NCBI GenBank assembly: GCA_002841595.1
Contig: PHAD01000010.1
Span: 1 to 40,298 of the forward strand
Length of the DNA: 40,298 nt
DNA from: Firmicutes bacterium HGW-Firmicutes-12
GTDB taxonomy: Bacteria > Bacillota > Peptococcia > DRI-13 > PHAD01
Direction: 5' to 3'
The notes beneath the pieces were generated by a model. That model was given only the letters and a program-made list of their open reading frames with translations. It searched no databases and was not told where the DNA came from. Shown here in pieces: positions 1-40,298 of the stretch. A program made the position numbers and the translations under genes. How positions within the stretch are numbered: the stretch's first letter is position 1; each line of letters starts with the position of its first letter.

Positions 1-54
1 AGAATCCATAACAAAGTCACCTCATATGCATTTATAGTATATACAGTAATATTA

Positions 55-84
55 TACGACCTTGCGGACCATTACCAGGTCGTA
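55..84. terminator. Hairpin TACGACCT...AGGTCGTA followed by a T-rich stretch; probable terminator of the upstream gene
   Basis: 8-bp perfect inverted repeat followed by TTTGTTAATTATTTT. Confidence 0.55.
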
Positions 85-190
85 TTTGTTAATTATTTTC
101 TATTCTTTTGTGTTGTTTGAATGTAAAATATGATTATCTATTTTATGTATTAGTAAATTTGAATAGTATAATTTGTAAGGGGAGTAGTGA

Positions 191-1471
191 ATGACAAAAA
201 GAAAGAAAATTTTGGCCCTTATGTGCTTGACTATGCTTTTGGGATATTTGCCGTGGTACAATTTTTCAGCAGTATTAAAATATATTGCAGCAGAATTTGA
301 ATTGACGTCAGGAGATATCGGCATTATCCTAGCCGCTATACAATTTGGCTATATTGTCGTGGTCTTATTTACTGGGTGGCTATCGGATAAGATTGGCGAA
401 AACAAAGTCCTTGCATGGGCTACATTATTAACAGGTATTTTTTCAACGTCCTTTATTTGGTTAGCTCAAGGCTTCAAAAGCATCCTGATTCTGCGCTTGT
501 TGACAGGATTGTCTGCTGGAGCAATATATGCACCGGGGGTATCGCTTTTATCGAATTGGTTTAGCTCAAAGGAACGGGGGATGGCCATAGGTGCATATAC
601 CGGGGCCCTAACGGCAGCTTATGCAGGAGGGTATTTTATAGCTTCACCCTTAGCTAGTGCATACGGATGGAGAAGTGGTGTATTATGGACTTCATTGCCG
701 GTATTTGTAGCAGCGTTCATTTTGTTCTTCTTTGTTGAAAACAAACCACCTGAGCATGAAAATCCGGATAATTATTTATTAGAAACAAAAAAATCTGACC
801 TTATAAATATTAAAGCTAAACCCGCTCCTGAAGGAGGATATACCGGTCCGGTCGTGATTACATCCTCGTATATGGGACATATGTGGGAGTTATATGCTTT
901 TTGGGGTTGGATTGGACCGTTTCTAGTTGCTTGTAGTATTGCTGTAGGATTTGAAGAGAGTGCTGCTGTAGCTATTGGTGGTCAATTGGCTGCTTTTGTT
1001 ATTCTCTTTGGTGTTCCGGCAGTCTATTTGTGGGGAATGTATGCGGATAAGGTGGGGAGGACCAAGGCAATTATAATTGCGGCCTTTTGTAGTCTAACTG
1101 CGGAGTTTTTCTTAGGCTTCATGTTTGGCCACTCGCTAATAATAACAACTATAGTGGCATTTTGGATTGGTTTTTGGGTAATTGCTGATTCGGCCATATA
1201 TAAAGCGGGATTAACGGATATGGTTGCACCTAGAATAAGAACCACATCTATAGCTGTTCAGTCCGCTATTGGATATACGATGACCATAGCTTCTCCAATT
1301 TGTTTTGGAAAAATACTGGAATTTCAAAATGGTGCGATTAATCCAATATATGCTGAAAAATGGGGATTACCCTTTTTATTACTCGGGCTTGGTGCCTTGT
1401 TCTCACCACTTTTTGCTGTAATTCTAAGGCGATTACCTCAGGCTAAGTTGATGGCCAAAGGAAAAATGTAA
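191..1471 (+). CDS. MFS transporter (12-TM)
   Basis: 426-aa ORF, RBS AAGGGGAG upstream, MFS-type motif GWLSDKIGENKV and multiple TM segments. Confidence 0.9.
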   Translation: MTKRKKILALMCLTMLLGYLPWYNFSAVLKYIAAEFELTSGDIGIILAAIQFGYIVVVLFTGWLSDKIGENKVLAWATLLTGIFSTSFIWLAQGFKSILILRLLTGLSAGAIYAPGVSLLSNWFSSKERGMAIGAYTGALTAAYAGGYFIASPLASAYGWRSGVLWTSLPVFVAAFILFFFVENKPPEHENPDNYLLETKKSDLINIKAKPAPEGGYTGPVVITSSYMGHMWELYAFWGWIGPFLVACSIAVGFEESAAVAIGGQLAAFVILFGVPAVYLWGMYADKVGRTKAIIIAAFCSLTAEFFLGFMFGHSLIITTIVAFWIGFWVIADSAIYKAGLTDMVAPRIRTTSIAVQSAIGYTMTIASPICFGKILEFQNGAINPIYAEKWGLPFLLLGLGALFSPLFAVILRRLPQAKLMAKGKM

Positions 1472-1478
1472 AAAGCCT

Positions 1479-2669
1479 CTAATCATTGGTGGGGGCAGAT
1501 AGGGGCAGTTCGATCCTAAAAATAGTTCCTTTATTGAATTCGCTCCATACGTTGATCTTTCCGTTATGATTATCGATAATTAGCTTTGCGATAGTCAGGC
1601 CAAGACCGGTGCCACCGGTGATTTTTGTACGTGACTTGTCAGCTCTATAAAAGCGTGTAAAAATGTAAGGCAAGTCTTCTTTGGAGATACCGATTCCGGT
1701 ATCTTCTATACTAATAATGCCTTTGTCATTCTTTAGGTAGCAATTCAGCTTAATAATACCACCAATAGGAGTATACTTAATGCTGTTGTCCATAAAGATC
1801 CTGGTGGCTTCCTTGAGGAGTTTTTTATCTGCCTTAATAAAGAACTCCTCATTTTTTTCATTTATAAAGATATGAGAGGTGTCAATAAGATTGGTTTCGT
1901 ATATTATCTCAGTGATTATTTCACTTAGTTTAAATTCCTCTCTATTAATCTTTAAAGTACCACTATCTTCACGAGCGAGAAAGAGTAGTTCTTCGATTAG
2001 ATGGTTCATATTCAAGGCTTCACTTCTGAGAGCTGATATTGATTCTTCTAACACTTTTCTATCATCTTTTCCCCAACGAGCTAGAAGATTGGTATAGCCT
2101 TGTATGACAGAAATTGGTGTTCTTAATTCGTGAGAGGCGTCTGAGACAAAGCGTTTTTGCTGTTCCACTGATATTTGAATTCTGTCTAACATATCATTGA
2201 AAGTTTGGGCCAGATCTTTTAGCTCGTTTTTCGAACCGCTAACATCGAGTCTCCGGTCAAGCTGGTTAAAGGATATTTCCTGGACGGTTTTTGTCATTGC
2301 TTTGATAGGAGCAAGAAGTCTCCGGCTTACACTGGAGCCGATTAAGATTATGGCAATGAATCCGGCTAGATTAAAGGCCAAGAGAAGAACTCCCAGTAAA
2401 AAAATATAATCCTCAGGAGGGTAATTTTGAATAATGTGGTTAAAACTGGCTATTATTCCGATGCTCATAAACAAAAAAACTGTAAAAAAAATAAAAACAT
2501 AGGTGATGGTAATCTTGAAGGTTAGAGAAAAACGGAATTTGTTCCCTAGTCCTTTTCTGAGCAGACTAAAAAGATGAACAAAGGATCTAATAAAAAGAAA
2601 AATAGTCTTCATAAAAAACAAGATTATGAAGAAAAAAAACTTGATTATGATTTTGAGTTTATTTTTCAT
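1479..2669 (-). CDS. HAMP-domain sensor histidine kinase
   Basis: H-box SDASHELRTPISVIQGY, N-box, DTGIGI, GGTGLGL; two TMs and HAMP. Start probably at MKNKLK (2669), inside the longer ORF 1479..2732. Confidence 0.92.
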   Translation of the reverse strand: MKNKLKIIIKFFFFIILFFMKTIFLFIRSFVHLFSLLRKGLGNKFRFSLTFKITITYVFIFFTVFLFMSIGIIASFNHIIQNYPPEDYIFLLGVLLLAFNLAGFIAIILIGSSVSRRLLAPIKAMTKTVQEISFNQLDRRLDVSGSKNELKDLAQTFNDMLDRIQISVEQQKRFVSDASHELRTPISVIQGYTNLLARWGKDDRKVLEESISALRSEALNMNHLIEELLFLAREDSGTLKINREEFKLSEIITEIIYETNLIDTSHIFINEKNEEFFIKADKKLLKEATRIFMDNSIKYTPIGGIIKLNCYLKNDKGIISIEDTGIGISKEDLPYIFTRFYRADKSRTKITGGTGLGLTIAKLIIDNHNGKINVWSEFNKGTIFRIELPLSAPTND

Positions 2670-3345
2670 TTCTAAATTGATACCCCACTCCACGCACAGT
2701 ATGAATGAACTTAGTATCATACTTTTCATCAATCTTGCTTCTTAGATAGCGGATATAGACATCAACTACATTTGTGTCACCGCCGTACTCATAACCCCAG
2801 ACTTTTTCTAGGATAGTATCTCTGGTTAAGGTTATATCAAGGTTTTGCATGAGGTATTTTAATAAATCAAACTCAGTTTTTGTTAGATTAATTGCTTCTG
2901 TAGCATAAACTACCGTGTGTTTAAGTAAGTTAAGTTGAAGAGCGCCTGATTGTAGCATGTTCGTATTATCCTTGGAAGTGTTTTTATGCTTAAAAGCTCT
3001 ACGAATGCGTGCGAGGAGTTCTTCTATAGCGAAAGGTTTTATCATATAATCGTCTGCACCAGAATCAAGACCCATAACCTTATCCATTATTTCGTCTCTG
3101 GCCGTAAGCATGATGACGGGGGTTTCAAAGACCTGTCGGAAACGTCGTAAAACTTCTATCCCATTGAGAGAGGGAAGCATTATATCTAAAATGATGAGGT
3201 CGTAGCTTTCGCTAAGCATCTTGTCTAAAGCAGCTCTACCGTCATGTTCTAGTAAAACGAGATATCCTTCATGTTCAAGTTCCAGCTGTATAAACCTAGC
3301 GATTTTTATTTCGTCTTCAACTATGAGTATTCTCATCTTGTCCAT
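2659..3345 (-). CDS. OmpR/PhoB-family response regulator
   Basis: Receiver domain (ILIVEDE, DIMLP, K in MIKPF) plus winged helix (VWGYEYGGDTNVVDVYIRYLRSKID, VRGVGYQFR). Confidence 0.95.
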   Translation of the reverse strand: MDKMRILIVEDEIKIARFIQLELEHEGYLVLLEHDGRAALDKMLSESYDLIILDIMLPSLNGIEVLRRFRQVFETPVIMLTARDEIMDKVMGLDSGADDYMIKPFAIEELLARIRRAFKHKNTSKDNTNMLQSGALQLNLLKHTVVYATEAINLTKTEFDLLKYLMQNLDITLTRDTILEKVWGYEYGGDTNVVDVYIRYLRSKIDEKYDTKFIHTVRGVGYQFRNEK

Positions 3346-3443
3346 AGGCGACCTCCTTAAGACTAGCTTCTTAGTCTACTTTAGAGTACTATATCGGTTA
3401 GAGTTTGCCAACGAACAAAAGAATAATAATTAAAATGATATTA

Positions 3444-3463
3444 AGCCTGTTTTTCAACAGGCT
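3444..3463. terminator. Hairpin AGCCTGTT-tttc-AACAGGCT
   Basis: 8-bp perfect inverted repeat between two minus-strand genes; terminal T-run weak. Confidence 0.45.
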
Positions 3464-3525
3464 AGAATTATGATGTAATACATACACCAAGGATTAAGAT
3501 TATCTATTTTAATAAGCTAGTTAAT

Positions 3526-3984
3526 TCAGATCTTCTTTATTTCTTGTGCCACCTTATCGGCAAGATTACCTGCTTTGTTAGCTATATCATCGATACTACT
3601 ATTGATGCTGTATTCTTCACCCGTGTTTTTAATAAACCTGATTTTGCAACCTGTAAAGAAGGCGAGAATTAGTAAGGCAATAGCAAGAGGCATGGTGATT
3701 ATGGCTACTAGAAGTGCAAGAGGTATACCTATGTTAAGTAAGGTAGCATTATCTTTGGAAACAACAAACCTTATAGCGTTAGTTTTGATATAGATTCGTT
3801 TAACTTTTTTCCAAAACGAAGAAGTATTAAGCTCGTTTTCTGGTTTTATTTTATTTAACTCTTCCAAATAGGCGAGGGCTTCGACAACATCACCCTCATT
3901 TTTTTCTAAGGCATCTTTAGCTTCCTTATAAGTAACAGCTGCTCTTTTTCTGATAAGGTCGATTTTTTCCAGGGTTATTTCCAT
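3526..3984 (-). CDS. DUF4342-like protein with N-terminal UBA/TS-N-type helix region
   Basis: EKIDLIRKRAAVTYKEAKDALEKNEGDVVEALAYLEE followed by a hydrophobic C-terminal segment. Confidence 0.8.
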   Translation of the reverse strand: MEITLEKIDLIRKRAAVTYKEAKDALEKNEGDVVEALAYLEELNKIKPENELNTSSFWKKVKRIYIKTNAIRFVVSKDNATLLNIGIPLALLVAIITMPLAIALLILAFFTGCKIRFIKNTGEEYSINSSIDDIANKAGNLADKVAQEIKKI

Positions 3985-4199
3985 ACGTTATTCCTCCATT
4001 TATTAGATGTACTTGATAAGTCTTATGATAACCTACTTTAGTTAGAAGGGGATTAGTACAAGATTAAAATTTGATTAGAAAAATAGGAGGGATTGTCTAT
4101 TAAAGAGATATGCTATATTATTATAGACAGGAAATTCTAAATATTAGAACAATATGTATTCACTAATGAAGTTAAAGTTTATAGATATGGAGACCGCAA

Positions 4200-6800
4200 A
4201 TGATTATTTCTACAGACAAAGAAAAATGCCGCCAGTGTTATGCCTGTGTAAGAAATTGTCCGGTCAAGGCGGTTAGAATCGAAAATGGCCAAGCCGAAGT
4301 AATTGAAAGTCGATGCATTGAGTGTGGTAATTGTCTTACGGTATGTGCGCTGAATGCCAAAAAGGTCATGGATAACCAGTATGATGTAAAAAGACTCTTA
4401 CAAGGCCCAGATCCGGTTTCTGTTATTCTAGCACCATCTTTTGTGGCTAGTTTTAACATCGGTAACCCGATGCAGATAGTTTCCGCGATTAAAGCATTGG
4501 GCTTTTATGATGTTTGGACAGCTGCATTGGGAGCTCAATTTTTGATTCCAGCTTATCAAGACCTGCTGAAAAGTGATCAAATGGTTATTAGTACCCCCTG
4601 CCCCGCAGTTGTTAATATGGTAGAAAAACACTTTCCTACCTTACTTCCCGTTTTAGCCCCCCTCGTTTCACCAATGGTAGCAACGGCTATTTATCTTAAT
4701 AATATAGCACCGAATAGGAAACTGGTTTTTGTGGGTCCCTGCATCGCTAAAAAGGGGGAGGCCCAACTGTACGGCAATTTAATACAGTATGTTTTAACTT
4801 TTACAGAACTAAAAAACCTTATGAATGAGCATATGATAGATATAAAAGCCTGTAAACCAGAGAAGTTTGCCGGACCTATGCCATTTGACGGACAGTTAAT
4901 TCCTCTCTCTGGAGGACTATCTAAAATGCTTAAGAATAGTCAGGATTTCTTAGAGACCGAATTCTTGGTTGTGGATGGACAGGCTGAGTGTTATCAAATG
5001 CTGCAAGCCATTGAGAAAGGTGAAATACAAAGCAAATTAATAGATATTCTTATGTGTCGGGGTTGTATTGACGGTCCTGCTCAGCTAAGTAACGAACATT
5101 ACTTCAACAGAAAAAAGAAGGTGGTTAATTATTTTGCTAGCATACCATTGCAGGAAAGATGTCAAGGAAAGACCACTCTATCAAAAATAGCAGAATTAAA
5201 TTTTCACAGAGAATATATCAAAAGACAATTTTATCGGCTTCAACCTGAAGAAAAAGAGATTCAAAAAATTCTTGCTAGTACTGGAAAACTATCCGAAAGT
5301 GACCTAACTAACTGTGGAGCCTGTGGTTATAGTTCTTGCCGTGAAAAGGCTATTGCTGTTTACGAAGGGATTGCCGAAATAGAGATGTGTTTGCCCTATC
5401 TACTAGATAATAAACAAAAGATACTAGCGCAGTTAAACCAGGAAATGGATATTATCAAAGACTTAAACCACGAACTAGACAGCATCGTAGAGTCTTCTTA
5501 TGATGGGATCTGTGTTACCGACGCTGCTGGTATAATCCTCAAAACCAACAGGGCTTTTGAACATCTCTATGACGTTTATGATATCGTAGGCGTATCTACA
5601 GCAGAATTGGAAAATAAAAGAATACTTTACCCTTCCGGAAGCATACTGGTGATTAAGGAGAAAAGACCGGTTACCTTCATGCAAAATATTCATAATGGGC
5701 GAAGACTCTATGTAACTGCTACTCCTATTTTTGGAACAGATGGAGAGATATTAAAGGTATTAGTTAATGCCAGAGACTTTGAAGAACTGGAAAAATTGAA
5801 GAAACAAATCACATATAGCTTCCTTGACAAGGAAAAAATAATAAACAACTATGTTGACGATGGTATTATAGCAGTTAGCTCTGCTATGGCCTCTGTACTT
5901 GAAGTCTGCAGAAGAATAGCCAAGGTCGATACAACTGTGCTCTTGACCGGTGAATCAGGGGTTGGTAAAGAAGTGCTGGCTAGTTATATTCATCTTCTAA
6001 GTGATAGGAAAGATGGACCTATTATCAAGGTGAACTGTGGTGCCATACCGGACACTTTGATTGAATCCGAACTATTCGGCTATGAGGCTGGGGCCTTCAC
6101 AGGAGCTAATAAAGAAGGGAAACCAGGTTTATTTGAACTTGCCGATGAGGGAACGCTCTTTCTTGATGAAATAGGGGAAATGCCCTATCTTTTGCAGGTA
6201 AAGCTTCTTCAGGTTTTACAGGAGAAGGCTCTAGTGCGTATTGGTGGAGGGAAGCCTATTAAGGTAGATACCAGAATAATTTCAGCTACCAATCGAAATT
6301 TGGAAGAAATGGTAGCGAAAGGGGCCTTCCGAGAGGACCTTTATTATCGGCTTAATGTAGTACCGATAATTGTACCACCGTTGCGCTACAGGAAAGATGA
6401 TATTATTCCTCTGGCTAATTATTCTTTGGAGAAATTCAATAAAAGGTATAATTTAAGTAAATCCTTTGGACGAGAAGTCCTCAGAATAATTCTGAGCTAT
6501 AATTGGCCGGGTAATATTCGAGAGTTGATGAATTTAATAGAAAGACTAGTAGTAACCAGTGAACAGGACATCATCGAGCTGGATATACTTCCGAAATACC
6601 TAATGGAAAGTAGTAAACCTTATTCGAAGCTGAGTAATAAAGAGGAATTACCCAATCTGAGTCAGGCCTTGGAGAATCTAGAGAGGGATATTTTAGATAA
6701 GGCATATAAGTGCAATAATAATAGTTATAAAATAGCGGATATGCTCGGTATTAATCAATCAACTGTAGTCAGGAAGTTGAAAAAGTACGGAATTACGTAA
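4200..6800 (+). CDS. Sigma54-dependent Fis-type activator with N-terminal 2x[4Fe-4S] ferredoxin, [FeFe]-hydrogenase H-cluster-like domain, extra Fe-S domain and PAS domain
   Basis: CRQCYACVRNCP, CIECGNCLTVC; H-cluster-like motifs STPCPAVVNM, VGPCIAKKGE, MCRGCIDGPA; CGACGYSSCREKA; PAS region; AAA+ GESGVGKEV, GAFTGAN, Fis-like HTH at C-terminus. Confidence 0.93.
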   Translation: MIISTDKEKCRQCYACVRNCPVKAVRIENGQAEVIESRCIECGNCLTVCALNAKKVMDNQYDVKRLLQGPDPVSVILAPSFVASFNIGNPMQIVSAIKALGFYDVWTAALGAQFLIPAYQDLLKSDQMVISTPCPAVVNMVEKHFPTLLPVLAPLVSPMVATAIYLNNIAPNRKLVFVGPCIAKKGEAQLYGNLIQYVLTFTELKNLMNEHMIDIKACKPEKFAGPMPFDGQLIPLSGGLSKMLKNSQDFLETEFLVVDGQAECYQMLQAIEKGEIQSKLIDILMCRGCIDGPAQLSNEHYFNRKKKVVNYFASIPLQERCQGKTTLSKIAELNFHREYIKRQFYRLQPEEKEIQKILASTGKLSESDLTNCGACGYSSCREKAIAVYEGIAEIEMCLPYLLDNKQKILAQLNQEMDIIKDLNHELDSIVESSYDGICVTDAAGIILKTNRAFEHLYDVYDIVGVSTAELENKRILYPSGSILVIKEKRPVTFMQNIHNGRRLYVTATPIFGTDGEILKVLVNARDFEELEKLKKQITYSFLDKEKIINNYVDDGIIAVSSAMASVLEVCRRIAKVDTTVLLTGESGVGKEVLASYIHLLSDRKDGPIIKVNCGAIPDTLIESELFGYEAGAFTGANKEGKPGLFELADEGTLFLDEIGEMPYLLQVKLLQVLQEKALVRIGGGKPIKVDTRIISATNRNLEEMVAKGAFREDLYYRLNVVPIIVPPLRYRKDDIIPLANYSLEKFNKRYNLSKSFGREVLRIILSYNWPGNIRELMNLIERLVVTSEQDIIELDILPKYLMESSKPYSKLSNKEELPNLSQALENLERDILDKAYKCNNNSYKIADMLGINQSTVVRKLKKYGIT

Positions 6801-6826
6801 AGCATTAATCTAGAATATTAATGCAG

Positions 6827-6880
6827 ATGCGTTAATGCATTTAATGCAGTAACGCATTAAAAATGCAGTAACGCATTAAA
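6827..6880. promoter_or_regulatory. Array of near-palindromic sites (candidate upstream activating sequences)
   Basis: ATGCGTTAATGCAT (6827-6840), ATGCAGTAACGCAT (6844-6857), ATGCAGTAACGCAT (6863-6876); the last two lie in an exact 19-bp tandem repeat AATGCAGTAACGCATTAAA (6843-6861, 6862-6880). Confidence 0.7.
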
Positions 6881-6893
6881 TGCACAAAAATAT

Positions 6894-6956
6894 AAATTTA
6901 ACATAACAAGCCAGAAACCTCTAGATACAGGTTTCTGGCTTGTTTATGTTAAATTT
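6894..6956. terminator. Long hairpin/terminator after the sigma54 regulator
   Basis: AAATTTAACATAACAAGCCAGAAACCT / AGGTTTCTGGCTTGTTTATGTTAAATTT, ~27-bp stem with one bulge and 8-nt loop. Confidence 0.75.
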
Positions 6957-6973
6957 CAAATCATAAACTTCAT

Positions 6974-6989
6974 TGGCATGATATTTGCA
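6974..6989 (+). promoter_or_regulatory. Sigma54 (-24/-12) promoter for the DUF485/symporter operon
   Basis: TGGCAT-N5-TTGCA with GG (6975-6976) and GC (6987-6988) exactly 12 bp apart. Confidence 0.8.
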
Positions 6990-7084
6990 CTAATAGTAAT
7001 TTTCATATAATATCTATTATTTTTTGATACTAAATTAGAAAGGGGGAGTAGCTTAGCTTTTATAGATCAATTATATGTAAAATA

Positions 7085-7402
7085 ATGGACTTAACATTAA
7101 AGGAGGATACTATGCACGAACCATCCAAAGAATGGAAAAAAGATGATGCTTCATCAATTAAAGAATTACTTGGACTCTGGTTATTCTTGCTCTATTGTTT
7201 AGTGTATATAGGATTTATTACCATCAATGTTGTAAGTCCTAAGTTTATGGCCATTGATGTAGGAAGTTTCAATGTAGCTATAACGTATGGTTTAGGGTTG
7301 ATTGTATTGGCTATGGTTCTTGCTTTTGCTTACAATCATGTCAGTACACATGCTGAGGAACTTCTAAATAATAATCAGGGAAGGGATGGAGAAACTGAAT
7401 GA
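7085..7402 (+). CDS. DUF485 domain membrane protein (YjcH-like partner of symporter)
   Basis: Two-TM small protein whose stop overlaps the start of the SSS transporter. A start at the later ATG (7112, MHEPSK, RBS AAGGAGG) is plausible. Confidence 0.8.
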   Translation: MDLTLKEDTMHEPSKEWKKDDASSIKELLGLWLFLLYCLVYIGFITINVVSPKFMAIDVGSFNVAITYGLGLIVLAMVLAFAYNHVSTHAEELLNNNQGRDGETE

Positions 7403-9339
7403 ATTATATTCCGTCGCCTTGGGCTATAGTCATTTTTATAAGTTTTGTTGTTGCCGTTTTATTAATTTCGTATCATTTTGCCAGAAAAACTAAATCAGCA
7501 TCAGGTTACTTTGCCGCAGGGGGTAATATTCACTGGTCGGTAAACGGAATAGCTTTTGCCGGAGATTATCTGTCGGCAGCATCTTTTTTGGGAATATGCG
7601 GAATGATTGCGGTTTCCGGGTATGATGGTTTCTTGTATTCCATTGGATATTTAGCAGGCTGGATAGTCGCGCTCTTCATTGTAGCTGAGCCCATGAAAAG
7701 AATGGGGAAATATACTTTTACAGATGCTTTGGATTTCAAATTCAATTCTAAAGGTATACAATTGGTTGCCGCTATTAGTACTTTGCTTGTTTCACTATTT
7801 TATTTAATTCCACAGATGGTAGGGGCAGGATCACTGGTAACTCCTCTGCTGGGGCTTCCCCATTGGGCGGGTGTAGTAATGGTTGGAACAATAGTTATTA
7901 TTATTGTAGCCACAGCTGGAATGACTTCCACTACATATGTGCAGTTTTTAAAGGGTGGGCTACTAATTATTTTTTCAATGACTCTAGTTTTTATGGTGTT
8001 TTCTCGAGGTATTTCGACTACCCCCGACCAGGGAGGTGATCTGGAATACCATAAACTTCTTTCTATTAATGTTGTTAATTCTACTGAAGGTGCAGTTGAG
8101 ATAGAGGATAAATCTTATAAAGTTGTAGAAGAGCTAGATGGGAGCGGCTCTGTAAGATTTATTAAAATGTCCAAAGGGCAAGAAGAAACTATTTGGAGAT
8201 TGAACGAGGAGCAGGGAGTCTTAGAGGAGACTCTAGTTGTCAGTGAGCTCGCGGACGGTACAGTGTTATATAATGGAGGACAAAAGGAAGAAGATAAATT
8301 CTTTCAAATAGGACATATGAGTGAAATAGATGGAAAGACGGATACTGAAACGGCCACTCTAAACGTATTTTCATTCATCGAGACTATAAAAAATGGGACT
8401 GTTATAAGATGGAGTACGCAGGTAATTGCTGATAATAACACAAAACATACGATTTATTACCAGAACCCAACTCCTGGAAAGGAAATTTTAAGTCCAGGCT
8501 TGAAATTTAAAGTAGATTCTGAAAAAGGAGCAAAAACCACCGACAAATTAGATTTCATTTCACTAATGCTTGCCTTGTTCCTTGGCACAGCAGCATTACC
8601 ACATATCTTGATTCGGTATTATACGGTGCCTAGTCCTGCTTGTGCCCGTAAGTCAACTATTGTGGCTATTGCAGCCATAGGATTTTTTTATTGCTTAACC
8701 CTGTATTTGGGTCTAGGTGCTATGGTCAGCGGAGTAATTGATATGACTAACAATAACATGTCAGCACCTCTTTTAGCCAAGTCCTTTGGGGTGACTATCT
8801 TTGCGGTTATCTCGGCCATTGCTTTTGCGACGGTGCTGGGCACTGTCAGTGGACTTATCGTGGCTGCCTCGGGTGCAGTTGCCCATGATTTAATGGATAG
8901 GTTCTTAGGTATGAATATGACTGATAAGAAGAAAGTATTTGCCGGCAAGATGGCTGCTGTGGTAGTAGGGATTATCGCCATGATACTGGGTATACTCTTC
9001 AAAGGAATGAACGTATCATTTTTGGTAGGATGGGCCTTTGCTGTGGCAGCATCAGCTAATCTTCCTGCCATAATAATGATTCTATTTTGGAAGAAGACCA
9101 CATCTCAGGGTGTTATATCCTCAATACTTGTTGGATTGACGTCTGCATTGGGACTAATTCTTTTATCGCAAGAAACATTTAATAATGTGTATCATTTGAT
9201 AAATGTTACTGCTCCAGTTCCAATCAATAATCCGGCGATAATTTCTGTACCTTTGAGTTTTATTACATTGGTCGTGGTTTCACTATACACTCAGAATAGG
9301 AAAAAGCCGATTAATGAGCCAATAATGAGTGAAGTTTAA
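7399..9339 (+). CDS. Sodium:solute symporter family transporter (ActP/VC_2705-like)
   Basis: SSS motifs (SASGYFAAGGNIHWSVNGIAFAGDYLSAASFLGICG; GTAALPHILIRYYTVP); ~165-aa hydrophilic insert in the middle. Confidence 0.9.
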   Translation: MNYIPSPWAIVIFISFVVAVLLISYHFARKTKSASGYFAAGGNIHWSVNGIAFAGDYLSAASFLGICGMIAVSGYDGFLYSIGYLAGWIVALFIVAEPMKRMGKYTFTDALDFKFNSKGIQLVAAISTLLVSLFYLIPQMVGAGSLVTPLLGLPHWAGVVMVGTIVIIIVATAGMTSTTYVQFLKGGLLIIFSMTLVFMVFSRGISTTPDQGGDLEYHKLLSINVVNSTEGAVEIEDKSYKVVEELDGSGSVRFIKMSKGQEETIWRLNEEQGVLEETLVVSELADGTVLYNGGQKEEDKFFQIGHMSEIDGKTDTETATLNVFSFIETIKNGTVIRWSTQVIADNNTKHTIYYQNPTPGKEILSPGLKFKVDSEKGAKTTDKLDFISLMLALFLGTAALPHILIRYYTVPSPACARKSTIVAIAAIGFFYCLTLYLGLGAMVSGVIDMTNNNMSAPLLAKSFGVTIFAVISAIAFATVLGTVSGLIVAASGAVAHDLMDRFLGMNMTDKKKVFAGKMAAVVVGIIAMILGILFKGMNVSFLVGWAFAVAASANLPAIIMILFWKKTTSQGVISSILVGLTSALGLILLSQETFNNVYHLINVTAPVPINNPAIISVPLSFITLVVVSLYTQNRKKPINEPIMSEV

Positions 9340-9370
9340 CTATATAGTTCTAGTATAGCTCCAGTAAAAT

Positions 9371-9420
9371 AAGAGGCTATTTTTAAACCTAGTTTTTAAG
9401 GTTTAAGAATAGCCTCTTTT
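9371..9420. terminator. Bidirectional terminator between convergent genes
   Basis: AAGAGGCTAT...ATAGCCTCTT with inner AAACCT/AGGTTT and flanking A/T runs. Confidence 0.8.
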
Positions 9421-9456
9421 GATATTACTGAATAATTAGGAGCATTAAGGAGTTAG

Positions 9457-10614
9457 CTATTGGATAAATCTCCCGATGCGTTTTAGTGCTTCGGTAATTT
9501 GCTCCATGGATGAGGCATAGCATGCTCTGACAAAGCCTTCTCCACATTCTCCAAAAGCAGTACCGGGTACCATAAGGACTTTTTGGGATATCAATAGTTG
9601 TTCACAAAAATCATCGGAGGATAATCCTGTACTTTGGATGCAGGGAAAGATATAGAAAGCCCCAAGGGGTTCAAAGCAATTTAAGCCCAGTTTTCTGAAG
9701 CCATTGACGAGAACACGTCTTCTGCGGTTATATTCTCTCACCATTTCATCGACACTGGCTGCACCGTTTCTTAAGGCCTCGATAGCTGCATATTGGGCTG
9801 TTGTGGGGGCACACATGATCGCATATTGATGTATCTTGACCATGGCCTGAATAATAGCAGGATGACCACAAGCATACCCTAAGCGCCAGCCGGTCATAGC
9901 ATAGGCTTTGGAAAAACCGTTAATAACAATGGTTTTATCCTTCATTTCCTCGAAAGTAGCTATTGAGACATGTTTTCCTTCGTAGGTGAGCTCGGCATAG
10001 ATTTCATCGGAAATAACAAGTATGTCTTTATCTTTAAGTATTTGTACTAATCCGGACAGTTCGTCCTTAGTCATTATTGCACCTGTAGGATTGTTAGGGT
10101 AGGGGATGATTAATATTTTTGTACGCGGCGATAGGGCATTCTCCAAGAGCTCCGGGGTTAGTTTAAATTCATCTTCAGCACGGAGTCTGATGCTCACTGG
10201 AGTGGCACCGGTTATTTTTGTACAGCCTTGATATGCAACAAAGCTGGGTTCTGGGATGATAACCTCGTCCCCCGGACCTACTAAGGACCTAAGTGCCAAA
10301 TCAATACCTTCGCTACCGCCAACAGTAACAAGGATTTGACTTTTTGGGTCATACCGAAGGTTATAGTTGTTTTTCATATGATAGGAGATTTCTTCCCTTA
10401 ATCGTAAGATGCCGGCATTTGAAGAGTAGTGGGTGTGACCCTTTTCCAAGGAATATATACCGGCCTCACATACATTCCAGGGCGTAGTATAATCGGGTTC
10501 ACCTACTCCAAGTGAGATAACATCATCCATCTCATTTATTAGGTCAAAATACTTGCGAATTCCGGAAGGAGGGATATTCCTAATTTTCGGTAAAATCATA
10601 TCTTCAATTTTCAT
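9457..10614 (-). CDS. PLP-dependent class I/II aminotransferase (PatA/AspC-like)
   Basis: PNNPTGAIMTKDEL, SDEIYAELTYEG, INGFSKAYAMTGWRLGY. Confidence 0.93.
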   Translation of the reverse strand: MKIEDMILPKIRNIPPSGIRKYFDLINEMDDVISLGVGEPDYTTPWNVCEAGIYSLEKGHTHYSSNAGILRLREEISYHMKNNYNLRYDPKSQILVTVGGSEGIDLALRSLVGPGDEVIIPEPSFVAYQGCTKITGATPVSIRLRAEDEFKLTPELLENALSPRTKILIIPYPNNPTGAIMTKDELSGLVQILKDKDILVISDEIYAELTYEGKHVSIATFEEMKDKTIVINGFSKAYAMTGWRLGYACGHPAIIQAMVKIHQYAIMCAPTTAQYAAIEALRNGAASVDEMVREYNRRRRVLVNGFRKLGLNCFEPLGAFYIFPCIQSTGLSSDDFCEQLLISQKVLMVPGTAFGECGEGFVRACYASSMEQITEALKRIGRFIQ

Positions 10615-11090
10615 ATGAAGATTGCCTCCCGACCGTCTTCTAGTTTGTCGTCAAAAATTGTACCTTTATCTTTATATTTCTTCAGAACAAAATGGGTCGC
10701 TGTACTTTGCACAGATTCGAGTGGAGCTAGCTTTTCTGCGACAAATAAGGCTACCTCTTTCATGCTTTTTCCTTCTATGATAACGCATAGATCAAAGCTA
10801 CCGGACATCAAGTAGCAGGCTTTTACTTGTGGAAACTTATAAATCCTTTCGGCGACTTTATCAAAACCTTCTCCTCTTTGTGGAGTTACTTTAATTTCTA
10901 TAAATGCTGTAACATTTTCTATTTCGGTTTTTTCCCAATTTACCAAAGCAGTGTAGCCAACGATTACATTCTCTTTTTCATAATTTCTGATGCTCTCGTT
11001 TACTTCCTGCGGACTTTTTCCGGTCATGACAGCAAGCTGTTCTTCGGTGTAACGACAGTTTTTCTCCAGAATACTCAAAATTTCATCCAT
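10611..11090 (-). CDS. Lrp/AsnC-family transcriptional regulator
   Basis: N-terminal HTH and C-terminal RAM/AsnC ligand domain; overlaps the aminotransferase start by 4 nt; RBS AGGAG. Confidence 0.88.
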   Translation of the reverse strand: MDEILSILEKNCRYTEEQLAVMTGKSPQEVNESIRNYEKENVIVGYTALVNWEKTEIENVTAFIEIKVTPQRGEGFDKVAERIYKFPQVKACYLMSGSFDLCVIIEGKSMKEVALFVAEKLAPLESVQSTATHFVLKKYKDKGTIFDDKLEDGREAIFI

Positions 11091-11121
11091 AAAACATCAG
11101 CTCCTAAAATTAGTATTTTAC

Positions 11122-11388
11122 AAAATAAAAATCCCCTCCATCCTTGAAAAGGGACGAAGGAGATATTCGCGGTACCACCCTAATTAGTGCCAGTAGGCAC
11201 TCTCTTGTACCTCTATAACGTGAGGGTGACGTCTGCCTCTTATGTGAGTACTGAAAAAGTCTCTTTCTCGAGGCGATACTCTAAGGGTGCTTTCAACATG
11301 TTTCACTGCCAGGCTCACACCATTTCCTGACTCGCTTATGCTTAGCATGTTTACTCTTCCTTATCATCGTTATTTAGCTAATTTAAAA
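11122..11388 (-). ncRNA. T-box leader (tRNA-sensing riboswitch) upstream of lrp-aminotransferase
   Basis: Minus strand carries the T-box core AGGGTGGTACCGCGA (complement ~11166-11180), stem I elements (AGTAAA, GGTGTGAGCC) and a terminator ATCTCCTTCGTCCCTTTTCAAGGATGGAGGGGATTTTT. Confidence 0.93.
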
Positions 11389-11396
11389 TTAATGAT

Positions 11397-11425
11397 ATTG
11401 TACTAAATCTTTTGTAAAGATTCAA
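11397..11425 (-). promoter_or_regulatory. SigmaA promoter of the T-box transcript
   Basis: Minus strand TTGAAT-N17-TACAAT. Confidence 0.65.
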
Positions 11426-11576
11426 TAGAGAAATTGTTTTTTGTGTTTGTTCTGTGATAAAGTCACCTTGTTAAAATGAAGACGGCTATGAAGTAAGTAT
11501 GGAGATTGACCAATTATCTGATATAATATGATTTATAGTTTATGAATTAGATGGGAAGAGAGAGGTGTTTTTTATA

Positions 11577-11918
11577 ATGAAAATGGTCATAGCCGTTATC
11601 AGACCGGAGGCACTAGAAGCTCTCAAGGAAGCGCTTCTAAAAGCTGATGTAGCAAAAATGACAGTTAGTCAAGTACGAGGATGCGGACAACAGATGGGCT
11701 ATACTGAGACTTATCGAGGGAATATAGTTAACGTGAATTTATTAAGCAAGGTACGGGTGGAAATAGCTGTAAACGATGAGTTTGAACAACCTACAGTAGA
11801 CGCGATTATGAATGCAGCTAGAACCGGAAAGATTGGTGATGGGAAAATATTTGTTATGCCAATCGAAAAGTGTTATCGTATCAGGACTGGTGAAGAAGGC
11901 CCAGCAGCGATTGGATAA
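11577..11918 (+). CDS. P-II family nitrogen regulator (GlnB/GlnK/NifI-like)
   Basis: MKMVIAVIRPEALEALKEAL..., T-loop region GYTETYRGNIVNVNLLSKVRVEIAV, C-terminal GDGKIFVMPIEKCYRIRTGEEG. Confidence 0.9.
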   Translation: MKMVIAVIRPEALEALKEALLKADVAKMTVSQVRGCGQQMGYTETYRGNIVNVNLLSKVRVEIAVNDEFEQPTVDAIMNAARTGKIGDGKIFVMPIEKCYRIRTGEEGPAAIG

Positions 11919-12034
11919 TAACTTGATATCCATAATTATGATATATTGACCTCCTATAGCAGGATTAAATAACTAGCATAGGGGGTATTTATATAAGGTG
12001 GCGTAGTAGATACAATTTTCTAAGGAGTGATATT

Positions 12035-13204
12035 GTGTTATACAGGAAATTTGGAAAAACAAATGAACAAGTCTCCGTTTTGGGTTTTGGATGTATGAGA
12101 CTGCCTATTCTTGATGGAGATAATACAAAAATAGATGAAGAAAAAGCCATTAAAATGATAAGGCATGCCATTGACGAAGGTGTAAACTATATTGACACTG
12201 CTTATCCCTATCATAGCCCAAGCATGAAGCAGGGTGGGGCGAGTGAAACCCTAGTTGCAAAAGCATTAAAGGACGGTTATCGAAAGAAAGTAAAACTTGC
12301 TACAAAATTACCTAGCTGGCTGATAAGAAGTAGAGAAGATATGGATAAATACTTAAATGAGCAGTTAGAAAGGCTAGAGACAGATTATATAGATTTTTAT
12401 CTTGCTCATTCCCTTAATGCTGCGACATGGCGTATGATCAAAGATGCAGGCATTAATGATTTTCTCGATCAAGCTATAAAAGACGGAAGAATAAAACACG
12501 CCGGTTTTTCTTTCCATGATAGTATTGTCCTGTTTAAGGAAATAGTTGATTATTATGATTGGACCTTCTGTCAAATCCAGTACAATTATATGGATGAGAA
12601 TTTCCAAGCCGGTACTGAAGGTCTAATGTATGCAGCCAAAAGAGGTTTGGGTATAGCAATTATGGAACCTCTTAGAGGCGGAAAGCTTACAAATAATTTG
12701 CCTGTAGAGGTTATAAAAGCATTTGATACGGCCGATATAAAAAGAAGTCCCGCAGAGTGGGCACTTAGATGGGTATTAAATCATCCTGAGGTAGCTGTAG
12801 CCTTAAGTGGGATGACTACATTTGAGCAGGTCGTAGAAAACATAGAAATAGCTAAAAATGCTCAAGCTAATACAATGACCGATAAAGAAGCTGAAATTAT
12901 TGAGAAAGCTAAGACTGCATTTATAGAGAGAATAAAAGTTAATTGTACAGCCTGTGGCTACTGTATGCCTTGCCCGGCAAAAGTTAATATCAGTGCTTGT
13001 TTTACTCATTATAACGATTTTTATGTATTTGGCGATCCTGAAACAAATGACCCCACAAAGTCCCAATACTTTACGCTTGGTCCAAAACAGAAGGCCTCAA
13101 ATTGTATCGAGTGCGGTAAATGTGAAGAACATTGTCCGCAGAATATTTCCATTCGCCAGGAATTAAAGAAAGTAAAGGAATTATTTGAGACCAATGCGTC
13201 TTAA
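12035..13204 (+). CDS. Aldo/keto reductase with C-terminal 2x[4Fe-4S] ferredoxin domain
   Basis: MLYRKFGKTNEQVSVLGFGCMRLP; YIDTAYPYH; CTACGYCMPCP and CIECGKCEEHCP. Confidence 0.93.
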   Translation: MLYRKFGKTNEQVSVLGFGCMRLPILDGDNTKIDEEKAIKMIRHAIDEGVNYIDTAYPYHSPSMKQGGASETLVAKALKDGYRKKVKLATKLPSWLIRSREDMDKYLNEQLERLETDYIDFYLAHSLNAATWRMIKDAGINDFLDQAIKDGRIKHAGFSFHDSIVLFKEIVDYYDWTFCQIQYNYMDENFQAGTEGLMYAAKRGLGIAIMEPLRGGKLTNNLPVEVIKAFDTADIKRSPAEWALRWVLNHPEVAVALSGMTTFEQVVENIEIAKNAQANTMTDKEAEIIEKAKTAFIERIKVNCTACGYCMPCPAKVNISACFTHYNDFYVFGDPETNDPTKSQYFTLGPKQKASNCIECGKCEEHCPQNISIRQELKKVKELFETNAS

Positions 13205-13893
13205 CCACCAAGAGTAATATCCTGTTGTTCATACCATTGTAGAGCTTCATATAGATGCTCCACCGAATAATCAGGCCATAAAGTATCTAAAATAAAAAAA
13301 TCAGCATAGATTGTCTGTACAGGAAGAAAACCGCTTAATCTTCTACGGCCGCCCCAGCGAATCATCAAATCAATCCTTGATATATCTGCTGATGCAATAC
13401 TTGACCAGAAGGGTTCGTTAGATTTAAAGTCCTTATTTCTCAACTGGGAAAGGGCTTTACCTAAATCCCATTGCCAACCGTAATTCACAAGAAAGTTAAC
13501 TTTCATGCTAGCTTTACCAAAGCATACTCTTTTTCCGGTGAATGGAAGTAAAGCTTGTGGAAAGAGCGAAGATTCTGTATTACCAACAACAAGCAAAGAG
13601 GCATCCATATCTGTTAATTTCATAACTGCATCTACACAAGCCTTTTGAAAAGCAATCCGTTGCACAGAAGGCCTTTTTGTGTTGTCTTGTGTAAAGCCGT
13701 AGAAGGTCATTTCTTCTATACCTATGTTATGACAATGTTGAAACAATAAGAAACCTGGTTCGATGCCAGCAGCATAACCCTCTTCTTTATTAAGACCATG
13801 GAAGAGAGCCCAACGCCTGTTGCCATCGGGGATAATCCCAATGTGGCGAGGCAGTCTTTTGAAAGAGGGTTGAGTTTTCAGCTTTACTTCCAT
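13201..13893 (-). CDS. Isoprenyl transferase / undecaprenyl diphosphate synthase family protein, divergent paralogue
   Basis: HIGIIPDGNRRWA, FTQDNTKRP, DLMIRWGGRRRLSGFLPVQTIYADFF; start set at MEVKLK (RBS AAAGGAG). Confidence 0.87.
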   Translation of the reverse strand: MEVKLKTQPSFKRLPRHIGIIPDGNRRWALFHGLNKEEGYAAGIEPGFLLFQHCHNIGIEEMTFYGFTQDNTKRPSVQRIAFQKACVDAVMKLTDMDASLLVVGNTESSLFPQALLPFTGKRVCFGKASMKVNFLVNYGWQWDLGKALSQLRNKDFKSNEPFWSSIASADISRIDLMIRWGGRRRLSGFLPVQTIYADFFILDTLWPDYSVEHLYEALQWYEQQDITLGG

Positions 13894-13979
13894 AGTAGCT
13901 CCTTTTATTTTTAAATATATTTTTAGCAAAAAAGTTAATATATATGCAAGGAATAAAGGACTCATGGTGATGTTATTGG

Positions 13980-14036
13980 ATATGAGAAAAGACAACGAAA
14001 AGTGTAAAAGTACATTTTCGTTGTCTTTTCTCATAT
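13980..14036. terminator. Long perfect hairpin between UPPS-like gene and ABC operon
   Basis: 22-bp perfect arms ATATGAGAAAAGACAACGAAAA / TTTTCGTTGTCTTTTCTCATAT plus inner TGTA/TACA. Confidence 0.6.
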
Positions 14037-14097
14037 ATTTCTAAGGTTTCTATGTTTAAATATTAGTAATCCTCCATTTAATATATATATTGTGTTT

Positions 14098-14116
14098 AGC
14101 CCCTATATAAGGGGCT
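14098..14116. terminator. Hairpin AGCCCC-tatataa-GGGGCT followed by T-rich sequence
   Basis: Inverted repeat downstream of the ABC ATPase stop. Confidence 0.6.
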
Positions 14117-14149
14117 TTATCTTTTTGTAAGTAGCGATTTAAAATCTGT

Positions 14150-14899
14150 TCAGTCTCGACAAGAGTACGAACCTAATCCTTCCCAAGTCTTTGCTTGACC
14201 TAACTCTTGAGGAGAAAAATCATTATTAATACGGCCATCAACGAGTTCAATTATGCGGTCGGAACGAGCTGCAATAGAACGGTCGTGTGTTACGACAATG
14301 AAGGTTGAACCTTGTTCCTTATTGATTTCACGTAAGAGCTGAATAATCTGATCACTGGATTTGGTATCTAGATTACCTGTTGGTTCATCGGCAAGAATTA
14401 GTTTGGGCTGGTTTATTAGCGCTCGAGCAATAGCTACACGTTGCTGTTGACCGCCTGAGAGGTTGTTGATGCGAGCATCCAATTTATTTTCAAGTCCAAC
14501 CTTGGTGAGTAAATATTTGGCACGTTCCAGTATCCTTTGGTCAGGGAAACCAGAATGAGAGATGCGATAGGGAAGAAGAACATTTTCCATAGCTGTGAAA
14601 TCGGGGAAGAGATAGTGAAACTGAAAGATGAAACCCATGGCACGATTGCGAAAATCTGCTAATTCGTTCTCGCTTAAAGAAATCATAGAAAGTCCATCGA
14701 TAATTAGATCGCCACCACTAGATTGGTCTAGTGTTCCAAGGATGTTGAGTAAGGTACTCTTTCCTGAACCCGATGGTCCGATTAGAGAAACGAAAGTTCC
14801 TGGCAGAATATCGAGGGTTACATCGAATAGAACTTGGTTTTTGACAGAATCACCATAAAACTTAATAATGTTATGCAATTGCACCATATATTTATCCAT
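14150..14899 (-). CDS. ABC transporter ATP-binding protein (LolD/MacB-type)
   Basis: Walker [10 protein letters not shown], signature [15 protein letters not shown], Walker [13 protein letters not shown]. Confidence 0.95.
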
Positions 14900-16118
14900 T
14901 TCGAATCACCTCAATCGGATTAAATGATGAGGCACGCCGTGCTGGGAGGAAAGCAGCAAGTATGCTCGCTAAGGTAGCTACAGTAATGCTTGAAAGGTAT
15001 GAAAGGGGTGTTGTAGTTATAACAAAGGATATTTCTGCACCACTTATACTTGTTGCATAGAGGAAGGTTCTAATTAGTCCATAGCCCACAAGACAACCGG
15101 TAATTGACCCTAAGAGTCCTAGGAGGAGTCCTTGAAGAAGAAAGATGCGACCAACTCGATAATTTTTTAATCCCATGGCCTTGAGAATTCCGATAAGTTT
15201 TGATTTTTGGACAACGGAGATAGCCAATACACTTGATATACCAAGAAGAACTGCCAGTTGAACAAAAAACTGAATAACTAAAGAGGAACTACTTTGGCTT
15301 TTTAATCCACTTAAAAGCTGTTTGTTGCTGCTTTGCCAAGTTTCAATTTTTAATTCTGGCCATTTTGTGCGCAGATCTTTAGCTATAGTTTCTGAAGAGA
15401 AGACATCTGAAATCTGTATCTCAATGACCGAGATATCACCTTTTTTCTGCAAGAGGTTCTGTGCGCGGGAGATATCCATTAACACCCAGGTGGTGTTCAA
15501 ACCTTTAACTCCCAAATCGAAGATCCCATTAATAGAGAAGATGGCCTGGCTTCCTTGTGGGGTCGTGATTTGAATACTGTCACCTATAGTTAGGTTGAGA
15601 TCCTCTGACAATTCACGACCTAAGAGAATATCGTTTCCACTTATGCTGGATGTTCCTAGAATGATATTATCTCGATATTTATAGATTTTATCTGCTGAGG
15701 GAGGGTCAATCCCTTTAATTTGGATGGGTCGATTGACAGTACCCTTTTGTAGAAAAGAAGAGCCATTTACTAGAGGAGAAATTGCTGAGATTTCGGAATA
15801 GTTACTTAGCTCTTCGATGATTGGTTGCCAATTGCTTAAGTCACGATCTCGCTTTATATAGCTTACCTGAGACGATATAAGATCATCTGTTGGCTGAGAA
15901 CTATTGAGAATAGATGTTGGTATAGCTAGTTCTGAGGTTATGTTAATATGAGATGAGCTACCTACGGTGGCATCCAGCAGACTGAATTGTAGTCCTGTAA
16001 TAAGAGAGGCTAGAAATATTTGTACGCCTACACCAATAGTAATTGCTAGTAGGGTCAATAGTGTTTGAGTCTTTGCTTCTTTAAGAAAACGCCAAGCTAA
16101 GAAGAAGTCGAAGGACAT
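14892..16118 (-). CDS. ABC transporter permease (FtsX/MacB-PCD family)
   Basis: N-terminal TM, large extracytoplasmic domain, three C-terminal TMs, [17 protein letters not shown] terminus. Confidence 0.9.
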   Translation of the reverse strand: MSFDFFLAWRFLKEAKTQTLLTLLAITIGVGVQIFLASLITGLQFSLLDATVGSSSHINITSELAIPTSILNSSQPTDDLISSQVSYIKRDRDLSNWQPIIEELSNYSEISAISPLVNGSSFLQKGTVNRPIQIKGIDPPSADKIYKYRDNIILGTSSISGNDILLGRELSEDLNLTIGDSIQITTPQGSQAIFSINGIFDLGVKGLNTTWVLMDISRAQNLLQKKGDISVIEIQISDVFSSETIAKDLRTKWPELKIETWQSSNKQLLSGLKSQSSSSLVIQFFVQLAVLLGISSVLAISVVQKSKLIGILKAMGLKNYRVGRIFLLQGLLLGLLGSITGCLVGYGLIRTFLYATSISGAEISFVITTTPLSYLSSITVATLASILAAFLPARRASSFNPIEVIRNG

Positions 16119-16122
16119 ATAC

Positions 16123-17319
16123 TCACTCTCCTTTAGGGCTACTAACTTTATTGCTATCAGCTGAGGATTGTTCAGGATTTATTATAGTGCTTCCAACTTC
16201 TAACCCTTCGATGATGTACCAATCATTGAGGGGTTTTATTACTTGTATTGAGGTTTTTAGAGCTTTGTTGTTTTTCCAAAGCAGGACATGGTATGAATTA
16301 TTTTCAATTATTATAAAATCTTTTGGTATTGTCAAAACCTGATTAGCTTGGCTAAGGATAATTTCAGCATTTACAGCTGAATCCGGTTTTAAAAAAGCAG
16401 TGTCTTTTATCAAGCTACAGGTGACATTTAGTGTACCCTTCGTAGCATCTACCTTCGCAGCGATACTAGTTATTTCACCTTCAAATATTTGATTCGGTTC
16501 AGCTTGTGGAGAGATAAGGACGCTTTGACCAAGCTTGAGATTAACATATTGTTTTTCGTCGATTTCCATTTCGATGAGAGGTACGTCGGTTCCTAAAATT
16601 GCTACTATAGTTCCGGGAAGTATGTATTCACCAGGTTGTTTTTCTATAGAGAGAATTCTCCCATTAATAGGGGAATGGAGTTGTCTCTTTTCCAGATTAA
16701 TCTGAGCTTGCCTGATTTGTAGTTCTGCTAAAGATATCTCGGAAAGATCCGAAGTATGATCGTCAATATCTATAAGGGTTTCTTGTAAATCGAGTTTTGC
16801 AAGTTTGAGATCTGAATCTGCTAACACAGTAGCGTTTTTACTTTCCTCTAATTCTGTTTGGGATACTGCTCCAGCTTCAGCGAGAGCAAGCAAACGCACA
16901 TAAGTATCTTTCATTTGGTTAGCTTTCAAACGATATTGCATAACTTTTTCTTGGGCTCTTAGATAGGCTGAGTTGAGCTGCTTTTGTAATAAGGCCAAAT
17001 TTGTAGATTCAAGATCACTATTTAATGATATAAACAAATCCCCTGATTTAATTTTTGAGCCTTCTTTATAATGTATGTCTTGTATTGTTCCCGCAACCTC
17101 AAAGGCCATTTGCAAAGAAGCGGTCGAGGTTGTTCTTCCAGTAGTAACTAATGTCTCTTTTATATCGCGTGGTAATATTGTGTAGGTATCCAGAGGAGTT
17201 GAACGAAGCGATGTTATTAACAAAAATACTGCAAATAGAACTATTGCTGAAATAATAATTATCAAAAATAGTTTATGGTTCTTAATACGGGATAGGTTTG
17301 GAATATTTGTTTTATACAT
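16123..17319 (-). CDS. HlyD/RND-type periplasmic adaptor subunit
   Basis: Biotinyl-lipoyl halves (VAGTIQDIHYKEGSKIKSGD ... SPINGRILSIEKQPGEYILPG), coiled-coil hairpin; start set at MYKTN with RBS GGCGAGGTG. Confidence 0.9.
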   Translation of the reverse strand: MYKTNIPNLSRIKNHKLFLIIIISAIVLFAVFLLITSLRSTPLDTYTILPRDIKETLVTTGRTTSTASLQMAFEVAGTIQDIHYKEGSKIKSGDLFISLNSDLESTNLALLQKQLNSAYLRAQEKVMQYRLKANQMKDTYVRLLALAEAGAVSQTELEESKNATVLADSDLKLAKLDLQETLIDIDDHTSDLSEISLAELQIRQAQINLEKRQLHSPINGRILSIEKQPGEYILPGTIVAILGTDVPLIEMEIDEKQYVNLKLGQSVLISPQAEPNQIFEGEITSIAAKVDATKGTLNVTCSLIKDTAFLKPDSAVNAEIILSQANQVLTIPKDFIIIENNSYHVLLWKNNKALKTSIQVIKPLNDWYIIEGLEVGSTIINPEQSSADSNKVSSPKGE

Positions 17320-17338
17320 AAAGCAAATCACCTCGCCT

Positions 17339-18463
17339 TTACATAGTATCTTTTTTTCTATTCTTATCATATATGATGTAACGAATAGGTGGGTATGTAT
17401 TGGTATTAAAAACTAGATAGTATAGGTCTGTTTCTGCTACATAATTATTTGGTGAAGTTTCGTGCATCGTTTTAAGCATACTGTTGCCCAAGTTTAATTC
17501 TGGGACGTGGCCGAAAAGAAAATTAATATCCTCAAGTCGATCACTGTACCACCAACCATCAAATCCTAGGGTAAGAGCAATCATATAGGATTTTCTAATA
17601 TCTAGTAGGGCATTTTCCCAGGACATAGTACTGGGTTTATAACTAAGGGCGACAATATTAACACCAAGTTCTTCTTTGTACTTATTTCCTTTAAGATATT
17701 TATTCCAACTAGCTTCCCAATCGGTGTATCCGCCATTGTTCATGAGAAAGCTTTCCAAGAGATACCAGTCACCTTTACCCAGAAGGGATGGCTCTCCTGT
17801 TGGGTTATGTTCCGGATCTATTTCATTACCCAAGGCATCGTCAATAAACCAGGCGTTGACGAAGCAAGACAAGCCTTTACTGTGCACGTAGTCCACAATT
17901 TCATTTTGTCGAGTACGTGTCTCGTTAAAATCATAGCCAAACTGATCAATAAAGACTCCGTACCATTTGGCTTCTGCAATACTATCTATTTCATTTTTGA
18001 GTATATTTAAGCTAATAGATTTATTGCCAAGGTATATGTAACCAAAAATTCTTGTCTTATCCTTAAGTATATTAGCAATTGCTTTCTCTTCTGTAGTTAA
18101 TCTCCCCGGTTCGGCACAGACCAGATAGGGGAATTTCTCAAGCAACTGTACATCAGCATCAGGATTATTGCTGTTTCTGAGATTACTAAGGCCACAATAG
18201 GGGAAGGCAAATAGATCTAAGCTTAAATCACCTGGAGGACCACTAGGTTTTGCTCGTTCGTACATTTCTTCAAGGCTCCTCGGAGGAGCTGGATTAGCTA
18301 TTGATATGATAGGAGCAGAGGGCTTAGCTAGATTAATATCCTTTTGGTTTGGCGCTGTTGTATTAGAATAAGATTGAGATTGTACTGGCTTTATTGTTGT
18401 GCAAGCAGTATTTGTTAGAAGTATAATCAGAAACAAACAAAACAGCGGCATAGTTTTTCTCAT
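17339..18463 (-). CDS. Lipoprotein with GH114/TM1410-like TIM-barrel domain
   Basis: Signal peptide with lipobox LTNTAC; RIFGYIYLG, WYGVFIDQFGYDF, GFDGWWYSDRLED. Confidence 0.7.
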   Translation of the reverse strand: MRKTMPLFCLFLIILLTNTACTTIKPVQSQSYSNTTAPNQKDINLAKPSAPIISIANPAPPRSLEEMYERAKPSGPPGDLSLDLFAFPYCGLSNLRNSNNPDADVQLLEKFPYLVCAEPGRLTTEEKAIANILKDKTRIFGYIYLGNKSISLNILKNEIDSIAEAKWYGVFIDQFGYDFNETRTRQNEIVDYVHSKGLSCFVNAWFIDDALGNEIDPEHNPTGEPSLLGKGDWYLLESFLMNNGGYTDWEASWNKYLKGNKYKEELGVNIVALSYKPSTMSWENALLDIRKSYMIALTLGFDGWWYSDRLEDINFLFGHVPELNLGNSMLKTMHETSPNNYVAETDLYYLVFNTNTYPPIRYIIYDKNRKKDTM

Positions 18464-18582
18464 CAGGCAAACTCTCCTTATATATTAGTAGGGACAGGAT
18501 ACACATAATACTATCATTTTTTTTACATCGTTTATAGTAGGAAGTGCCCGCTATGACTCAATCTTAATGAAGTTTCGCTTTA

Positions 18583-18645
18583 TGTATACAGTATTAGTTA
18601 TAAAAACAATTGACGCACATTGTTTAATTGTATACAATTAAACAA
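18583..18645 (+). promoter_or_regulatory. Citrate synthase promoter with perfect 26-bp palindromic operator and a second TGTATACA site
   Basis: TTGACG (18610-18615)-N17-TACAAT (18633-18638); palindrome TTGTTTAATTGTATACAATTAAACAA (18620-18645); TGTATACA at 18583-18590. Confidence 0.75.
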
Positions 18646-18688
18646 TAGATGTTAAATTGAGAGTACTGACTACAGGAGGTTTTAAATT

Positions 18689-20050
18689 ATGTACCTGGCT
18701 TATGATGACTATGCTGAGAATAGTTGGGGTTATCTTAAAGAACTAAGCAAAATGATGGAAAAAACTAATAAAATTGATCCCGAACTATATGATAAATATG
18801 ATGTAAAACGGGGATTGAGAAATAGCAACGGAACAGGTGTCTTGGTTGGTCTAACTGGAGTAGGAGATGTATATGGTTATCGTATAGAAAATGGTGTTAA
18901 AATCCCTGATGAAGGCAGACTCTATTATAGAGGATATGAAATTATGTCTATTATCGATGGCTTCCAGAAGGACGAAAGGTTTGGTTTCGAAGAGGTATGT
19001 TACCTATTGCTGTTTGGGGAGTTACCGGATAAAAATGGGCTTAGTCTGTTTAACCGATTGCTAGGAGAAAATAGAAAGCTTCCAGATGGCTTTACAGAAG
19101 ATATGATGTTAAAAGCACCAAGTAAAGACATAATGAACAAATTGGCCAGAAGTATTCTAGCCTCCTATTCTTATGATAGTAATCCCGATGATTTAAGCCT
19201 CCAAAATATACTGCGGCAATCCATTGAGCTAATAGCACGTTTTCCTACAATGGTTGCTTATGGTTACCAAGCTAAGGCGCGTTACTATGATCAAAAAAGC
19301 TTGTTTATTCATAGTCCAGAATTTGAACTTAGTACTGCAGAGAATCTCTTATATATGATTAGACCCAATTGTGAGTATACAAAACTTGAAGCTGAGTTGC
19401 TTGATCTGGCGCTTGTCCTGCATGCTGAGCATGGTGGTGGTAATAATTCAACTTTTACTGCTCGTGTTGTCACAACGACAGGAACCGATACATATTCGGC
19501 AATAGCGGCAGCGGTAGGATCACTTAAAGGTGGAAAACATGGCGGTGCTAACATTAAAGTTCTCGAAATGATGGAGAATATTAAGACCAATGTAAAGAAT
19601 TGGCAAGATGAGAGCCAACTAATTGAATATTTAGACAAGATAGTAGCAGGTAAGGCAAATGATGGATCAGGACTGATCTATGGGATGGGCCATGCGATCT
19701 ATACTTTATCCGATCCTCGCGCATTAAGACTGAGAAAAAAAGCAGAAGAACTGGCAAAAAGTAAGAATATTGAGGATGAGTTTAACCTGTATGCTACTGT
19801 AGAGCGACTCGCTCCGGAAGTATTGGGGAAAGAGAATATTAGTGCAAATGTTGATTTCTATTCGGGTTTTGTATATAAAGCATTAGATATTCCCAAGGAA
19901 CTTTTCACTCCTATTTTTGCGGTTGCTAGGATTAGTGGATGGAGTGCTCACAGGATTGAGGAATTGGTTAGTAAGGGTAAAATAATTAGACCAGCCTATA
20001 AGAATATACTGGAAAAACAGGATTATTGTTTTTTGAAGGATAGAATATAA
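18689..20050 (+). CDS. Citrate synthase / 2-methylcitrate synthase family
   Basis: RGYEI, LLLFGELPD, LHAEHGGGNNSTFTARVV, GSLKGGKHGGAN, GMGHAIYTLSDPRA; RBS AGGAGG. Confidence 0.95.
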   Translation: MYLAYDDYAENSWGYLKELSKMMEKTNKIDPELYDKYDVKRGLRNSNGTGVLVGLTGVGDVYGYRIENGVKIPDEGRLYYRGYEIMSIIDGFQKDERFGFEEVCYLLLFGELPDKNGLSLFNRLLGENRKLPDGFTEDMMLKAPSKDIMNKLARSILASYSYDSNPDDLSLQNILRQSIELIARFPTMVAYGYQAKARYYDQKSLFIHSPEFELSTAENLLYMIRPNCEYTKLEAELLDLALVLHAEHGGGNNSTFTARVVTTTGTDTYSAIAAAVGSLKGGKHGGANIKVLEMMENIKTNVKNWQDESQLIEYLDKIVAGKANDGSGLIYGMGHAIYTLSDPRALRLRKKAEELAKSKNIEDEFNLYATVERLAPEVLGKENISANVDFYSGFVYKALDIPKELFTPIFAVARISGWSAHRIEELVSKGKIIRPAYKNILEKQDYCFLKDRI

Positions 20051-20054
20051 GAAT

Positions 20055-20081
20055 AAAGACTATCGCTAAGCGATAGTCTTT
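20055..20081. terminator. Bidirectional terminator
   Basis: AAAGACTATCGC-taa-GCGATAGTCTTT between convergent genes. Confidence 0.85.
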
Positions 20082-20083
20082 TG

Positions 20084-20848
20084 TTATCTGATAATGTATA
20101 GCTTTTTGATTTCGTGAGCAATGTCTTTTATACGATCAGATACTTGAGCAAGTGAATATCCTACAAAAAGTGGTGAAGTAATGAAACGCGGGATTATCTT
20201 TGCGTAGATATGTTGATCAATATGATAAAAGAAGAGGTTATAGCTATTACAGTTTCTAAAATGATTTAGGAGGTAATGAACGGTTAATTGAATTTTATCT
20301 GCCATTTGGTTTATTTGATCTAAATCATTTAGAATTATATTGAACTCTGAAAAGCCTATTTTAGGTGATGTTGAGATATTAAACTCGACATTATCGGTAC
20401 GAGATATCAGTAGTCCTTCGAAAAACTCTGGCAGAATAGAGCTTCTATAATCAATGTTTTTTAAGCCGATTATCTGCATGTGAGCATGGGGAAGGGAACC
20501 CCCAGATAGGGGGCCGTGGTTTTTGAAAAACAGTACGGAGCTATATTCGCCGGTTTGTTCCATTTGCAACCACTGTTTCACACCAAAACGGAGAAGCTGA
20601 TAAAGATATTCTTTCGGATAAGTGGAAAACTCGTCAGTACAATTATCAGTCTCAATAAGTACGGTTTGGAAAGCATCTTCAAGTACCTGGAACTTATTTT
20701 TTACTAGTATAATAGAACCGTCCTCCGCCAAAATTTCTTCTAGATTGTCACGATTGCAAAAGGGACATATATCTTCAAGATTTTTGGTATATTCAAATTT
20801 TCGTTTACCTAAAGCTGAATTAAAAGCTAAAAGATTGTATGAGTCCAT
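20084..20848 (-). CDS. DUF4931 / GalT-HIT-like protein
   Basis: CPFC near N-terminus and GGSLPHAHMQIIGL (HxHxQ, HIT/GalT superfamily). Confidence 0.8.
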   Translation of the reverse strand: MDSYNLLAFNSALGKRKFEYTKNLEDICPFCNRDNLEEILAEDGSIILVKNKFQVLEDAFQTVLIETDNCTDEFSTYPKEYLYQLLRFGVKQWLQMEQTGEYSSVLFFKNHGPLSGGSLPHAHMQIIGLKNIDYRSSILPEFFEGLLISRTDNVEFNISTSPKIGFSEFNIILNDLDQINQMADKIQLTVHYLLNHFRNCNSYNLFFYHIDQHIYAKIIPRFITSPLFVGYSLAQVSDRIKDIAHEIKKLYIIR

Positions 20849-21054
20849 TTTTTTCTCCTACTGTTTTAAGTTAATACTATTATACATCAGATTATTTGCT
20901 AAGAGTGTATAGAAAACACGAAGAAATATATTTAATAAAATATTTTCACCCTTGATAGATAAGCTTTTTCGATTTAAAAAAACGAACAATACTTAATGTC
21001 CAAGTGATATTAATGCTGAAAAATACGAATTTTGCAAAAATTCACTAAATATAA

Positions 21055-21084
21055 TTGACAGCAAGGGTTGTAAAGGCATAATAT
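21055..21084 (+). promoter_or_regulatory. SigmaA promoter for the putative ncRNA
   Basis: TTGACA-N18-TAATAT. Confidence 0.6.
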
Positions 21085-21090
21085 ATAGTC

Positions 21091-21442
21091 ACCTAGAAGA
21101 TTACCGATAAGGTTTGATTTCTAAGGTAACCCTGAAATTTTCGTACAACTAGGTTCTTGTAAGCTTAGAGTTTTTACACAAGTATTCAAAGGAAGAAAGC
21201 TGAAAAGCTTAAAAAGTGAAGTAAGCTGACGGACAGGTGGATGAAATAAACTGTATAGTTTTAAAGTAAGCACCAGTGTACAAAAAGTAAAACGGAAAAG
21301 CCACAGAGCCTAGGTGAAAACCTGAATTTAAATGGTTTGTTTCAGGGAACAAAAGGGGGCGTATTCCGCTGGAGTACCAACTCACGGGAAAAGGGTAAGC
21401 AGATTCTTTAAATAAGAATCAAAAAATGCTTACCCTTTTCCC
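21091..21442 (+). ncRNA. Putative structured ncRNA (~350 nt), family not assigned
   Basis: No ORF of note; upstream sigmaA promoter; multiple nested inverted repeats (ACCTAG/CTAGGT, TTACC/GGTAA, GGTG/CACC, CCTGAA/TTCAGG, GAGT/ACTC); ends in a 16-bp perfect hairpin. Confidence 0.6.
21386..21442 (+). terminator. Hairpin at the ncRNA 3' end
   Basis: GGGAAAAGGGTAAGCA / TGCTTACCCTTTTCCC enclosing GATTCTT/AAGAATC; followed by ATTTTAT. Confidence 0.65.
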
Positions 21443-21481
21443 ATTTTATCTATGATATAACTAGAGTGCAAATTGATTTAC

Positions 21482-21514
21482 AAGGGTGCAGATATGAACG
21501 GAGCCCTTTTTTTT
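21482..21514 (+). terminator. Possible terminator AAGGG...CCCTTTTTTTT
   Basis: Short stem followed by a long T-run. Confidence 0.45.
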
Positions 21515-21609
21515 CCCCAGATGAGTAAGTATTATGATAAAATTATATTGTGCTTTAAAATATATCGTACGAATGAAAACAAAATATTACTTGGAGAGGA
21601 TGAGATACG

Positions 21610-23208
21610 GTGAAAATAGCTTTTTATGGAGCAGCAGGTACTGTAACGGGCTCTTGTTTTCTTGTGAAAACGGAAAACACTAATTTCCTGGTAGATTGCG
21701 GGATGTTTCAGGGCTCAAAAGAATTAAAGGAGCGTAACTACGACAAATTCTTGTTTAATCCGGAGGAAATTGACTTTGTATTACTTACTCATGCACATGT
21801 TGATCATTGTGGACTTATTCCTAAACTTTATAAGTTTGGTTTTCAAGGACCAGTTTATGCCACCAAGGCTACGAGTGAACTGTGTGCAGTAGTTTTACCT
21901 GATAGCGCACATATTCAGGAGATGGAGGTTGAAAGAAAGAATAGAAAGAATTTGCGAAGTGGACGTCCTTTACTAGAACCAATATACACTGTTATGGACG
22001 CAGAAGCCTGCCTCGATAAATTTAAAGGAGTAAGTTATGAAGAAATGATAGAAGTTTCACCTGGAATAAAGGTGGTTTTTCAGGATGCCGGACATGTCCT
22101 AGGTTCAGCTATTATTGAGATATGTATTACTGAGGACGGAATAGAGAAAAAAATAGTTTTCACCGGTGACTTGGGTAATATCAATCAGCCTATTCTTGAT
22201 GATCCTACTAATATTAAGAAAACGGATGTATTAGTAATGGAGTCTACTTACGGGAATCGGTATCATTTTAATGCTGATAATAAGCTTGAAGAATTGGCTA
22301 GTGTAATTAAAGCAACTATGAAAAAGGGTGGAAACTTGATTGTTCCTTCGTTTGCTGTAGAACGCACTCAAGATTTGATCTATGAATTGAAGGTATTACT
22401 AGATGAAGGTAAAATACCATCGGTAAATATATATGTTGATAGCCCTATGGCTATTGAAGCAACACAAGTGTTTATTAATAATCATGAATTTTGTACGGAT
22501 GAAAGATTTGCTAAAGTTTGTGGATTGGAAGGTAAGAAGTGTTTTGAAGAGTTTAAGAATTTGCATTATGCACTTTCTGTAGAAGACTCTATGGCTCTCA
22601 ATAGGTTAAAAGGTGGTGCTATAATTATCTCAGCTAGCGGAATGGCTGATGCAGGCAGGATTAAGCATCATCTAAAACATAATCTATGGCGCCAGGAATC
22701 AACTATTCTATTTGTAGGTTATCAAGCCCAAGGTACACTCGGACGGAGGATACTAGAGGGGGAAAAGAAGGTTCGCATACATGGTGAAGAAGTTGCAGTC
22801 AAGGCAGACATAGTGAAGATTGAAGGATTTTCTGCTCATGCAGATCAAAAAGGTCTTGTCGAGTGGGTTAAAGCCTTTAATGAAAAGCCTAAAGAAATAT
22901 TTCTTGTACATGGTGAAGAAGCAGCCTTGGATAATTTGCAGAGAGTTATTGCTGGTGAAGTAGGCATTCAGGCTAGGATACCAGAGATAGGATCACAGTA
23001 TGACTTGTCTCAAGAATCACTAAGCAAGGTTGCAACATTTGAACAACTTTCACACGTCCAAATTAAACCTGAGTTAAACGAAGCTTTTATTGCTATAAAA
23101 GAACAACTTGAAGACATAGCGAAAATGCCTGGTAAAGATACAAGAACATTACAACGACTATTGGCTCAAGTAAATGAAATAGAAAGGGAAATAGGTAAGG
23201 TAGGTTAA
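21610..23208 (+). CDS. MBL-fold beta-CASP RNA metallo-hydrolase (exonuclease family)
   Basis: LTHAHVDHCGLIPKL, MESTYGNRYH, SASGMADAGRIKHHL, VEGFSAHADQ-type motif (KIEGFSAHADQKGL). Confidence 0.93.
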   Translation: MKIAFYGAAGTVTGSCFLVKTENTNFLVDCGMFQGSKELKERNYDKFLFNPEEIDFVLLTHAHVDHCGLIPKLYKFGFQGPVYATKATSELCAVVLPDSAHIQEMEVERKNRKNLRSGRPLLEPIYTVMDAEACLDKFKGVSYEEMIEVSPGIKVVFQDAGHVLGSAIIEICITEDGIEKKIVFTGDLGNINQPILDDPTNIKKTDVLVMESTYGNRYHFNADNKLEELASVIKATMKKGGNLIVPSFAVERTQDLIYELKVLLDEGKIPSVNIYVDSPMAIEATQVFINNHEFCTDERFAKVCGLEGKKCFEEFKNLHYALSVEDSMALNRLKGGAIIISASGMADAGRIKHHLKHNLWRQESTILFVGYQAQGTLGRRILEGEKKVRIHGEEVAVKADIVKIEGFSAHADQKGLVEWVKAFNEKPKEIFLVHGEEAALDNLQRVIAGEVGIQARIPEIGSQYDLSQESLSKVATFEQLSHVQIKPELNEAFIAIKEQLEDIAKMPGKDTRTLQRLLAQVNEIEREIGKVG

Positions 23209-23303
23209 TAAACACCAGTATTTGCCACCCGATTTGTAGTAGGAAACGACGCTTAAATGTCGAATGAATAAATAGTTTGTCTTATATCGGGGAGTTGTGA
23301 ATA

Positions 23304-24524
23304 ATGTTAAGAAAATATGGTGTTGTTGGATTATTAATAATTGTAGGAATAGCCTTAATTACGGCTATTTATGCGAGGGGTGAAAGTACACCTTATCAAG
23401 TTCAGGGCATTGATCATGAGAATGCTGGGCTTTATCTAAAGCAGCAAAAGCTGAGGGATATTACTCAATTGATGACGCTTGAAGAGAAGTTGTATAATAC
23501 TGTAGGACTTCATCCTGAGGATAATCGTCCCATAAGCCTTGTGAGGGTGAAGGTAAAAGGTATATATATGAGCGGCAGTGTCTTTAACTCAACAAGTTTG
23601 TTTAATAATCTTGTTGAGTTGGTAGATGCAACTGAGGTGAATGCCCTAGTAATTGATATGAAGGATGATATGGGATATTTAACTTCGACCCTTGATATTC
23701 CATTAGCTGAAGAGATTAAGGCCAGAACACATCGCGGTAGAAGCATTCAGGATAATATGAAAATATTGTATGAAAAAGACATATATCCAATTGCTCGAAT
23801 AGTTGTTTTTAAAGATCCAACCTTAGCTGCAGGAAAAACTGATCTAGCTATTAAATCTTCAGATGGTCGTCCGTGGCGTGATAGAAAAGGCTTAGCATGG
23901 GTTGACCCGCATAACCAAGAAGTATGGGAATATGCGGTTGATGTAGCAAAGGAGGCTGCTAAACTGGGCTTCAGGGAGATACAGTTTGATTATGTACGTT
24001 TCCCTACCGATGGGAATGTAAAAAATGCAACCTACCCTTTTGCTACGGGCCAGAAAAAAGAAGACGTTATTCTTGATTTTCTGGCATACGCAAGGGCTGA
24101 ATTGGAAGAATACAATGTCTTTACTTCGGCGGATGTCTTTGGAATGACGACTCTAACCGCGGATGATATGGGAATGGGTCAAAAATACGAAAAAATTATA
24201 ACTCAAGTAGATTATGTTTGTCCGATGATTTATCCTTCGCATTATGGACCCGGTAATTATGGTTTTGCTAATCCCAATGCCTATCCCTATGAAGTTGTCA
24301 ATAAAGCACTATTGGATGGTCTGAAAAAGAACGAAGGGTCTAGTGTAATTATTAGGCCATGGTTACAAGATTTTAATTTGGGAAGTCCTCGTTACGGCAG
24401 TAAAGAGGTGAGGGCACAGATTGAAGCCACATATGATGCAGGTCTTGAGGAATGGATATTATGGAATGCCGGGAACCGTTATACAAAAGAAGCTTTGCTA
24501 ACGGAAGTAGTTGCACAAAATTAG
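23304..24524 (+). CDS. Putative glycoside hydrolase (DUF4015-like TIM barrel), membrane anchored
   Basis: N-terminal TM; KGIYMSG, LVIDMKDDMGYL, EIQFDYVRFPTDG, FTSADVFGMTT, YVCPMIYPSHYGPG. Confidence 0.88.
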   Translation: MLRKYGVVGLLIIVGIALITAIYARGESTPYQVQGIDHENAGLYLKQQKLRDITQLMTLEEKLYNTVGLHPEDNRPISLVRVKVKGIYMSGSVFNSTSLFNNLVELVDATEVNALVIDMKDDMGYLTSTLDIPLAEEIKARTHRGRSIQDNMKILYEKDIYPIARIVVFKDPTLAAGKTDLAIKSSDGRPWRDRKGLAWVDPHNQEVWEYAVDVAKEAAKLGFREIQFDYVRFPTDGNVKNATYPFATGQKKEDVILDFLAYARAELEEYNVFTSADVFGMTTLTADDMGMGQKYEKIITQVDYVCPMIYPSHYGPGNYGFANPNAYPYEVVNKALLDGLKKNEGSSVIIRPWLQDFNLGSPRYGSKEVRAQIEATYDAGLEEWILWNAGNRYTKEALLTEVVAQN

Positions 24525-25231
24525 CTATTAATTGTGAAAATACTATTACTTTCTGAACTATCTTGAGTATAAGAATAACTACAGCAGCTAGTATGTAGAG
24601 GGACAAACCAGGTTCTATTTGTATGGTATTCTAACATACTAGCTGTTTCATATTTACTAATCAATTTGCCGCATTTTAGACAGTACATATCTTGTTCAAG
24701 TATTTTGGGATAGACTTGCAGAGGTGCTTTGGACCATTTAATCCAGCTTTTCCAACCCGATTTACAATATTTGGCGCGATTATTTAGATCAGCAAATACC
24801 CATTTTAATAAGCGGTGGAAACCGAAAGCAAAACGTGCGTGTTGCACAAAATTCCTTGGAAGTCCAAGCATAATGACGTAATTATTGAAGGATTCCTCTA
24901 CCATGTATTGAAGGGCCCCCTCAATCTTATCATTGCTCCAAGTATAACCTTCGCTATCCAGCCATTTTCGTAAATCATCGAATATGTATCCACGGCAAAC
25001 TTTTATAGGTTCATTGCGCGATACTTTAAGTTTATAAAAAGAAAAGTTGACGATTTTAATTACATACTGCTGGTATTTTTTTTGAGAAAAATATGGTTGC
25101 TGAAAGAATACTGGGGGAATGACCTTGAACACATATTCCTCTGTTTCCTTTCGCATAATACCTATACCTGTACCACCAATTAAGCTACCACTTCCTGCAT
25201 CATCAATATCTATCAAATGCCAGCACCTCAC
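24521..25231 (-). CDS. Hypothetical protein with CxxC motif (start may be TTG at 25216)
   Basis: 236-aa ORF; N-terminal IDIDDAGSGSLIGGTGIGIMR, C-terminal CLKCGK. Confidence 0.7.
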   Translation of the reverse strand: MRCWHLIDIDDAGSGSLIGGTGIGIMRKETEEYVFKVIPPVFFQQPYFSQKKYQQYVIKIVNFSFYKLKVSRNEPIKVCRGYIFDDLRKWLDSEGYTWSNDKIEGALQYMVEESFNNYVIMLGLPRNFVQHARFAFGFHRLLKWVFADLNNRAKYCKSGWKSWIKWSKAPLQVYPKILEQDMYCLKCGKLISKYETASMLEYHTNRTWFVPLHTSCCSYSYTQDSSESNSIFTINS

Positions 25232-25405
25232 AATATATAGTATGTCCGATGTTTTACTTAATATTTGAGGAAAAAATTGACTATGTTTTATATTAACAAG
25301 TATAATAATATTGTCTTACATCAGCTTTTTTGTATATTTGCAAAAAATATAAATTAATATTATACATTAGCTATAGTATTTTTTGCAGTCAGAGGAGGCA
25401 ATTGG

Positions 25406-27022
25406 GTGAAATATGAGTATATAGATGGACATCTCTGGACAAAAATGATTGTTGCTTCCGGTAAGTATCTAGAGAAGCATAAAGGTTTTGTTGATTCTTT
25501 AAATGTATTTCCAGTGCCTGATGGTGATACCGGGACAAATATGAGTTTGACAATGTCTTCAGCCGCAAAGTCTTTGCAAAAGAAGGAAGAATCAAATGCT
25601 GGAGAAGCGGCAAAAGCAGTGTCTTATGGAGCCTTAATGGGGGCTCGTGGGAATTCAGGTGTAATTTTATCACAGTTATTTGCAGGCTTTGCCAAAGGTG
25701 CTGAAGGGAAGAGCTGCCTTAGTGGAATGGATTTGGCTCAAGCTTTGGAGTTAGCTGTTATTACAGCATATCAAGCAGTTATGAATCCTGTTGAGGGCAC
25801 TATCTTAACGGTTTCTAGAGAAGCATCTGTTGCCGCAAAAGAAGCTGCCGAAAAAGAAGATTCTACCGTGATAGAAGTTATGGAGGCTGCATATCAGGGT
25901 GCTTTTCTTGCTCTAGAAAAAACACCTTCGCTGCTTCCGGTACTGAAACAAGCTGGTGTTGTGGATGCCGGAGGTCAGGGGTTAGTCTATATATTTGAAG
26001 GTATGCTGAAGGTATTAAACGGAGAAAATTTGGATTATTTATCAGAAGACCGTACCATAATGAATGAAGAAAAGACAGCAATAAATTATTTTGTGGCGGG
26101 TGCTCTTGAGTATCAGTATTGTACGGAATTTATTCTAAAAAGAGCGAAACAACACCTTGATCTCGATACTATTCGTAATTTTATGACAGATAAAGGTGAT
26201 TGTTTACTAGTAGATGGGAATCCTGATACTAGTAAAATACATATACATACCAATCATCCAGGACTAGTGCTGGAATATTGTACCGAATTAGGAACTTTGC
26301 ATGATGTGCAGATTAATAATATGAGTGAGCAAAGCAAAGAAATGCAAGTAAAGGGCGCGACCTTGAAACACGTGGGTCTTGTGAGTGTAGCTGTAGGAAA
26401 CGGTCTTATTGAGATATTTAAGAGTTTAGGTGTGGATGCTGTAATTACAGGTGGACAGACGATGAATCCTAGCACCCAGGATTTTGTTGAGGCGATTGGG
26501 AATATTATGGCGGAGGAGGTAATAATATTACCTAATAACGGTAATGTGATGTTGGCTGCAAAGCAAGCCGCAACTATTTCAGCTAAGCCTTGCCAGGTGA
26601 TAGAAACTAAGACCATACCTCAAGGAATAGCTGCTTTGATGGCCTTTAATGCTACAAATGATATGTCTTTTAACATGGAAAAAATGACAGAGGCCAGTAA
26701 GCATGTACAGACACTTGAAGTTACATATGCAGTAAGGGATTCACAGTTTAATGGCCACAATATTAAGAAAGATCAGATACTGGGCATCTCTAATGGTAAA
26801 CTTGTATTAACCGGAGAAGACCCGGCTACTGTGGTCGAAAAACTAATAGTTGATAATTTGAAGTCTGACCATGAGTTAATAACAATTTACTATGGAGAAG
26901 ACATTCAAGATGAAGAAGCTCGTAAGCTTGTCGAGACTCTTTCTGAAAAATTCGATAATATTGATTTTGAACTACATCAGGGAGGACAGCCGCTATACTA
27001 TTACTTGATATCTCTAGAATAA
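25406..27022 (+). CDS. fakA: DAK2-domain protein YloV / fatty acid kinase subunit FakA
   Basis: NVFPVPDGDTGTNMSLTM, GARGNSGVILSQL, DAGGQGLVYI, C-terminal DegV-like half. Confidence 0.93.
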   Translation: MKYEYIDGHLWTKMIVASGKYLEKHKGFVDSLNVFPVPDGDTGTNMSLTMSSAAKSLQKKEESNAGEAAKAVSYGALMGARGNSGVILSQLFAGFAKGAEGKSCLSGMDLAQALELAVITAYQAVMNPVEGTILTVSREASVAAKEAAEKEDSTVIEVMEAAYQGAFLALEKTPSLLPVLKQAGVVDAGGQGLVYIFEGMLKVLNGENLDYLSEDRTIMNEEKTAINYFVAGALEYQYCTEFILKRAKQHLDLDTIRNFMTDKGDCLLVDGNPDTSKIHIHTNHPGLVLEYCTELGTLHDVQINNMSEQSKEMQVKGATLKHVGLVSVAVGNGLIEIFKSLGVDAVITGGQTMNPSTQDFVEAIGNIMAEEVIILPNNGNVMLAAKQAATISAKPCQVIETKTIPQGIAALMAFNATNDMSFNMEKMTEASKHVQTLEVTYAVRDSQFNGHNIKKDQILGISNGKLVLTGEDPATVVEKLIVDNLKSDHELITIYYGEDIQDEEARKLVETLSEKFDNIDFELHQGGQPLYYYLISLE

Positions 27023-27041
27023 GTGAAATGATAAATGGGGT

Positions 27042-27890
27042 ATGAATATGATAAAAAAAATAAAGATAGTGACCGACAGTACGGCAGATTTACCTGTTTC
27101 TCTCTTGAACGAGTATAATATCAGCATTATCCCCTTGAAGGTTATATTTAAAGATAATATCTATCGTGAAGGCGTAGACATTACCACTAAAGAGTTCTAT
27201 GAAAAACTTTTAAACTCAGAGCAACTCCCAATGACCTCGCAACCTTCACCGGGAGAATTCCAAGAATTATATGAAGAACTGACCCAAGATGGTTCAACTG
27301 TAATATCAATCCATATTTCTGCAAAAATGAGTGGGACATGTCAGTCTGCTGTTTTAGCGAAAAATAGTTTGCCAGATAGAGATATAAGAGTAATAGACAG
27401 CGAACAAGTTACGATGTCTCTTGGCTTAATAGTGCTGGCTGCTGCTAAGGCAGCCAAAGAGAATAATACTGCAGATGAGATTGAAGCGCTCGCTTACGAA
27501 GTTAGCAAACGTGTGAAGCTTTTCTTTATTGTAGATACTCTTGATAATCTACAAAAAGGCGGGCGTATTGGTAAAGCATCAGCCTTAATTGGAACAGTAC
27601 TAAATATAAAGCCAATATTGACAGTTGAGGATGGAATTGTTACGCCATATGAAAAGATTAGAGGAAAAAGTAAAGCTATTGAACGTATTGTGGGAATATT
27701 AAAGGAGTATGACAATAATAACAAGCTAAAATTTTGTGTAATACTTCACGCCAACGCCTTAGATGAAGCCGTTTCCCTGCATGAGAGAGTGATAACTCAG
27801 ATAAATCCTCATGAGAATATAATTAGTGATATAGGGGCCGTTGTAGGTACACACGCCGGAGCGGGCACTATAGGCGTAGTCTTTTATTAG
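27042..27890 (+). CDS. DegV family protein (FakB-like fatty acid-binding subunit)
   Basis: KIVTDSTADLP, TSQPSPGEFQELYEEL, LQKGGRIGKA, GTHAGAGTIGVVFY. Confidence 0.94.
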   Translation: MNMIKKIKIVTDSTADLPVSLLNEYNISIIPLKVIFKDNIYREGVDITTKEFYEKLLNSEQLPMTSQPSPGEFQELYEELTQDGSTVISIHISAKMSGTCQSAVLAKNSLPDRDIRVIDSEQVTMSLGLIVLAAAKAAKENNTADEIEALAYEVSKRVKLFFIVDTLDNLQKGGRIGKASALIGTVLNIKPILTVEDGIVTPYEKIRGKSKAIERIVGILKEYDNNNKLKFCVILHANALDEAVSLHERVITQINPHENIISDIGAVVGTHAGAGTIGVVFY

Positions 27891-27925
27891 TAATGCTTTT
27901 TAGTTCAAATATTATAGTATAATTG

Positions 27926-27943
27926 GCACAGGTATACCTGTGC
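27926..27943 (+). terminator. Terminator after fakA-degV
   Basis: GCACAGG-TATA-CCTGTGC followed by TTTTTAG. Confidence 0.8.
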
Positions 27944-27992
27944 TTTTTAGTATAAAAAAGTGGGGGTCGAAAATCGAAAAGGGGTGTCTGCT

Positions 27993-28757
27993 ATGGGTCC
28001 AGAGATAGGCAATGTTTTTACTAATCTGATAACACTTTTTAAAAATATGGATAAACCTGATTCGGATACCCAAATAAAATTAAGTGTTGGACAAATAATA
28101 AAAGCCCAGGTGCTTTCGAAGGAAGGGGATCTTTATTTACTTCAGAATGGAGATAAAAGGTTTTTTGCAAAAGCAGAGAATTCGTTAGAACCCGGGCAGA
28201 TTATACTTCTTGAGGTCTTAGGTAATAAGGAAGAAAATATTGTAATGAAAAGGGTCGAGGGTATATTAGAAAAAAAAGATGAAAATGCATTTGATCCTGT
28301 TAAGCAACTTATGAAAAAGTTCGGAATAAACACGGAAAAGGATTTATTACAGGTGCAGCATGCCATAAAAGACATTCCCTGTGAACCCACTATTGCTACT
28401 AGATATTTGCTAGATCCACATCTACTTACTGCTCTTTTGCTTCCTAGTTATCTTAATGAGGATGAATATAATCGGATTGAAGTAAATTGTTACAAGAGCG
28501 CTCAAAGTAACCAGGATATTTTTGAGGTGTCAATGGAATTAGAGCTTAGTCAATTAGGACATATAGAAATCACCGTAAAATCTATTGAAAACAATATTTA
28601 CACGCGGATTTGGGCAGATGTGCAAACAACTGAAGAGATTTTAAAGTCAAAAATTGAGGAAATACAAGATATTTGTCCTCGTATAGAATTAATCCCAGCA
28701 AGGCAGGGACCTTTAATAGTAAGAGATATTCAAAAAAAAGTGGATGTTCGGATCTGA
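27993..28757 (+). CDS. FliK C-terminal-like / YlqG-like hypothetical protein
   Basis: Small N-terminal beta domain (SVGQIIKAQVLSKEGDLYLLQ), C-terminal FliK-like segment (ELELSQLGHIEITVKSIENNIYTRIWAD); next to FlhB-C-like gene; start set at MGPEIG with RBS AAGGGG. Confidence 0.65.
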   Translation: MGPEIGNVFTNLITLFKNMDKPDSDTQIKLSVGQIIKAQVLSKEGDLYLLQNGDKRFFAKAENSLEPGQIILLEVLGNKEENIVMKRVEGILEKKDENAFDPVKQLMKKFGINTEKDLLQVQHAIKDIPCEPTIATRYLLDPHLLTALLLPSYLNEDEYNRIEVNCYKSAQSNQDIFEVSMELELSQLGHIEITVKSIENNIYTRIWADVQTTEEILKSKIEEIQDICPRIELIPARQGPLIVRDIQKKVDVRI

Positions 28758-29034
28758 GGTGAGATTAATGGCATCAAAGAAAGCGGTCGTCTTAAATTAC
28801 GAGAAAGAACAAGAATCTGGAGCTCCTAAGATAGTCGCTGTTGGAGAAGGATATATTGCAGAAAAGATAATGTCCCTTGCTAAGGAGAATAACATACCAA
28901 TCGTGGAAGACATAGAGTTAGTTGCTAAAATGGTTAAATTTCCGATAGGTTCAGAAATACCTCCGGAGCTATTTGAAGCAGTTGCTAAGGTTTTGGCATT
29001 TATATATCGTATTGATAATGAGCATAAAAGATAA
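28744..29034 (+). CDS. FlhB C-terminal-domain homologue (FhlB/YlqH-like)
   Basis: VAVGEGYIAEKIMSLAKENNIPIVEDIELVAKMVKFPIGSEIPPELFEAVAKVLAFIYR matches the FlhB cytoplasmic domain pattern. Confidence 0.9.
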   Translation: MFGSEVRLMASKKAVVLNYEKEQESGAPKIVAVGEGYIAEKIMSLAKENNIPIVEDIELVAKMVKFPIGSEIPPELFEAVAKVLAFIYRIDNEHKR

Positions 29035-29062
29035 TGCATGAGAAAAATAGATAATGCAAGAA

Positions 29063-29108
29063 AAATAGAAACCTGTTTCCCTTTAGTGAAGGGGACAGGT
29101 TTCTATTT
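29063..29108. terminator. Strong terminator hairpin
   Basis: AAATAGAAACCTGT...ACAGGTTTCTATTT with inner CCCTT/AAGGG. Confidence 0.8.
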
Positions 29109-29119
29109 GTTTAATAGGA

Positions 29120-29281
29120 CTATATCTGGCGCATAGGAGAATTACAGCAGTTACCGGATTGACTTGAATGGGATTTGCAGGAATCACAGTAATAATTTCC
29201 TTGTTGCACCATAGAGTTTCCACAGCAATAATCAGGAAGCTTGCAAGTACGTCCGCAGGTAGGGCAGGAGTATCCAGCCAA
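29120..29281 (-). CDS. Small Cys-rich protein (53 aa, 9 Cys), TTG start, absent from ORF track
   Basis: Minus strand AAGGGGGTGAACTAG-TTG; translation MAGYSCPTCGRTCKLPDYCCGNSMVQQGNYYCDSCKSHSSQSGNCCNSPMRQI*. Confidence 0.65.
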   Translation of the reverse strand: MAGYSCPTCGRTCKLPDYCCGNSMVQQGNYYCDSCKSHSSQSGNCCNSPMRQI

Positions 29282-29445
29282 ACTAGTTCACCCCCTTATA
29301 ATTTCTAAAGTAACTATGTATATTTTATTGTTGTTTAGATCCGTTAATATAATTACCCAAACGAGGGTATTAGTGATCATTCTTTATTATTATTTATGTA
29401 TAAAACAACTAATACTAAGGAAAAGGGATGAAAGGTGGATAATTA

Positions 29446-30690
29446 ATGAGCAAATTAGGGATAAAAATGCTGGCTATTATAGCCGTGATAGTGCTAGTAG
29501 CTGGCTGTAATGGAAGCCCACAGTTGAGGTCTCAGGACTCAAAAGATGAAAAAAACAATGTTAAAGTTGCTATTATCAGTGCCACTAACTACAATGACAA
29601 TTTTAATATATTTAAAAAAAGCCTGGAGGAACATGGTAAAAAAGTAGGGTTAGAATTACTGTGGATGGATGGGGAAGGTAATATCTTAAAGCAAGAAGAT
29701 GCGATTGAAGAGGCTGCTAAACAGGATGTAAAAGTGGTGGTGATAGAACCTGTAGAGCTAGATATGATAGGGAATACGATAAAGAAAATGCAAAACAAAG
29801 GGATTAAGTTCATTTGTTTGAATACTCTACCCTCCGATACAGGAATAGAAGCCTATATTACTCCGGATTTTGAGCGGGCTGGAGAGATGCAAGCTCAACA
29901 GCTGATTAAGGAGATAAAGGACAATCAACCAGTCAATATTTTAATCATACATGGTCAAAAAGACGACCCAATCGCAGAGGGCATTATCTCGGGAAGTTAT
30001 AAAATACTGCAAGGAAACCCAATAGTTAAAGAGTTGTGGGTAGAGGAAATACCAAGTAGAGATACTGCAAAAGCCTATGAAACTGTAAAAGAATACTTAG
30101 CCTCACCTAATCCTCCCGCTGCCGTGATAACGCACTTTTCGGAGCATACTGAGGGAATGTTGAAAGCAGTAAATGAACTACCATCCGAAGAGAGAACACA
30201 GATAATAACCTTTGGGATGGGTACACAAAAGGCAGCTATTGAAGCTATAGGAAAGGGAAGTCACACTGGAGAAATTGATTTCATGCCAGACTTATTTGCG
30301 CAGTTAGTTGTTAAAGCAGTGAATAGTTTGAGTAAGAATGAGCTTTGGGAATATGAAACACAGGTAGAAAATGGAGCTTATAATGTACAAGCTCGCTTCT
30401 CGCCAATTCGTCTGATAACTAAAGAAAATGTGCAGTTATTAACTGAGAGAATGAAGGAATTGGAAAAAAGCGATACTAAATCAAATCCAAATGAACAGAA
30501 TAAGGGAGGTAATTCAGGGGAGAATGATGAAAAATCTCAGAGTAATGAGGCGAAACAAGAGGATAGTAAAAAGAAGTCAATTATAATAATAAAAACAAAG
30601 GATGGTCAGGAATTCCAAATGGATATATCAGGGGAAATTGAAAGTGTTGAGATGAAAAGTGGTGAGAAAGAAGGAAGTGAAGGACAGTAA
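29446..30690 (+). CDS. Periplasmic-binding-protein-type sugar-binding lipoprotein
   Basis: Lipobox VLVAGC; type 1 PBP fold (NDNFNIFKKSLEEHGKKVGLELLWMDGEG...DVKVVVIEPVE). Confidence 0.85.
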   Translation: MSKLGIKMLAIIAVIVLVAGCNGSPQLRSQDSKDEKNNVKVAIISATNYNDNFNIFKKSLEEHGKKVGLELLWMDGEGNILKQEDAIEEAAKQDVKVVVIEPVELDMIGNTIKKMQNKGIKFICLNTLPSDTGIEAYITPDFERAGEMQAQQLIKEIKDNQPVNILIIHGQKDDPIAEGIISGSYKILQGNPIVKELWVEEIPSRDTAKAYETVKEYLASPNPPAAVITHFSEHTEGMLKAVNELPSEERTQIITFGMGTQKAAIEAIGKGSHTGEIDFMPDLFAQLVVKAVNSLSKNELWEYETQVENGAYNVQARFSPIRLITKENVQLLTERMKELEKSDTKSNPNEQNKGGNSGENDEKSQSNEAKQEDSKKKSIIIIKTKDGQEFQMDISGEIESVEMKSGEKEGSEGQ

Positions 30691-30711
30691 TGTAAGAGGT
30701 AGCAGTCGTAT

Positions 30712-30734
30712 AAACAGTCTAATAAGCACTGTTT
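30712..30734 (+). terminator. Terminator AAACAGT...ACTGTTTTTA
   Basis: 7-bp inverted repeat followed by T-run. Confidence 0.55.
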
Positions 30735-30798
30735 TTATAACCATATCTTGTGTATAATGGTTATTGTTAAAATAAAATGACATACAATTGGAGGCTCA

Positions 30799-31473
30799 AT
30801 GAAGGTTAGACTACTACCCTACTATAAAGATGAGATAAAAGGAATTGATATTGAGATTACCGGAAAGGATGCAACAGTTGCTGATTATCTAGATGCATTA
30901 GATACCTATATTCTTGCTGGCGATTTTATTAGGTTAAGGGATGATACTAACCATTGCGAGGGTTGTGATACCTGCTGTGGTGAAAGAATGCCGCTCACTA
31001 GCATAGATGTATTTGACTTGAAAAGCAAACTATCACCAGAATTATCTATGGGTCAGTTTTTTAACAGGTATACTTATGTGGCGGTCATTGGAAGAAATAT
31101 TGATATAATGCTTGCTCGAGACTTTGCTGATAAGTGCATCTTACTTGATAAAGAAAAGAAGAGATGTACTCAGTATGAGATTAGACCATTGGTATGCAGG
31201 ACTTATATTTGTACACTGTTTTCACCTCGTGCGGACAGACTTAGGCTTGAGGTGGTAAATACTGGAGAGGATCAATTAGTGCGTCAATGGTTACAGTGTT
31301 ATCAAAACGGAGAGTGTGTTATCCATGAAGAGGATAACCCGCGAATTAACTTAGATGATTGGCAGAGTGACAGTTGGATAGGAAAGAGTAGTTATGCGAA
31401 AATGCTTTTGCAAGATATTCTGACCCCCAAACTCTGGAGCGAATTGACGAAAAAGGGTGAGAATCTTGTTTAA
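30799..31473 (+). CDS. YkgJ-family cysteine cluster protein
   Basis: HCEGCDTCCGERMPLT, CTQYEIRPLVCRTYIC. Confidence 0.85.
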   Translation: MKVRLLPYYKDEIKGIDIEITGKDATVADYLDALDTYILAGDFIRLRDDTNHCEGCDTCCGERMPLTSIDVFDLKSKLSPELSMGQFFNRYTYVAVIGRNIDIMLARDFADKCILLDKEKKRCTQYEIRPLVCRTYICTLFSPRADRLRLEVVNTGEDQLVRQWLQCYQNGECVIHEEDNPRINLDDWQSDSWIGKSSYAKMLLQDILTPKLWSELTKKGENLV

Positions 31474-31927
31474 TATTGTCTTGGTTGAACCGGAGATTCC
31501 TGCCAATACCGGTAATATAGCTAGAACCTGTTCTGTTACAGGATGCAGTCTTCATTTGGTGAAACCATTAGGTTTTTCAATAGAAGATAAGTATTTAAAA
31601 CGCGCGGGTTTAGATTATTGGAATACTTTGGATATTAATCTCTATAATAATTTAGATGATTTTTTGGCAAAAACAAACCCCGCTTTATTGTATTATGCAA
31701 CAACTAAAGCAAAGCGGGGTTTTACAGAAATAGCATATCCAACTGGTGCATATTTTGTCTTTGGTAAGGAGACAAAGGGACTTCCTGAAATGCTTCTTAG
31801 AAAGGAACAGGAGCGGTGTATACGTGTCCCGATGGGCTTCCAAGCTAGGTCACTTAACTTAAGCAATACTGTTGCGATTGTAGTTTATGAGGCGTTTCGA
31901 CAGCATGGGTTTCAGGGTTTATCCTAA
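31457..31927 (+). CDS. trmL: tRNA (cytidine/uridine-2'-O-)-methyltransferase TrmL
   Basis: NIVLVEPEIPANTGNIARTC, FGKETKGLPE, LNLSNTVAIVVYEAFRQ (SPOUT). Confidence 0.95.
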   Translation: MRILFNIVLVEPEIPANTGNIARTCSVTGCSLHLVKPLGFSIEDKYLKRAGLDYWNTLDINLYNNLDDFLAKTNPALLYYATTKAKRGFTEIAYPTGAYFVFGKETKGLPEMLLRKEQERCIRVPMGFQARSLNLSNTVAIVVYEAFRQHGFQGLS

Positions 31928-31937
31928 ATAGCAAAAA

Positions 31938-31956
31938 AACTCCTAAATAAGGAGTT
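31938..31956 (-). terminator. Terminator of tRNA-Arg transcript
   Basis: Minus strand AACTCCTTATTTAGGAGTTTTTTTGC. Confidence 0.75.
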
Positions 31957-31971
31957 GTCTGTAAATATTGA

Positions 31972-32046
31972 TGGTACGCCCGGTAGGAATCGAACCTACG
32001 CACCTAGCTCCGGAGGCCAGTGCTCTATCCACTGAGCTACGGGCGC
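31972..32046 (-). tRNA. tRNA-Arg (anticodon CCG), CCA encoded
   Basis: Minus strand GCGCCCGTAGCTCAGTGGATAGAGCACTGGCCTCCGGAGCTAGGTGCGTAGGTTCGATTCCTACCGGGCGTACCA folds as a cloverleaf; loop CT-CCG-GA. Confidence 0.97.
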
Positions 32047-32126
32047 ATATTAATGTTACATAAAAAAATGCAGCAGTCAGATTATAAACTATGGTGCGTT
32101 AAAAGTCAAAAGGTAAATAAGGCTAA

Positions 32127-33401
32127 TTGATAGGGGGAATGGTTATGATTAATCAATCCAGTATACGTGATATCGGACTTGCCCCTAAAGGGCAAGCGAA
32201 ACTAAGTTGGGTGCAGAATTATATGCCGGTATTGAATAGAATAAAGGATGGATTTAGTCTTGAAAAACCCTTTGCTGGAAAGAAGATTGTTATTTGTTTA
32301 CATTTAGAGGCCAAAACCGGTTATTTAGCTCAAGTTCTTAAAGCAGGGGGGGCAGAAGTTACTGTTACGGCTTCAAATCCACTTTCGACACAGGATGATG
32401 TAGTTGCAGCACTTGTAGAAAGTGGTATTAGAGCATTTGCGTGGCATGGGGCAAGCCAGGAGGAATACGAGATGCATCATCACCAAGCAATGGCCCAGGA
32501 ACCTGATTTAATAATTGATGATGGTGGGGATATCATAGCTCTGCTTCATAAAGAGTATTCCAAACAAATATCCAACATAATTGGTGGATGCGAAGAGACG
32601 ACAACTGGTATTTTGCGGCTTAAAGCCATGGAAAAATCGGGGGTTCTAAGTATACCGGTAATTGCTGTTAACGATGCACTGATGAAGTATCTTTTCGATA
32701 ATCGCTATGGAACGGGTCAGTCGGTATGGGAAAGTATTATGCATACTACTAATCTTGTTATAGCAGGTAAAAGTGTGATTGTTGTTGGGTATGGGTGGTG
32801 TGGCAAAGGCGTTGCTATGAGGGCTAAGGGACTTGGAGCTAGAGTAATAATAACAGAAATTGATCCAGTCAAAGCAAACGAGGCTTTGCTTGACGGATTT
32901 GAGGTTATGCCTATGCAAAGAGCAGCAGCAGCAGGCAATTTTTTTGTTACAGTAACGGGTAATTGTAATGTCATTCGTAAAGAACATTTTGATGTGATGC
33001 CTGATGGAGCGGTATTAGCAAATGCCGGGCATTTTGATGTAGAAATAAAAAAACCCGATCTATATGAAAGTGCACTTTCTACGCGTACTATAAAACCAAA
33101 TATTGAGGAATTTGTTTTAGCGGGTGGACGCAAAATATTTCTATTGGCTGAGGGTAGATTAGTGAATTTGGCTTCTGGTAATGGCCATCCGGTCGAAATA
33201 ATGGACCTATCCTTTGCTATTCAAGCCTTATCTATGCAATATTTATTAAAGACCAAAGAAACTCTTAAGCCTGGTGTTATTTCAGTACCACAAGAAATAG
33301 ATCAGAGAGTCGCTGATTTACGTTTGAACGCAATCGGAGTTGAAATAGACCGAATGACAAAAGAGCAGGAACAATATCTGGCAGATTGGGCCATGGGATG
33401 A
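32127..33401 (+). CDS. ahcY: Adenosylhomocysteinase
   Basis: HLEAKTGYLAQVL, DDGGDI, EETTTGILRL, VVGYGWCGKGVAMRAKGLGA; start may be internal ATG (32139/32145). Confidence 0.95.
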   Translation: MIGGMVMINQSSIRDIGLAPKGQAKLSWVQNYMPVLNRIKDGFSLEKPFAGKKIVICLHLEAKTGYLAQVLKAGGAEVTVTASNPLSTQDDVVAALVESGIRAFAWHGASQEEYEMHHHQAMAQEPDLIIDDGGDIIALLHKEYSKQISNIIGGCEETTTGILRLKAMEKSGVLSIPVIAVNDALMKYLFDNRYGTGQSVWESIMHTTNLVIAGKSVIVVGYGWCGKGVAMRAKGLGARVIITEIDPVKANEALLDGFEVMPMQRAAAAGNFFVTVTGNCNVIRKEHFDVMPDGAVLANAGHFDVEIKKPDLYESALSTRTIKPNIEEFVLAGGRKIFLLAEGRLVNLASGNGHPVEIMDLSFAIQALSMQYLLKTKETLKPGVISVPQEIDQRVADLRLNAIGVEIDRMTKEQEQYLADWAMG

Positions 33402-33408
33402 GGGGAGT

Positions 33409-36195
33409 ATGAAGTACTCGAAGTATGTCTTTCTTGACCTAGAAACTACGGGACTTGATCCTAATAATGATAAAATAATTGAGATAGCAGCAATAACTAG
33501 CAGTTCTGATGGAGAAAGGTTAGTGTTTGAACAACTTGTGAAACCTGGGGTATCCCTATCGCCTTTTATTACGCAGTTGACAGGTATTAATGATGAAATG
33601 CTGGCGGTATCTCCTTGTTTTGACGATATCAAGGCAAGGCTTTTAGATTTTTTGCATGATAAGATAATTGTTGCTCATAATGGCAGTTTTGACATTGCTT
33701 TTATTGAAACAGCTTTAGGAAAAAAAATTGATAATCCTTCTTTGGATTCGCTGGAATTTTGCAAGCTAATATATCCTAGGATGAATTCCTATGCGTTGCG
33801 AAATCTAGCCCGATCCTTATCACTGGATGTTGATACAACACATCGGGCACTTCCTGATGTGCTTCTTTTAGAAAAGCTCTTTTATAAACTGTTAGATACT
33901 GCAAGGAGCTTTTCCCTGCAGACTATGCAGGGAATGTATTTTTTTATGCAGGATACAGACAACTCGTTAACCAATATATTTGCAGAAATATTGCGAGAAA
34001 AAGTTAAAAACTATGATTTTAACTTCAATCCCTCTCAATTTAACAATACGGAATTTGAAGAGGTTAATAATAACGAAGAAAAGATTATTAGCTGGGATAT
34101 TGGAGAACTTGAGAAAATGTTTTTTCCTGGTGGCGAAATTGCGGGAAGCTTGAAGGTATATCAAGAGAGGAAGCAGCAGGTGTCAATGATGAAGGCCGTC
34201 GGCAAAGCCTTTCAACAGCAGCGTCACTTGTTGGTTGAAGCAGGTACCGGTGTTGGCAAATCGTTGGCTTATTTGCTCCCAGCGGTTTATTGGGCTTTGG
34301 CGAACGGGGAAAAAGTAGTAGTAGCCACCCATACAATTGCGTTACAGGAACAATTATTTCGTGGCGAAATTGAGTCACTAAAAAATAACCTTTGTGTTAC
34401 TTTTAAAGCAGCAGTTCTAAAAGGGCGGAGCAACTATGTTTGTTTGCATAAATGGAAAACAATAAAGGATAATGTTAGCTCGTTAACATGGACCGAAAAA
34501 CTTTTAATGGCAAGAATAAGTCTTTGGTTGGAGCAGGATAAAACAGGGGATAGGGACACTATTACGTTAAGAGAATGGGAGAACGAAATCTATCTGCAGT
34601 TATGTTCATCCCGCGAAACTTGTTTGGGCTCATTGTGCTCTTATTTTCGAGAGTGTTTTTATCAAAAGATAAGGCAGAAGGTTCAGGCAGCAGATATAAT
34701 TATAGTAAATCATTCATTACTTCTATCAGATTTAAAAATGGGAGAAATGATACTACCTCCATATCAGTATTTAGTAATTGATGAAGCCCATCATCTTGAT
34801 GAAGAAGGTACAAAGCAGTTTAGTGATGTCTTTTCTTTGCGAGATTTTAGCAAAAATGCTGCACACTTAGTCAGAAGAGATATAAATGCTAATAGCGGAA
34901 TTCTATACTACTGGAAGAAACATTTTGCTTCTATACGAAATTATGATGAAAAACATGCACAATGTATGCTTGATAACATCAGTGCAGCAGATTTTTTGCA
35001 TAAAAGACTTAATGAGGTCATAGAAGATATAAAAGGATGTATTATAGCTAGCGACTTGCCGGAAACTACCAGAATAAGTGAGCAGAAGAGAAGTGAAAAA
35101 TGGTGGCAAACGATTATGCTCTTTTATGACAATTTATTAGTGGAAACATTTTCACTTTTAGATTGTATAAAAAGGCTGATAGCCGGTATAAATACAGAAG
35201 ATAAGAATCCTGAAGAGATAATGCCCCTACATGCCTTAAAAACATTGTATAGCCAGTTAAAAAATGATTATGAAATAGTTAAGCAATTTATCAGTTTAGA
35301 ACATGATGCCGAGAAGGTTTATTGGATAGAAAAGGACATCTATAGGATGGATTTGCGGTTTCACATTGCACCAATAAGTACTGGAACGTTATTTAATGAG
35401 ATGCTATTTTCTACAAAAGCCTCTGTCATTATGACTTCAGCTACACTCAGCGTTGAGGAAAGTTTTACTTATGTAATAGAGCAATTAGGCATTCCGGAGG
35501 AGCTAGTAGATACAGTACAGCTTCTATCACCCTTTTATTATGATGAACAAGCTTTATTATTGATTGACAGCAGTCTACCGGATCCGGCAAAAACCAGTGA
35601 GGAGGCATATAACCTTGCAGTAGCAGAAGGACTTCTACATTATATTAGAGTTACAAGAGGAAATACACTGGTCCTTTTTACATCTCATAAGCAGATACGT
35701 TATATGTATGGACAGCTTTCTGAACCATTGAGACAAATTGGACTGGAGTTATTTGCTGATGGTGTAAATGGACGTCGGCATACACTATTAAGTGAAATGA
35801 AAAATAACCCACAGGCAGTTGCCTTTGGGGCGAGTACTTTTTGGGAGGGCATTGATCTCCCGGGCGATACCCTTAAATCTCTCATTATAGTTAGGTTGCC
35901 GTTTGTACCACCAACCATTCCTTTAGTGGAGGCACGCCTTGAGGGATTAGAAAAAGAGGGTAAGAATGCATTTTTGAATTATAGCTTGCCTCAAGCTGTT
36001 TTACGCTTTAGACAAGGTTATGGCAGGCTAATAAGAACGATAGATGATAGTGGAGTGGTTATTATATTAGATAGGAGATTAATAACGAAGCGATATGGCA
36101 GAACGTTTATAAATTCTTTACCCAATCAAAAGTATTATGCAGGAGATATGGCTACACTTGTGGAAAGAGTAGTGGACTGGCACAAAAGAGTATAG
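33409..36195 (+). CDS. DinG-family helicase with N-terminal 3'-5' exonuclease domain
   Basis: FLDLETTGLDPNNDKIIEIAA (DEDDh), EAGTGVGKSLAYLLP, DEAHH, FWEGIDLPGD, RFRQGYGRLIR; Cys set YVC/TC/LC/EC. Confidence 0.94.
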   Translation: MKYSKYVFLDLETTGLDPNNDKIIEIAAITSSSDGERLVFEQLVKPGVSLSPFITQLTGINDEMLAVSPCFDDIKARLLDFLHDKIIVAHNGSFDIAFIETALGKKIDNPSLDSLEFCKLIYPRMNSYALRNLARSLSLDVDTTHRALPDVLLLEKLFYKLLDTARSFSLQTMQGMYFFMQDTDNSLTNIFAEILREKVKNYDFNFNPSQFNNTEFEEVNNNEEKIISWDIGELEKMFFPGGEIAGSLKVYQERKQQVSMMKAVGKAFQQQRHLLVEAGTGVGKSLAYLLPAVYWALANGEKVVVATHTIALQEQLFRGEIESLKNNLCVTFKAAVLKGRSNYVCLHKWKTIKDNVSSLTWTEKLLMARISLWLEQDKTGDRDTITLREWENEIYLQLCSSRETCLGSLCSYFRECFYQKIRQKVQAADIIIVNHSLLLSDLKMGEMILPPYQYLVIDEAHHLDEEGTKQFSDVFSLRDFSKNAAHLVRRDINANSGILYYWKKHFASIRNYDEKHAQCMLDNISAADFLHKRLNEVIEDIKGCIIASDLPETTRISEQKRSEKWWQTIMLFYDNLLVETFSLLDCIKRLIAGINTEDKNPEEIMPLHALKTLYSQLKNDYEIVKQFISLEHDAEKVYWIEKDIYRMDLRFHIAPISTGTLFNEMLFSTKASVIMTSATLSVEESFTYVIEQLGIPEELVDTVQLLSPFYYDEQALLLIDSSLPDPAKTSEEAYNLAVAEGLLHYIRVTRGNTLVLFTSHKQIRYMYGQLSEPLRQIGLELFADGVNGRRHTLLSEMKNNPQAVAFGASTFWEGIDLPGDTLKSLIIVRLPFVPPTIPLVEARLEGLEKEGKNAFLNYSLPQAVLRFRQGYGRLIRTIDDSGVVIILDRRLITKRYGRTFINSLPNQKYYAGDMATLVERVVDWHKRV

Positions 36196-36225
36196 GAATA
36201 TTTTAGTTGTGAGAGGAGTACCATA

Positions 36226-36879
36226 TTGAAACGACATGAATTCCCCATTATGCCGGATGCAGTAGATCTTTTAATTGCCGGGGTTGCTTTTATGGTTGTT
36301 TTCTACTATTGGTTTAACATAGCAGGGGTTGTTCTACCAATTCTATTTATACTTTTCACCTTGTATTTTTTTCGTAACCCTAATAGAGTATACGAAGGGC
36401 ATGAAGAGGATGTTATTGCTCCAGCAGATGGTTTTATTCAGTTTTTGGAAGATGTTGAAGAAGAGAAGTATATTAAAGGCCCAGCTGTGAAAATAAGTAT
36501 TTTTATGAATGTATTTAATGTCCATGTAAATAGAGCACCTATTGATGCTGTTGTTGATTTTATTGAATATAAGCCAGGCAAGTTTCTCCCGGCTTTTAAA
36601 GGGCATGCATCTCATATTAATGAAAGAAATTATATAGGCATTCGGAGTAAAAAAGATCCACATCTTATGATACTTGTAGTTCAAATCACTGGTTTTATTG
36701 CTAGAAGAATTGTATGTTGGGTAAAACCTGGTAAAGAATTGTCCAGGGGAGAGCGGTTTGGTATGATTAAGTTTGGATCTTGTGTTGAGGTATATTTGCC
36801 TAAAGGCTCAGAAATAAGTGTTAAGTTAGGTCAGAAGGTGCGTGGTGGCCAGACAATACTTGGGAGGTTAAAGATATGA
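36226..36879 (+). CDS. psd: Phosphatidylserine decarboxylase (short form)
   Basis: PADG, MNVFNVHVNRAP, pyruvoyl cleavage site MIKFGSCVEVYLP. Confidence 0.93.
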   Translation: MKRHEFPIMPDAVDLLIAGVAFMVVFYYWFNIAGVVLPILFILFTLYFFRNPNRVYEGHEEDVIAPADGFIQFLEDVEEEKYIKGPAVKISIFMNVFNVHVNRAPIDAVVDFIEYKPGKFLPAFKGHASHINERNYIGIRSKKDPHLMILVVQITGFIARRIVCWVKPGKELSRGERFGMIKFGSCVEVYLPKGSEISVKLGQKVRGGQTILGRLKI

Positions 36880-37379
36880 ATAAAAGGCTTATTCCCAATA
36901 TCATTACCCTTGCAAACCTTATTTTGGGAATAACATCCTTGTGGTATACAATGGGGGGGATGTACAAGGAGGCAGCATTAGCTATTCTATTAGCGATGGT
37001 ACTTGATGGAATGGATGGAAGGATTGCCCGTCATCTTCAGGTATCCTCTGATTTTGGAAAGGAACTAGATTCCTTGTCTGATCTGGTTTCGTTTGGCGTG
37101 GCTCCAGCTTTGCTTACGTATGCATCGGTACTCAAGAGCATTGGATATTTTGGTCTTACAATAGCGATTATATTTGCTCTTTGTGGAGCAGTCCGATTAG
37201 CTCGCTTTAATGTCATGATTACTAGTGATCATTTCATAGGTGTTCCAATAACCTTTGCTGGTCCGATGATGGCGATTTTTGTGCTTCTGGCTAATAGGTT
37301 GCCTCTTATCTTTTACCCTATTGCTATGTTGGGTTTGTCTTATCTGATGGTAAGTAACCTAAAGGTACCAAAGTATTAG
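36876..37379 (+). CDS. pssA: CDP-diacylglycerol--serine O-phosphatidyltransferase
   Basis: CDP-alcohol transferase motif DGMDGRIARHLQVSSDFGKELDSLSD. Confidence 0.94.
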   Translation: MNKRLIPNIITLANLILGITSLWYTMGGMYKEAALAILLAMVLDGMDGRIARHLQVSSDFGKELDSLSDLVSFGVAPALLTYASVLKSIGYFGLTIAIIFALCGAVRLARFNVMITSDHFIGVPITFAGPMMAIFVLLANRLPLIFYPIAMLGLSYLMVSNLKVPKY

Positions 37380-37468
37380 ATAATGAGTTATTTTAATTGG
37401 ACTGTCACAAACCTCTATATCTTTAATAATATATTTTGGAAAGAATTAAAAAGACGGAGGGTGACAGA

Positions 37469-37546
37469 ATGAAAGATATTAAAGCTGTTTATTTTATACG
37501 GTTACCACAATTTATGCGTAGTTTCTTGAAAAAAATAATTAAGTAA
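37469..37546 (+). CDS. spoVM: SpoVM-like 25-aa protein, absent from ORF track
   Basis: RBS GGAGGGTGA, ATG; MKDIKAVYFIRLPQFMRSFLKKIIK*; own terminator. Confidence 0.72.
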   Translation: MKDIKAVYFIRLPQFMRSFLKKIIK

Positions 37547-37570
37547 AGGGAGTAGCTAGATGCACTCCCT
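37547..37570 (+). terminator. Terminator AGGGAGT...ACTCCCTTTTTTT
   Basis: 7-bp stem followed by T-run right after the small ORF. Confidence 0.85.
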
Positions 37571-37578
37571 TTTTTTGT

Positions 37579-37983
37579 TCACCTTGATGAAAGACCTATT
37601 CCAATAAAACCGCCTAGTATTCCAGACAAAAGGGTAAAACCAATTCTTGTAGTAATTTGAGTCAGATTAATTGTGTCAGTACTCCAGATAAAACCTATAA
37701 GCAGAATTAATAAAAGATATAATATACTAACTGAAAATGCATGCACTAAACCTTTGCCTCCTGCTAAATAGGCTCCAATGATTGAGCCGCAGAGAATACT
37801 TATGAAGAATATGAATGTAGAAAAGTTGTTTAAAAGACTTTCTGAGATTGAAGTAAATTGCAGAAGCAAACTAACTAGTAGACTAAGAATTATTGCGATA
37901 ATAAATGCACTTATCAAACCCTTCATAACACAAGAAAAGCGAAAACCTTCACAGAAGGAGGGACCCTGAGACAGATTTTTCAT
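37579..37983 (-). CDS. TIGR04086-like four-TM membrane protein
   Basis: GSIIGAYLAGGKGLVHA, C-terminal GILGGFIGIGLSSR. Confidence 0.75.
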   Translation of the reverse strand: MKNLSQGPSFCEGFRFSCVMKGLISAFIIAIILSLLVSLLLQFTSISESLLNNFSTFIFFISILCGSIIGAYLAGGKGLVHAFSVSILYLLLILLIGFIWSTDTINLTQITTRIGFTLLSGILGGFIGIGLSSR

Positions 37984-38125
37984 CCTTACGTACCTCCTGG
38001 TTTTTTATATCTAATCCTTATGAGCCGGGTGAGTTATTTATGCTAGTAAAAGAAATGAATAACAATGGAAGGAAATGGAAAATATTTGTAGAAGTAGTAT
38101 AACAAATGTGATGGAGGGTACAAAT

Positions 38126-39271
38126 ATGTATAGAATAAAAGCTAAACTTGAAGTGGGTTGGTTAAAAAAGATGGCCGGTATTGCGAAAATATTTGAGCAT
38201 CATGCGAAGGTATTAAAATATATGGAAAAAGTCGTTAATAAGGGAGCAGCTGGAGAAAAAGAATGGTGGATTATAGGTTCAGTGTATGCAAAAGAAGCTC
38301 AATGGGATAAGGCAGGAAAAGCATTTCTAAGAGCCTTGGAGATAGACAGAAACAATCTTTTATACATGTACTGGTTGGCAAAAGCAAAAGCTGAAAATGG
38401 AGAGGATCATACAGCAGAAATTCTATATGATGAGGTACTGAAAAGGAACGGTTTCTTCTGTGAGGCTATATTTGCCAAAGGAAAAATTAGACTAAAACAA
38501 GGTGATACCCAAGGAGCTCTCATCTGTTTCGAAAAGTGCTGGAAAATGAAGCCTAATGATGCTGAAAATCTTAATTATATGGCCTTGTGTTGTCTAAAAA
38601 CAGGTGATACAAATAAAGCAGTAAACTGTTTAGATAAAGCAATAAAAATTAGTCCTCGTGATACTATTTTACTGGCTAATTATGGAACGGTATGTATAAA
38701 AATGAAACGATACCAAGAGGCTATTGGAATCATGGAGAAGCTAATTAATAAATCTTGTGAAACAGGAGTACTTAATTCGCTTGGCTATTGTTATAGCATG
38801 ATGCAAGATTATGAAAGGAGTATTGATTATTATAGGTTGGCGTTGGAATTAGAACCACAGAATCAAGATGTACAGTTAAATCTGGCTTCTGTTTATGCAA
38901 AGGTCGGAAAGAATATACAAGCTCTAGAGATTCTTAAAAGGCTAGTAATAAAAAATCCCATAGACTATCAGCTATTAAACAACTTGGCTTGGGTTTATGA
39001 AAGTATGCAGGACTATAATGCGGCTTTATGCCAGTATTATAGGAGCTTAGCGGTATCAATGGGAGAACCGGAGATTGCCTTTAACTTGATAAGCTGTCTT
39101 AAGAAGCAACATTATTATATTGAGGCAATGGATATAGTAGAACATTTGAAAAAAACTTCTGATTGGGAACAAACCTCTTGGTCGTCGCTAGCTCAAATTT
39201 ATGAAGCTCTGGGTGCTGATAATAAGGCTGTCGAGTACTATAATAAAGCTTTTGGTTTAGAACCTTGTTGA
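38126..39271 (+). CDS. Tetratricopeptide repeat protein
   Basis: Repeated TPR units (e.g. GDTNKAVNCLDKAIKISPRDTILLANYG); start set at MYRIK with RBS GGAGGG. Confidence 0.88.
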   Translation: MYRIKAKLEVGWLKKMAGIAKIFEHHAKVLKYMEKVVNKGAAGEKEWWIIGSVYAKEAQWDKAGKAFLRALEIDRNNLLYMYWLAKAKAENGEDHTAEILYDEVLKRNGFFCEAIFAKGKIRLKQGDTQGALICFEKCWKMKPNDAENLNYMALCCLKTGDTNKAVNCLDKAIKISPRDTILLANYGTVCIKMKRYQEAIGIMEKLINKSCETGVLNSLGYCYSMMQDYERSIDYYRLALELEPQNQDVQLNLASVYAKVGKNIQALEILKRLVIKNPIDYQLLNNLAWVYESMQDYNAALCQYYRSLAVSMGEPEIAFNLISCLKKQHYYIEAMDIVEHLKKTSDWEQTSWSSLAQIYEALGADNKAVEYYNKAFGLEPC

Positions 39272-39314
39272 AATGTGGTAAAATATATTAAATATGATTA
39301 AAGGGGTTACTTGA

Positions 39315-39878
39315 ATGGATTTTTCCAGAATTGAAAAAGCAGTCAGAGAAATTATTGAGGCTATTGGGGAAGATCCTGAACGAGAGGGACTAAAGGACAC
39401 ACCCTACCGCTATGCAAGAATGTGTGCAGAAATATTTTCCGGACTGGATAAAAATGCCGAAGAACATCTTGAGGTTTGTTTTAATGAACACCATGAAGAG
39501 ATGGTTTTAGTAAAAGATATTCCTTTTTATTCGTTTTGTGAGCATCATCTTTTGCCTTTTTACGGGCACGCTCATGTTGCTTATATCCCTAGAAAAGGGA
39601 AAGTAACAGGACTATCTAAATTAGCGCGGGTAGTAGAGGTATATGCACGCAGACCGCAGTTGCAGGAACGTCTTACTTCGCAAATTGCTGATACAATTGT
39701 TAAAGGATTAAACCCTCACGGAGTAATTGTAGTTATTGAAGCAGAGCATATGTGTATGACGGTTCGGGGGGTTAATAAGCCAGGAAGCAAAACAATAACA
39801 TCTGCTGTACGTGGGATATGCCGAACGCAGGAAGTGACTAGGACTGAAGCTCTTTCGTTAATATATGGGAGACGGTAG
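39315..39878 (+). CDS. folE: GTP cyclohydrolase I
   Basis: [63 protein letters not shown]. Confidence 0.97.
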
Positions 39879-39920
39879 GAAAAGACGGTCATTACAAAAA
39901 TATAGGTTTATAAAATGGTA

Positions 39921-39962
39921 ATAGAGAAAGAATGGCTGATATTTTCAGGCATTCTTTCTCTA
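39921..39962. terminator. Bidirectional terminator hairpin
   Basis: ATAGAGAAAGAATG...CATTCTTTCTCTAT. Confidence 0.8.
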
Positions 39963-39979
39963 TTATTATCTCCTAAGTT

Positions 39980-40298
39980 TCACCTTGATGAGTTCGCCTT
40001 GAATAGTTGATTGAGAATAAGACGGGAGTACTTATCTCCCATAATTAGAAGCAGGAAGAAATAAACTATTGTGTGTGCTAGAACTAGAAGTATTAGCAAG
40101 ATAATATTATTTTGGATTAAATAAGCGGTAGCGTTAAGCATTTTTATAAGAATTAGTCCAGCAATAGATATTCGTACAAAAAATAATGGTTCTAGTTGAA
40201 GCCCTCCTTTTTTTCTAATAATTAGAATGTTTAGAAAGGCAGTAGCGACAAAACTAAAAACGTAACTAAAGGCAATACCTGAGATATAATAATCCGGT
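39980..40298 (-). CDS. C-terminal part of a multi-TM membrane protein, possibly a polysaccharide flippase/SpoVB-like; truncated by window edge
   Basis: Minus-strand open frame PDYYISGIAFSYVFSFVATAFLNILIIRKKGGLQLEPLFFVRISIAGLILIKMLNATAYLIQ... to TGA. Confidence 0.6.
   Translation of the reverse strand, partial: PDYYISGIAFSYVFSFVATAFLNILIIRKKGGLQLEPLFFVRISIAGLILIKMLNATAYLIQNNIILLILLVLAHTIVYFFLLLIMGDKYSRLILNQLFKANSSR

Follow-up and report, generated by a model that had tools for sequence, protein, structure and literature searches.

The stretch of DNA analysed here, in the following called the window (40,298 nucleotides, positions 1 to 40,298 of contig PHAD01000010.1 of Firmicutes bacterium HGW-Firmicutes-12), encodes a sigma54 enhancer-binding protein (EBP) with a [FeFe]-hydrogenase-like N-terminus in front of an operon for a DUF485 protein and a symporter, and it raises the question of which signal such a protein might perceive and which genes it might switch on. 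According to the main text of Nie et al. 2019 (PMC6615313), the regulatory domains of Clostridiales EBPs include Fer4, Fe_hyd_lg_C and FeS, and Fe_hyd_lg_C is shared with the window EBP. That main text uses the word 'hydrogenase' once and 'symporter' not at all, and it describes no wiring of H-domain EBPs to H2, hydrogenases or symporters. A search of main texts in the open-access literature brought up no publication that assigns hydrogenases or symporters to H-domain EBPs as targets. For sensory [FeFe]-hydrogenases, the literature calls the signal relay unresolved and the sensory role putative (PMC8924675, PMC13104023).

Architecture of the sensor-activator protein

The EBP gene is an open reading frame of 866 aa on the forward strand (4200–6800), and its Pfam domains are those that the first-pass annotation had read from the sequence. 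Two ferredoxin-type 4Fe-4S motifs (residues 3–52, 4206–4355; Fer4_10/Fer4_7, with the Fer4 match at residues 3–49) are followed by the H-domain (residues 72–293, 4413–5078; Fe_hyd_lg_C PF02906, 144.5 bits, cut-off 22.1), a C-terminal Fe-S domain (residues 370–399, 5307–5396; PF04060, 40 bits) and a PAS domain (about residues 425–530, 5472–5789; PF00989 with 25 bits for residues 425–470, PAS_4 weak). The output half consists of the AAA+ sigma54 activation domain with its lid (5865–6623; Sigma54_activat PF00158, residues 556–723, 234 bits; PF25601, residues 729–808, 76 bits), which contains GESGVGKE and an intact GAFTGA loop, and of a Fis-type HTH SYKIADMLGINQSTVVRKLKKYGI (6657–6794; PF18024 and PF02954, the HTH_50 match covering residues 820–865). 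An AF2 model of residues 1–418 (pLDDT 94.1) gave CbA5H, DdH, HydA1 and CpI as best Foldseek matches, and in this model the N-terminal half of the EBP has a hydrogenase fold. The four cysteines of the C-terminal Fe-S domain (C372, C375, C380 and C397) show the Cx2Cx4Cx16C spacing that is reported for groups C and D HydS (PMC8163306). An assignment of the H-domain to group B was rejected, because the TIGR04105 match scores 189, far under the cut-off of 450, while a C-terminal Fe-S domain followed by PAS is the arrangement of group C.

The motifs of the H-domain are L1 STPCP (C134), L2 GPCIAK (C181, K184) and L3 CRGCIDG (C286, C289), so that the ligand cysteines are indeed kept and the proton-transfer cysteine is replaced by proline, as had been proposed. 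We compared them across a set of 51 EBPs carrying an H-domain. In the 48 sequences read for this purpose the four cubane ligands C134, C181, C286 and C289 are invariant, as are C10, C13, C16, C20, C39, C45 and C49 of the N-terminal ferredoxin part with C42 nearly so, and the site of the proton-transfer cysteine (C299) is occupied by Pro, Ala, Tyr, Phe, Ser or His and never by Cys, which bears out the reading as a sensor-like domain. Two residues that in CpI make contact with the CN- ligands of the [2Fe] site, a Lys and a Ser, are conserved: K184 (K358 of CpI) in 51/51 EBPs and S80 (S232 of CpI) in 49 of the 50 readable ones. All 51 EBPs, the window EBP with its CRGC included, have CxGC (C-x-x-C) as L3, one residue under the canonical C-x-x-x-C spacing of [FeFe]-hydrogenase H-cluster proteins; most HydS that are not EBPs show CxGGC.

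UAS array, promoter and symporter operon

Downstream of the EBP gene the predicted palindromes are found as three UAS sites on the forward strand, ATGCGTTAATGCAT at 6827–6840 and ATGCAGTAACGCAT at both 6844–6857 and 6863–6876, where only 0.01 matches to the pattern ATGCRNNAAYGCAT are expected in the window. They are the sole exact matches in the 2.78-Mb assembly of the organism, in which we searched for a second exact target and found none; with up to one mismatch the assembly holds 45 matches (array included) vs 19 for the reversed pattern. A strong terminator-like hairpin on the same strand (about 6894–6956, -35.3 kcal/mol, z -10.8) follows the UAS array and precedes the promoter, and so separates the regulator gene from the symporter operon; in the relatives G005 and G001 an inverted repeat was seen by eye at the equivalent place. 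The proposed -24/-12 sigma54 promoter TGGCATGATATTTGCA was located at 6974–6989 on the forward strand with 12 bp from GG to GC, and rpoN is present in the genome. As the sigma54 pattern alone is expected by chance 0.17 times per window, its weight rests on its position and on conservation, the same layout recurring downstream in G005, G001 and several other loci.

The operon itself stood as first described and is encoded on the forward strand. It begins with a small YjcH-like DUF485 membrane protein (7112–7402; PF04341, 39 bits, cut-off 28), for which the ATG at 7112 is the more likely start over 7085 because of an AAGGAGG just upstream and the alignment with the protein start MHEPAQEW in G005. 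The short L3 and the hairpin are additions to the first reading, in which the DUF485 start has also been corrected. The second gene (7399–9339), overlapping the first by ATGA, encodes a 646-aa SSS-family Na+/solute symporter of monocarboxylate type (PF00474, SSF, 231 bits). It reaches 452 of the 670 bits of the MctC equivalog cut-off (NCBIfam) and 319–399 bits with the ActP models, all under their equivalog cut-offs (TIGR02711, 319 of 1099), and acetate, suggested earlier as the substrate, is at most a candidate. The operon would serve monocarboxylate uptake.

Relatives and their neighbours

Hydrogenase genes, either [FeFe] or [NiFe], are located within 8 kb of 40 of the 51 H-domain EBPs, compared to none in 12 control pieces of the genome of the window. 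The linkage to a symporter that the first-pass annotation expected in homologues holds in part: G005 has the whole unit of EBP, UAS, promoter, DUF485 and SSS as well (EBP 77% and SSS 84% identical), surrounded by other genes than in the window, but these two loci are the only ones with a symporter (2/51). The symporter as a general partner of H-domain EBPs was discarded at this count, and its linkage to an H-domain EBP rests on two genomes. A scan of genome contigs gave nothing with more than 45% identity among the matches listed, and closer relatives may exist beyond these.

In the EBP tree the window and G005 are sister to G001 (support 100/100), the closest relative without symporter, where UAS, terminator and promoter come in the identical order and lead into an operon for a [FeFe]-hydrogenase of group A6; G001 and most PAS-type members adjoin hydrogenase genes. 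The targets of G001, L054 and L075 score above the group A6 cut-off, and the target of L073 is a NiFe(Se) hydrogenase. In most PAS-containing EBPs the motif AATGC-N6-GCATT is found just past the EBP's own stop codon. Conservation of the UAS, also anticipated, is broad but incomplete: at least two TGC-N6-GCA sites follow the EBP stop in 9/13 PAS-type loci (the window, G005, G001, L075, G446, G408, G250, G275 and G156) and one site in L054 and in G344, but none was found in the stretch searched in L070 and L080. The nine non-PAS loci examined have none past the EBP stop.

Proposed mechanism and alternatives

Because of the comparison with the 51 H-domain EBPs we regard the window EBP, with reasonable but far from full confidence, as a hydrogenase-type one-component sensory activator with a group C module, which switches on the DUF485-SSS operon. 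As judged from sequence, its domains, ligand residues, UAS array, promoter and operon are present and conserved in relatives, and from adjacency, motifs and this conservation we infer that the EBP regulates the symporter, which would include binding and activation as well as the signal, its sign and the substrate given here. The signal would be a change in the H-domain or the Fe-S clusters, caused by H2 binding and/or the cell redox state, and it may be relayed through the C-terminal cluster and PAS to the AAA+ ring. From the three UAS sites that directly follow the stop codon of the EBP gene, the ring bound there would loop over the terminator and remodel sigma54-RNA polymerase at 6974–6989, turning on the operon and with it monocarboxylate uptake. 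Operons for [FeFe]-hydrogenases of group A6 and for [NiFe] hydrogenases appear to be the usual targets in the family; in the lineage of the window the same UAS and promoter arrangement precedes a transporter, which has probably become the target. CO, also considered earlier as a signal, is less likely since the characterised sensory H-domains TamHydS and TmHydS are reported to be CO-tolerant (PMC8163306).

H2 sensing is made uncertain by the maturases, for which the first-pass annotation had proposed a search. HydE, HydF and HydG were all sought in the genome of the window (96.8% complete, 189 contigs) and none was found above cut-off, and the same holds for HydG and HydE in G005, HydF having been tested in the former only. 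The cells may therefore be unable to build a complete H-cluster, which makes H2 a weaker candidate for the signal and leaves room for a purely redox-responsive sensor, where the H-domain carries a [4Fe-4S] cubane without the [2Fe] site and the clusters report low-potential redox rather than H2. This alternative, possible although clearly less probable than the reading above, would agree with the short L3 of all 51 EBPs and with the distribution of HydG, which is missing above cut-off in 15/39 genomes with CxGC sensors (among them the 99%-complete G055) vs 0/10 of those whose HydS has CxGGC (p about 0.016 in a one-sided hypergeometric test calculated by hand), although the taxa in this tally are not alike and its MAGs are of unknown completeness. 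The conserved Lys and Ser of the [2Fe] site speak against it, and both symporter genomes contain HydA-like genes of the trimeric type, which are expected to need maturases, so that the absence of the latter may be an assembly gap.

That the ligand is instead a small organic acid held by the PAS domain, perhaps the very substrate of the transporter, with the H-domain being only structural or vestigial, is improbable. PAS-type EBPs are common one-component sensors in Clostridiales according to the main text of Nie et al. (PMC6615313), the target of the window EBP is a transporter, and family members without PAS are shorter EBPs, so PAS adds something; but the cluster cysteines of the H-domain are invariant in the 48 relatives and kept in both symporter EBPs, and PAS-type relatives mostly adjoin hydrogenases and not transporters. 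Less probable still, the EBP might control genes elsewhere with the symporter as a chance neighbour, as one could suspect from hydrogenase neighbours in most relatives and a symporter in two genomes only. The UAS and sigma54 site between EBP and symporter, the lack of a further exact UAS match in the assembly and the recurrence of the unit in G005 amid other genes all argue for the symporter as the target.

A more far-reaching scenario can be offered as a tentative one, rather less likely than not. The sensor would have parted from hydrogenases and from H-cluster maturation, and with its short L3 it would give a one-component sigma54 activator a redox switch that relies on the cubane only; the whole unit of EBP, UAS, promoter and symporter would have moved from one family to another as a module for organic-acid uptake. 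For the family as a whole, the hydrogenase neighbours of 40/51 members suggest that the ancestral signal was H2 or a redox state linked to hydrogenases. As H-domain EBPs join the sensor to the transcription output in one protein and are followed, over the next 200 bases or so, by a UAS and a promoter that can be read from sequence, the question of signalling becomes a reporter assay, and the symporter version is a natural test of whether an H-domain signals without a complete H-cluster.

Comparison with known systems

Operons of the yjcH-actP type combine DUF485 with an acetate symporter. The window operon resembles them in the small DUF485 gene overlapping the SSS gene; it differs in a symporter under the ActP and MctC cut-offs, a sigma54-type promoter and an adjacent H-domain EBP. 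In the HoxBC-HoxJ-HoxA system of Ralstonia eutropha H2 sensing is similarly tied to the transcription of hydrogenase genes (PMC5707799), but there the [NiFe] sensor, kinase and regulator are separate, whereas in the window one [FeFe]-type protein would be both sensor and activator. Group C (M2f) HydS such as TmHydS, R. albus HydS and HfsB share with the window EBP the two N-terminal 4Fe-4S clusters, an H-domain without C299, the Cx2Cx4Cx16C C-terminal cluster and PAS, and with H-domain EBPs the frequent linkage to hydrogenases (PMC8163306, PMC13104023, PMC5707799). Unlike these HydS with their CxxxC, the window EBP has CxGC as L3, its output is a fused sigma54 AAA+/HTH and the target linked to it is a transporter.

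Results and Discussion

The 866-aa sigma54 enhancer-binding protein (EBP) of the window, an ORF call at 4200-6800 (+) backed by Pfam domains, carries from N- to C-terminus two ferredoxin motifs, the H-domain Fe_hyd_lg_C, the Fe-S domain PF04060, PAS, a sigma54 AAA+ domain with lid and intact GAFTGA loop, and a Fis-type HTH, all of them supported by Pfam. [FeFe]-hydrogenases (CbA5H, DdH, HydA1, CpI) were the top PDB matches of an AlphaFold2 model of residues 1-418 (mean pLDDT 94.1). Fe_hyd_lg_C is listed among the regulatory domains of Clostridiales EBPs by Nie et al. 2019 (PMC6615313); our search of open-access papers turned up no account of the wiring of such EBPs, and we claim no priority.

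Using similarity searches we gathered 51 EBPs, which include related species and are therefore not independent events. The first-pass annotation had read TPCP in place of the proton-transfer cysteine motif, and this was borne out as a family trait, since Cys never occupies the C299 position in the 48 readable EBPs; it had overlooked the shortened third cluster-binding motif (L3), which has the CxGC form in 51/51 EBPs with an H-domain. The Lys of GPCxAK is kept in all 51 and the Ser of APSF in 49/50; an alignment of 48 rows, kinase and sensory-hydrogenase (HydS) forms included, shows no variation at the four cubane Cys. HydS rows without AAA+ mostly retain CxGGC. Histidine kinases sharing the H-domain, mostly with CxGC (L055-L132), make up 52 of the 77 classified loci among the matches listed; the MAGs that contain them carry the labels Bacteroidetes, Ignavibacteria, KSB1, Planctomycetes and Phycisphaerales, among others.

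Downstream of the EBP, three palindromes (UAS) at 6827-6876 fit ATGCRNNAAYGCAT (expected 0.01 in the window), which has no further exact match in the 2.78-Mb assembly. They are followed by a hairpin (-35.3 kcal/mol, z -10.8) and, 5' of DUF485, by the sigma54 site TGGCATGATATTTGCA at 6974-6989 (expected 0.17 in the window); rpoN is present in the genome. DUF485 starts at 7112, as judged from a Shine-Dalgarno sequence and alignment with the relative G005, and overlaps the SSS symporter gene by ATGA. The SSS protein (7399-9339) matches its models in two stretches about 150-180 residues apart, with a large hydrophilic insertion between them.

This unit is conserved in G005, where the symporter recurs with different flanking genes (identities: for the EBP, 77% across 866 aa in blastp and 75% in a search with the N-terminal part; SSS 84%, DUF485 83%). 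Beyond its symporter, G005 has a second sigma54 activator of 709 aa (L040:2895-5247, sigma54 site at 2895). Within 8 kb of the EBP, a criterion looser than demonstrated regulation, [FeFe]/[NiFe] hydrogenase genes lie at 40/51 EBPs, the symporter at 2/51 and neither at 9/51, some of these at contig ends; hydrogenase genes were absent from all 12 control pieces of the window's own genome. The relative G001 belongs to the same family as the window, yet its EBP is only 59% identical; there, the order seen in the window, from EBP through UAS and an inverted repeat to the sigma54 site, is kept in front of a NuoE/NuoF/HydA operon whose HydA scores above the group A6 cut-off. The EBP of G002 is broken into two overlapping ORFs of 533 and 217 aa (L048:7064-9306), likely by a frameshift.

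We counted TGC-N6-GCA in up to 400 bases 3' of the EBP stop and scored sigma54 sites in the same loci and separately. At least two sites are present in 9/13 PAS-type loci (window, G005, G001, L075, G446, G408, G250, G275, G156), one in L054 and G344 and none in L070 and L080. The motif is absent from all nine non-PAS loci examined; in seven of them, six linked to [NiFe] and one to Hyd, TGT-N10-12-ACA takes its place, with two to five sites per locus. Some non-PAS EBPs (L246, L247, L252 and relatives) have a good sigma54 site but no hydrogenase downstream, the next gene having a MAPAGSPEALKA-like start and appearing peptidase U32-type by eye.

In the EBP tree the window and G005 form a clade (100/100) that joins G001 (100/100), and most other PAS-type rows adjoin hydrogenases, which speaks for a target switch in the lineage of the window and G005. 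The HydA of the C78 operon, the one control gene and hence thin evidence, shows the opposite pattern (window-G001 82%, window-G005 77%), so that the unit likely moved between families or old paralogues were sorted.

In the hydEFG check proposed in the first-pass annotation, neither HydG nor HydE was found in the own genome and no HydF exceeded the cut-off, yet this genome still carries HydA-like genes; either the maturase genes were missed through gaps in the assembly or the sensor works without a full H-cluster. Neither HydG nor HydE was found in G005, and G001 has both. In a hand tally HydG is absent from 15/39 genomes with CxGC sensors versus 0/10 with CxGGC, only a lead because completeness and taxonomy differ between the groups. 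One HydA-like gene is on C157 (L051), a short contig that encodes HydA, a protein resembling HydS and part of a neighbouring gene. The contig is an outlier in composition, with GC 0.430 (the highest value among 49 pieces being 0.426) and tetranucleotides atypical of this genome, and may be foreign or a contaminant. In G005 a group A-type [FeFe]-hydrogenase gene (C72:22809-23664) is spread over two frames that overlap; there is one TAA, with an ambiguous base close by, and the gene is either broken or the product of an assembly fault.

In the mechanism we propose, the cluster state would most likely alter the assembly of H-domain, C-terminal cluster and PAS; this would free the AAA+ ring sitting on the UAS, which would then activate the sigma54 polymerase and switch the transporter operon on. 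What the sequences show is the anatomy and its conservation; we infer UAS binding, the nature of the signal, whether H2 or redox, the sign of the response and the transporter substrate. The C-terminal cluster motif itself, C372-x2-C375-x4-C380-x16-C397, has the spacing, Cx2Cx4Cx16C, that PMC8163306 gives for sensory hydrogenases of groups C and D.
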